NCBI GenBank assembly: GCA_018660825.1 | Contig: JABJJO010000006.1 | Coordinates: forward strand, 1 to 52,119 | Source of the DNA: Planctomycetaceae bacterium | GTDB taxonomy: Bacteria > Planctomycetota > Planctomycetia > Pirellulales > Pirellulaceae | Length of the DNA stretch: 52,119 nt | Direction of reading: 5' to 3' | Made by a program: the position numbers and the translations under genes | The notes under the pieces: generated by a model | The model's input: the letters and a program-made list of their open reading frames with translations, nothing else | What the model was told of the DNA's origin: nothing | The model's database searches: none | Part shown: positions 1 through 52,119 of the stretch, one piece after another | Position numbering within the stretch: the first letter of the stretch is position 1 | Layout: each line of letters starts with the position of its first letter

Positions 1-156
1 GTGGTGACCGAGGTGGTGACCGAGGTGGTGACCGAGGTGGTGACCGAGGTGGTGACCGAGGTGGTGACCGAGGTGGTGACCGAGGTGGTGACCGAGGTGG
101 TGACCGTGGTGGTGACCGAGGTGGTGACCGTGGTGGTGACCGAGGTGGTGACCGTC
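1..156 (+). repeat. 12-bp tandem repeat, 13 copies, coding for GGDR
   Basis: The unit GTGGTGACCGAG recurs 13 times head to tail with no spacers. Ten copies are identical; the copies at 97-108, 121-132 and 145-156 end in TG or TC instead of AG. The array begins at or before the window edge. Near-perfect identity at the DNA level, including repeated use of the CGA arginine codon, suggests recent expansion by slippage rather than selection on the protein alone. Copy number probably varies between strains. Confidence 0.95.
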
Positions 157-185
157 GGGGCGGACGTCGTCGTAGTCGCGATTAA
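3..185 (+). CDS. C-terminal tail of an RNA-binding protein (GGDR/RGG repeat), 5' partial
   Basis: Reading from base 3, the sequence codes for an uninterrupted run of Gly-Gly-Asp-Arg tetrapeptides followed by a basic end (RRGGRRRSRD) and a TAA stop at 183-185. Such Gly/Arg/Asp-rich tails are typical of the C-terminus of bacterial DEAD-box RNA helicases and some other RNA-binding proteins, where the disordered arginine-rich tail adds non-specific RNA affinity. Another frame is also open to base 261 and would give a Val-Thr-Glu repeat, but that composition fits no family I know, and it runs on through the terminator hairpin that follows this stop. The body of the protein lies outside the window, so the helicase assignment is an inference; the RNA-binding-tail reading is firmer. 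Confidence 0.7.
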   Translation, partial: GDRGGDRGGDRGGDRGGDRGGDRGGDRGGDRGGDRGGDRGGDRGGDRGGDRRGGRRRSRD

Positions 186-212
186 TTTTGATCCACAATT
201 ATTTCAAAAAAT

Positions 213-247
213 ACCGATAACTGGGTCACTTCAGTTGTCGGTTTTTT
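213..247 (+). terminator. Rho-independent terminator
   Basis: An 11-bp stem pairs ACCGATAACTG (213-223) with CAGTTGTCGGT (232-242), with one G-U pair, an eight-base loop and a run of six T (242-247). It lies 28 bases after the stop of the RGG-tail gene, which supports that stop and frame. Confidence 0.9.
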
Positions 248-363
248 ATGTATGTGCTTAAAAAACGGCACTGAAAGAAATATGGACTTTGAGGTAAAAT
301 GCAACGGTGGTTAGTTTGGTTTTCTTTACGGAGATAGTCACTTTTAGAATTGAATGAAGATTT

Positions 364-1101
364 ATGGTTGATCGTGAATTAGAAATTTGGCAAGAACGCA
401 CTCAGCAATTGCAATCGCAGTATTCTGAGTTAGCGCAAATCTCCGGATCACTGGCCCACGAAATCAAGAACCCGTTATCGGTTATTCGGATGAATATGGA
501 ATTAGTGGAAGAAGATCTGGTCGACGCTGAGTCGCCGCGAGAGCGGCGTGTTTGGACAAAGATTCAGACCGTTCATGACCAATGTGTTCGCCTCGAACGC
601 TTATTAAACGATTTCTTGAAATTTGCGAAATTGCGGGATTTGGATTTATCCGTTGGTTCATTGAACAAGCAGATAACTACGGTACTGGACATGTATGAGG
701 CACAAGCTCGATCGCAAAACGTTGAAATTGTGCGTTATATGGATCCCGAATTGCCGGCGATGCGGATGGATGTTGAAACATTGCAGGCCGCGTTGGCGAA
801 CTTAGTTAAGAATGCTTTGGAATCGATGCCTAATGGTGGCGAGTTAACAGTCCGGACTCATTTAACCCCAAGTGGGATCGCTATGAACTTGATTGATACT
901 GGATGCGGCATGAGTGAAGACACTGCGTTGAACATGTTTACGGCATTTTACACCACAAAACCTGCCGGATCTGGACTAGGATTGCCAATGGCTCGCAAAG
1001 TTGTAAGTGCTCATGGCGGTCGTATTGGAGTCGAAAGCGAAGAGGGACACGGCACCAAGTTTACACTAGAATTTCCAACTCCAGCTAGAATTCAAGAGTG
1101 A
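364..1101 (+). CDS. Soluble two-component sensor histidine kinase (NtrB-like)
   Basis: This 245-residue protein is almost only a kinase core. A short N-terminal coiled-coil-like stretch (about 5-28) leads into the H-box SLAHEIKNPLS, with the phospho-accepting histidine at residue 32. The ATP-binding domain follows, with an N-box (LVKNALESMPNGG, 147-159), a G1 box (DTGCGM, 178-183) and a G2 box (GSGLGLPMA, 202-210). No membrane segment, PAS or GAF domain is visible, so any input must come through the short N-terminus or a partner protein. The gene lies 10 bases before a sigma54 activator of the NtrC type, which is very probably its phosphorylation partner. The ATG at 364 is used because the earlier ATG at 355 runs into a stop. 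Confidence 0.9.
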   Translation: MVDRELEIWQERTQQLQSQYSELAQISGSLAHEIKNPLSVIRMNMELVEEDLVDAESPRERRVWTKIQTVHDQCVRLERLLNDFLKFAKLRDLDLSVGSLNKQITTVLDMYEAQARSQNVEIVRYMDPELPAMRMDVETLQAALANLVKNALESMPNGGELTVRTHLTPSGIAMNLIDTGCGMSEDTALNMFTAFYTTKPAGSGLGLPMARKVVSAHGGRIGVESEEGHGTKFTLEFPTPARIQE

Positions 1102-1111
1102 GGACAAAATC

Positions 1112-2533
1112 GTGGCAGAACCGCAAGAAACAACAGAAACAACAGAAACAATTGGAGCCGGCGAATTAACTAACAGTGACTTCCGGATATTGGTGGTCGA
1201 TAACGATCCGCCTCTTGCCGCAGCAATGACGGAGAGTCTTGAGACTGAAGACTATGCAGTCAGCGTCGCCACTTCAGGCCCGGACGGTCTAAAGATGATT
1301 CAACAAAATAATTATGACGTTGTCATTACCGATTTAATGATGAACGATGTGGATGGAATGGCTATCTTGGAGCAAACTAAGCAATTGTTGCCGGATGCAG
1401 AAATCATCATGGTGACGGGGCATGCATCGGTTCCGTTAGCGGTAGAAGCGATGCAATCTGGGGCGTACAATTTTTTAGAGAAACCAATTACCCCCAAACG
1501 GTTGCGAGCAATTACAGTTCGGGCTATCCAATCCGTTGGTTTGCGACGGCAGAACGCTGAGCTTAAACAACGCTTAGACGAGAAGTTTGGCTTTGACGGG
1601 ATAATTTATTGTAGTGCTAAGATGCAGGCTGTCATTGATCGATTGAAGCGGATTGCTCCGACCGACGCGACTGTTTTGATAACGGGTGAAAGTGGAACGG
1701 GCAAGGAGTTAATTGCTCAAGCGATCCATCAAAACAGTCCTCGTAAAGGCAAACGATTAGTGCCATTAAACTGCGCAGCGGTCGCAGAAAACCTAGTTGA
1801 AAGCGAATTGTTTGGTCACGCGAAGGGGGCGTTTACGGACGCTCACATAGATCGCATGGGGGCATTTGAGTATGCAGATGGCGGCACGTTGTTCTTAGAT
1901 GAAATCGGTGACATGCCCTTGTCCACACAAACCAAGTTGTTGCGAGTATTAGAAGAGCATCAAATTACTCGAGTGGGCGACCATCAACCACAAGAAGTGA
2001 ATGTGCGGGTCATATCTGCCACCAATCGAGTGTTAGAGCAAGCGGTTGCAAATAACGAATTTCGTAATGATTTATACTACCGTCTAAACGTTGTTACGAT
2101 CGAATTGCCGGCGTTGCGTGAACGACGTGATGACATCGTGCCGTTAGTTGATCATTTTCGTAAGCAATTTTGTGACCGTCACGCCAAACAAGTGGAGTCT
2201 ATCTCGGCAGAAGTCATGCGACAGTTATATGCACATGCCTGGCCGGGAAATATTCGGCAATTGAGAAATACAATTGAGAGTATGATAGTATTGGACACCG
2301 ATGGTGTTTTAAACGGAGATGATTTACCACCTGATTTTGCTTCCGATGAGGATGTGGAGCTGCCAATTACCTCTGGTCCTTCAGAGTTGATCGGGCAGTC
2401 ATTGTCTAATATTGAGCGTTGGGCTTATCAAGAGACATTGAAGTTGACGGACGGTAATCGTGAGGAGGCAGCTCGAATTTTAGGAATCGGAGCTCGGACT
2501 GTATACCGAAAACTCAAAGAATTTGATTTATAG
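1112..2533 (+). CDS. NtrC-family sigma54-dependent response regulator
   Basis: The protein (473 residues) has a receiver domain (about 24-140) with acidic pocket D30/D32, phosphorylation site D74 and K124. It is followed by an AAA+ sigma54-interaction domain with Walker A GESGTGKE (192-199) and Walker B GTLFLDE (258-264), and a Fis-type helix-turn-helix at the C-terminus (about 448-470). The sigma54 contact loop reads GAFTDA (239-244) instead of the canonical GAFTGA. A Thr/Glu-rich leader at residues 6-13 comes from a short nine-base repeat. The start is GTG at 1112, with GAGG at about 1098-1101 upstream. It forms an operon with the kinase gene before it. Target promoters cannot be told from this window. 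Confidence 0.92.
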   Translation: MAEPQETTETTETIGAGELTNSDFRILVVDNDPPLAAAMTESLETEDYAVSVATSGPDGLKMIQQNNYDVVITDLMMNDVDGMAILEQTKQLLPDAEIIMVTGHASVPLAVEAMQSGAYNFLEKPITPKRLRAITVRAIQSVGLRRQNAELKQRLDEKFGFDGIIYCSAKMQAVIDRLKRIAPTDATVLITGESGTGKELIAQAIHQNSPRKGKRLVPLNCAAVAENLVESELFGHAKGAFTDAHIDRMGAFEYADGGTLFLDEIGDMPLSTQTKLLRVLEEHQITRVGDHQPQEVNVRVISATNRVLEQAVANNEFRNDLYYRLNVVTIELPALRERRDDIVPLVDHFRKQFCDRHAKQVESISAEVMRQLYAHAWPGNIRQLRNTIESMIVLDTDGVLNGDDLPPDFASDEDVELPITSGPSELIGQSLSNIERWAYQETLKLTDGNREEAARILGIGARTVYRKLKEFDL

Positions 2534-2573
2534 AAGCGTAGTTTATAATTGAATCCAACGGATGGGATGTGTT

Positions 2574-4418
2574 ATGCCTCGGATAGAGCAGCTTTCAACA
2601 AGCATTATCAACAAAATTGCCGCTGGGGAAGTGATCGAGCGGCCTGCGAGTGCTGTAAAAGAACTGATTGAGAACGCCGTGGATGCCGGAGCAACGCGTG
2701 TTGATGTCACGATTGAAGAGGGGGGCAGTCGTTTAATCCGCGTCGTTGATGACGGACACGGAATTGCCGCTGACCAAATGGAATTGGCAATTGCCAGTCA
2801 CGCTACTAGCAAGATTCGGTCAGCGGACGATCTGTTCTGCGTGCGAACTCTGGGTTTCCGTGGCGAAGCGTTGGCTTCGATATCAGAAGTGAGTCAAATG
2901 ACGTTGCGTAGTCGGACGGCGGACGAGGAAGTGGGAAACATCTTTGAAATCAGCGGCGGTCAACGTTCAAACTTGCGACCAACGGGATGTCCAACGGGAA
3001 CCTTGGTAGAGGTGCGAAACCTCTTTTTCAACACTCCAGTCCGGCGCAAGTATCTCAAGACCGTGCAAACAGAGATGGGACATATCACGGAAGCTTTCAC
3101 TCGGATTGCTTTAGTCTATTGCGACATCCATTTTAGTATCAAACACAACGGTCGGCTAATTCATGATTTACCCGCCGTTGATAATTGGAAGGATCGAATT
3201 GCTCATTTTTTTGGCAGAGACTTAGCCCAAGGATTGATTTGGGTGGAAAGTGAAATCGATGACGTCGTTATTTCAGGCTACGTCGCCGACCCTACCTTCT
3301 TTCGTTCTCACACGCGCATGCAATTTCTGTTTCTCAACGGTCGACATATCCGCGACCGTTCCTTACAACATGCGCTTGGTGAATCGTATCGCGGGTTGTT
3401 GATTCACGGTCGCTATCCGATTGCATTCTTAAAAATGGACATGCCAGCGGAAATGGTTGATGTTAATGTGCACCCCACCAAATTAGAGGTTCGATTTCAA
3501 GATAGTCGTAAGATGTATAGCCAAGTGCTAAGTACAATTCGGAATAAGTTTTTAGCGACCGACTTAACGGCACGAATTCGTGAGTCTGGACAAGGTGACG
3601 AACAAGCCGTTCCGACAGAGCTGGCATCGGAAACAAACCCACAGTTTAATTTTAATGCCGCGCCGGCAACTAGTGATGTTTGGGGAATTGGCGGTCGCTC
3701 ACCTCAGATGCCAGATAGTTTTCGCCAGGCATTAGAGCCGACAAATATTACATCTGCAACTTTGACCGAGCAGCCCAGCGATCGATCTCAGGTGCCGAGT
3801 GAAACACTGGATGGCCGAGTCGTTTTCAACTCTGCCGAAAGATCAAGTTGGGGGATTCAAGTCCAGAATCGATATATTATTACTGAAGATGAACGCGGGA
3901 TGCTCGTGATTGATCAACACGCGTTGCATGAGCGAATATTGTATGAACAAATTCGAGAAAAGGTGTTAGCGGGCGAGTTGGAGATCCAGCGTTTATTGGT
4001 GCCGGAACCAGTGACCTTGGCATCTGCCGAGTGTGCATTAGTTCTGGAGCAGCAAGATCAACTGCAACAGTTAGGCCTTGAAGTTGAAGCGTTTGGCGGC
4101 GATACAGTTTTAGTATCAAGTTACCCAGCTATGTTGCGTCGGGTCCGGATCGAGGAATTGTTGCGGAGCGTGATAGAAATTATGATTGTCGATGGTGAGC
4201 AACTCGATAAACGCGATTTGCTCGATGAACTGATGCATATGATGTCCTGCAAAGGTGCGGTTAAAGCGGGGGACTCTTTAACGTCTGATGAAATCGAATC
4301 GCTATTAGAGTGGCGTGCGCTATGCCAAGATTCGCATCACTGTCCCCATGGGCGGCCTACAAGTTTAGTTTTCACTCAGGCTGAATTGGACAAGCGATTC
4401 CAGCGGACAGGTATATAG
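2574..4418 (+). CDS. mutL: DNA mismatch repair protein MutL
   Basis: MutL couples mismatch recognition by MutS to strand incision. The GHKL ATPase region is clear at the N-terminus (NKIAAGEVIERP, 13-24; catalytic E33 and N34), with GFRGEAL further on. The C-terminal dimerisation domain carries the metal-dependent nuclease motif DQHALHERILYE (447-458) and CPHGRP (590-595), so this is the endonuclease-type MutL found in bacteria lacking MutH. The middle linker (about 340-420) is variable. I use ATG 2574 (MPRIEQLS) because homologues begin there; an in-frame ATG at 2562 would add four residues. Length is 614 residues, usual for the family. It lies 40 bases after the regulator gene and may be co-transcribed with it. 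Confidence 0.96.
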   Translation: MPRIEQLSTSIINKIAAGEVIERPASAVKELIENAVDAGATRVDVTIEEGGSRLIRVVDDGHGIAADQMELAIASHATSKIRSADDLFCVRTLGFRGEALASISEVSQMTLRSRTADEEVGNIFEISGGQRSNLRPTGCPTGTLVEVRNLFFNTPVRRKYLKTVQTEMGHITEAFTRIALVYCDIHFSIKHNGRLIHDLPAVDNWKDRIAHFFGRDLAQGLIWVESEIDDVVISGYVADPTFFRSHTRMQFLFLNGRHIRDRSLQHALGESYRGLLIHGRYPIAFLKMDMPAEMVDVNVHPTKLEVRFQDSRKMYSQVLSTIRNKFLATDLTARIRESGQGDEQAVPTELASETNPQFNFNAAPATSDVWGIGGRSPQMPDSFRQALEPTNITSATLTEQPSDRSQVPSETLDGRVVFNSAERSSWGIQVQNRYIITEDERGMLVIDQHALHERILYEQIREKVLAGELEIQRLLVPEPVTLASAECALVLEQQDQLQQLGLEVEAFGGDTVLVSSYPAMLRRVRIEELLRSVIEIMIVDGEQLDKRDLLDELMHMMSCKGAVKAGDSLTSDEIESLLEWRALCQDSHHCPHGRPTSLVFTQAELDKRFQRTGI

Positions 4419-4422
4419 AATA

Positions 4423-4465
4423 TGTCATAGCGATTTCATTAATGGAGATGAAATTCCATATGACA
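4423..4465. other. Two-tier stem-loop after mutL
   Basis: An outer stem pairs TGTCATA (4423-4429) with TATGACA (4459-4465), and an inner stem pairs TTTCAT (4434-4439) with ATGAAA (4448-4453). An alternative inner pairing, ATGGA with TCCAT, overlaps it. There is no T run after it, so it is not a standard intrinsic terminator. It lies 5 bases after the mutL stop and could be an RNA 3'-end or processing element. Confidence 0.5.
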
Positions 4466-4668
4466 GGTGAATAGGCGAAAATATGGTCGTAAACGGGATT
4501 GCCGTTAGAAGCTATCATATAAGGGGTATGTAGCAGGGAAATTGACTTGATTATGACTTTCGAATGGACGAATGTAAGTAAAATAGACTTTGTTTGTTGC
4601 GAGATAACTTTTTGGTGGTTAGATAGAGCAGAGATGCGATTGTTTTTGAAAAATACGAGGTGCTCATT

Positions 4669-6195
4669 GTGACAGAAACGGATGTTGAATCATCTTCCGT
4701 TATTTGCGTTAGCATTGGCCGTGGGCGACACAAGCAGGTGATCGCTGAGCACCGCCATTTGGTGGAGCAGGGTGCGCGGCTCGTTGAAATACGTCTAGAT
4801 TATATTCGCCGTAATGTCACATTACAGCGACTACTTAAGGATCGCCCGTCACCAGTTGTGATGACTTGTCGGCGTCAGCAAGACGGTGGAAAGTGGGAAG
4901 GTACAGAAGAGAATCGGATTATTCTATTGCGAGCGGCGATTGTTGCGGGCGTTGATTATATTGATTTGGAAGAAGACATTGCCGACCAGGTTTCTCGCTA
5001 CGGTGCGACAAAGCGAATTATTAGCCTGCACGATTTTGAAGAGACTCCTCAGGATTTAGCTGCTATTCATGAGCGGCTCGCCGCCAAAGATGCAGATATC
5101 GTTAAGATCGCTTGTTTAGCTAATTGCCCAAATGATGTAACCCGTATGCTGCGGTTAATAGAGTCGAGTTCTATTCCGACGATTGGTATTTGCATGGGGG
5201 ATATTGGTACCTCGTCCCGTATTCTAGCAGGTAAGTTTGGATCACCTTTTACCTATGGCACCTTTCATCACGAGCGTCAATTAGCACCAGGGCAGCTTAG
5301 TTTTCAACAGATGACTGACACGTATCGGTATGAATCAATTGACACCGATACCGAAGTCTACGGCGTGATTGCGGATCCGGTGGGGCATAGCATGAGTCCG
5401 ATTATTCACAATGCTACTTTTTCAGCAATGGAGATGAATCGCGTGTATGTTCCGTTGCGCGTTCCGAGTGACTATTTAGGGCTGTTTATAGAAGAAGCAC
5501 CGGCACTTGGAATTCGCGGATTAAGTGTTACCATTCCTCACAAAGAAAATGTGTTGGCATTGTTGACGAAGATCGAAGGTGGTGCGCGGAAAATCGGAGC
5601 GGTGAATACGGTTGTGTTTGATGGTGATGACGTGATCGGCTATAACACGGATCTAATAGGCGCGATGGTGAGTTTGGCTGAAGCTGCCGATGAGGACCCA
5701 GATTCAAAATGGTTGGACGGAAAACGTGTGTTGATTTTGGGGGCTGGGGGAGTTGCTCGAGCGATTGGGCTGGGGGTCAGCGATCGGGGGGGCAAACTGT
5801 TAATTGCATCCCGTACCTACGAACGGTCCATGGGTTTGGCTACCGAGATCAAATGCGAAGCGATCCAGTGGGAGGACCGGCATCGTACGAGTCCTGACGT
5901 GTTGATTAATTGCACACCGGTGGGAATGCATCCGGAGGTTAACGAAATACCATTCGAAGCATCTGGTATGAGTCGCGGCATGATCGTCTTTGACACAATC
6001 TATAATCCGGAGCAAACATTGCTGCTTAAAACTGCTCGTGAAAGTGGTTGTAAAACTGTTAGTGGTGTGGAGATGTTTGTAAAACAAGCTGAGTTGCAGT
6101 TTAAGTTATTCACTGGCGAAAAAGCCCCTAGTGATTTGATGCGCGATACTTTGCGTCAAACGATCGGTGCTGCTAAACATCGATCCAACAAATAG
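4669..6195 (+). CDS. aroDE: Bifunctional 3-dehydroquinate dehydratase / shikimate dehydrogenase
   Basis: This fused enzyme catalyses steps 3 and 4 of the shikimate pathway: dehydration of 3-dehydroquinate, then NADPH-dependent reduction to shikimate. Residues 1 to about 225 form a type I dehydratase with EIRLD, the general-base histidine H121 in SLHDFE and the Schiff-base lysine K146 in DIVKIA. The rest is AroE: S241 and S243 in GHSMSP, catalytic K292 in TIPHKE, the N326/D328 pair in NTD, a GAGGVARAI nucleotide-binding loop and NCTPVGMHP. I prefer GTG 4669 because GAGG at 4657-4660 sits eight bases before it and overlaps the alternative GTG at 4660. The fusion order matches the plant and chlamydial enzymes. 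aroK follows after 9 bases. Confidence 0.95.
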   Translation: MTETDVESSSVICVSIGRGRHKQVIAEHRHLVEQGARLVEIRLDYIRRNVTLQRLLKDRPSPVVMTCRRQQDGGKWEGTEENRIILLRAAIVAGVDYIDLEEDIADQVSRYGATKRIISLHDFEETPQDLAAIHERLAAKDADIVKIACLANCPNDVTRMLRLIESSSIPTIGICMGDIGTSSRILAGKFGSPFTYGTFHHERQLAPGQLSFQQMTDTYRYESIDTDTEVYGVIADPVGHSMSPIIHNATFSAMEMNRVYVPLRVPSDYLGLFIEEAPALGIRGLSVTIPHKENVLALLTKIEGGARKIGAVNTVVFDGDDVIGYNTDLIGAMVSLAEAADEDPDSKWLDGKRVLILGAGGVARAIGLGVSDRGGKLLIASRTYERSMGLATEIKCEAIQWEDRHRTSPDVLINCTPVGMHPEVNEIPFEASGMSRGMIVFDTIYNPEQTLLLKTARESGCKTVSGVEMFVKQAELQFKLFTGEKAPSDLMRDTLRQTIGAAKHRSNK

Positions 6196-6204
6196 GTCGG
6201 CCAG

Positions 6205-6723
6205 ATGAATATTTTTTTGATAGGTTATCGTGCAACTGGGAAATCGACTGTCGCTCGCAATATTGCCGCGGCGCTGGGACTCAAGTGTGTTGATTCCGAT
6301 GCCTTGATTGCGTTAGCGGCGGGAATGACGATCGCTGAAATATTTGTAGCGGAAACGGAAGAAGGTTTTCGGGATCGAGAATCCGAGGTAGTGGCTAAGT
6401 TGGCGTTAGGCGATAACCAAGTTGTTGCATTGGGAGGTGGAGCAGTTCTGCGTAGTGAAAATCGAGAGGCGATTCGTAATAAAGGAGCGGTCGTATGGTT
6501 ACAAGCGAGTGTGGATTCTGTTTGTGAGCGACTTGCGCAGGACTCACAAACTCCGTCCCAACGTCCACAGTTAACAGCACATGATCTCGTTGATGAAGTG
6601 AGTGAACTGATGGAGCGACGGCGAGATACATACGCAGCGGTCGCTGATTTCACCGTCGACACGGAGTCACTCAACGCAGCCGAAGTTGCCCTTGAAATTA
6701 TAGCAACGCTGTCCGCTAGTTAG
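6205..6723 (+). CDS. aroK: Shikimate kinase
   Basis: The enzyme phosphorylates shikimate with ATP, the step directly after the AroDE reactions, and the gene sits 9 bases downstream of aroDE in an evident operon. Visible motifs are the P-loop GYRATGKST (7-15), the DSD magnesium/substrate motif (30-32), R56 in FRDRE, and the substrate-binding GGG at 77-79. The length of 172 residues is normal for a stand-alone enzyme. Its last 8 bases overlap the 3' end of the convergent gene on the minus strand. Confidence 0.95.
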   Translation: MNIFLIGYRATGKSTVARNIAAALGLKCVDSDALIALAAGMTIAEIFVAETEEGFRDRESEVVAKLALGDNQVVALGGGAVLRSENREAIRNKGAVVWLQASVDSVCERLAQDSQTPSQRPQLTAHDLVDEVSELMERRRDTYAAVADFTVDTESLNAAEVALEIIATLSAS

Positions 6724-7984
6724 CGGCTGAATTCTTGATCTGTTGCCAAACGTATAATAGTGCCCCCATGGCAGCCAACCCAATTAATAAGACGATTGGA
6801 AGGGCAGATCCATGAATGAAGATTATATTGCGGGCGTAACTTTCCCAAATGCTTGGCCAACCGAGAATGACTATGATGGCCGAGAGGCTGAGGTAAGGAC
6901 CAAATGCTAGATCGGATTTGCGTGTGCTGATGAATTGGACGATGGTGATCAGGAGCCCAGCGAAAGGTGCTAAAACAAACGTTAGCAGAACCGCTTGCCA
7001 TCCCAGAAAGGTGCCAATCATTGCGAGAAGAGTGACGTCGCCAAACCCCATAGCCTCTCGTTGCAGAGCTTTTTTGGCGACAATCCGGACTCCCCATACA
7101 ACTAATAACCCACCGGTCATTCCCCAGATGGCATTGTTAAGGCTTGCCCAGTGGACGTCGCCACGTCGCCAACACAGAAAGATACCAACGACTCCAGCGA
7201 CCATACTAACAGCGATAACTAGCGTGCCGGGGAATGGTTTGCGTATGCGTGGTGCACCCGGTTGGCGTGATGTGCGCGCTGGTCGAACTATACTGGCCAA
7301 CATAAACCGCATACCTTTAGCCAAACCATAGCGGGTAGTGGTGATTTTGGGGACGATGGCAAATCCCCAAAAGAACAAGCATCCGTTGGCCCATATTAAG
7401 GCGGGAAGGGAGTTAAGATTGGTTTGTGAGATTGCGGGAGTTGACGGCTCGAGAAATACGATGTCGTGGAGATCGTTGCCAAAATCGATAAACCGCGAAT
7501 CAGGAAAAACCGTAGCGATGCCGAGTGCTAATAGGGTTCCGGTAATCGTAATGGTATCTGGAATTAAACGCTCATCGAGATCAATGAATGTAGCGGTTAT
7601 GAGTAGAACGACGAGAATTAAGTGCGGGATAAGCTGCAGCCATAACAAGTTGGTCGGCATATCCTCAGGCGCTGGTTTTAGCAATAGCATAAACTCGGTG
7701 TGCTGGTAATAGAACAGGGCAAAGATAGCAGCTGTACCAAGTTCAATGCAAGCGGGTCGAAACCAGAAATATTTTCCATGCAGGGTTCCTTCTGAACGCA
7801 GGCTCCACCAACCGATTATTGGGATTCTCGCACGCCACGGTCGTTTGGAGATTGTCGGTGGAAGTTTACCCCATGGGCTAATTGATCTTGGATTCCAAGC
7901 TAGATTGTAAATCCCCCAATTAACGGCTACCCCGGCACAGAGGCCGATTAATGAGACAATCAAGCATTGGTTCCAGAAGAACAT
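6716..7984 (-). CDS. Prepilin peptidase-like (type IV leader peptidase, A24) membrane protein
   Basis: The protein (422 residues) has many hydrophobic segments and both catalytic aspartate motifs of the A24 family: FIDLDERLIPD (133-143, D135 the likely catalytic residue) and GFGD (313-316). Family members cleave and often N-methylate prepilin-like proteins at the inner membrane. Two things are odd. The N-terminal region keeps the FRPACIELG stretch but lacks the two CxxC pairs that bind zinc in PilD. The spacing between the two aspartate motifs is about 170 residues, much longer than in PilD, and includes a proline/arginine-rich segment near 233-251. No pilin gene is nearby. It may be a pseudopilin (type II secretion) peptidase or a divergent paralogue. 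Confidence 0.8.
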   Translation of the reverse strand: MFFWNQCLIVSLIGLCAGVAVNWGIYNLAWNPRSISPWGKLPPTISKRPWRARIPIIGWWSLRSEGTLHGKYFWFRPACIELGTAAIFALFYYQHTEFMLLLKPAPEDMPTNLLWLQLIPHLILVVLLITATFIDLDERLIPDTITITGTLLALGIATVFPDSRFIDFGNDLHDIVFLEPSTPAISQTNLNSLPALIWANGCLFFWGFAIVPKITTTRYGLAKGMRFMLASIVRPARTSRQPGAPRIRKPFPGTLVIAVSMVAGVVGIFLCWRRGDVHWASLNNAIWGMTGGLLVVWGVRIVAKKALQREAMGFGDVTLLAMIGTFLGWQAVLLTFVLAPFAGLLITIVQFISTRKSDLAFGPYLSLSAIIVILGWPSIWESYARNIIFIHGSALPIVLLIGLAAMGALLYVWQQIKNSAAN

Positions 7985-8037
7985 TGTGATATCGCGGCTG
8001 GGGGAAAGTTGTGGCTAGAAGAAAGGAGCAATACGTA

Positions 8038-8838
8038 TCAAAATGGTTTCGGAGCGATGATGAATTCAATGCGACTATTGCCCCGCCGACCTTGTTCTGT
8101 AGCAGTGGAATAACGCGGGGCGCTGCTCCCGCGTGACATGACGATGAACTGATTTGCGGGCAACAGTCGTTGTATTTGCATGTGTCGATAAATGGCGATC
8201 GCTTGACGAGTCGCTAGGTCATGATGTTCCGCTGGAGTAGCGCCTTGATAGGCGTGGGCTTCAATGGTAATTATTTGCTTGCTGTAATTAGTGGTGGTGG
8301 CACTGGCGATTTGATCGAGCAGTGTACGTCCGACCGAACTGATGGAAACACCGTCTGGTGAAAAGATATTCGTCGTCGCAACTTCGATGCGAACGGTATT
8401 TCCATCTCGACCCGTGGTAGTTCCTTGGATATCTACGAGAGGCAGTGATTGTTCATTTGCGGCGGATGGTACGGGCAGCGCATCTGTAATTGTCGGAGGC
8501 GTCAGAGTGGCGGGTTGGTTGGGATTTGTTTGAGTTGCTAGCTTGTCAGTAGCTTGTTTTAATTCTGATTTAATCAATTCCAACTCTTGTGCAGTGACTC
8601 TGTATTGTTGTCGGGCTTGAGCTAATTGAGCATGCAGCGATTCGTTATCGTTGTTGAGTTGATTGACTTGCTGTTGTTGAGCGGATTCATTGGCGCTGTC
8701 AGTTGCTTGACGTTGACTTTGATTCCAAGCGAATTTACCGTCGGGACCGATTGGTCCGGACTGACAACCCCAGGAGATTAGACAAATGCCGACAAATATC
8801 GCGGGCTTGAAATAGCGATTTATAGATGGATGTTGCAT
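8038..8838 (-). CDS. OmpA/MotB-domain lipoprotein with coiled coil
   Basis: From ATG 8838 the protein (266 residues) begins with a lipoprotein signal peptide ending in a lipobox (LISWGC). A coiled-coil stretch rich in Gln, Asn and Leu follows (about 45-100), then a Pro/Thr linker and a C-terminal OmpA-like peptidoglycan-binding domain with paired IEAHAYQG and SRIEFIIAP segments. A TTG start at 8889 would put 17 extra residues before the signal peptide and is less likely. It probably anchors the outer membrane to the cell wall. It lies 53 bases upstream of the prepilin peptidase-like gene on the same strand. Confidence 0.82.
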   Translation of the reverse strand: MQHPSINRYFKPAIFVGICLISWGCQSGPIGPDGKFAWNQSQRQATDSANESAQQQQVNQLNNDNESLHAQLAQARQQYRVTAQELELIKSELKQATDKLATQTNPNQPATLTPPTITDALPVPSAANEQSLPLVDIQGTTTGRDGNTVRIEVATTNIFSPDGVSISSVGRTLLDQIASATTTNYSKQIITIEAHAYQGATPAEHHDLATRQAIAIYRHMQIQRLLPANQFIVMSRGSSAPRYSTATEQGRRGNSRIEFIIAPKPF

Positions 8839-9004
8839 AAAAACAGAGGGGTAAAGTAAATAGTGTCGCCAAAATGGTAACAATTGCAATCCCTTGGTGC
8901 AATCCCACCAAAAAGCAGGCGGCTAGCGTAGTGGGTTATCGGAAATGGTGTGAGTGTTTATAATGGGCCTTTCGGAATTGGCTCGCAGAGGTTGTGAAGA
9001 CGTT

Positions 9005-9610
9005 ATGATTGCAATTATTGACTATCAAATGGGGAATTTGCGCAGTGTGCAAAAGGCCTTTGAGTCATTTGGCACTGAGGCAGTGATCACGAGTGACGCG
9101 ACAGTATTGCAGCAAGCGGATAAGGTTGTATTGCCGGGTGTGGGTGCGTTTGAAGATGCGATTAAGGAATTGCGTAACCGAGATTTGGTATCGCCAATAT
9201 ACGACTTGACGGCAAGCGGGAAGCCGTTTCTAGGAATTTGCATTGGGCTACAATTGTTGTTTGATGTGAGTTACGAGGGCGGTGAGTACGAAGGTCTAGG
9301 AATCATTGCCGGGGAGGTGCGACGATTTGAAGTTGCAGCGGAATTTAAGGTTCCTCACATGGGCTGGAATCAAGTAAACATTGAGCAAACCTCGCCAATC
9401 CTAAAGGGCATTGATAACAACACGTATTTCTATTTTGTGCATTCCTATTACGTTGTGCCTAGCGACCCGAGTGTTATTTCGCTAACGAGTGATTACGACG
9501 GTACATTTTGTGCCGGCATATGTCGCGACAAGTTATTCGCTACTCAGTTTCATCCGGAAAAGAGCCAACGAGCAGGCCTTAAGGTACTGCAGAATTTTGC
9601 TGAAATATAG
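9005..9610 (+). CDS. hisH: Imidazole glycerol phosphate synthase, glutaminase subunit HisH
   Basis: HisH releases ammonia from glutamine and channels it to HisF in histidine biosynthesis. The nucleophile is C79 in GICIGLQLLF, and the rest of the triad is H183 and E185 in ATQFHPEKS; the protein is 201 residues, as expected. I use ATG 9005 (MIAIIDYQMGN), which matches the family start; upstream in-frame starts would add residues unlike any homologue. hisA follows after 37 bases. The obligate partner gene hisF is not in this window. Confidence 0.95.
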   Translation: MIAIIDYQMGNLRSVQKAFESFGTEAVITSDATVLQQADKVVLPGVGAFEDAIKELRNRDLVSPIYDLTASGKPFLGICIGLQLLFDVSYEGGEYEGLGIIAGEVRRFEVAAEFKVPHMGWNQVNIEQTSPILKGIDNNTYFYFVHSYYVVPSDPSVISLTSDYDGTFCAGICRDKLFATQFHPEKSQRAGLKVLQNFAEI

Positions 9611-9647
9611 AATAGTCATTTGACCACAGAGTTGGGAACGAAATATA

Positions 9648-10373
9648 ATGGAAATTTGGCCAGCAATTGATTTGCGTGGTGGCAATTGTGTGCGTCTTAA
9701 ACAAGGCGATTATGCCCAGGAAACGGTGTTTGGAGAAAACCCTGTTGCGATGGCTCAGCAATGGTTAGAGCAGGGTGCTGAGTATCTGCATCTGGTTGAT
9801 TTAGACGGCGCTCGCGATGGTGAATGGACGAACCAAGCAGCGGTTCGCGGCATTACAGAGGCTTTGTCTATACCATGTCAGCTTGGTGGAGGTGTTCGTG
9901 AAGAGTCCACGATTGAATTATTATTGGGATTAGGATTAACGCGATTAATTGTGGGCACTAAAGCTCTAAAGGAACCCGATTGGTTTTGCGCAATGGCAAG
10001 GAAGTACCCTTACCAATTGGCCTTAGGAATTGACGCTAGATCCGGGATGGTTGCGACGGATGGTTGGCTGGAAACCAGCGAAACGAGTGCGGTTAGTTTG
10101 GCACAATATTTTGGTGATGAGCCAGTCGCCGCGATTATTTATACGGACATCGCTCGAGACGGAATGATGCAAGGTGCAAATGTTGCTGCAATGCGAGAGA
10201 TGAAACAGGCGACGGAGATTCCTGTGATTGCGTCAGGCGGTGTCACTACGCTTGAGGACGTGCGAGAGCTTGCTGCCGCGGGATTAGACGGAGCAATTAT
10301 TGGGCGAAGTTTGTATGAAGGTGAAATTCAATTGCATGATGCGATTCGATTAGCCAAGGAAGCAGCCTGTTAG
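9648..10373 (+). CDS. hisA: Phosphoribosylformimino-5-aminoimidazole carboxamide ribotide isomerase HisA
   Basis: HisA carries out the Amadori rearrangement of ProFAR to PRFAR, the substrate of HisF/HisH. It is a half-barrel-duplicated TIM barrel with catalytic D8 in PAIDLRGG and D129 in GIDARSG. The phosphate-binding loops QLGGGVR and ASGGV are also present. The length of 241 residues is normal. It is the second gene of a hisH-hisA pair, and a stem-loop follows 13 bases after the stop. Confidence 0.95.
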   Translation: MEIWPAIDLRGGNCVRLKQGDYAQETVFGENPVAMAQQWLEQGAEYLHLVDLDGARDGEWTNQAAVRGITEALSIPCQLGGGVREESTIELLLGLGLTRLIVGTKALKEPDWFCAMARKYPYQLALGIDARSGMVATDGWLETSETSAVSLAQYFGDEPVAAIIYTDIARDGMMQGANVAAMREMKQATEIPVIASGGVTTLEDVRELAAAGLDGAIIGRSLYEGEIQLHDAIRLAKEAAC

Positions 10374-10386
10374 GCTTAGCCGTTCC

Positions 10387-10426
10387 GAAAGAAACGATTG
10401 TTTAGATTGTAGAGTCCGTTTCTTTC
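10387..10426 (+). other. Stem-loop after hisA
   Basis: A perfect 10-bp stem pairs GAAAGAAACG (10387-10396) with CGTTTCTTTC (10417-10426) around a 20-base loop. No T run follows, so it may be a weak or factor-dependent terminator, or an mRNA 3'-end stabiliser. Confidence 0.5.
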
Positions 10427-10454
10427 TGCTCCGACCGTTCGTAGCACTAATACC

Positions 10455-10482
10455 TTGACACTCATTTAGCAGAATCTAACAT
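10455..10482 (+). promoter_or_regulatory. Probable sigma70-type promoter of the serine acetyltransferase gene
   Basis: A perfect -35 (TTGACA, 10455-10460) and a fair -10 (TAACAT, 10477-10482) are separated by 16 bases. Transcription would begin near 10489 and give a leader of about 190 bases before ATG 10678. This promoter sits inside the 304-base gap between hisA and the next gene. Confidence 0.5.
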
Positions 10483-10600
10483 GGTGTAAGGTCTTATAAC
10501 TGACTTTTGGAAACTGCACACATGAAATTCCTCGCGTATTACAGTATCAGCGACTGCCTCTGTTGTTGTCGCTAACCAGAGCAGCCAATCTTGATGTTGA

Positions 10601-10623
10601 CCGTCTATCGTTATGCTAGACGG
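10601..10623 (+). other. Leader hairpin before the serine acetyltransferase gene
   Basis: CCGTCTA (10601-10607) pairs perfectly with TAGACGG (10617-10623) over a nine-base loop, 54 bases before the start codon. A weaker upstream hairpin pairs CTCTG with CAGAG around 10558-10582. I recognise no known riboswitch consensus here. Confidence 0.45.
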
Positions 10624-10677
10624 AATTTCACCACAGATCAGAATTTGTTTCCTTCCATAGTGCAAAAAGAGTTCGTT

Positions 10678-11634
10678 ATGTCTTCCGCTGAAAATAAAAA
10701 AACACTGCCTGCTTTAACCGAGCGAATTGTCCAGACCTACCATGATGTGGGGACGATCAATCACTTAGGTCATACCCCGCTGCCGCAATATGACGAAATA
10801 ACTTCTATTATCAACGATTTTCGCGAGATACTTTACCCTGGTTACCGTCGCCGTGAAGGCTTAACGTTTGACAACGTTAAATTCTATGTCGGCGATTTGA
10901 TTGACCAGGTATTTGAGCGGTTATCGATACAAATTGCGCGCGCGTTACAGCACGAAGATGTTGTCAACGAATCCACCGGAGATTGGAAACAGTACAAGGA
11001 TCAGGCCCAGCAGATCACGTTGGAGTTATTGGACAAGATTTCAGATCTACGGCGGATGTTAGCGACGGATGTCAATGCAGCCTATGACGGTGATCCGGCC
11101 TGCAAGAGTCACGACGAAGTGATATTTTGCTATCCGGGCTTGGAAGCTATCACCGTGCATCGTATTGCTCACGAACTATATCGCGCTCATGTGCCATTTA
11201 TCCCAAGAATGATGTCCGAATGGTCGCACAAAGAAACTGGTATTGATATTCACCCTGGCGCCACCATTGGTCCATCGTTTTTCATTGATCATGGTACGGG
11301 TGTGGTTATTGGTGAGACAACGGTGATCGGAAGTCATGTAAAGATATATCAAGGTGTGACCCTTGGTGCCTTGAGTTTCCCAATCGATGCGGACGGGAAC
11401 ATTATTCGCAATATGAAACGTCACCCGACAATTGAAGACAATGTGGTTGTGTATGCATCGGCGACGATCCTCGGAGGTGACACGACGATTGGTCACGATA
11501 GTGTTGTCGGAGCAAGCGTTTGGTTGACTCGCAGCATCGGTGCTCATACTACCGTAACCATTGAGACGCCCAGTTTGAAGATGAAAGCAGACGCTTCAGA
11601 CGCCGTTACCGAAAATTCGGCTTTCGATATTTAA
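10678..11634 (+). CDS. cysE: Serine O-acetyltransferase (CysE/EpsC-type)
   Basis: The enzyme transfers acetyl from acetyl-CoA to L-serine, giving O-acetylserine for cysteine synthesis. The first ~170 residues are the helical N-terminal domain. They are followed by a left-handed beta-helix of hexapeptide repeats with H192 in [10 protein letters not shown], the D204-H205 pair in FFIDHGTG, and LGALSFP further on. At 318 residues it is longer than E. coli CysE and more like the EpsC-type enzymes. I use ATG 10678 (MSSAENKK) because residues upstream of it look like leader RNA translated by chance. Its 3' end overlaps the convergent membrane protein gene by 29 bases. Confidence 0.9.
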
Positions 11635-14287
11635 TTCCGTGTCGAATGAACAAGATGGTTAGTGTGGTCCAAGTCAAAAAACTAATAATTAGTCCGAGCA
11701 AGAATGACGTCGGTTGGTAGATTAACTCGACAGTATGATCACCCGGCTCAAGCCAAATTGCTTGCATCACTCGATTACCACGATGCACCTCATGAGTTTG
11801 AGGCAATGTGTTGGCTAGATTCCAAACTTTTGCTTTCCAACCAGGAGCATAACCTTGGTTGACAATCAACAATCCGGGAGCATCGAGGTGTGTTGCGAGT
11901 TGCAGGTAACCCACTTTGCGCTGGATTATTTTGACTGGTGCAGCAGCTAATTCTGGGTGTGACGGCTCACGAGGTTGTGAGGTTTCCCAAAAGGTCCAAT
12001 TAGAAAAGTCACGAAAACTGTTGTTGGGATAGAAAATGCGTTCACTCAATGCATCCAACTCACGATAACTATGGGTGGTAATCGGTTGAGTTGCTTCCCA
12101 GTCGTAAGTCACCCAGGCAGCGGGGTAGGCAGTGTTAAGTTCTAGCAGGTGGGCATCCGTGGCGATCGGCCGCGGAGGAGAATGGTCATCTTGTTCGCCG
12201 CCTTGCAGATTAAGCGATTTAGGTGCAATCAAGTAGTCCGCGCCTAGCAATGCTAAGCCTTGTAGGTCGGGTTCGGCGATGCCATCGGCTCGAACTGTTC
12301 CATGAGTTCGCATGACGCGTAGCATCGATTCATAATCCGCACTGGATAGACTGGCATTGGTATCGAGCAGTTGATAAGGAGACAATAAATGCAGTCGTGT
12401 GCGCAGTGTTTGTCGATCCCAACGCAGTGCTTCGGCCAGTCGCTGTGGAGACGAAGTCTCAGCAAACACTGGTGGATACCAATGGTGCCTGCGGGCACGG
12501 TAGATACGAATAGGTTCTAGCGGCGTGCTGTTGGCGGTGATGCGTTGGACTGCGGATTTCGTTTCCCAGTGACTTGTAGGAGCACCAACGATGATCCAGT
12601 GATTGGCGATCAACAGATCTAGCAGAATGAGTAATGGAATTAGGGTCGGGGCCCACAGATATTTCTGCCAACGGCCATAGATCCCCCAGACGCTAATGGA
12701 GATGATTGTAATACTTGCGATCAACGCGTGCAGCGGGGCGGTGAATAGGTTTCGCAGAGCTCCTGAGGCAGAAACGGGTCCTAGAAACGGATCGGTGAGG
12801 CTGCCAGATAATTTCGCGTCAATCCAGTTTGAGAGTGGAATACAGCCGATACCGATCAAAGCAAAAATTGTACCGAGGATCACAAGTCTTAGAAAAATAT
12901 GCTGCCGCATCTGCGGTAGTCGTTGGGCAAACTGGTCCCAGCCGCGACTGGCCAATAGCGCCAACATTAAACTTGTCAGTACAAACCATTTCGCGGGATA
13001 ACGGAAATCGATGTATTCGGGAATGGTATTGGTTAAGAGCCAATACAAACTAAAGTTTGTTGGGGCGATGTTTGTTGTAGGAACGACTTGGTTCCAGATC
13101 CATCCTAATCCGAATGTTCCTAGCGCCGCGAATAGAGTAAAAATAAGCACCCACGACAACATAGCAGCAATCGTATCTTTATGGCGGCGGAGAGTGAATA
13201 CGGATATCGTTAAAAGCAGCGGGATGATGCCTTGGTAAATTGTTGGAAACCACATTGATTGACTGTCAGGAAATAAGAATGTCCACTGATTGCGTTGTGG
13301 ATAAAGCTTCCCGCTCACGTTAGGCAACGCGAGCTCAGCGAGTTGCCAAGGTGGCAAGGAAAACTTATACACTCGTTGGTTGTGGTTGTCGTCGGTTGTT
13401 TTTGGTGCAACGATTTCGTTTTCAAAATCGTTGTTTTTGAGATTGTCGGCAGCCCATTGGAAAACAGTTTGCGATGATGACCTCATGTTACGCTCACTGC
13501 GCTGTGACCATTCAAGTGTCGGTAATAGTTGAATTGCGGTTAACGCTGCAGTGAAGACTGCGACGCACGATAAAGTCGGCAGCAGCGATTTCAAGGGCAT
13601 TCGCGATGCAGTCGATGGAGTTGATGTGTGCTGAGGACAACGGGGCAGAATACACCAGCATACAAGCAGTATGATGATTAGATGCACCACTGCTTGCGGG
13701 TCGCCGCCGAGCAGCATTAAGGCCAGACAAATGGACAACAAGATGCCAGCGCGTGATCTGTTTTCATTGCGAATTAGCTGTAGACCATAACGCAGGGCAA
13801 GGGGTAACCAAGCAGCGGAAACTAAGAAGATGATGTTTGCATGTTGTGATAGAACTGTTCCACCTAGGGCAAACGATATCGCGGCGATGCTGCTTGCCAG
13901 CGCAGTTGCTTTCAGATAACGGGCTACGCGGAAAGTCGTGTATGCGGCTAAAAGCAAATGCAATGCGGTATACAGAACGAGGCATGTCGAAAAAGCGAAC
14001 GGAAACATAAAGATAAGTTTGCCAGGATAAAATACTCCGGCACTAGCGTCTGCGGCAAATGGACGACCTAGTTCATCTTGTGGATTCCACAACGGCACCT
14101 GACCTTGTTGCCATTGTTGCTGCTCAAAATGCAGTGTGGGGTAATAGAAGTGTCCAGCGTCTCTAAAAACTGGAATTTCATCCTGCATCATTAGCGGGAC
14201 AAACAAAAACGCAATCGCCAATGTTGGTATCAGCATCCAGAGGAGTGTTTGCCGGTGACGGGCTTTTGGTCTCATGGCGGATTGCAT
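11606..14287 (-). CDS. YfhO-type large integral membrane protein
   Basis: This protein (893 residues from ATG 14287) has a membrane-embedded N-terminal two thirds with a dozen or so hydrophobic segments, a soluble periplasmic-type region (about 580-860) and a final membrane helix. The early extracytoplasmic motif [13 protein letters not shown] resembles glycosyltransferase-C-like and YfhO (PF09586) proteins, which in Gram-positives take part in glycosylating cell-surface polymers. The C-terminal PGWKA and [12 protein letters not shown] motifs also match YfhO. A TTG start at 14326 is possible. Donor and acceptor are unknown. It is downstream of, and codirectional with, the ATP synthase genes but unlikely to act with them. 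Confidence 0.75.
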
Positions 14288-14361
14288 TCTGATGGCTACT
14301 AAAGCCCTTGTCCTCAACGGAAGCAATCAGGTTCGATTTGAACTATCGATGCCACGATCCC

Positions 14362-14754
14362 TTACGATCGGTTGAGCACACGTAATTGAGAACGAACTGC
14401 ATTGACAACTTGTTCACGTTGGTCCAGTTCTTCAACTGAGTTTCCGGGCATAGCGAGTGCGTCACGCAGGTTGCCTTCAAGTTCGTCTTTATTAAGATCT
14501 TCGATCGCGCCGACTCGGTTTGTCAAAATCGAAACGACGTTATCAAGGACTTGAATAAAGCCACCTTCGACATAGTGACTCTCGGTAGTGCCTCCGGTCG
14601 TAAGTGTGAGTGTTCCATTTCCCAGTCGCCCGATCATGGGCGCATGGTCAGTCATTACTCCTTTTTCACCATCAAAAAGAGGAACGATAACCGAATCCGC
14701 ATCCGTTTCGAATGCGGTTTCTTCTGGTGTAACAACAATACAATGAAGTGTCAT
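14362..14754 (-). CDS. atpC: ATP synthase F1 epsilon subunit
   Basis: Epsilon (130 residues) forms part of the central stalk and can inhibit ATP hydrolysis. The N-terminal beta-sandwich is recognisable by VVTPEET, FDGEKGVMTDHAPM and the segment VEGGFIQVLDN. A short helical C-terminal region follows. It is the last gene of the atp operon, starting 3 bases after the atpD stop. Confidence 0.92.
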   Translation of the reverse strand: MTLHCIVVTPEETAFETDADSVIVPLFDGEKGVMTDHAPMIGRLGNGTLTLTTGGTTESHYVEGGFIQVLDNVVSILTNRVGAIEDLNKDELEGNLRDALAMPGNSVEELDQREQVVNAVRSQLRVLNRS

Positions 14755-14757
14755 GGA

Positions 14758-16212
<1,455 letters not shown>

Positions 16213-16285
16213 TTAATAAAGGGTTGGTTTATGATTTTCGTTGTCGTAAATTAATATTCTTAAGTTTTGTGTTATTAGCTACGGG

Positions 16286-17167
16286 TTAGGTTTTGAGAGC
16301 TTCCACACCACCTATAATTTCCATGATTTCACCAGTAATCTGAGACTGACGAGCTCGGTTATAAGTCATCGACAGATTAGCGATCATTTCATCGGCATTC
16401 TCTGTTGCGCTCTTCATCGCGACCATACGTGCGATCTGTTCACTGACCGCAGCGTCCAAAAAGCATTTAAACAATTTGATGCGGAAGCTAGTAGGCACGA
16501 CTTCCTCAAGGATGCTTTCGGCTGAGGGCATGAATTCATAATCGGTATCCGTCGTACCACCACCTGCGGTATCATCACCTTCAACTTTTCCCAGTGGGAG
16601 TAAGGTTTCGACGACAGCTCGTTGCTTGGAACTTGAGATGAAACGTGTGTAGGCAACGTCGAGGCGATCAAGTTTACCGGCGATGAATTGCTCCATCAGA
16701 GTGTCGGCGATAGGTTTCACTTCATCAAACTTGGGTTGATCGTCGAAATGTGTATAGGATTCATCGGCGGTTAGTCCGCGAAATGATAGGTTGGTAATTC
16801 CACGTTTCCCAGAGATGAGCAGATTTACGTTATCGTACTGTTCGGCGAGTTTTTGATGGTGGTTGATTGTTTCTCGTACGACCGCGCCATTATAACCACC
16901 GCAAAGTCCGCGGTTTCCAGTAAGGACAATCAGAGTTGCATTCTCAGTGGTTTGCCGATCTTCGAGCAACGGGTGTTGTACTTCCGTCCCACTTTTGGCG
17001 AGATTTGTGACAACTTCGGTGATTCGCTGAGTGTACGAAGTCGCCGCTACTGCTCGGTCCATCGCTTTCTTGAATCGCGCCGTTGCGATCAACTCCATCG
17101 TTCGCGTAATTTTGCGAATATTGCGAACCGACTTGCGTCGTTTATCTAATGCCTTGGCATTTGCCAT
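16286..17167 (-). CDS. atpG: ATP synthase F1 gamma subunit
   Basis: Gamma (293 residues) is the rotating central shaft. The N-terminal helix (RKSVRNIRKITRTMELIATA) and the C-terminal helix (SATENADEMIANLSMTYNRAR, ending in ITGEIMEIIGG) are typical, as is the LTGNRGLCGGYN motif. An acidic/Gly-Thr-rich insertion near 195-210 (EGDDTAGGGTTDTD) is a modest lineage feature. It lies between atpA and atpD as usual. Confidence 0.96.
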   Translation of the reverse strand: MANAKALDKRRKSVRNIRKITRTMELIATARFKKAMDRAVAATSYTQRITEVVTNLAKSGTEVQHPLLEDRQTTENATLIVLTGNRGLCGGYNGAVVRETINHHQKLAEQYDNVNLLISGKRGITNLSFRGLTADESYTHFDDQPKFDEVKPIADTLMEQFIAGKLDRLDVAYTRFISSSKQRAVVETLLPLGKVEGDDTAGGGTTDTDYEFMPSAESILEEVVPTSFRIKLFKCFLDAAVSEQIARMVAMKSATENADEMIANLSMTYNRARQSQITGEIMEIIGGVEALKT

Positions 17168-17221
17168 CTGTCAGTTTCCTGTGTTGACGTTTACTGTTTG
17201 CTCGTTATAGCGAAACGTTCT

Positions 17222-18922
17222 CTAATCTTCCTCAGTTGTTTCGGATGCTTCAGCATCGGCTGGGCCGGAGAATGGATCCTCTGTAAAACCGCCGAGTTTG
17301 GTTCCATCGCCGTCGTCATGTGCTTCTTCGTTGTCGCTGCTATCATCTGTTTCCGCAGCTTCGTCAGTTGCAGCGTCCGCAGTTTTGTCAGTTGCAGCGT
17401 CCGCAGTTTCGTCGTTACGATAACTTTCATCCAAAGACTTGAACTCCTTGATCGCCCCGATCAACTCATCCTCATCTCGAATAGATCCCGTTTCGTGAAT
17501 GGCATCCAAAATTTCAGGTTTTTGATCGCGCAAGAACTCTAACAAGTCGTTTTCGAACTGCGGGACATCGGCGATCGCGATATCGTCTAAGTAACCTTTG
17601 GTGCCGGCGAAAATCATACAGACCTGCTCGTTCACAGGTAGAGGTGTATACTGGCCTTGTTTCAGCAGTTCTACCATGCGGTAGCCGCGATCGAGTTGGG
17701 CTTGAGTCGCTGCATCGAGATCGGTACCGAGTTGAGCGAATGCTTCGAGTTCGCGGAAGGCTGCGAGGTCGAGTCGCAAACTACCGGCGACACCTTTCAT
17801 GCCTTTGATTTGAGCAGCACCACCCACTCGAGAAACGGACACGCCAACATTCATAGCGGGTCGAATACCGGAGAAGAACAAGTCAGGTTGTAGATAGATT
17901 TGTCCGTCGGTAATCGAAATCACGTTGGTTGGAATATAGGCGGATACTTCACCTTCAAGTGTTTCAATGATCGGTAATGATGTAAGTGAACCACCACCAA
18001 GGTCTTCGCTTAGTTTCGCAGATCGTTCAAGCAATCGACTGTGACAATAAAAAACGTCACCAGGGAATGCTTCACGCCCAGGAGGACGACGCATCAGCAA
18101 TGATAATTCACGATACGCGTTGGCTTGCTTGGAGAGATCATCATAGACGATCAATGTATGTTCGCCTTTATACATGAAGTATTCGGCCATCGACGTTCCT
18201 GAGTAAGGAGCGATGTATTGCAGTGGAGCAGGGGTACTGGCACCGGATACAATAATGGTGGTGTAGTCCATTGCTCCGTGTTCTTCGAGAATTTGAATCA
18301 CGCCGGCGACCGAGGAATCCTTTTGGCCGATTGCGACGTAGAAGCATTTTACGCCCAAGCCTTTTTGGTTAAGAATCGTATCGATGGCGATTGCCGTCTT
18401 ACCAGTTTTTCGGTCGCCAATGATTAGTTCGCGCTGACCCCGTCCAATCGGTGTCATTGCATCGACTGCTTTGATACCGGTTTGCAGTGGTTCGTTAATA
18501 GGTTGGCGTCCAGCGATACCGGGTGCAATCGCTTCTACCACTCGAGATTCCGTTGAATTGATGGGACCCTTGCCATCGAGAGGGTTACCCAGTGGATCTA
18601 ACACACGGCCCACGACTGCATCGCCGACAGGCACTGATAACAGCGTACCCAGCGCACGGACTTCGTCACCTTCTTTAATTCCAAGATAGTTGCCGAGAAT
18701 AATGATCCCGACACTGTTTTCTTCTAGATTGAAAGCGAGTCCGGTAATTCCGCCAGGGAATTCAACCATTTCCCCAGCGCGAACACCCGCCAGTCCGTAG
18801 ACTCGTGCAATTCCGTCACCGACTTCCAGTACCGTGCCAACCTCTCGTACATCGAGTTGGTTGTCATACTGTTCGATTTCCTGTTTCAAGACGGACGCGA
18901 TTTCGTCAGCGTTGAATTTCAT
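17222..18922 (-). CDS. atpA: ATP synthase F1 alpha subunit with acidic C-terminal extension
   Basis: Alpha binds non-catalytic nucleotides and supplies the arginine finger. Walker A is GDRKTGKT (169-176), and the arginine finger lies in the [11 protein letters not shown] segment. The canonical protein ends near residue 503. Beyond it is a tail of about 63 residues rich in Asp, Glu, Ala and Thr, with two copies of TADAATD, giving 566 residues instead of the usual 500-515. The tail has almost no hydrophobic residues until a short GGFTEDPF segment and is likely disordered. Its role is unknown. Confidence 0.96.
17363..17410. repeat. Two tandem 24-bp copies inside the atpA tail
   Basis: Bases 17363-17386 and 17387-17410 are the same 24-bp unit, differing only in the last base. 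On the minus strand they encode the duplicated TADAATD block of the alpha-subunit tail. The near identity points to a recent in-frame duplication. Confidence 0.9.
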
Positions 18923-19001
18923 GGACCGTTTCCCTTACGTATTACGTTTAGTTAATTTTAAATAGTGGTTCAAAAAAAGGCAGTTATAGAACTGTTTGTA
19001 C

Positions 19002-19643
19002 TCAACCCGCACTGGGACTGTTTGTAAACCGATCTGTTGACAACCGAATTTCTCGAATAGTGTTTTCTCGTACTGTTGTTCGAATCCGTTCGAGTCGGTT
19101 GGCAACACTGCCATCATACACCGTATCTCCGATGCGGATTACCGTCCCTCCGACGAGCGAAGCGTCAACATTTAGTATTAAGTCAACGGTCGCATCGAAT
19201 GCTTTGTTGAGTTTGTCGTGCATCGTGGCGACAGCGGGTTCGTCTAAGCGAGTTGCTGTAGTCACTAAAACCTCAAGGCGTCCTTGGTCTTGGGAGTATT
19301 GTTCCTTGAGACTGGATTGGATGGCGCGGAGACAATTGAGACGACCATGTTGTGAAACGACCTTGAGGAAGTTCAAGAACAAGTCCGAGGCTTTCCCGGT
19401 TAGGGTTTTATCAAGCATCACAACTTTATCGCTGTGAGCAACTCGTGGGGAGCTTAGCATCGCATCGAGTTGTGGCAATTTGTTGAGCACATCGGAAATA
19501 AAAGATTCAAACTCTTCCATTACGTTAGCGGTGCAACCAGCTTGCTGAGTCGCAGCGAGTAGGGAGGCAGCGTAGACTTCTCCGATCGGTTTTTGTTCCG
19601 AATCGAGTACGGTCGTTTGTTTTGGAGGTTCGATTTCAGTCAT
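19002..19643 (-). CDS. atpH: ATP synthase delta subunit (OSCP)
   Basis: Delta (213 residues) links the b-subunit stalk to the top of F1. The N-terminal helical bundle begins after a short tail (YAASLLAATQQAG). The C-terminal region contains VDASLVGGTVIRIGDTVYDGSVANRLERI, recognisable from VGG..IRIGD and DGSV..RL. It is longer than E. coli delta by about 35 residues, mostly at the two ends. The start lies 2 bases after the atpF stop, suggesting translational coupling. Confidence 0.92.
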   Translation of the reverse strand: MTEIEPPKQTTVLDSEQKPIGEVYAASLLAATQQAGCTANVMEEFESFISDVLNKLPQLDAMLSSPRVAHSDKVVMLDKTLTGKASDLFLNFLKVVSQHGRLNCLRAIQSSLKEQYSQDQGRLEVLVTTATRLDEPAVATMHDKLNKAFDATVDLILNVDASLVGGTVIRIGDTVYDGSVANRLERIRTTVRENTIREIRLSTDRFTNSPSAG

Positions 19644-19645
19644 AA

Positions 19646-20383
19646 TTAGTTTTCCGACAGGCTATCAAGTGATTCTTGCACTAGCTTGCTATGATCTTCT
19701 GGATTAAGTTGGCGGCCAACGATTTTGCCGGCGAGTGCAACCGCAATGTCAGTAGATTGTTCCGCGACAGCTTGTAGAGCTGCGTTTTTGGCCAGTTCAA
19801 TTTCGTTAATCGCGCGGGCTTGTTCAGCTTTAGCAGCTTCAGCGGCTTCAGCAACAATGCGGTCTTTAGTTGCTTCAGCGTCGCGTCGACCTTCGGCAAC
19901 AATCTCATTAGCTTCTTGAGCGGCAGCGGCCAGTCGTGCTTCGTATTCTTCGAGTCGCTGCTGGGCTTCGTCCGCACTCTTGCGAGCGTCTTCGATAGCG
20001 CCGATGATTTTTTGTTCACGAGCATCGAGGCCGGCAATAATTGGTTTCCAGGCGACGATTCTAAGTAGCACTACCATTAGAATGAAGACAACGAGTGTAT
20101 AAATCGCGATGTCTTTTTTGAATTCTTCGGCTTTATCGAGGTTTGGTGATGCATTGCCATGAGAATTATCATGCGGTGCATGGGCAGCATGGTCTGCCGT
20201 GTCGTCATGGTTTTGGTCATGATCTGCATGCTCATCATGTCCATGCGATTCGTCGGTGGCATGTTCGTCTTCGTCATGCGCCGCTGCTTGCAAAGTGTTC
20301 GAAACTGTTAATAAAGAAAGAGCGAGTCCGGCACAAAGTGCGAGGCTCCATGCTTGCCAGCGTTGTAACTTCATCGTGTCCAC
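19646..20383 (-). CDS. atpF: ATP synthase Fo b subunit with histidine-rich N-terminal domain
   Basis: Subunit b forms the peripheral stalk. The core is a membrane helix (about 92-110) followed by a long charged coiled coil (113-245). Ahead of it is an extra domain: a signal-peptide-like hydrophobic stretch (11-33), then an Asp/His-rich segment (36-75) with 11 histidines in 40 residues. If the leader works as a signal, this segment faces the periplasmic side. I favour GTG 20383 because GAGGA lies seven bases before it; an ATG three codons later is possible. No c-subunit gene separates it from atpB, from which it is only 122 bases away. Confidence 0.93.
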   Translation of the reverse strand: MDTMKLQRWQAWSLALCAGLALSLLTVSNTLQAAAHDEDEHATDESHGHDEHADHDQNHDDTADHAAHAPHDNSHGNASPNLDKAEEFKKDIAIYTLVVFILMVVLLRIVAWKPIIAGLDAREQKIIGAIEDARKSADEAQQRLEEYEARLAAAAQEANEIVAEGRRDAEATKDRIVAEAAEAAKAEQARAINEIELAKNAALQAVAEQSTDIAVALAGKIVGRQLNPEDHSKLVQESLDSLSEN

Positions 20384-20505
20384 GTGATTTCCTCAATTTT
20401 TGAATCTACTGTTTCGGCTATGGTTGCTGAGAGTAGTTGATTTTGATTAAGTCTTATTTGATTTTACTATAAAGTGATAATTTGTTTTGTCGACATGCTA
20501 ATACC
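20384..20505 (-). other. atpB-atpF junction with no atpE
   Basis: This 122-base gap is where the c-subunit gene normally sits. A c subunit needs about 210-270 bases of coding sequence, so it cannot be here. No hydrophobic reading frame or remnant of one is visible. The end next to atpF carries the GAGGA ribosome-binding site of that gene. Confidence 0.85.
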
Positions 20506-21732
20506 TTAATGGTGATGCATTGCGGCTCCGATAAACAGTGCCGAAAGCAATGTAAACACGTACGCTTGTAGGAAGGCAACAAACAGTTCGAGCAAGCCAA
20601 TACATACGGCGCCAAGAATGGTAATGGGCGCAATCAGGAAGAACAGATTCCCAGCAGCCATGGTAGCCATGCCCATAATCGATAGCAGTACGATATGACC
20701 GGCTACCATGTTGGCCAATAGGCGTACTGCCAATACTCCATGTTTAATAAACAGCCCGGTGATTTCGATGACCCACAGCATCGGTTTAATGAACAGACCG
20801 ATGGGGAAGCTCAAATCCATGCTGGGCAACTGTGCAATCCAAAAACCGACCGGACCATGCATAACGGAACCTGCGATCAATGAGATTAGGAACACTGCTA
20901 CTGCTAACGCAAAAGTCACACCCAGCACGGCGGTTGGTGAGCCGGCCCACGGCACTAAGCCAAACAGGTTGCAGCCGGTGATAAATAGGAACATTGTCCA
21001 GAAAATTGGTGTCAGCGCGTCTGCTTTCTTGTAGGTTAACGGTACGTCACCATCGTGATGCTCGTCGTCATCGTGCCCATGGTGAAAATCAGCATCACTT
21101 CCAATAGAAGGACGGGAGATTTCATCGCGAACGAAAAGCAGGAAAGTTTCCAGGAAATTAGCAAATCGCCCGCGAACGGGTTCGCCGGTTTTTATTTTTT
21201 TAGCTAGTCGTGAAAAGAGTATGAAAATGATGATTGCGACTGCTAACTCAATTATCATAAACTTGGAAATGGCGAAACCAGATTCTGCTTCATGGAGGTT
21301 TCGCAGTTCAGCAAATGGTTGTGGAATTAGGATTTTGCCACTGATGTGATGGTTGTACCATTCTAGGCGTCCATCATATTTCCACTGTTGCGTGAATTCA
21401 TCTGCTCGAGCGATTGCAGTGTTTTCCGCTTGCATGTGTATGTTTTGCGGAATACTACCAAGTTCCTTGGATGCAAAGAACACATCATAGGGCGCTCCAT
21501 GGTTGCCGTCTTGATGACTCCAAGATTCCCATTTTTGGACGGACTGAGCAGCGGATAGCTGCGGTACAGGATGGGCGTTTGCCATTTCTAATGCTTCGAT
21601 GCGTTGAACATCGGGATCGAGCTTCAGCCAGACATTGGGGAAGTCCGATGGTTTTGTCTTGTTGGACGGCAGCAGGAATTTGGGAACTTCAAAAAAGTAA
21701 GCGTCCTTAATATGCAGTATCGGGTTGGCCAT
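20506..21732 (-). CDS. atpB: ATP synthase Fo a subunit with long N-terminal extension
   Basis: Subunit a forms the proton half-channels. The protein (408 residues) is much longer than usual. Residues 1 to about 154 are a soluble extension of unknown fold, and the first membrane helix is at about 155-174. An Asp/His-rich loop (213-229, six histidines) precedes the next helices. The functional core is intact: R337 in AVRLLANM faces the c-ring, Q389 lies in FLQAYVFTLLSALF, and the protein ends in three histidines. If topology is as in E. coli, the extension is periplasmic and the His-rich loop cytoplasmic. Confidence 0.94.
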   Translation of the reverse strand: MANPILHIKDAYFFEVPKFLLPSNKTKPSDFPNVWLKLDPDVQRIEALEMANAHPVPQLSAAQSVQKWESWSHQDGNHGAPYDVFFASKELGSIPQNIHMQAENTAIARADEFTQQWKYDGRLEWYNHHISGKILIPQPFAELRNLHEAESGFAISKFMIIELAVAIIIFILFSRLAKKIKTGEPVRGRFANFLETFLLFVRDEISRPSIGSDADFHHGHDDDEHHDGDVPLTYKKADALTPIFWTMFLFITGCNLFGLVPWAGSPTAVLGVTFALAVAVFLISLIAGSVMHGPVGFWIAQLPSMDLSFPIGLFIKPMLWVIEITGLFIKHGVLAVRLLANMVAGHIVLLSIMGMATMAAGNLFFLIAPITILGAVCIGLLELFVAFLQAYVFTLLSALFIGAAMHHH

Positions 21733-21793
21733 CTGAGCTGCTTGCCTTTGTTGCTATGCTTTGTTGTTTGAAGTTGGTGGGTTGTATGAGAAT

Positions 21794-22267
21794 TTATCGG
21801 GTTTGAATGGGCTTGTTCGCTTGCACAATTTTTAGTGCAAGTATGGTATCGACGATCAAGGCAATCAAATAATAAATAAGAGTAAACATCAATATTTTGG
21901 CGTCAGCGAGATTCTCGACTAACTGGTGAAGGATAAATCCGCCACCTAAGGGAATGCTCATTCTAATCAACATTCCCATCAACACTGCGTTGATTCCTTG
22001 TTCTGGTTGTTCCGTGCCCCGCACTAGGATGGAAGGAATGATTCCTAGGATGGATCCGACCCAGCAAAGTAGGGCCGCGATTAACACCGCATTAAACCCA
22101 GCTTGTTGGAATTGTTTGTACCCAATCCACGCGATCAACGGAAATACCCCACCTAAAACAAGCGTAATGACTAAAAACGCTTTCCAAGGTTTAAATCTTG
22201 GTTTGGTAACCGATTTGGTGGTCACTGCGGTTTGATCATCTTGTTCAGCATCAACTTGGTCGCTCAT
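21794..22267 (-). CDS. Small membrane protein of the atp operon (AtpI-like, second)
   Basis: The protein (157 residues) has a charged N-terminus (1-30) and four hydrophobic segments (about 31-50, 56-80, 91-112 and 123-147). Its place between the AtpZ/AtpI-like gene and atpB, and the 1-base TAATG overlap with the gene before it, point to a role in ATP synthase assembly, as proposed for AtpI. Sequence similarity alone is too weak to prove the family. It is not a c subunit: it lacks a two-helix hairpin with a central carboxylate. Confidence 0.6.
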   Translation of the reverse strand: MSDQVDAEQDDQTAVTTKSVTKPRFKPWKAFLVITLVLGGVFPLIAWIGYKQFQQAGFNAVLIAALLCWVGSILGIIPSILVRGTEQPEQGINAVLMGMLIRMSIPLGGGFILHQLVENLADAKILMFTLIYYLIALIVDTILALKIVQANKPIQTR

Positions 22268-22575
22268 TACTTGTCGAGCTCCCGTTTGTTTGATTGCTGA
22301 GATTCTTGTTGTTGGGTTGACTCCTTAGTGATTGCCAATAACTGGTAAAACCCCAATATAGGACCAATTATCCAACCGCTAATGTTCCATATGGATGTCC
22401 CAAAATGAGCGTCCAAATAATAACCTGCAATTCCTGGCAGGACCATTGTAATGGAACAACTCATAATTCGTGACACCCACGTGTAGGCTTCCGCTAAGGG
22501 CGATCGCCGAGGAGTCGCTGGGTATTCTGGTTTCTTTAAGGGATGTTTTGGATCAGTCACAGGACTTATCCCCAT
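22267..22575 (-). CDS. AtpZ/AtpI-like ATP synthase accessory protein
   Basis: The protein (102 residues) has two membrane segments (about 37-52 and 62-84). Its GIAGYYLDAHFGTS segment and the following GWIIGPILGFYQL match the pattern of the AtpZ/AtpI family (PF09527), small proteins found at the head of atp operons and linked to c-ring assembly or Mg2+ uptake. It is the first gene of the operon, with a large gene-free region upstream. Confidence 0.75.
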   Translation of the reverse strand: MGISPVTDPKHPLKKPEYPATPRRSPLAEAYTWVSRIMSCSITMVLPGIAGYYLDAHFGTSIWNISGWIIGPILGFYQLLAITKESTQQQESQQSNKRELDK

Positions 22576-22733
22576 TCATCTACCGTTGTTTTGCGATTTA
22601 TCTATGATAGTAAATCACTGTTCGTTAATCCAAAACGACAAAATAAAGGTCATTAGCAAAGCAACAAGTGTTAATTTGCAAGTGATGTGTCGTTAAAAAT
22701 AATCTAGTTACAGAACTTACATCCCTTAAAGCC

Positions 22734-22752
22734 GATTAATTTATAATTAATC
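22734..22752. promoter_or_regulatory. Perfect AT-rich inverted repeat, possible operator
   Basis: GATTAATT (22734-22741) and AATTAATC (22745-22752) form a perfect 8-bp inverted repeat around a 3-base spacer, about 160 bases upstream of the first atp-operon gene. The geometry suits a dimeric regulator, but AT-rich palindromes also arise by chance. Confidence 0.35.
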
Positions 22753-22961
22753 ACCCCGCAGGTCAACTAAGGCAGGCACGATAAAATAGATGTTTTCTAT
22801 GGTTTGTTTGCAGGGCGCTTTGGTCGAAATCTAGCAGCAATAATGGTTCGTCGTCTGGCGTTGACGAATGTATGTCCAGAAAGACTGATATTTTTGCAAT
22901 ATAATTACTTAGCCGAAAAATTGCGGGACTTTGAAGCAGGTTCAGCCGGCCGTTTATAGAT

Positions 22962-23003
22962 AAAAACTCACCCTAACGGGGGGTGCATAAGTTGTGAGTT
23001 TTT
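22962..23003. terminator. Bidirectional terminator-like hairpin in a divergent intergenic region
   Basis: AAAAACTCAC (22962-22971) pairs perfectly with GTGAGTTTTT (22994-23003), giving a 10-bp stem with A/T flanks that can act in either direction. A smaller alternative stem pairs CACCC (22969-22973) with GGGTG (22981-22985). No annotated gene ends here, so it may end an unannotated transcript. Confidence 0.6.
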
Positions 23004-23439
23004 GCGTGTTCCATTACATTAGATCAGAGCTGATTTTTGGTTTGTATTATCAAACTCAGAAGCAGACAGGTTTTTTGAAGTGCGAGTCATGATGATAATC
23101 GTTGATTAGCAGTTTGTTGAAATCCTTCAGCGAGGCCAATTTTGGTGGAACGGTCTTTTGGTCCGTTGGCTGTCTGTGAGCGATTGATGGTCCACGATCA
23201 CCGGTTTCACAATTTAATGGATGAATAGCCGTGCATCTTTTGTCGTGACGTGCGGCGCAAAAATTTATTGTCATTTTGGCTTGCAAGTTTGCGTAGCAGT
23301 AAACAGAGCCCCCCACCAGTGACAATCCTTACTACCTTCCCGCCTCGAAAACACAGGTTGTGCCCTCCCTTTTATTCTCTTGATACTAGAGCCTCCGCTA
23401 GTGAACAACAGAATACTATTATGAAAGAATAACAAATTC

Positions 23440-24594
23440 ATGTCTCGCACAGAACTAAAATCAAAGACGGTTAAAGAGTTAGGTCAAAAAGCGAAAGACT
23501 TAGGTATCACGGGTTATGCGTCGATGCGTAAGCCGGAGTTAGTTACCGCTTTGGTCAATAAGTTACGGGCTCTCAAGGCGGCTAAGACTCGAGCAAAGAT
23601 GCGAAACAAGAATAAACGTTCTGCCGCGAGGCGGTCGAAAGCAAACGTTTCAACTCCTCTGACAAATATAACAGCGATACCACTACGGGCCTTGGTGATG
23701 GATACGGCGAAAAAAAAATGCTTGATGGATTTGTCTAACGGTCCAGTATTTAGTCGCAACGGTGCAAGTAAACAGTTAACACGCGATCGTGTTATCGTTT
23801 TGGTGAGAGATTCCTATTGGATTCAGGTGTGTTGGGAAATCAAATCGAAGAGCGTGGTTCGAGCCCAAGCAGCTTTGGCGCATCAGTGGCACGCGGCGCG
23901 GCCGATCATTCGTTTGTACGAAGTGCAGAACGACTCACAGCAGGTGCATGGAACTCGTGTCGTGCGAGACATTGAAATTCATGGCGGTGTGACGAATTGG
24001 TATGTCGATGTCGATCAAACTCAAACTCCCTACCAAGTTGAGATTGGTTATTTAGCGGACACTGGAGAATTCCACCCGTTGTGCCGCAGTAACACGGTAA
24101 CCCCACCGGCTCCTGGATCCTGTGATGCGACTGATATGAATTGGGATGATATTGCTAAAGACTACAAACGCATCTTTGCTCTCAGCGGCGGAGACGCTGA
24201 CGGGCAAAGTAACCAAGACCTACAGGATATATTTGAACAGCGATTGCAGCGCCCGATGAGCAAGTCGGTCGTGATGAAACACGGTTTGTCAGGGCAAGAC
24301 GAAGACCAGTCGAAATTGCACTTTGAAGTAGAATCTGAATTGATTGTTTATGGCAATGCAGAACCGGATGCCACAGTTATGATGGCCGGTGAACCGGTGA
24401 AACTAGCTAAAGATGGTAGCTTTACGATTCGCATGGACTTGCCAGACCGCCGTAGGGTTTTCCCCTTAGTCGCTAATGGCGCCGATGGCTTGCGAGAAAA
24501 AACCGTCGTCATTTCTATCGAACGCAATATCAAGATTCTCGAACCCACCATCAAAGACCGCATTGCCGCCTTGCGTGAACTCAGGAAAGGGTAG
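23440..24594 (+). CDS. DUF4912 protein with N-terminal Rho-N/SAP-like domain
   Basis: Residues 1 to about 42 match the Rho_N/SAP-like helix-extended-loop-helix fold (SKTVKELGQKAKDLGITGY). A basic linker follows (about 43-70, rich in Lys, Arg and Ala) that probably binds nucleic acid. The rest (about 100-370) contains the DUF4912 region, recognisable from VLVRDSYWIQVCWEI, RLYEV and NWYVDVDQTQTPYQVEIGYL, the last of which resembles an immunoglobulin-like or carbohydrate-binding sandwich. The combination occurs in several phyla, but the function is not established. A stem-loop lies just after the stop. Confidence 0.8.
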   Translation: MSRTELKSKTVKELGQKAKDLGITGYASMRKPELVTALVNKLRALKAAKTRAKMRNKNKRSAARRSKANVSTPLTNITAIPLRALVMDTAKKKCLMDLSNGPVFSRNGASKQLTRDRVIVLVRDSYWIQVCWEIKSKSVVRAQAALAHQWHAARPIIRLYEVQNDSQQVHGTRVVRDIEIHGGVTNWYVDVDQTQTPYQVEIGYLADTGEFHPLCRSNTVTPPAPGSCDATDMNWDDIAKDYKRIFALSGGDADGQSNQDLQDIFEQRLQRPMSKSVVMKHGLSGQDEDQSKLHFEVESELIVYGNAEPDATVMMAGEPVKLAKDGSFTIRMDLPDRRRVFPLVANGADGLREKTVVISIERNIKILEPTIKDRIAALRELRKG

Positions 24595-24944
24595 GGCAGC
24601 GGAGGGGGTTTATTATATAGCAGCAACCCCGTGGGCCATGACTGCCCGTAATACTCCAATGCGGTCAATCGGTTTGCAATTCCTTCGCTGCAGTGCTAAA
24701 GTTGCAGGTAGCCTCTTCCATGTTTGTGGGCTAGTGCTGATTTTTTGGGGAGCCGATACGAAGACCGCAGGGGACTGGTTTTTGATGACAGCCACGGGTC
24801 AGGCCACGATTTAGTAATACTTGCTATTGCTAGGTTGCGGATCACGCGTCCTGTTTTCCAAGTCCCCACCTTAAATTTGCGGGCTCTCACAAAACTCACT
24901 ACCACGGCATTGAGGCGGAGGCTTTTTTATAATCGGTGATCCCT
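24595..24944. other. 350-base region between the DUF4912 gene and larE
   Basis: A stem-loop pairs GGGGTT (24605-24610) with AACCCC (24625-24630), 10 bases after the DUF4912 stop, without a T run. A T6 run near 24923-24928 follows a GGCGGAGGC stretch that has no nearby complement. I see no RNA gene here. The forward open frame at 24476-24814 overlaps the end of the DUF4912 gene and looks like chance. Confidence 0.5.
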
Positions 24945-25799
24945 ATGTCTCTTGCTGCGCCCCAATCTGAATCTTTGTCGATTGCTCAAATCTCCAAACG
25001 AGCGCAAACTCTAGTGCGATTCATAGCGCAATATGAATTTTGCGCGGTTGCTTTGTCGGCCGGAGTTGATAGCAGCGTGGTTGCCAAAGCAGCTTTCCTC
25101 GCAGTGGGCGACCGGGCGCTGGCAGTTACTGCTCAAAGTGCAAGTCTGGCCCGTGGCGAATTACAGTTGGCTCAACAAACAGCAGCGTTGATCGGAATCC
25201 GCCACCAAGTTATTGAAACGGCGGAATTCGAAAATGCAGATTATTTGCGAAACGCTGACGACAGATGTTATCACTGCAAAACCGAGCTCTATCAAAAGTT
25301 GCAATCTTTGGCGACGGATACAGGATACGTGCTGTTAAGCGGGACTAACCTGGACGATCTGGGTGATTTTCGCCCAGGGCTCGTAGCAGGAGTTGAACAT
25401 CAAGTCGTGACTCCATTGGCGGATTGTCGGCTTGATAAGACAATGGTGCGAGGTATCGCCAAGTTTTGGGACTTGCCCGTTTGGGATCGCCCGGCGAATC
25501 CCTGCCTATCCAGCCGCATTGCTTATGGAGAAACGGTCACACCAGAACGACTAGCTATGGTGGACGCGGCAGAATGTTTTCTCAGAAGTCGTGGATTTAC
25601 CGACGTGCGCGTTCGTTGTCATCGCGATAATCTAGCTCGCGTCGAAGTAAACGCTGAACAGATTTGTGACCTAACGGGTGATTCTATGCGGCAAGCGGTC
25701 GACGCAAAACTACGCTCACTGGGGTTTGCGTTTGTCACGATTGACCTGCGTGGCTTTCAATCGGGTAGCTTGAATCAGTTATTGCAGATTCAAACTTGA
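24945..25799 (+). CDS. larE: LarE-like ATP-dependent sacrificial sulfur transferase
   Basis: LarE adenylates and transfers sulfur to a nicotinate-derived precursor of the nickel-pincer cofactor of lactate racemase. The protein (284 residues) has the PP-loop SAGVDSS (38-44), a CYHCKTELY motif (108-116) and C187 in PCLSSR, which corresponds to the cysteine that donates its sulfur in the Lactobacillus plantarum enzyme. ATG 24945 is used, with a weak GGTGA before it; GTG 24936 is possible. No larA, larB or larC is beside it, so the pathway is unproven. Its 3' end overlaps the convergent kinase gene by 21 bases. Confidence 0.85.
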   Translation: MSLAAPQSESLSIAQISKRAQTLVRFIAQYEFCAVALSAGVDSSVVAKAAFLAVGDRALAVTAQSASLARGELQLAQQTAALIGIRHQVIETAEFENADYLRNADDRCYHCKTELYQKLQSLATDTGYVLLSGTNLDDLGDFRPGLVAGVEHQVVTPLADCRLDKTMVRGIAKFWDLPVWDRPANPCLSSRIAYGETVTPERLAMVDAAECFLRSRGFTDVRVRCHRDNLARVEVNAEQICDLTGDSMRQAVDAKLRSLGFAFVTIDLRGFQSGSLNQLLQIQT

Positions 25800-27347
25800 A
25801 CGCCTGTTTATTGATAGGTCGAGCTGCTCTTCAAATGGTTTGCGGAGGTCCTCCTCGAGGCGAGCGATGATTTCCATTCGAACTTTAAGATCGATTTGGT
25901 CAATGATATCACTAAGCGAAACGAGTACTTGGACTACCTTTTTTGTATCCTCCTGGCGGTGATAAATATTAGCCAGTCCCGCTAAACCGAATCCACGGAA
26001 ATGTTGTTCTTCGGGTCCTAAGTAGAAAAGCTCCAGATAATAGAATTCGGCAAGTTCGAAATCTCCGCCGGTTAAATATAAGTCGCCTAGCCTTTGGTGA
26101 GCAAGTAGAGTGTAGTAATTGTTTTTGGGGGAATCCTGAGGCGGGAAATACTTTTCAATACATTTGTATGCCTCATCGGTGTTGCGGATTGATGCATAGT
26201 AATACTGTTTCTCGACCCTGTCATATCTCTCAATGGTGTTGGTAGGTTCGATGGGTAAGTCGAGTGATGTTTCTTGGTAGCGCATGCTGGCCCATACCAT
26301 ACCACCGATAAAGAAGATGACCGCAGTCAGCATCCACAAGCGATTCAAGGCAAACTGCCCGGTTTGGCGCGTGTGGTTTTTCATTAGAGCGTCGAGTTGT
26401 TGCGTTGCTTGGACTCGAGCATTTGCCAGCGACATATTTTCCCAATCCCAGCGATCGAGATCATCGGGCCAGCTATTGTCCATCTCGGCGGCCGGTAGTT
26501 TTCGCAGCGATTCTTGTAAGTCAGTTGCTTTTTGAAAACGGTCAGCGGGATCTTTGGCCAGCAACTTCATAATGATCGAGCTAAACTCTGCGGAAAGATC
26601 AGTGCGATGTTCTTGGATCGGGGTCGGTTTACGTTTGAGGTGCTGCACGGCAACACTCAACGCAGTCTCACCTTGAAAGGGCGGATTTCCAGTTAGCATA
26701 TGATAGGCTGTTACACCTAACGAATACATGTCACTGCGAGGATCGACGATTTTGCCTTCCGCTTGTTCTGGGCTCATGTAGAGGGGCGTCCCCATGGTGA
26801 TACCGATCTGAGTGGTTTGTACACCGTCAGTTTGATCTACAACTCGAGCTAATCCAAAATCAGCAACTTTGACTTCACCGGTTGGAGCGAGCATAATGTT
26901 TTCAGGTTTGATATCACGATGGATGATCCCTTGCTTGCCCGCTCGATTAAGCGCTGCAGCAACCTGTTGCAGAATATTGATTCCTAATCCACTTGAAACA
27001 TCTCCGTTACGCTGCATGAACTGAGCGAGATTTTGTCCGGCAACATATTCTTGGGCGATAAAGTGGATCCCTTGGATATTACCGACTTCATATATTTGAA
27101 CGATATTTGCATGGACCAGGGACGCGGCAGCTTGGGCTTCCGTGTGAAATCTACGCACATAGGATTCTTGTTCAGCGAGATTGCTTTTGAGGACCTTAAA
27201 GGCTACACGTCGTTTCAGTGATTGTTGTTCAGCTAAATAGACAACACTCATCCCACCATGACCGAGTCGGCGGAGGATTTGATAGTCGCCCAGAGTTAGC
27301 CCGATGAGAGAGGCGGAATGCAGATTGTCGGATTCAGCAGTGGTCAT
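25779..27347 (-). CDS. Membrane-anchored Ser/Thr protein kinase with C-terminal extracytoplasmic domain
   Basis: The kinase domain (about 21-285) has all key parts: glycine loop GHGGMSVV (29-36), catalytic lysine K51, HRD (143-145, D145), DFG (163-165) and the activation-segment end MSPEQ (191-195). A single membrane helix at about 335-355 leads to a C-terminal part (360-522) with helical, TPR-like features (for example YYTLLAHQRLGDLYLTGGDFELAEFYYLELF). Planctomycetes have many such Pkn-type kinases. The repeat domain probably senses or binds something outside the membrane. Substrates are unknown. Confidence 0.9.
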   Translation of the reverse strand: MTTAESDNLHSASLIGLTLGDYQILRRLGHGGMSVVYLAEQQSLKRRVAFKVLKSNLAEQESYVRRFHTEAQAAASLVHANIVQIYEVGNIQGIHFIAQEYVAGQNLAQFMQRNGDVSSGLGINILQQVAAALNRAGKQGIIHRDIKPENIMLAPTGEVKVADFGLARVVDQTDGVQTTQIGITMGTPLYMSPEQAEGKIVDPRSDMYSLGVTAYHMLTGNPPFQGETALSVAVQHLKRKPTPIQEHRTDLSAEFSSIIMKLLAKDPADRFQKATDLQESLRKLPAAEMDNSWPDDLDRWDWENMSLANARVQATQQLDALMKNHTRQTGQFALNRLWMLTAVIFFIGGMVWASMRYQETSLDLPIEPTNTIERYDRVEKQYYYASIRNTDEAYKCIEKYFPPQDSPKNNYYTLLAHQRLGDLYLTGGDFELAEFYYLELFYLGPEEQHFRGFGLAGLANIYHRQEDTKKVVQVLVSLSDIIDQIDLKVRMEIIARLEEDLRKPFEEQLDLSINRRSSLNLQ

Positions 27348-27556
27348 AATACGCTAGAAGTGGTTCCTTTTCACTGTTTATAAGTACAGAGATATTATAT
27401 AAGAGTCTATACGTATTAGCGTACAGATTGTTCCATAAAATAGATATGTTGAACGGTCTTTGCCGACGTTACATTTAACCTAAAGTGTTAAGCTTGATAT
27501 AGTCATTGCGGTTTGAATTGATGATGCAAAGCGTCCATAGCACCAAGAGCTTACCA

Positions 27557-28369
27557 ATGAATTATTCCACCAGACCGTTATCCCACCGGTCAACATATCA
27601 TTATCGCTGGGTCGTTTACACGTTGCTAGTTTCAGCCGGCCTTCACGTTTTAGGTGTGCTCACCGCGCTGGGTGTGTTGCAGCCTGGGCTGGATGTTCAA
27701 CTGCCTATATTAGATCGCGCTTATTACATCAGCAACAACGTTTTGTCTTGGCGGCTCGGTTGGCTAGTGTGGCAATGTACCGCTATTTCCAATCTTGTTG
27801 CGGCCATTGCCATTGTTTGCTATTTTCGTCATGCCTATCTCAGGCGAGTTTGTGATACTTGCTGGCCGTATTATTGGTCGCTGGCAGCACTGGTGTTTAC
27901 GATTTTAGCGATGATTCCAGAGCAGTGGGCCGAGTTTGCTCTGGTAACTGAATTTATCCAAACGGCGCATCTAGCAATCACCACAGGCGACACCACCGAA
28001 TACTTATTACAGGAATCACGTTGGCTTGTCATGACCACGACTTGTGGCGCTTGTGGCTATACGATGATGCAATTCGCTTGGATTTGCTGCGCGACGATCT
28101 ATCATGGCCGTCCTCGAAAAATATGGTGGTTCTGGGGCTTCGGTCTGCTCGATTTTGCCTTGTTCACTATTTCCTATTTAGCGTGCTATTGGAGTTGCCA
28201 AGCGGCGTTGCAAGCCGGAGTGTATGTTGGATTCGAAACGGTAATTATTTTCAACGCGATTGCGTTTCCACTATTGATTTTGTGGATGTTGATGTTCATC
28301 TCCGTTGTGGGCAATCGCCACCATGCAGAGGCGGTGCTGAAGAGCCCGAAATTACCGAACAATTACTAA
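27557..28369 (+). CDS. Multi-pass membrane protein of unknown function
   Basis: The protein (270 residues from ATG 27557) has about seven hydrophobic segments and is rich in Trp, Tyr and Cys, including several in the segment TTTCGACGYTMMQFAWICC. I recognise no family with confidence. An earlier in-frame start (27506) would add 17 mostly polar residues. It is divergent from the kinase gene with 158-209 bases between them and convergent with the DUF4190-like gene, 18 bases away. Confidence 0.6.
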   Translation: MNYSTRPLSHRSTYHYRWVVYTLLVSAGLHVLGVLTALGVLQPGLDVQLPILDRAYYISNNVLSWRLGWLVWQCTAISNLVAAIAIVCYFRHAYLRRVCDTCWPYYWSLAALVFTILAMIPEQWAEFALVTEFIQTAHLAITTGDTTEYLLQESRWLVMTTTCGACGYTMMQFAWICCATIYHGRPRKIWWFWGFGLLDFALFTISYLACYWSCQAALQAGVYVGFETVIIFNAIAFPLLILWMLMFISVVGNRHHAEAVLKSPKLPNNY

Positions 28370-28387
28370 CGCGGAATGCTCGCCGAC

Positions 28388-28786
28388 CTAGAAGTTACTC
28401 AATACGCCCCCTACTATTACCACGGTAAAACATATGTGGCAGATGATTGTGCAGATGCCGGCGACAATCCCTACTATCGCATGCGCTGAGCCTTTAATAA
28501 CAGGGTTCTGTTTACGAGCTTGCAGACCTTTGACCCCAAGGATGATACTGCCGATACCAGAGAAGGGGATAAAGAAGGAGAAGATGCCAAGGTAGTATGC
28601 GATAAGTGCATGTTTGTTTTTGTAAGGAATGATTCCACCGGTGGCGTCGCCTTGCGTGTCTTGTCCATGTTGCGGCGGCACATAAGTTACTTGTTCTGCT
28701 TGGGGCGTGATATAGGGATTGGCGGTGTCCGCTTGCGGTGTTGGATTTACGTCTAGTGGGTCATTTTCACTGGATGTATTTGACAT
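28388..28786 (-). CDS. Small DUF4190-like membrane protein
   Basis: From ATG 28786 (132 residues) a polar, proline/glutamine-rich cytoplasmic N-terminus (1-60) precedes two membrane helices (about 61-82 and 100-130) with GSIILGVKGLQARKQ between them, as in DUF4190 proteins. AAGGA upstream gives a good ribosome-binding site, so the longer frame starting at 28891 is rejected. Function unknown. Codirectional with the membrane protein gene before it. Confidence 0.7.
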   Translation of the reverse strand: MSNTSSENDPLDVNPTPQADTANPYITPQAEQVTYVPPQHGQDTQGDATGGIIPYKNKHALIAYYLGIFSFFIPFSGIGSIILGVKGLQARKQNPVIKGSAHAIVGIVAGICTIICHICFTVVIVGGVLSNF

Positions 28787-28833
28787 TTGTTTTCCTTTGA
28801 TGAGAGAGCTTATTGCGTGATCGTTTGCTGTAA

Positions 28834-30129
28834 CTAGAAGCTGAAGAATGGAATTGGGATAAGTAAAGCATGTTGTTCTAGCAAGCTCCACTCACCATAC
28901 CAAGATGTGTAACGCGAAGCGAGTACGATGGAACCATAAGCAAACACGACAGGGATGAGGGTCAGGCGGCCTAACCAGATCGACAATCGCAGCCGCGGCG
29001 TTTCACGGCGGTGGGCACGAGCGTAGGCCCAGCCAAGGAGGATGCGTGTCGGCCAAGCGAAGATGATGAAAACAACAGCTGGCAACAACACGACTTCTCG
29101 CGGTGTCAATTCGATTTTGACTAAATATACGGGCAACGCTAACAGCCAAACGGAAACCATCGATATCCATAATGCCAGGGGCGCGCGTTGGTACATGGAG
29201 CGCACAACACCAATCTCTCTAAAAACGCTAAGCCGTTGTTCCACGGCGAAACGTGTTTGTAGTATCGGTAGGTACAAGAAAATGATAGCGAGTGCAATAT
29301 ACCCGATCGTTCCGCAAACGACGTTGATGCCGCGGGGCAAAACCATTCCGCCAATACACAATCCAATGGGAATAATGAGCCAACAGAATGTACCTATAAA
29401 CCCTTTGAACCCTGTCACAAAAAGTGTACGCAAGGGAAATTCACTGACGAATTTCCAGAATCTGTCATGGGCGGCGACATAGATTTTGCGATTTAATCCT
29501 TCTTTCAAAAATCGTACGGGCGCTGGCCAAATGAAATGGCGCAGTAATCCACCGCGGGTCCAAGCCCACAAGGTGACGAGGCTTGTAAATGCAGCTAGCA
29601 AGGCAGTTTGCCAACCGTATTGGGCAGCTCGTTCGCTGTCGGGGAGCATGATTGTGGCATCCACATAGTAATTAGACATGAAATATGCGGGCAGCCAAAT
29701 GAGGAATGTGCCGAGGATGACGCCGCCCGTTCGGGCAGCGGTTTGGATTCCCCAAAATCCCGCGCGAACTTTTTGGTGTTTCACAATCCGCCTAGAAATC
29801 TCCAGTAAATATCCGAGAGCGACGAATTGGACGATAGGCAATGATGCGCCTAAAGCGAGTGCCGTAACAAGGACAGCGACACCAAATATCCAGAATACGA
29901 GGCAGTAAAATGCGCGAAAAGGAGCAAATAGAATATGCGTGATTTGCTTAACAATGCTCGGTTGTTGTGTTGAATATTGAGTGCTCGGCACAGCAGGCTC
30001 TACGCTCGTCGTAACCACCGGCTGTACAGACGTTGGGACAACTGCCTCAACTGGAATGGCCACAACCGCAAGAGGAGCAGTTGAGGGGGTTGGTTGAAGA
30101 TTATCTTGTCCGGTTTCAAGCATGATCAA
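28834..30129 (-). CDS. Multi-pass membrane protein (planctomycete type, unknown function)
   Basis: The protein (431 residues) has a Pro/Val/Thr-rich N-terminus (1-60) and then about eight hydrophobic segments. Features include the sequence LGASLPIVQFVALGYLLEI, typical of DUF4013-like membrane proteins, and a conserved-looking amphipathic AFYCLVFWIF start. I do not recognise a catalytic motif. It is probably co-transcribed with the DUF4190-like gene, since they are 47 bases apart on the same strand, which gene order places first. Confidence 0.6.
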   Translation of the reverse strand: MIMLETGQDNLQPTPSTAPLAVVAIPVEAVVPTSVQPVVTTSVEPAVPSTQYSTQQPSIVKQITHILFAPFRAFYCLVFWIFGVAVLVTALALGASLPIVQFVALGYLLEISRRIVKHQKVRAGFWGIQTAARTGGVILGTFLIWLPAYFMSNYYVDATIMLPDSERAAQYGWQTALLAAFTSLVTLWAWTRGGLLRHFIWPAPVRFLKEGLNRKIYVAAHDRFWKFVSEFPLRTLFVTGFKGFIGTFCWLIIPIGLCIGGMVLPRGINVVCGTIGYIALAIIFLYLPILQTRFAVEQRLSVFREIGVVRSMYQRAPLALWISMVSVWLLALPVYLVKIELTPREVVLLPAVVFIIFAWPTRILLGWAYARAHRRETPRLRLSIWLGRLTLIPVVFAYGSIVLASRYTSWYGEWSLLEQHALLIPIPFFSF

Positions 30130-30236
30130 AGGTGGAAAGATGATGACGGATGTACAAAAATGGTGTTGGGTGTTTGCCCTGTCGATTCTGTAAATATAGC
30201 AAAGAGCTAATGACGGATTGTCTAGAAAAGCAAATT

Positions 30237-30258
30237 TATAATGCTATAATACATTATA
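30237..30258 (+). promoter_or_regulatory. AT-rich inverted repeat in the DUF1549 gene leader
   Basis: TATAATG (30237-30243) pairs with CATTATA (30252-30258) across an 8-base spacer that contains a further TATAAT-like hexamer. It lies 54-75 bases before the DUF1549 start and may combine a -10 element with an operator. No convincing -35 was found. Confidence 0.35.
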
Positions 30259-30311
30259 CAATTAATTTAGTCGGAAATTGGCATAAATTGACGTACAAGG
30301 AAACTGTAAAA

Positions 30312-31985
30312 ATGAAATGGCGGCCAATCATCTCGGTATTGATTTGCCTCGTCGTCCTCGGCGGAATTTCAAGCAGTCTGCTGTCAACAAGTCAAATAGG
30401 TTCGTCGTCGGCTTGGCGAAAGCGGCCTCTTCATCCCGCTGCCGATATCCTAAAGGTCGTTGCTGCTGTCAATCGCGAGTTTTCCGATTCATGGAAAAAT
30501 GCCGATTTAGAAACAGCCACACCGGCTTCGGTACTCGCTGTCATGCGTCGGGCTTCGCTCGCTCTGCATGGAACTGTTCCATCGCTGGAAGAAATTCGCG
30601 AGTTTGGCCCGGCAGCACAGATGGTTGAAACAACAGTTTCAGAAAACGACTTACTGGATCGCTACGTCCAATATTTATTAGCAGATCGTCGTTATGCGGA
30701 TTATGTCAGTGAACGATTTGCTCGTGTGTTTGTTGGCGTGGACACGGGCCCCTTTTTGGTTTATCGGCGCCGTCGTTTTCAATTGTGGCTGAGTGACCAA
30801 CTGTTTATAAATCGACGATACGATAGTTTATGCCGAGATTTAATCAGCAGTACGGGCGTCTGGGTGAGTGACCCAGCTGTTAATTTTGTAACGGCAACGA
30901 TTACCGATGACAGTCAAGGTCGCCCGGACTTGCCAAAACTGGCCGGGCGTACGAGCCGCGCATTCTTAGGGATGCGATTGGACTGTCTGCAGTGCCATGA
31001 TGATGCACTAGGCACCATCGACTTGAGCTTCGATGGGATGCCGCGTGAGGCGTTGCAAACCGATTTTCATCAATTCGCAGCTTTCTATTCTCAAGCGAGC
31101 ATTAGTCTAGGTGGCGTACAGGATGACTTTCGCCATTACTCCTACACTTATTTGGGCGACGAAGAAGATAGTTTAATCTCGCCCAAAGTACCTTTTCAAT
31201 CTGACTTGACATTGCCCGCAGGTTCACGCCGTGGGCAACTCGCTACGTGGATCACTGCCCGCCAAAACCGAGCATTCTCGCGGACGGCCGTGAACCGAGT
31301 ATGGGCGATTATTTTCGGTAAACCTTTGGTGTACCCAGTAGATGACATTCCGTTGATGGGACCGTTTCCGCCAGGCCTTGAATTGCTGGCAACGGATTTT
31401 AGTGATCATGATTATGACCTGAAACGACTAATTCAAATTATCACTCGCCTTGATGTCTTTCGCATCTCTAGTCGAGCAACATTCGATGTGACTTCACAAC
31501 ACGAACACGCTTGGGCCGTTTTTCCGTTGGTGCGTTTGCGACCGGAGCAGGTAGCTGGCGGTATCGGGCAAACTGCAAGGGTGCGGACGATTAATGCCGA
31601 TGTTAGCTATTCGGTGCGGCAACAACAGCAACAGGATATTTTGTCCTTTGTTAAGAGATACGGGGATACTGGGGAAGATGAGTTTGAAGATCGCGGCGGT
31701 ACGATTACTCAACGACTGCTAATGATGAATGGCAATTTCGTAAAAGATCGAACACGTAGTTCCGAAGACTTAAATACAGCCGCACGTATTGCAACGATTG
31801 CTGAAGACGACGAAGATGCGATTGAAATGACATATCTTTGCGTACTCACTCGGCTACCTTCAGAGACAGAGCTGCATCACTTTTTATTGGCATTGAAAGA
31901 CGTCTCGCCTGATCAGCGCGAGCCAATATTAGAAGATCTTTTTTGGACTTTAATTAACAGTACCGAGTTTTCGTGGAATCATTAG
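30312..31985 (+). CDS. Secreted DUF1549/DUF1553 protein (short form)
   Basis: From ATG 30312 (557 residues) the protein begins with a signal peptide (MKWRPIISVLICLVVLGG). DUF1549 features follow (SLALHGTVPSLEEI, YVQYLLADRRYADY) with a CxxCH motif, CLQCH, at 225-229. A DUF1553-like part carries FSRTAVNRVWAIIFGKPLV and ends in a helical region. It lacks the N-terminal PSCyt1 cytochrome domain of the longer paralogue in this window. Such proteins are abundant in planctomycetes and usually paired with DUF1501 genes; this one is followed by one 55 bases later. Function unproven, probably in extracellular oxidation or polymer use. Confidence 0.85.
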   Translation: MKWRPIISVLICLVVLGGISSSLLSTSQIGSSSAWRKRPLHPAADILKVVAAVNREFSDSWKNADLETATPASVLAVMRRASLALHGTVPSLEEIREFGPAAQMVETTVSENDLLDRYVQYLLADRRYADYVSERFARVFVGVDTGPFLVYRRRRFQLWLSDQLFINRRYDSLCRDLISSTGVWVSDPAVNFVTATITDDSQGRPDLPKLAGRTSRAFLGMRLDCLQCHDDALGTIDLSFDGMPREALQTDFHQFAAFYSQASISLGGVQDDFRHYSYTYLGDEEDSLISPKVPFQSDLTLPAGSRRGQLATWITARQNRAFSRTAVNRVWAIIFGKPLVYPVDDIPLMGPFPPGLELLATDFSDHDYDLKRLIQIITRLDVFRISSRATFDVTSQHEHAWAVFPLVRLRPEQVAGGIGQTARVRTINADVSYSVRQQQQQDILSFVKRYGDTGEDEFEDRGGTITQRLLMMNGNFVKDRTRSSEDLNTAARIATIAEDDEDAIEMTYLCVLTRLPSETELHHFLLALKDVSPDQREPILEDLFWTLINSTEFSWNH

Positions 31986-32040
31986 AGTTGTTCATTGCAA
32001 AGAACATCCGTTTTAAACATGGGGAAAGGGTAGCACATCC

Positions 32041-33345
32041 ATGGCTTGTCAATCACAGCACCATTGGAATCGCCGGACACTGTTAACCGCTGCTGCAGCG
32101 ACTAGTATGTCTTGGCTGACGCCGCTAGCCACGAAATTGGTACGCGCTCAGGAACTTGCTCCAGATTCGCAGGCACCCGCTAAAAGCGTGATTTTGTTGT
32201 GGATGCAGGGGGGGCCGAGTCAGCGTGACACGTTTGATCCGCAGCCCCAAGCGAGCGAAAAATATAGCGGAGGTGTTAAGTCTATTGCGACCTCGGCCAA
32301 GGATGTGCGAATTGCCGAAACGTTACCATTGATGGCCCAACAGATGCATCACTTGAGCTTAGTACGTAGTGTTGTTAGTCGCGAAGGTGACCACGCCCGC
32401 GGAGTTTACAATGTGAAGACAGGTTTTCGCCCTGACCCGACATTGGTGCACCCGTCGATAGGAGCGGTAATGTGTCATCAGTTGACTGATGACTTGGAGA
32501 TTCCGCGACATATTTCTATGCTCACAACAAATAACCCAGCGCGGGGAGGTTATCTTGGTGATTCGTTTGATGCATTTCAAGTTGGCGACCCACAACAGCG
32601 AGTCCCCGATGTTATAGCGCGGGTGGACGTAGATCGCGATGAGAAGCGCCGCGCCGACTTATTTGGAGTGGTTGAGCAGGAGTTCGCTCGCGGTCGCTTA
32701 CGGAATCTTGATGAGAAAAAAACACTCCATCAATTGTCGATGAAAAGAGCGGTCCGCATGATGGCTTCATCACAACTCAAAGCCTTTTCATTAATGGATG
32801 TCTCACAAACAAAAAAAGATCGCTTCGGAGACACTTCGTTCGGTCGCGCTTGTCTGGCTGCGACTCAGTTGATTCAAGTGGGCGTGCGATGTGTGGAAAT
32901 TACGCTTGGCGGTTGGGATAGCCACATAAATAATACCTCGACACAAGCGAGTCGCTCCAAAATTATGGATGCGGCGATGTCTTCCATGCTGGCGGAACTT
33001 TCCGAAACCGGTTTGTTGGAAAGCACGATTGTGGTGTGGGGTGGTGAATTTGGTCGAACGCCTTGGCTCAACAGCACAAGCGGTCGTGACCATTGGCCGC
33101 ATGGATTTACTATTGCCCTGGGTGGTGGTGGAATCCAAGGGGGACGCGTAGTAGGCGAAACAAATCCAGAGCCGAAAGAAGACATGCAGGACAGAACCGC
33201 CGATGTTGTCGATGCGCATGAAGTCGAAGATATTCATGCAACCGTTTTTAAGGCACTCGGTATCGACTACGAACAGGAAATGATGACACCCGTTGGACGG
33301 CCGATGGTTGTCGCGCAAGGTAATGCAATTCAAGAATTGTTTTAA
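32041..33345 (+). CDS. DUF1501 protein with Tat-type signal
   Basis: The protein (434 residues) starts with a twin-arginine-like leader (R11-R12, then TLLTAAAATS) and shows the DUF1501 hallmarks: MQGGPSQRDTFDP near the start and GGEFGRTPWLN...GRDHWPHGF near the end. DUF1501 proteins belong to the alkaline phosphatase/sulfatase-like superfamily, and their exact activity is not settled. It forms a two-gene unit with the DUF1549 gene. SD-like GGGGAAAGGG lies about 12 bases before ATG 32041. Confidence 0.9.
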   Translation: MACQSQHHWNRRTLLTAAAATSMSWLTPLATKLVRAQELAPDSQAPAKSVILLWMQGGPSQRDTFDPQPQASEKYSGGVKSIATSAKDVRIAETLPLMAQQMHHLSLVRSVVSREGDHARGVYNVKTGFRPDPTLVHPSIGAVMCHQLTDDLEIPRHISMLTTNNPARGGYLGDSFDAFQVGDPQQRVPDVIARVDVDRDEKRRADLFGVVEQEFARGRLRNLDEKKTLHQLSMKRAVRMMASSQLKAFSLMDVSQTKKDRFGDTSFGRACLAATQLIQVGVRCVEITLGGWDSHINNTSTQASRSKIMDAAMSSMLAELSETGLLESTIVVWGGEFGRTPWLNSTSGRDHWPHGFTIALGGGGIQGGRVVGETNPEPKEDMQDRTADVVDAHEVEDIHATVFKALGIDYEQEMMTPVGRPMVVAQGNAIQELF

Positions 33346-33453
33346 TGACAATCGACATGTGACAGATGATATGGGTATCTACGAAAGCGGCAGATATTTA
33401 TACTAAGGCCACTTGAAATGAACCGGAGTTGGTTCTCAAGCGTATTTTAAAGA

Positions 33454-34203
33454 ATGATAATTATGACCATCATGTTTCGCTGTTTGATGTGTGGAAAAGA
33501 TCTCACGGTTGATGATACGCATAGTGGTGAGCAAACGGAATGTTCCAAGTGCGGTGCCGAAATCTTGGTGCCGGCGGCATCTGCAAGTAGCAGCGCGCCC
33601 GTTTTGCGCCGTGGAGTTTCTGCGGTTGGGGTTCGTTCATCCTCCACCAAGTCAGTGTTTCGCAGTAAACGTAAAGCACAAAACCGCGCGGAAGCCGCTG
33701 GTGAAGAATTTGAAGGAGACGATTTTGATGGCCGGCGACAATGGAAAACGCTCATTGGTTTTGTCGTCAGTCTGATTGTTTTCTTTGTGGTCTATGTAGG
33801 CTATTTGGCGATTCCACCAAGCCGAGTTCCCTTTACCGATGCAGAAGCAAAGGCGATCAGACGTGATGTCCAATCGGAAAATTGGGGCACGTATCTAGAC
33901 GGACAGTGTAATGCTGTCGATAAAATCAACGATGTGATGGTGTACGTTAGAAATGAAGCGACGTATGAAGAGGTGTTCCCCGATCTAAAAGAACTCAATG
34001 ACATTATCAATTTGCAAGTGGTAGCCAAAGCAGAAGATATGGAAGAGATGGAACTAATGCTAGTCAACAAAAGGATGACCAATCGTCAAGTTGCGGGTAA
34101 CCAACACATGTTGAATCATCTCGAACGTTTGCGGGATAGCAACGCCAAGCTAGTCCAACGCATAATCAATGACATCCCCGTTTTCAAGGCTGTGACGCAG
34201 TAG
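33454..34203 (+). CDS. Zinc-ribbon membrane protein of unknown function
   Basis: The N-terminus has two CxxC pairs (C10/C13 and C30/C33) forming a small zinc ribbon. A Ser/Ala-rich and basic linker follows, then one membrane helix (about 99-120) and a helical, charged domain outside (125-249) with ELNDIINLQVVAKAEDMEEMELM. Zinc-ribbon-plus-helix proteins are common in planctomycetes, but no role is known. The start could also be the third ATG, at 33472. No clear operon partner. Confidence 0.65.
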   Translation: MIIMTIMFRCLMCGKDLTVDDTHSGEQTECSKCGAEILVPAASASSSAPVLRRGVSAVGVRSSSTKSVFRSKRKAQNRAEAAGEEFEGDDFDGRRQWKTLIGFVVSLIVFFVVYVGYLAIPPSRVPFTDAEAKAIRRDVQSENWGTYLDGQCNAVDKINDVMVYVRNEATYEEVFPDLKELNDIINLQVVAKAEDMEEMELMLVNKRMTNRQVAGNQHMLNHLERLRDSNAKLVQRIINDIPVFKAVTQ

Positions 34204-34328
34204 GGCCACGGAGTAGTACAAAATTACTCTAATTGGCGAGGTGTTTTCTCCTATTACCGATTGGCGTCGCATGTTGTAGGATGGAGCACTTACCATTTTA
34301 CTGTTTTTGTGATGAGTCTTGATTGATT

Positions 34329-35420
34329 ATGGAAGCTGGAATTGTTGGATTACCAAATGTCGGTAAAAGTACGTTATTCAATGCATTGACGAGTTCACAA
34401 GGCGCGGATAGTGCGAATTATCCCTTTTGCACAATTGAACCGAACGAAGGTATTGTGCCCGTGCCGGATGCTAGACTCGATACGATCACCGAATATATTC
34501 CACCTCAAAAAGTAATTCCCGCCGTGTTGAAATTGGTTGACATTGCTGGGATTGTTAAAGGTGCTAGCGAAGGTGAAGGGCTTGGTAATAAATTCCTTAG
34601 CCATATTCGTCAAGTCGACGCAATTATTCAAGTGGTCCGCTGTTTCGAAGATGAAGATGTCATCCACGTCGCTGGCAAAGTTGACCCACTAGATGATATA
34701 GAAATCATCGAAAGTGAGTTAATGATTGCGGACATGCAGACACTTGAAAATGCGTTGAACAAAGCTGAGCGGACGGCTCGTAGTGGTGATAAAGAAGCAC
34801 AAGCAACGGTCTTGGTTATCAATAAATGTCTTGAACATTTAGGTAAAGACGAGCCATTGCGGAGTCTGGATTTGCACGACGGTGAACTTGAGTTGATTCA
34901 TAGTTATGGCCTGTTAACCGCCAAGCCTGTCCTGTATGTCGCCAATGTCGATGAAGATGATCTTGATGGCAAAGGTCCGCTGGTACAGCAAGTACGTGAT
35001 TACGCCCAAAGCGTGAATGCTGGCGTCGTACACGTCTGTGCTCGTATCGAAGCAGAAGTCGCTGAGCTGGATGCGCAAGATCGATCAGAGATGCTTGAAT
35101 CGATAGGGCTTACTGAACCGTCGTTGTCGGTTCTCGCTCGTGAAGCCTATAAAACTCTCGGATTACAAAGTTATTTTACTGCGGGTGAAAAAGAAGTTCG
35201 CGCTTGGACAATCCCAGTCGGTGCAACAGGACCTCAAGCTGCTGGTGTGATTCATACGGATTTCGAGCGAGGTTTTATTCGAGTCGAAGTTTATTCAGTG
35301 GATGATTTGGTAGAGTATGAAAGTGAAAAGGAACTTCGCACAGCAGGGAAACTGCGAGTTGAAGGTAAATCCTATGTCGTGCAAGACGGTGATATTTGTC
35401 ATTTCTTGTTTAATGTCTAA
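34329..35420 (+). CDS. ychF: Ribosome-binding ATPase YchF
   Basis: YchF/OLA1 is an Obg-family P-loop protein that hydrolyses ATP and binds ribosomes. From ATG 34329 (363 residues) it shows G1 GLPNVGKST (7-15), G3 [20 protein letters not shown], and a C-terminal TGS domain ending in [13 protein letters not shown]. Length and ends match the family exactly. An in-frame TTG two codons earlier is ignored. It is a core housekeeping gene, unrelated in function to its neighbours. Confidence 0.97.
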
Positions 35421-35478
35421 AGAACAGATCGCCGTTGTTTAGCTGATTTTATAAACCAACAAGCATTTAGTGATTTGC

Positions 35479-36063
35479 ATGAAATATTTGCCAGCCATTA
35501 TTGTTCTTGCGTTTGTATGGACGGCTGTGCTGTGGGTATTTCTGAGCTTTGAGCCAAATGAGGCAACGGGTCGCCCGCATTCGGAAGCAACGTTTGCGAC
35601 ACCGCAAGGTTCGACGAGTGTTGCGATGATGCAAGGAGGCGAGGGCGGATACCGGCACGAGCATATAGTCGTTCCTGGGTTGTTGCTTGGTTGCAGCATG
35701 ATTGCAATGTTTTGCATGATGTTATTTTGGGTTTGCCGTACGAAACACGCCGACCCGGACTCAGCAGGGTATTTTTGGAATTTGATGGTGATGGTGGTGT
35801 TGGTGTACGTTAGCGCATTCATTTTGTTGTGCACGACTTACCAAATGTCATGGCTTGAACCCACAGAACCAGATTATCTGGGGCCCTTTCCAATTGCCAC
35901 AAGCCTGATGTTTCTGGGCATGTACGGTGTGCCACTGGGTTTTGTCGTGTTATACGTCCTTTTTTTCGAAGATAGAATCTTGCCTCAGGCGGCACTCGAA
36001 GAATTTCGTAAAATAGTCCAAGCAGCCAAATCGGATGATGTGGCCGAGCAGGAGGCTAGCTGA
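35479..36063 (+). CDS. Small membrane protein coupled to a solute symporter
   Basis: From ATG 35479 (194 residues) there are four hydrophobic segments (about 3-23, 62-82, 97-118 and 132-155) and a charged C-terminus. The family is not recognised. Its stop shares one base with the start of the symporter gene (TGATG at 36061-36065), the usual sign of translational coupling. By analogy with other two-part transporters, it is probably an accessory subunit of the symporter; this is an inference. Confidence 0.65.
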   Translation: MKYLPAIIVLAFVWTAVLWVFLSFEPNEATGRPHSEATFATPQGSTSVAMMQGGEGGYRHEHIVVPGLLLGCSMIAMFCMMLFWVCRTKHADPDSAGYFWNLMVMVVLVYVSAFILLCTTYQMSWLEPTEPDYLGPFPIATSLMFLGMYGVPLGFVVLYVLFFEDRILPQAALEEFRKIVQAAKSDDVAEQEAS

Positions 36064-37547
36064 TGGAAGAATACCGTTCGAGCATTATCTTTGGATTCAT
36101 ATTGGTGTACATGTTGGTTTGCATTGCTGTGGGGTTGTGGGCCATGCGCAGGACCCGTAGTACCAAAGATTTCTTCATGGCCGGTCGCCATCTGGGGATG
36201 ATTGTGACGAGTGTTGCCGTGTTTTCGAGCACAATGAGTGGATTTGGTTTTGTGGGTGGACCGGGTTTAGTTTATCTTGCTGGGACCAGTTCATTTTGGA
36301 TGGTGATCAACATGTCGATCGGCATGTGTATTATGTTTTTTCTGCTTGGTAAGCGATTGCGGATGTTTGCCGAGTTAAGAGAACCGGTTTCGTTGCCCGA
36401 CGCAGTGTCCGCTAGGTACAACTCTCGGTTCACCGGCGGTCTAACCGCTGTGGCTATCCTGCTGGGAGTGATCACTTATTTGGGTGTACAGATCAAAGCG
36501 ATGTCTGTTGTGCTGTTTCAAATATTGCAGGATATTGCGTGGGCCTCGACGCCGCTCGAGTGGTGTTATGTCATCAGTTGTGCCGTGTTAGTGTTCTATT
36601 GTGTGACGGGCGGGATCATCGCATCCGTTTATACCGACTTGATTCAAGGCGTGATTATGGTAGTCGCTGCTGTTTTAGTTTTGCTCACGACGATGGCGAC
36701 GGTCGACGGTGGGTTACAGGGAATGGCGGAAGTTATTACGCGAGACGATCCTGAAGCTATGCAGCCTTGGGGAACCTTTGGCATGATTTCCTGTTTGTCA
36801 TTCTATTTCATCATGGCTCTTGGCGTGTGTGGGCAACCACACGTGATAACTAAACTAATGATGACGAAAAATATATCAGATACTCGGCACATGTTGCCAA
36901 TGTCCGTGGCAGGTTACGGTTTGGCAGCGTTATTATGGATTTCGATCGGGCTATGTATGCGGGCGGTTGTCTTAAATTCTCCGTATGTTACCCCCCTGCT
37001 GAACCCCGACCAAGCGGCATCCGAATTTCTGACATGCTATGCTCCTCCGGTGTTGGCGGGCGTAGTTTTCGCCGGTCTTTTTGCCGCGATTATGTCGACC
37101 GCCGACAGTTTCCTGAATATCGGCTCCGCGGCGTTAGTCCACGATTTACCACAAGCCTTTGGAATGACTCCTTTGAAACATGAACTGCGATGGGCTAGAA
37201 TTGCGACGGTAGTAATTGCAGTGGGTGCTGGCTTGTTGGCTTATTGCGCTGGTGAAATGGTGGCGATGTTAGGCGTGATGGGTTGGTCGATCTTTGCGAT
37301 TGCCATCGTGCCGATCGTGGCGATCGGGTTCAACTGGAAGCGCGCGAATCGGATCGCAGTAAACACCTCGGTCATTTCCGGCTTGGCTTGTTATGCCGGT
37401 CTATATTTGACCGACATCCGTTTGCCCTATAACTTTCACCTAGGCGCCTTCTCAATGCTCGTTACGCTAACCATTTTCTTTATGGTAGCGCTCGTAACGC
37501 CGGCTAACCGTCTAGACAAAGATATCGATGCGGTTATGGACTTGTAG
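36063..37547 (+). CDS. Sodium/solute symporter (SSS family)
   Basis: The protein (494 residues) has about 13 membrane helices and SSS hallmarks: DFFMAGRHLGMIVTSVAVFSSTMSGFGFVGGPGLVY near the N-terminus, YCVTGGIIASVYTDLIQGVIM, and the Na+-site-like AGLFAAIMSTADSFLNIGSAALVHDL. The substrate cannot be told; the family carries sugars, carboxylates, amino acids and sialic acid. It is coupled to the small membrane protein gene before it and faces the DUF1501 gene, 46 bases away. Confidence 0.88.
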   Translation: MEEYRSSIIFGFILVYMLVCIAVGLWAMRRTRSTKDFFMAGRHLGMIVTSVAVFSSTMSGFGFVGGPGLVYLAGTSSFWMVINMSIGMCIMFFLLGKRLRMFAELREPVSLPDAVSARYNSRFTGGLTAVAILLGVITYLGVQIKAMSVVLFQILQDIAWASTPLEWCYVISCAVLVFYCVTGGIIASVYTDLIQGVIMVVAAVLVLLTTMATVDGGLQGMAEVITRDDPEAMQPWGTFGMISCLSFYFIMALGVCGQPHVITKLMMTKNISDTRHMLPMSVAGYGLAALLWISIGLCMRAVVLNSPYVTPLLNPDQAASEFLTCYAPPVLAGVVFAGLFAAIMSTADSFLNIGSAALVHDLPQAFGMTPLKHELRWARIATVVIAVGAGLLAYCAGEMVAMLGVMGWSIFAIAIVPIVAIGFNWKRANRIAVNTSVISGLACYAGLYLTDIRLPYNFHLGAFSMLVTLTIFFMVALVTPANRLDKDIDAVMDL

Positions 37548-37593
37548 CAGGGACTATGAATGGCACGCATTGAAATAATCAGCCGTAGACGGG

Positions 37594-39033
37594 TTACGAG
37601 ATTATGTCGTGGATGACGTTGCCGTGGACATCGGTTAGCCGCATATCTCGTCCACCACTACGGTAGGTAAGGTCACGGTGGTCGAGTCCTAATAGATGCA
37701 AAGTGGTCGCCCACATATCGTAGACGGTTGTTTTGTTTTCGATGGCGTGATAACCAAATTCGTCAGTGGCACCATATGCGGTTCCGCCACGGATTCCTCC
37801 CCCAGCCATGAAAATGCTGAAACCATACGGATCGTGATCTCTACCACTTGAGCCCTGTGCAAATGGTGTCCGGCCGAATTCTCCCGTGAAAATGATCAAC
37901 GTATCTTTCAATAGATCCCGTTGCTTGAGATCTTTAATTAACCCCGCGATTGGTTGATCAATTTGATGCCCCATTTTGCCGTGACCTTGTTTGATGTTCC
38001 CATGATTGTCCCAGGGGTTTGCGGCGCCACCACCGCCGATTCCATAACTCAAACAGGACAACTCAATAAAACGAACGCCCCGTTCAACGAGTCGTCTTGC
38101 CAGCAAACATTGCCGTGCGTAATGTCCGGTCTTTGGATCGCTATCGAATACGCCGTACATTTTCATCGTTGTTTTGCTTTCACCGGACAAGTCAACAAGC
38201 TCTGGAACCGCTGCCTGCATTCGATAGGCCATTTCGTAATTCTTGATTGCTGAGTCGACTTGATCATCGTCGTTTGTGGCGGTTAAAAACCGCTGGTCTT
38301 GTTGTTTGATGAAGGCGAGTCGCATTTGTTGTTGCCGGGCGACGTCACTTGGCGTGATATTGGGAATTGGATTCTTAGCGTCGAGATTTACTTGAGTTGC
38401 TTGATGATAAGCTGGCAGGTAACCGTTACTGAACAATGGAATCCCGCCATGTGGTAAAGTTGAACCGCCGCTACCGAGCACGACAAACCCAGGTAAATTC
38501 CGGTTGATGCTTCCTAATCCATAATTCACCCACGCACCGGCGCTAGGATGTCCCATAAACGGGAATCCGCTATGCATAAAGAAATTACCCTGTGCGTGCT
38601 CGCTAAACGTTGCGGTCATGGAACGGACGACTGCGAGTTCATCAGCACAGGTTGCCAAATGTGGCAGCAACGCGCTGATTTCCAAACCACTTTCACCATG
38701 TTTGTCGAATGCCCAGTGTGATGGCATCAACGTTCCATTTTGATTGAACTGAGTGCGATTGGCTTGGAAGGGTACTGGTTTACCAGCGTCTTTTACGAGC
38801 CGCGGTTTTGGATCAAAGGTATCGACTTGCGACACGCCACCGGACATGTAACAAAAGATGACATGCTTCGCTCGCGCCGTGAAATGAGGTTTTGCCAACT
38901 TTTGTTTAGCGGCGTCCGCTGGGCCTGCGGCTGACGATGTGTTGTCGTTGGCCATTAAACCGGCCAGCGCCAGCATCCCAAACCCGCTCGAGGCGTGGGA
39001 AAGAATTTGTCGACGTGTTGGATAATGTGTCAT
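37594..39033 (-). CDS. DUF1501 protein with Tat-type signal (second copy)
   Basis: From ATG 39033 (479 residues) it opens with a twin-arginine leader (R7-R8, then QILSHASSGFGMLALAGL). The DUF1501 motifs are present: MSGGVSQVDTFDPKP and FTGEFGRTPFAQGSSGRDHDPYGF, plus GGGIRGGTAYG. The longer frame up to 39156 is rejected because it overlaps the upstream gene's end. It follows the PSCyt1 protein gene by 7 bases, forming an operon with it. Compared with the other DUF1501 gene here it is diverged, so the two are old paralogues. Confidence 0.9.
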   Translation of the reverse strand: MTHYPTRRQILSHASSGFGMLALAGLMANDNTSSAAGPADAAKQKLAKPHFTARAKHVIFCYMSGGVSQVDTFDPKPRLVKDAGKPVPFQANRTQFNQNGTLMPSHWAFDKHGESGLEISALLPHLATCADELAVVRSMTATFSEHAQGNFFMHSGFPFMGHPSAGAWVNYGLGSINRNLPGFVVLGSGGSTLPHGGIPLFSNGYLPAYHQATQVNLDAKNPIPNITPSDVARQQQMRLAFIKQQDQRFLTATNDDDQVDSAIKNYEMAYRMQAAVPELVDLSGESKTTMKMYGVFDSDPKTGHYARQCLLARRLVERGVRFIELSCLSYGIGGGGAANPWDNHGNIKQGHGKMGHQIDQPIAGLIKDLKQRDLLKDTLIIFTGEFGRTPFAQGSSGRDHDPYGFSIFMAGGGIRGGTAYGATDEFGYHAIENKTTVYDMWATTLHLLGLDHRDLTYRSGGRDMRLTDVHGNVIHDIIS

Positions 39034-39040
39034 TGAGTGA

Positions 39041-42000
39041 TCAACGGATAAAGATGAATTCTTTGAAATTGAAAAGGCTTTGAGCAAAATCTTGCCAAGC
39101 ATGCGTTTCAAACTCTTGGGGGGGGATGTTCGGCCCGAGAGAGTCAAGTACTTCACGGTTTGAGGTCAGAGAAATTTTTAGTTTAGCAATGCGATGCTGT
39201 TGTTGTATCGTCAACGCTGCCATTACTAATTTTTCAGGGATGAAGTCACTGCTTCCGGACGCTAATGCTGAAATTTCGTCAGCATTAAGAGCTTGATTAT
39301 AAATTTGTGCATCCAAGATACGTCCTGCGAGCATGCGGTTTCCGCCAACGGGTGTATGTCGGATGCCAAAACAAATGACGCTTTCATTTGCTTTGAACTC
39401 TGCCGGCCCCGAAGATTTATATGGCTCGCCGTAGGGTTTGCCGTTACGAAAAATATGGATCGTCCCATCTTTTGCATAGGTTATGGCAATATGAACGGGA
39501 GTTTTTACCGCCGCCGTTTCCGGCGGCCCATTAACGCCTGCTGTGCGGGAAAAATTGTTGCTACCGGCTAACCACTGTTGAGAATCTTTTTCGGCATAAA
39601 CGATTGAATCAAAATAAATTCCGTCGTTGGTTTGAATTGTAATCACACCACCAGCCCTTTGGTTTAGTGTGTTTAACTGTACGATGGCAGCCAGCGTTTT
39701 TTCAGTGATGTTTTTTGAAATTGGTTTGGTAATGGCATAAGCGGCGGCATCGTTGAGAATCAATGCTCCGTTTTGGATATGAGCGTTATTTGAGGCAGTG
39801 GCGTGTGAATCGCCGATCTGATCTTGCAGCGAATTTTCGAAATCCCAGTGGTGGATTGGGCTTGGTATCGCCACCGTCGGTAATTTGCCCGCAGCTTTTT
39901 GTTGCAGTAGTGTTTGTCGTACAGGGTGAAGGATATCGTGGATTTGTTGTGTTTGCGAGCGAATTGCCTTGTTGAGCATGTCACTTTTGTCTCGTGATTC
40001 TCGTTGCTCTAACAACAGTTGCTCGAAATATTGTTGACATTGTTCTAATTCAATAGCTGTAGGCGCACGTGAAAAGGCGCGTAAAAACATCGCATGAAAG
40101 CGGGCGGTGTTGTCTACGAGTGAAGTGTCCTTAATAATATCCGCGGCGAATTGCTTGGCGGTGTTAATTACGAACGCACTGTTCAGTAGTGTCAGCGATT
40201 GAGCCGGGACATTTGTTTTCGCGCGAGCCCCAACGGTACTTAATGGTTCCGGGCGGTCAAAGATGTTAAGAAATGGGTCGGGATTGTTCCGATGGGTTCG
40301 GACATAAAGGCTACGACGAGGTGACGTCCCGGCGACGCTTGTTTGATACATCGTGGGGTCCAGTGTCGCTGCGGTTACTAACATCGCATCTCGAATCGCT
40401 TCTCCATCGAGCCGTGTAATTGGAAATTGGGCAAACATGTTTACAGCGGTTGCTTGTTGATTGTCAGGGAGGCTTGGATTATGGCTTGCTTGACGATACG
40501 TCGCACTCATAACAATTTGGCGGATGAGATTTTTCTGCGACCAATTATTTTCTTCCAGTTGTGAGACCAGGTAATTTAACAATTCTGGATGAGTTGGACG
40601 AGTTCCGAGATGGCCAAAGTTATCAACGGTACTGACAATGCCACGGCCGAACAAATGGTGCCAAATGCGGTTGGCGATAACACGGCCAACGAGTGGGTTG
40701 TCGGGGTTTGAGAGATCCTCGGCGAGTTCAAGCCGCCCACTTTGTGTTGTTGTGTATTGACGGTCACTAAATGCCTCGAGAAAACCACGAGGTACCATCG
40801 CATCGACGTCATGCGGATTTCCTCGAGTCCATAATGGATGGTCGACGCCGTGACGATCGATAACGCCTGGCGATCGCACTGGCGTCGGGATGATGTTTTC
40901 CAGATGGCGATATTGCGTGAGTAGTCGTTCGATCGAGGGGAGTTGCGAGAGTTGATTGGGAAGCAATTGATTGCGAACGAAGAATCCGAGGAAGCGAGCT
41001 TCCTCGTCGGAAATGGATTCGCGTTGCCATTGTGCGATGATGCGCCGTAACACGTCTTGATACAATTTCCCCAGTTCTTGAGGATTGGTTGGCGTTTGGT
41101 CAGTGACGGCCGCAAGCCGATTCGGCAAATTAACGGGTGGTAGTTGGCCCGCTTTAAGGCAAGCGACGTTGGTGAGTCCGAACCAACTCCGCTGCTGGGA
41201 GCGTGCTTCCACCGGTAGGTCGTAAGCCGTTGCTAGTTCCAAATACATACTAGTGCCGCGGAAATAGCGCATGTCGAATTTAATCCATGCGGGGTTGATA
41301 GAATTGGGATTCTGTTCCAAATACAACAAACCAATCACGCGTGGATAGTTTTCCATAACAAAGCGTAGGCGGGATCCCATGCTTTTTAGCCCGGCAACCT
41401 GAATCCAAATATCATCAAAATCAACATTGAATTCCGGCGAGTGCAAGACCCCATTGTGTCGACTCGACAGGCTGTTTGTGAAAAGACCAGCGACATGAAT
41501 GTTCTCGATGATCTGATCGCCCGTTGGGTTGATAGCAAAGTCGCCACCGCGACGCCTGCCCGCTAGGCCAGTTCCATGCTGCGTCCATTGTTGGTGATCG
41601 TCTCCCGAACTGAGATTCCATCGTCGTTGTAAGGTTTGTTGTTGAAAAGATTGGTCTTTATCACGAGCAGATGTCCACTGCGATTTGATTTTATTCCATT
41701 GACCGCTAAATTGCTCGCCAGAAAGACCGTTTAATGTGGCCAACTCAAACAACGGATTTCGGTCGACGATGGCGTCTTTCTTGCCGGCCAATTTGATTTG
41801 TTCCTGCCAGCGTGTCATCAGTGACGTGGAAGAATCCTGCAACACCTTTAGCCAGTGTTGAGCGATTTCATGGCGGATGCTTTCTTTGAGTTGAGTGAGT
41901 TGTTGTTTGTTCGTGTCTGCTCGAGTTGGTGTGTCCACAGTGATCAAGGCTGGGCGAGCGTTGGCTAATATTCCGTAGAAACGGTAATAATCGCGTTGGC

Positions 42001-43135
42001 TGATGGCGTCGAATTTGTGATCGTGACAGCGCGCACAGGAGACGGTAAGTCCTAAAAATGCCTTACTGATGACATCAACTTGATTGTCGATGAAAGCAAT
42101 TTGTTCGACTTTGGCATCGACGGGAGCGTAGCCGTGAGGGACAAATCGATAGTGTCCTGTCGCCAACGCAGACTCATTGATTTGTTGTGCTGGGTTAATA
42201 CGGGGATCGCTCAGTAGGTCACCGGCAATGTGTTCTCGCACCATCTGTGTGTAAGAAACGTCATCATTGAGTGCGCGAATTAGATAATTGCGATACCGAT
42301 AAGCATGTGGAATTCGAGGGTCGCCTTCGCTGCCGTGTGATTCAGCGTAGCGAAATACATCCATCCAGTGCCGCGCCCAACGCTCGCCATACTGAGGGGA
42401 ATTGAGTAATTGATCGACTAAGCGAGAATAGGCGTCCTCGGATTTGTCGTTGAGGAATTGTTGCAGTAGAGTGGCTGCTGGTGGTAACCCGGTCAGCGCA
42501 AACGAGAGACGACGCGCAATGGTCGGCTTATCGGCGGGCGGGGCGGGTTGCAGTTGATGTTTTTGTAGTTGCTGGAGAATCAAGCGATCAATCGGCTTGT
42601 TGGACCAGGCAGTTGCTGGAGGCATTTCGATTGGTTTGGGAGGTTGGAAGCTCCACAACTTCATCCGAGTTGTACGAATGGTGTTCCAGGATGTGAGTTG
42701 TTGCAGGGTCTTTTTGTTGGGTGGCTGGTCGCGTGGGTCTGGCGCTCCCATTTCAATCCAACGACGAAAGGCGGCAATCGATGTTTGGTTCAGCCGTGGA
42801 TCATCTTTGGGCATTCGCAGTTCATCGCTGTGCAGGATGGCTTGCAGCAGTAAACTGTCCTGCGGTTTGCTAGGCACGACTGCTGGGCCCGAGAAACCTC
42901 CTTGCAAGAGTCCGTCACGAAAATCTAACGCTAAATCGCCTTCAGCAGTGCCGGAACTGTTGTGGCAGCGATAACAGCGTTCCACCAGTACAGGCCGGAT
43001 CTGTGATTCAAAGAAGTCGATTTGCTGTGCGGTCGGGTCCGTGGCGTTGCAGGTCGCTGCCCACGACAACAGGGCAAAGAATACGGCGACGAAGCAGGCG
43101 TGGTTTTGTAAGTTGTTTTGTCGGCAGATGTTCAT
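39041..43135 (-). CDS. Secreted PSCyt1-DUF1549-DUF1553-LamG protein
   Basis: This protein (1364 residues) combines, in order, a signal peptide (about 13-31), a PSCyt1 cytochrome-like domain with CYRCH (54-58), DUF1549 with CARCH (367-371), DUF1553 (VGRVIANRIWHHLFGRGIV and following), and a LamG/concanavalin-like domain (about 1090-1285: HHWDFENSL, HIAITYAKDG and AQIYNQALNADEI). The two CxxCH motifs suggest covalent haem, and LamG suggests glycan or protein binding. It is in an operon with DUF1501. The set is typical of planctomycetes, and the probable role is in extracellular polymer breakdown. Confidence 0.9.
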   Translation of the reverse strand: MNICRQNNLQNHACFVAVFFALLSWAATCNATDPTAQQIDFFESQIRPVLVERCYRCHNSSGTAEGDLALDFRDGLLQGGFSGPAVVPSKPQDSLLLQAILHSDELRMPKDDPRLNQTSIAAFRRWIEMGAPDPRDQPPNKKTLQQLTSWNTIRTTRMKLWSFQPPKPIEMPPATAWSNKPIDRLILQQLQKHQLQPAPPADKPTIARRLSFALTGLPPAATLLQQFLNDKSEDAYSRLVDQLLNSPQYGERWARHWMDVFRYAESHGSEGDPRIPHAYRYRNYLIRALNDDVSYTQMVREHIAGDLLSDPRINPAQQINESALATGHYRFVPHGYAPVDAKVEQIAFIDNQVDVISKAFLGLTVSCARCHDHKFDAISQRDYYRFYGILANARPALITVDTPTRADTNKQQLTQLKESIRHEIAQHWLKVLQDSSTSLMTRWQEQIKLAGKKDAIVDRNPLFELATLNGLSGEQFSGQWNKIKSQWTSARDKDQSFQQQTLQRRWNLSSGDDHQQWTQHGTGLAGRRRGGDFAINPTGDQIIENIHVAGLFTNSLSSRHNGVLHSPEFNVDFDDIWIQVAGLKSMGSRLRFVMENYPRVIGLLYLEQNPNSINPAWIKFDMRYFRGTSMYLELATAYDLPVEARSQQRSWFGLTNVACLKAGQLPPVNLPNRLAAVTDQTPTNPQELGKLYQDVLRRIIAQWQRESISDEEARFLGFFVRNQLLPNQLSQLPSIERLLTQYRHLENIIPTPVRSPGVIDRHGVDHPLWTRGNPHDVDAMVPRGFLEAFSDRQYTTTQSGRLELAEDLSNPDNPLVGRVIANRIWHHLFGRGIVSTVDNFGHLGTRPTHPELLNYLVSQLEENNWSQKNLIRQIVMSATYRQASHNPSLPDNQQATAVNMFAQFPITRLDGEAIRDAMLVTAATLDPTMYQTSVAGTSPRRSLYVRTHRNNPDPFLNIFDRPEPLSTVGARAKTNVPAQSLTLLNSAFVINTAKQFAADIIKDTSLVDNTARFHAMFLRAFSRAPTAIELEQCQQYFEQLLLEQRESRDKSDMLNKAIRSQTQQIHDILHPVRQTLLQQKAAGKLPTVAIPSPIHHWDFENSLQDQIGDSHATASNNAHIQNGALILNDAAAYAITKPISKNITEKTLAAIVQLNTLNQRAGGVITIQTNDGIYFDSIVYAEKDSQQWLAGSNNFSRTAGVNGPPETAAVKTPVHIAITYAKDGTIHIFRNGKPYGEPYKSSGPAEFKANESVICFGIRHTPVGGNRMLAGRILDAQIYNQALNADEISALASGSSDFIPEKLVMAALTIQQQHRIAKLKISLTSNREVLDSLGPNIPPQEFETHAWQDFAQSLFNFKEFIFIR

Positions 43136-43218
43136 GATAGGGTAGGGAAAGTGGGACTCTTTCCACCTATTGTATCAAATGTATCAAGCGGACAAATACA
43201 AAACAGCGAATGTTATTA

Positions 43219-43818
43219 TTAAAAAGCATTTGAGTCCAAGACGAATTCTCCATTGATGGCCAAAGCAGAATGTATGGTCGTGGGTGAGGAAATAAGAATT
43301 GTTGTCTGTGTGAGATTGCCGAGGATGGTGCACGTTGTTGCGATCCCTTCGTCGTCGAGGTCGGCGAACGGTTCGTCGATTAACAGTAACTTGGGCTGTC
43401 GCATGAGAGATCTTGCCAACGCTACTCGGCGCTGTTCACCGCCGGAAAGTTGCTGACACGAGCGGTGGGCTAGGTGTTGGATTTTAAAACTTTCGAGCAT
43501 CTGCTGGACTAGTGCATCCCGGTCACTGGCTGCCATGGATCGAATACCGTAGCATACATTTTCATGGACGGTCCCTTTAAACATGTAGGGACGCTGATGT
43601 ACAAAGCCGATTTGATTCTGGGGTAGTGAGCAATGCAATGTCCCTTGGAAATCATGCTCCAAGCCGGCAATAATTCTGAGTAAGGTCGTTTTGCCGCTGC
43701 CATTGGTGCCAACGATACCAAATTTGTGGTTGGGCTGAATTTCGAGTGTCGGGACTTGGCAGATAGGTTTTTTTCCGCGTATCACTTGCAAATCGGTGAT
43801 TTGGATTATTGAATTCAT
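43219..43818 (-). CDS. tupC: Tungstate-type ABC transporter ATP-binding protein
   Basis: From ATG 43818 (199 residues) the ATPase has Walker A GTNGSGKTT (37-45), Q-loop Q75, the signature LSGGEQ (124-129), Walker B LLLIDEP (144-150) and an H-loop replaced by SSPT. It overlaps the end of the permease gene by four bases (ATGA). The longer frame to 44100 lies in the permease and is rejected. It is short, lacking the C-terminal regulatory domain of molybdate ATPases, as is usual for TupC. Confidence 0.85.
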   Translation of the reverse strand: MNSIIQITDLQVIRGKKPICQVPTLEIQPNHKFGIVGTNGSGKTTLLRIIAGLEHDFQGTLHCSLPQNQIGFVHQRPYMFKGTVHENVCYGIRSMAASDRDALVQQMLESFKIQHLAHRSCQQLSGGEQRRVALARSLMRQPKLLLIDEPFADLDDEGIATTCTILGNLTQTTILISSPTTIHSALAINGEFVLDSNAF

Positions 43819-44522
43819 CCGTGTTTCTCCTGCGACCGTGGAACGCTGAGCAGAGAAATAAGCGTAGTCATGACGATTGCCATCAATAATAATACAAGGC
43901 TCATGGCTACGGCGCGGGATAAATTGCCGCGAGCGGTTTCGAGAGTCGTCGCGGTTGCTAGCGTACGAGTTATGGACTTGATGTTTCCGCCAATCATCAT
44001 GGCGATACCCAGTTCGGTGAAGCAGCGAGCGAAAGCGGTCAGCAACGCAAGTGTGATTGCTAATCGAGCTTCGCCAAGATAAGTTTTTAATCGCTGCCAA
44101 GGGGATGCCCCCAGCATGATTGCTGTTTCATGCACGCGGGGATCAAGATTGGCGATCGCAGCGTGAGTCAAACTGACGATAATGGGTAGCGCCAATGCAA
44201 ACTCGCCTAACACGATCCCCACGGGAGTGTACAACAATTCCAGCATACCGAGTGGTCCTTGCCGAGAGAGCAGGGCATAACCGACAAGCCCAATCAGGAC
44301 GGTAGGGATGCCCATGCCTGCTCGAAATAGGATGATTAATAAAGTGTGTCCGCGAAAATTCGCTCGAGCCAGTAACGAACCAATCGTAATTCCGACCACG
44401 GCGGCCAACGCTACGGCGGTAGTTGAAATCCAGATGCTGCGCCACGCTGCGTCCAAAACCTGCGGGTCACCCGCCAGGATCAACTTGAGCGCTTCGACGA
44501 TACCGTTCCAGATGAATTCCAT
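43815..44522 (-). CDS. tupB: Tungstate-type ABC transporter permease
   Basis: The permease (235 residues) has about five to six membrane helices and the EAA-like cytoplasmic loop (ETAIMLGASPWQRLKTYLGEARLAITL). The N-terminal LKLILAGDPQVLDAAWRSIWIS is typical of TupB. It is between tupA and tupC, with 51 bases to tupA and a 4-base overlap with tupC. Confidence 0.87.
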   Translation of the reverse strand: MEFIWNGIVEALKLILAGDPQVLDAAWRSIWISTTAVALAAVVGITIGSLLARANFRGHTLLIILFRAGMGIPTVLIGLVGYALLSRQGPLGMLELLYTPVGIVLGEFALALPIIVSLTHAAIANLDPRVHETAIMLGASPWQRLKTYLGEARLAITLALLTAFARCFTELGIAMMIGGNIKSITRTLATATTLETARGNLSRAVAMSLVLLLMAIVMTTLISLLSVPRSQEKHG

Positions 44523-44573
44523 GAAATACGTGGGCTAAGTGTTAGAGGTGTTGGTATTAGAGAGCGGGTTAGG

Positions 44574-45446
44574 TTACTTGGTGCTGGGAGTAAGTGGGTT
44601 GAATAAAGTTTGGTTTTGGATTTTATATTCCGAGATGGTTTTTTGGGCAGCGGACGAGACGAGGAACTCGGCTAATTGAATTGCTTGACGCTGATTTATC
44701 ATATCGTTTTTTGTGGGCGTTACGGTAATGACACTATACCGATTCTTTAAGGCAGGGTGTGGAGATGTGAGTGGTATCAACGTAAGTCGTTCGTTGAAAC
44801 GTAAGTAGGTTGCTCGGTCAGTTAGCACGTATGCTTGCTTTTCCTCGGCGATCAAAAGTGTATTGGCCATGCCTTGCCCTGTTTCAAGATAATTCATGGT
44901 AGGGGGGGGTGAACCCAGATCTTTCCAGAGGCCGATCTCTTTTTTGTGCGTCCCGCTATCGTCTCCGCGCGAGGCAAACCAATATCGATTGGCGATGATT
45001 TCGAACGCTGCTAGGGGAGGTTTGTCCTTAATGTTGGCTGGGTCATTCGCTGGCCCAAGTATCACGAAATAGTTTTCCATGAACGATTGATGAGTCACAC
45101 CATGGCCAGCACGCATGAACGCTTGTTCTGCTGCTGGGGCATGTACAATGAGAACGTCGACTTCGCCACGTTGGCCCAGTTTAAGAGCCGCTCCGGTTCC
45201 AACAGCGATGACAGTCACTTGGCAATCATATTTCGCTTGGAATTTGGGGATGAGTTCATCGAGGAGCCCAGAATCTCGAGTGCTAGTGGTGGTGGCTAAT
45301 CGCAGTTGATGCGAATTACCTGTTGCGGGTTGTCCAGTGCCAATGGTTTGTTCGGAACATCCTCCAGGCAATAAGGACAACACGGCAAGCAGGAGGCATG
45401 ATGAAAAACGCACGTGTATTGCTCGAGAAGGGGAAGTTTGTTGCAA
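44574..45446 (-). CDS. tupA: Tungstate-binding lipoprotein
   Basis: A lipoprotein signal ends in LLPGGC (C30). The mature protein has the TupA hallmarks: LATTTSTRDSGLLDEL with the TTTS oxyanion-binding motif (52-55), VIAVGTGAALKLGQRGEVDVLIVHAP, and RGDDSGTHKKE. TupA binds tungstate very tightly in the periplasm, with much lower affinity for molybdate. It is the first gene of the tup operon and is divergent from the peptidase gene. No tungsto-enzyme gene is seen nearby. Confidence 0.9.
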   Translation of the reverse strand: MQQTSPSRAIHVRFSSCLLLAVLSLLPGGCSEQTIGTGQPATGNSHQLRLATTTSTRDSGLLDELIPKFQAKYDCQVTVIAVGTGAALKLGQRGEVDVLIVHAPAAEQAFMRAGHGVTHQSFMENYFVILGPANDPANIKDKPPLAAFEIIANRYWFASRGDDSGTHKKEIGLWKDLGSPPPTMNYLETGQGMANTLLIAEEKQAYVLTDRATYLRFNERLTLIPLTSPHPALKNRYSVITVTPTKNDMINQRQAIQLAEFLVSSAAQKTISEYKIQNQTLFNPLTPSTK

Positions 45447-45518
45447 CTGTTTCTAATTTATCAAAACGGGCTATGTTGCGTAAGGTAATGGCCTGTGAGT
45501 ACTGCTCGTTCAGCCATA

Positions 45519-45541
45519 CTAAACTCGCTAAAATAGTTTAG
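45519..45541. promoter_or_regulatory. Inverted repeat between divergent tupA and pepC genes
   Basis: CTAAACT (45519-45525) and AGTTTAG (45535-45541) form a perfect 7-bp inverted repeat with a 9-base spacer, overlapping a -10-like TAAAAT (45529-45534). It sits about 72-94 bases before each divergent gene's start. It could be an operator for one or both genes; no regulator is known. Confidence 0.35.
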
Positions 45542-45612
45542 AATGAAGCTATCTTTGTTACCGAACCAACAGTTCCTAGAAAAAATATGGCATCCCAAAA
45601 GGCACCCTTTGT

Positions 45613-46995
45613 ATGGCGATTGCACCGACACCTGAAACAATGACCGACAATCGACTTACCGATGAATATATCGCTCAGCTTCGATTAGATTTCCAGAGCC
45701 ATCCCACAGCTCAGCTTATGCAGAATGCTGTTACCAGAAATAGCATCGATCTTGTATCTCGCAACCATCGTGTCGTTGCGGCTACGGACCATTCGTTTTC
45801 TAACCTTTTAGATAGCTGGAAGGTCACAAATCAAAAGCAGAGCGGGCGCTGTTGGCTGTTTGCGGGATTGAATTTGTTTCGCCCAGCAGCGATGGAAGCA
45901 TTGAATCTAAAGGCATTTGAGTTCAGTCAAAATTACACCTTGTTTTGGGATAAATTTGAACGTGCTAACTATTTTTTGGAAGCGATGATCGAAACCGCTG
46001 ATCGCGAAATTGACGACCGTACAGTTGCATTTCTATTGGAACGCCCGCTTGATGATGGTGGTCAATGGAATATGTTTGTCAATATTATTCGCAAGCATGG
46101 AATCGTACCCAAATACGCGATGCCGGAAACACAAAGTTCAAGTGCGACACGTAAAATGAATGAACAGTTGCTTGCTCGTTTGCGCAAAGGAGCATTAGAA
46201 GTGCGTAGTTGTCTTGAAGTGGGTAATGCGAGCGAGCAAGTACAAGCGACGAAGGAGAATATTCTTGGAGAAGTCTATCGAATGTTGTGTATTCACTTAG
46301 GAACTCCGCCAACAGAATTTGATTGGCAATGGAATGATAAGGACAAAGTGTTTCACAACGATGGTGAAATGACACCGCTCGAATTTACCAAGCGGTATTT
46401 CCAAACGGATCCGCAGGACTATGTTTGCATCGTCAATGACCCGCGCAGTACGAGTTCTTACAACAATACATATACGGTGGAATTCTTAGGTAATGTAGTA
46501 GGGGGCGATGTTGTTAAGTACTTGAATGTCGATGTGCAAACGATGAAACAACTGACGATGGCAACCTTGCTTGACGGTGAGCCGGTATGGATGGGTTGTG
46601 ACGTCGGAAAAATGATGGATCGTAAAGAGGGCGTATGGGATGTTGATCTGTTTGAATATGAAGATGTGTACGATGCCGAATTGACGTTAACTAAAGCGGA
46701 ACGTTTGGACTACCACGAAACCTTGATGACTCACGCCATGTTGTTTACAGGTGTCGATGTGATCGAAGGTGAAAATGGTCAGCGAGCGCGGCGTTGGCGA
46801 GTGGAAAATAGTTGGGGTGACGAAAACGGTAAGAAGGGATTTTACACGATGAATGATTCGTGGTTCGATGAGTTTATGTTTGAAGTTGCGATTCATAAAA
46901 AATACCTATCCGCAGAACTGCTGGCCGCTTGGGATCTCCAGCCAACACCACTGCGTCCTTGGGATCCAATGGGCGCTTTAGCACGTAGGTCTTAA
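45613..46995 (+). CDS. pepC: Cysteine aminopeptidase (PepC/bleomycin hydrolase, C1B)
   Basis: The peptidase removes N-terminal residues from peptides in the cytoplasm; the family also inactivates bleomycin. The catalytic triad is visible: C80 in QKQSGRCWLFAGLN, H374 in MTHAMLFTGVD and N399 in RVENSWGDENG, with the oxyanion-hole glutamine Q74 or Q76 upstream of C80. The length of 460 residues is normal. No signal peptide is present. ATG 45613 has an AAAAGG ribosome-binding site 11 bases before it. Confidence 0.92.
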   Translation: MAIAPTPETMTDNRLTDEYIAQLRLDFQSHPTAQLMQNAVTRNSIDLVSRNHRVVAATDHSFSNLLDSWKVTNQKQSGRCWLFAGLNLFRPAAMEALNLKAFEFSQNYTLFWDKFERANYFLEAMIETADREIDDRTVAFLLERPLDDGGQWNMFVNIIRKHGIVPKYAMPETQSSSATRKMNEQLLARLRKGALEVRSCLEVGNASEQVQATKENILGEVYRMLCIHLGTPPTEFDWQWNDKDKVFHNDGEMTPLEFTKRYFQTDPQDYVCIVNDPRSTSSYNNTYTVEFLGNVVGGDVVKYLNVDVQTMKQLTMATLLDGEPVWMGCDVGKMMDRKEGVWDVDLFEYEDVYDAELTLTKAERLDYHETLMTHAMLFTGVDVIEGENGQRARRWRVENSWGDENGKKGFYTMNDSWFDEFMFEVAIHKKYLSAELLAAWDLQPTPLRPWDPMGALARRS

Positions 46996-47037
46996 TCATC
47001 AAAATAAATTTGCTAGGTCGTATAATTAGATATTGGT

Positions 47038-50000
47038 GTGAGAATTTTGAGAGACAGTAATTCCAGAGGGCGACGTTTTGTCCTGTTGCTTGTTGTTAGC
47101 GTGCTTTTGGGTGGCGCGGCAACGGACACGTTAAATGCCGAAGCACCGACGGATGCTAATGGAGTTCCGCGGCAAGCGATTAACACGCAGGACCCTGAGG
47201 ACACGCCTTCCGCGCCGTTGGAAGCATTAGCTGCATTGAAAGTTCCGGATGGGTTTGAGGTTTCTTTGTTTGCCGGTGAACCTGATGTGCACCAGCCACT
47301 GGCATTTACATTTGATGATCGTGGTCGGCTGTGGGTCATTGAAAACTACTCCTATCCCGAATGGAACGCAGAAGCTTACGACAGGATAGTTATTTTTGAA
47401 GACACCGATCAAGACGGGCAATTTGACAAAAAGAAAGTGTTTCTTGATGACGGCCATCAGCTGACTGGAATTGAAATTGGCTTTGGTGGAGTTTGGTGTA
47501 CTGCCGCTCCGTATCTTATCTTTATCCCAGACGACGATCGTGATGATCAACCGGATGGTCCCCCCCAGATATTGTTAGACGGATTTAATCTGCGGGAAGT
47601 GGGTCACAACGTCGTCAATGGTTTGCGATGGAGTCCCGATGGTTGGCTCTATGGGCGGCACGGAATTAAAGCGACAAGTCACGTGGGGGCTCCAGGGACC
47701 AGCGCTAAACAACGTGTGATGTTGAACTGTAGTATTTGGCGGTTTCATCCGACGCGAAAAATATTTGAAGTTGTATCCCATGGAACAACGAACCCTTGGG
47801 GATTTGACTATGACGATTATGGCGAGATGTTTTTTACGAACAATGTAATTGGGCATCTATGGCATTTGCTACCGGGTGCACGTTATCAGCGGATGTTCGG
47901 CTCCCATTTGAATCCCAATACATTTGTGTCGATGAACTCTACATCGGACCATCTGCATTTTGCAGGAGGGTTGTGGTCGGAGAGTCGTAAGGAAATTGGC
48001 AAGCCAAACTTGCACGATGAATATGGCGGAGGGCATAGTCACTGCGGTGGGATGATCTATCTCGGCGACAACTGGCCAGCACAATATCGCGGTAAAATGT
48101 TTATGTGCAACACGCATGGTAAACGAGTCAATATGGACGCGCTCAGGCGCGAAGGCAGCAGTTACACCGCGGAGCATGGCCAAGATTTCTTGTTTGCCAA
48201 TAGTGATTGGTTTCGAGGGGTCGAGTTGAAATATGGACCCGATGGTGGCGTGTTTTTGACGGATTGGACGGACCTCGGTGAGTGTCATGACCGTGATGGA
48301 ATCCATCGGCGGTCTGGTCGGATCTATAAAATTACATATGGCAAGCCACGTCGTTTAGCCGCTTTTGATTTGCAAGACTTATCCACCGCAGAATTGGTTG
48401 CTTTGCAGAATCACAAAAATGATTGGTTTGTACGTCATGCTCGACGTATTTTGCAAGAACGCGCGGTTGGTGGTGGTGATCTATCGACGGCGGTGATTTT
48501 GTTAAAGAAGAATTTCCATGGGTCAGTCGATGCGACTCGAAAACTACGCTTTCTGTGGTGCTTACACGCCTTGGGGCAATCTGCTGCCGTGCTTGAGGAT
48601 TTGTTGAATGACACCAATGAGCATCTGCGTGTGTGGGGAGTGCGGTTGCTATTTGAAAATGATCTATCGTCAAAAAATAGAGCGACTGTGTTGGCTGATC
48701 TCGCACGCAGAGAAACCTCTGGTCTGGTCCGGTTGCACATTGCCGCCGCCATGGCAAAGGTTTCCAATGTCTTACGGTGGGCTGTCGCCGCGGCATTAGT
48801 GGAGAAAATGCCTGTCGCTGACGACGAACGGTTAATGGCGATGATTTGGTATGCGATAGAGCCGGTAGTGTTGGAAACCACAGGTGAAGCGTTACAATTT
48901 TCCATGACGTCGGATGCGGCCTTGTTGCAAGAATTTGTCGCGCGGCGGATTACGGTAAGTGCGGTAAGTCACGCTGGTAATTTTGAAAAGCTGATGGCGG
49001 TCATGGTACGGCAACAGGAGACGTTAAATGAAGCGCAGTCGCAGGAAGTTTTGCCAATGTTGATGGGACTCGGTGTTGGTGTGCGTGGCCAACGGCAGAT
49101 AGAAATGCCAAAATCGTGGCGCTCGTTCGCAGACTTGGTCAAAGCCTCTGGAAACGAGAAAGGACGACAGTTGGTGCAACAAGTAGGCGCTGTGTTTGGA
49201 GACGGCGTGGCGCTGGCGCAACTTGTTAGCGTTGCCAGAAACAAGGACTTGGCTGCAGAAGTACGAAGCACCGCGGTTAACTCTTTGGTGTCCGTGTCCG
49301 GCGAAGGAGTCGACAGTGAATTGAAAATCCCCGAGTTGCTGCAAGGGATGATTGGTGACCGCGCAGTGCAGATGGCAGCGATTCGTGGTTTGCGACGTTT
49401 CAAGCATCTGCAAACCCCAAAATTGTTACTTGGCAGATATGCGTCGCTGGACAAGCCTCTGAAAAATGCTGTTATCGACACGCTTAGTTCACGCGAGGAT
49501 TATGCATTCGAGTTGTTGGCTGCACTTGAAACTGGGCGTGTGCCGCGAGACCATGTTACGCCTCAACAAGCACGGCAGATTTCAAATATTGGCAATGCTG
49601 AATTAACGGATAAGTTGTCGGATCTGTGGGGAGCGGTGCAGTTTAGCAGTGAATCGCAGTTGGAAAAAATCACACAGATTAAGGCAATGCTAGCAACTCA
49701 GAGTGTTGTACGTCCAGACTTGAGCCAAGGAAGAGCCATTTACAAACAACGCTGTGCGAACTGCCATAAGTTATTTGGCGAGGGTGAAAAAATTGGGCCT
49801 GATTTAACTGGTTCTGGACGAGCGAATATCGATTATGCTTTGCAAAATGTTGTGACGCCCAGTGCCGTCGTTGCTAAAGGGTTCCAAGTCAGTGTGGTGG
49901 TGACTGTCGCTGGACGCATATTGACGGGCGTTGTTACTCAGGAGTCAGAACAGGTCTTGTTGATTCAAACAGATAAAGAACAAATACGACTGCCGAAAGC

Positions 50001-50172
50001 TGAAGTTGATGAGATTCGCAAATCGAAACAATCTTTGATGCCGGCGAACTTGCTCAAGGATTTAACGGACGAGCAGATAAGAAATCTGATTGCCTATCTT
50101 GCGAGCCCAATACAGGTACCAGTTAGTAGTGTAGATGATATAACGAATGTGAAAGATTCTGCCGTCGAATAA
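47038..50172 (+). CDS. PVC-type haem-binding membrane-bound dehydrogenase
   Basis: The protein (1044 residues, GTG start at 47038) has a signal peptide (about 10-36), a beta-propeller dehydrogenase-like domain (about 60-440: PDGFEVSLFAGEP, HNVVNGLRWSPDGWLYG, TDWTDLGECHDRDGIHRRSGRIYKI), HEAT/armadillo-like helical repeats (about 445-880), and a C-terminal cytochrome c-like domain with CANCH (906-910). These are typical of planctomycete/verrucomicrobial PVC-type proteins near sulfatases, thought to oxidise sugars or polymers at the cell surface. It lies 30 bases before the sulfatase gene, in an operon. Confidence 0.9.
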   Translation: MRILRDSNSRGRRFVLLLVVSVLLGGAATDTLNAEAPTDANGVPRQAINTQDPEDTPSAPLEALAALKVPDGFEVSLFAGEPDVHQPLAFTFDDRGRLWVIENYSYPEWNAEAYDRIVIFEDTDQDGQFDKKKVFLDDGHQLTGIEIGFGGVWCTAAPYLIFIPDDDRDDQPDGPPQILLDGFNLREVGHNVVNGLRWSPDGWLYGRHGIKATSHVGAPGTSAKQRVMLNCSIWRFHPTRKIFEVVSHGTTNPWGFDYDDYGEMFFTNNVIGHLWHLLPGARYQRMFGSHLNPNTFVSMNSTSDHLHFAGGLWSESRKEIGKPNLHDEYGGGHSHCGGMIYLGDNWPAQYRGKMFMCNTHGKRVNMDALRREGSSYTAEHGQDFLFANSDWFRGVELKYGPDGGVFLTDWTDLGECHDRDGIHRRSGRIYKITYGKPRRLAAFDLQDLSTAELVALQNHKNDWFVRHARRILQERAVGGGDLSTAVILLKKNFHGSVDATRKLRFLWCLHALGQSAAVLEDLLNDTNEHLRVWGVRLLFENDLSSKNRATVLADLARRETSGLVRLHIAAAMAKVSNVLRWAVAAALVEKMPVADDERLMAMIWYAIEPVVLETTGEALQFSMTSDAALLQEFVARRITVSAVSHAGNFEKLMAVMVRQQETLNEAQSQEVLPMLMGLGVGVRGQRQIEMPKSWRSFADLVKASGNEKGRQLVQQVGAVFGDGVALAQLVSVARNKDLAAEVRSTAVNSLVSVSGEGVDSELKIPELLQGMIGDRAVQMAAIRGLRRFKHLQTPKLLLGRYASLDKPLKNAVIDTLSSREDYAFELLAALETGRVPRDHVTPQQARQISNIGNAELTDKLSDLWGAVQFSSESQLEKITQIKAMLATQSVVRPDLSQGRAIYKQRCANCHKLFGEGEKIGPDLTGSGRANIDYALQNVVTPSAVVAKGFQVSVVVTVAGRILTGVVTQESEQVLLIQTDKEQIRLPKAEVDEIRKSKQSLMPANLLKDLTDEQIRNLIAYLASPIQVPVSSVDDITNVKDSAVE

Positions 50173-50202
50173 TGTAAACGAGTCTTGTAAACGGAGTATG
50201 TG

Positions 50203-51708
50203 ATGAAGTTAATTGGAAGAATACTAACGATTTGGGCTTTAGGTTGTTTGTTTGGTAACGCCGCGTGGGGCGAAACGACACGGGTAGCACAGAGTCCCAA
50301 CATAGTGTTTATCATGGCCGACGACCTCGGCTCGGGGGATTTGGGGTGCTATAACTCCGACAGCAAGATCCCCACGCCTCAGATGGACGCGATCGCCAAA
50401 GGGGGAATGCGATTTACGGATGCCCATTCACCATCGGCCGTCTGCTCGCCAACTCGCTACGGAGTGTTGACTGGTCGCTACGCCTGGCGGGGCCGACTCA
50501 AAAGTGGAGTAGGATGGGGCTACAGTCGATTGCTTATCGAACCTGAACGAGCGACCGTTGCGAGCCTATTGAAAGCTCAGGGCTACAACACTGCTTGTGT
50601 GGGTAAGTGGCATTTAGGGTTTCAGCTACCGGATCTCGCTGCCAAGGACTATCCAGCAGCGAACGTCGTGTTACCTAAAGCACATCCGCATGCGGTCGAC
50701 TATTTTAAACCGTTGGCTCCCGGGCCGAATGCGTTGGGTTTTGATTATTTTTACGGAATTCCTGCTTCGCTTGATATGAACCCGTACGTCTTTGTCGAGA
50801 ATGAAAAACCGATCACTCTGCCAACTGGGATGGTAAAGAAATCCGCTCATCGACGGCAAAACGGTGGTGGTATGTGGCGCGGAGGGGATGCAGCCCCAGA
50901 TTTCAAACACGTTGATGTGTTACCGTTTGTGACGGAAAAAGCGGTGTCTTGGATTGATGAACAGGATGGGAAGAAACCATTTTTTCTCTATTTCCCGCTG
51001 TCGGCTCCGCATACTCCGTGGGTGCCAACGGCAGATTTCAAAGGAAAAGCGAAAGCAGGTTACTACGGCGATTTTGTGAACCAATGTGATCATGTGATCG
51101 GTGAAATAGTGTCCGCGTTAAAGTCGGGGGGGCATTTGGAGAACACGTTGCTGATCGTGACGAGTGACAATGGCTCACATTGGGTACCTGGTGACATTCC
51201 GAAATATAGCCACCGCGCCAATCTGCACTACCGTGGACAGAAAGCGGATATATGGGAAGGTGGTCACCGTGTGCCCTTCTTGGTTCATTGGCCTGCACAA
51301 GTCGCTGCGAGTACAGTGAGCGACCAGACGATATGCTTGACGGACCTAATGGCCACAGCGTTAGACGTACTGGGGGAATCGTTACCCACGGGTGCCGGTC
51401 AGGATAGTTATAGTTTCCTAGCTGCACTGACTCAAACCAAACGGCCATCCGAGCGGTTGGTTACTATTCATCACTCAGTCAACGGTACTTTTGCAATTCG
51501 TAAGGGCGATTGGAAATTGATACCTGACAATCTTGGATCGGGCGGCTTTAGTGCCCCGCGGATTGTAAAGCCAAAAGAAGATGATCCTAGCGGACAATTG
51601 TACAACTTACGTACGGACCCGAGCGAGACAATAAACGTGTGGCAAGACAATCCAAAAATTGTTGAAGAGCTACAAACTGAATTACAACGCATGCGGCAGG
51701 GGAGCTAA
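50203..51708 (+). CDS. Secreted sulfatase (formylglycine type, S1)
   Basis: Sulfatases hydrolyse sulfate esters using formylglycine made from a cysteine. The protein (501 residues) has a signal peptide (about 3-23), metal-binding DD in MADDLGSGDLG (D40/D41) and the CSPTR signature (C81), with GKWHLGF, SDNGSHW and a C-terminal YNLRTDPSE. ATG 50203 is used because GGAG lies six bases before it. As a member of family S1 it would need the formylglycine-generating enzyme, which is not in this window. It is in an operon with the PVC dehydrogenase and the next sulfatase. Confidence 0.93.
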   Translation: MKLIGRILTIWALGCLFGNAAWGETTRVAQSPNIVFIMADDLGSGDLGCYNSDSKIPTPQMDAIAKGGMRFTDAHSPSAVCSPTRYGVLTGRYAWRGRLKSGVGWGYSRLLIEPERATVASLLKAQGYNTACVGKWHLGFQLPDLAAKDYPAANVVLPKAHPHAVDYFKPLAPGPNALGFDYFYGIPASLDMNPYVFVENEKPITLPTGMVKKSAHRRQNGGGMWRGGDAAPDFKHVDVLPFVTEKAVSWIDEQDGKKPFFLYFPLSAPHTPWVPTADFKGKAKAGYYGDFVNQCDHVIGEIVSALKSGGHLENTLLIVTSDNGSHWVPGDIPKYSHRANLHYRGQKADIWEGGHRVPFLVHWPAQVAASTVSDQTICLTDLMATALDVLGESLPTGAGQDSYSFLAALTQTKRPSERLVTIHHSVNGTFAIRKGDWKLIPDNLGSGGFSAPRIVKPKEDDPSGQLYNLRTDPSETINVWQDNPKIVEELQTELQRMRQGS

Positions 51709-52119
51709 ATGATGACCATTAAATATCCGAGGGCATTTCAACTATTGGTGTTGGTAGTTTTAGGGAGCTTGCTGCCGCGTGTTGTGTGTTCAGCCGAAAC
51801 ACGTATTCAGTCGTCCAAGCCTAACGTTTTATTTTTGATTTGTGACGATTTGAATTGCGATATGAGCACTTATGGTCATCCTACAGTACAGACTCCGAAC
51901 ATTGATCGTTTGGCAGCCCGTGGCGTTCGATTTGAGAATGCTCACTGTCAGTTTCCGTTGTGTGGGCCTTCTCGTATTTCGTTTATGACGGGGATGTATC
52001 CAGACCAAACGTTAGTTCACAGAAATTCAATTTACGTTCGAGAACACACGCCGAATGTACTAACGATTCCGCAAGTGTTTCGTTCGGCGGGTTACTTTGC
52101 AACTCGTATCGGTAAAATA
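51709..52119 (+). CDS. Sulfatase (iduronate-2-sulfatase-like), 3' partial
   Basis: The gene runs off the window after 137 codons. A signal peptide (about 10-29) is followed by the metal motif LFLICDDLNCDMSTYGHP and the CGPSR signature (C85) that becomes formylglycine. The ICDDLN and CGPSRISFMTG pattern is that of iduronate-2-sulfatase-like members of family S1. The frame begins at ATG 51709, one base after the upstream stop; ATG 51712 with GGGGAG seven bases before it is equally likely. It belongs to the same operon. Confidence 0.9.
   Translation, partial: MMTIKYPRAFQLLVLVVLGSLLPRVVCSAETRIQSSKPNVLFLICDDLNCDMSTYGHPTVQTPNIDRLAARGVRFENAHCQFPLCGPSRISFMTGMYPDQTLVHRNSIYVREHTPNVLTIPQVFRSAGYFATRIGKI

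Follow-up and report, generated by a model that had tools for sequence, protein, structure and literature searches.

The ATP synthase c-subunit gene stands apart from the atp operon, behind a sugar ABC transporter locus, in a small clade of Pirellulaceae

Split atp loci have been described in more than one bacterial lineage. In epsilonproteobacteria the gene of the c subunit is separated from those of both a and b (Koumandou and Kossida 2014, PMC4154653), and in Aquificae the atp genes are dispersed by several breaks, one of them between c and b, with none listed between a and c in the part of the survey on which we draw (PMC4154653). The same part of that survey reports the atp loci of planctomycetes as unsplit (PMC4154653). 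In the literature that we searched, by title and the start of the abstract and with subscription papers mostly outside its scope, we found no report of a displaced planctomycete atpE. Here we describe a planctomycete lineage in which, almost certainly, atpE left the operon for a sugar ABC transporter locus elsewhere in the genome, in an old move common to a small clade.

The window, by which we mean the whole stretch of 52,119 nucleotides that was analysed (positions 1-52119 of contig C143), belongs to G000, a draft assembly of 221 contigs and 4.94 Mb that is 96.6% complete and 2.1% contaminated. Its atp operon occupies the minus strand from 22575 to 14362, and the genes for subunits a, b, delta, alpha, gamma, beta and epsilon follow one another in the usual, Pfam-supported order. 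At the head of the operon are an atpI-like gene of the ATPase_gene1 type (22267-22575, 102 aa), whose PF09527 match (1.8e-5, 25.1 bits) lies under the cut-off of 26.6 and which is present at the same place in the loci of the clade, and a 157-aa frame (21794-22267) with no Pfam match, relatives of which also fill the place after atpI and before atpB in the clade loci and in some Pirellulaceae outside it. Then come atpB for Fo subunit a (20506-21732, 408 aa, PF00119 1.7e-40), atpF for Fo subunit b (19646-20383, 245 aa from a GTG start, PF00430 6e-21), atpH for delta/OSCP (19002-19643, PF00213 2.9e-39), atpA for alpha (17222-18922, 566 aa with an acidic C-terminal tail, PF00006/PF00306/PF02874), atpG for gamma (16286-17167, PF00231 1.1e-89), atpD for beta (14758-16194, PF00006 5.6e-68) and atpC for epsilon (14362-14754, PF02823 5.8e-21), all on the minus strand. 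What the row lacks is atpE: from the atpB stop to the atpF GTG there are 122 bases (20384-20505, minus strand), in which a whole-assembly PF00137 search found nothing and which carry a Shine-Dalgarno-like GAGG close to their atpF end.

Both subunit a (20506-21732) and subunit b (19646-20383) contain His/Asp-rich stretches, of which that of a is common to the clade and in part also to G010, while that of b lies near the N-terminus. The acidic tail of alpha takes up about 60 residues at the C-terminal end (17222-17425); alpha matches reach residue 566 in G007 and G012 and end at 484-537 in the full alpha matches of other relatives, some of the matches that end there being cut by contig ends.

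Where, then, is the c subunit? When the whole draft was searched in six frames with PF00137 (E <= 0.001), as an earlier note on this DNA had proposed, a single match was returned, on contig C68, and none on C143, the contig of the window. The C68 gene, open throughout and read from a GTG, encodes 114 aa, and its whole protein scores 42.5 bits against a PF00137 cut-off of 24. The N-terminus of the protein resembles a leader whose last residues are AFAQ; the protein further has an ARQPE loop flanked, as read from the sequence, by two hydrophobic stretches, and an ALIEGF carboxylate motif. ARQP and ALIEG recur in all ten displaced c proteins, and we take them to be the polar loop of the c subunit and its helix-2 carboxylate motif, respectively. 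The genome yields one PF00119 match, hence one F-type a subunit, and no match to PF01813 (V-type D), so that the lone c has the a subunit of the window as its partner. In that a subunit Arg337 is invariant and RLLAN-x-VAGH is kept across 11 of 11 aligned sequences, the arginine of this motif being, presumably, the essential one. All subunit genes are therefore present in G000, at more than one locus. The earlier note, made from the letters of the window, had described an operon without atpE and with a 122-base atpB-atpF gap, which the coordinates and the Pfam order bear out; its statement that the other F1Fo genes all stand in normal order holds for everything but atpE, with the proviso that the atpI-like match is just under its cut-off; and its remarks that the window contains no hydrophobic two-helix frame and that the gene must be elsewhere agree with the lack of a PF00137 match on C143 and the single match on C68. 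The unusual complex that it had also considered is not needed, since the c subunit resembles that of relatives and the core of the a subunit is conserved.

Upstream of atpE on C68, and on the same strand, lie genes for a periplasmic binding protein of sugar type (Peripla_BP_4), an ABC ATPase in which ABC_tran occurs twice, and a permease of the BPD_transp_2 family, which we call rbsB-, rbsA- and rbsC-like by analogy; downstream lies a gene for an MFS protein. Within the genus no c gene has a lower PF00137 score than this one (35.6 bits for the genome-wide match, 42.5 for the whole protein), as might be expected if C68 carried the c gene of a contaminant, or that of an N- or V-type rotary ATPase, and the F-type c were truly missing. 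This is highly improbable, because the genome encodes a single a subunit and has no match for the V-type D subunit, because the five neighbour proteins on C68 are 89-95% identical to those of the sister species G007 and ordered in the same way, and because the protein and its leader resemble those Pirellulaceae c subunits whose genes adjoin F-type atpB. For comparison, the atpB products of G000 and G007 are 92% identical. The C68 locus has a G+C content of 47.7%, against 48.1% for the window, and in tetranucleotide profile it correlates with the window at 0.88, where pieces of the window itself reach 0.92-0.94 and six loci from other genomes 0.43-0.84. Contig C68 is native to the genome of the window, and the PF00119 and PF01813 counts, the native neighbours and the likeness of the c protein led us to rule out both contamination and the c subunit of another rotary ATPase.

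The low score had also suggested that the c protein evolves fast, a notion that we dropped. The G000 and G007 proteins are 73% identical over their whole length, and their last 61 positions, compared by eye, differ at 4 only; the divergence is thus that of leader and linker. Among the 18 in-operon relatives compared, GTG is the start chosen by the script in 16, and most have similar leaders; since these starts and leaders are alike, the coding sequence of atpE seems to have moved whole.

The clade comprises nine genomes of the window's genus and two of a sister genus (G012 included), 11 in total. A c match was found in eight of the nine and in both sister-genus genomes; the c gene was not found in G003, which is 69% complete and has atpB. 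Wherever both genes were found (10/10), atpE and atpB lie on separate contigs. Every assembly of the clade is a draft, which leaves a slight chance of a second, unassembled copy of atpE. In the least fragmented of them, G004, a 1,182-kb contig carries atpE, at 288.9 kb, and a 91-kb contig carries atpB, at 45.5-46.8 kb, so that even with the two contigs end to end at least 333 kb would separate the genes. The atpB-atpF gap could be read in ten of the 11 clade genomes (G060 is not among them) and measures 70-78 bases in seven, 122 in G000, 121 in G007 and 56-83 in G012, the range in the last depending on the atpF start chosen; no gap among the ten fits a c gene of about 290-345 bases. The new position is equally constant, for in all ten clade genomes with atpE found the gene lies directly behind rbsC, in the same orientation and at a spacing of about 220-253 bases. 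An SGL (gluconolactonase-like) gene, identified by Pfam on the G002 copy, follows atpE in seven of the nine clade genomes readable downstream (the contig of G005 ends too early), and is not found behind atpE in the sister species G000 (locus L032) and G007 (locus L039).

These counts bear directly on a simpler account, which the earlier note had raised: that a small local deletion or an assembly collapse removed atpE from this one genome. A draft in 221 contigs leaves room for such an accident. The comparison of related operon orders that the note had proposed finds the short gap again in the ten clade genomes read, with the a and c genes adjacent in nearly all relatives outside the clade. In the ten clade genomes read the gap is too short while the flanking genes are in place, and in 10/10 atpE sits elsewhere, in one conserved context; the relatives' gaps and the conserved atpE site refute deletion and collapse, to which we give practically no credence. 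The split locus, seen in ten of ten clade genomes with both genes, is inherited and not the artefact of one assembly.

How far does the split extend? All but a few of the relatives with atpB were recorded as Pirellulaceae and other planctomycetes. Sixty genomes were tested for a and c, 51 of them from outside the window's genus, including the clade member G012. The a-c pair is adjacent in 47 of the 48 non-clade relatives with the genes, and the exception, G016, has on C554 an adjacent pair that is N-type-like, while the two stretches read from it contain no F-type operon. Two draft genomes outside the 48, G047 (95% complete) and G058 (88% complete), gave neither a nor c matches; the atp operon is probably missing from the bin in both, a real loss of the operon being less likely. 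A single strong ATP-synt_ab match was found in each, lying in a 444-aa frame in G047 and a 460-aa frame in G058, and by our reading both frames look like export ATPases. The PF00137 test found a and c adjacent in 13 of 13 further family genomes as well, drawn from 51 non-clade genomes of the family whose atpB match reaches E <= 1e-60 (62 such matches less the 11 of the clade). Among the best 80 atpB loci of named genomes, the c match starts at most 0.4 kb past the end of the atpB match in 78; of the two exceptions, L058 is, to judge by length and coordinates, the contig of the clade member G005, and in L092 the contig stops 28 bases past atpB. The loci of named genomes partly coincide with the other genome set (L058/G005, L071/G029, L060/G114), so these counts are not additive, and gene order was read in a part of the 241 genomes of the family. 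As far as tested, displaced atpE is confined to the clade.

In a 95-row atpB tree, in which G060 is not included, the ten displaced rows (nine of the genus and G012) form one clade (100/100). The c-subunit tree groups the eight genus rows together and sets the two sister-genus rows apart on weak forks, with two changes needed; taken alone, it is compatible with one or two origins. The atpB clade at 100/100 and the common insertion point behind rbsC indicate one relocation, and we consider a single event most likely. Orthologues of rbsC were found in nine outgroup genomes, where the genes of at least 90 aa listed downstream differ from those of the clade; no atpE match lies downstream of rbsC and no c match on the rbsC contig in any of the nine. 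Because these outgroup neighbourhoods lack atpE, its insertion behind rbsC is derived. The relocation may have proceeded by duplication and loss of the old copy, or by direct transposition.

The spacer that separates the lone gene from rbsC has conserved features of its own. A TTGAC-N18/19-TAnnnT pair precedes all ten displaced genes, starting 165-199 and ending 135-169 bases before the GTG; base shuffles give it a chance rate of 1-2% per 245-base stretch, the ten cases being related and far from independent. All ten also have a Shine-Dalgarno stretch TAGGAGATA and a GTG start, and the leader peptide, GTG start and Shine-Dalgarno site of the lone atpE resemble those of the in-operon atpE of relatives. 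A consensus promoter scanner lends the conserved TTGAC site no support, leaving it unmarked in each of the loci that were scanned (L034, L032 and L039); the evidence for the site is its conservation and this chance rate. In L032, the locus of G000, it marked in the rbsC-atpE spacer (8991-9058, minus strand) a promoter-like pair, GTGAAA-17-TATATT, about 70-97 bases before atpE (2 such sites found, 1.2 expected), and a weak terminator-like hairpin of 5 pairs about 122-136 bases before atpE (3 found, 1.1 expected). Both are near chance numbers, and the scanner reports neither in L039, the locus of the sister species G007; the hairpin would fall within a leader begun at the TTGAC site. Closer to the gene, about 22-35 bases before atpE and immediately upstream of the Shine-Dalgarno site, a perfect 12-base dyad, ACGTCTAGACGT, occurs in five of the ten loci (L033, L034, L035, L037 and L038), and the others have variants of it, ACCTCTAGACTT in two genomes, ACGTTTTGACGT in two and, by eye, GCGTCTAGACGT in G002. 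The dyad is a possible operator or hairpin. Neither ACGTCTAGACGT nor CTCTAGACTT is found in the window or in nine main-operon stretches, so no common regulation of the lone atpE and the main operon is shown.

Since atpE lies on the same strand as rbsC and about 220-253 bases behind it in ten genomes, it could be co-transcribed with the sugar ABC operon, in which case rotor supply would follow sugar uptake. The SGL gene that comes after atpE in seven of nine genomes suggests that atpE may sit within a sugar-use cluster, and no terminator-like site separates it from rbsC in G006 or G007. We nevertheless regard co-transcription as unlikely, as the TTGAC/TAnnnT pair kept in the spacer in 10/10 suggests an independent start, and as making an essential, abundant subunit depend on a single sugar would presumably carry a cost.

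Each ATP synthase complex needs many copies of the c subunit. We envision that the lone atpE would be transcribed from its own predicted promoter, the TTGAC/TAnnnT pair, and that c would be translated from its strong Shine-Dalgarno site, so that a separate transcription unit would supply the many copies of the ring; the c leader would then be cleaved and the protein assembled with a and b from the main operon. The gene sits between a sugar ABC operon and, in most clade members, a gluconolactonase-like gene. It is tempting, if distinctly doubtful, to suppose that placing atpE under other control lets the clade set its c supply apart from the rest of the complex, possibly tracking sugar use, or by way of the leader of about 130-165 bases and the dyad ACGTCTAGACGT or its variant.

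A c-subunit gene can thus move out of an operon that keeps all its other genes and remain outside it throughout a clade. The clade and its relatives, as natural lineages after and before the move, offer a setting in which to ask how c dosage is set, and those who read genomes may take from the case that a gene absent from its operon need not be absent from the genome. Compared with the canonical planctomycete order atpI-(orf)-atpB-atpE-atpF-atpH-atpA of the relatives read, the clade differs in that atpE is absent between atpB and atpF, whereas the other genes, their order, the c leader, the usual GTG start and the carboxylate motif are alike. As in Aquificae, the operon is broken and the subunits come from several loci, but several breaks are described there and in the clade c alone has left, at least as the consulted part of the survey has it (PMC4154653). 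The split loci of epsilonproteobacteria in that part likewise have the c gene away from a and b (PMC4154653); they belong to another phylum, however, and in the clade a stays beside b. The clade is a further case of the known split that sets c apart, in a phylum whose atp loci that part of the survey reports as unsplit and to which it forms an exception (PMC4154653).
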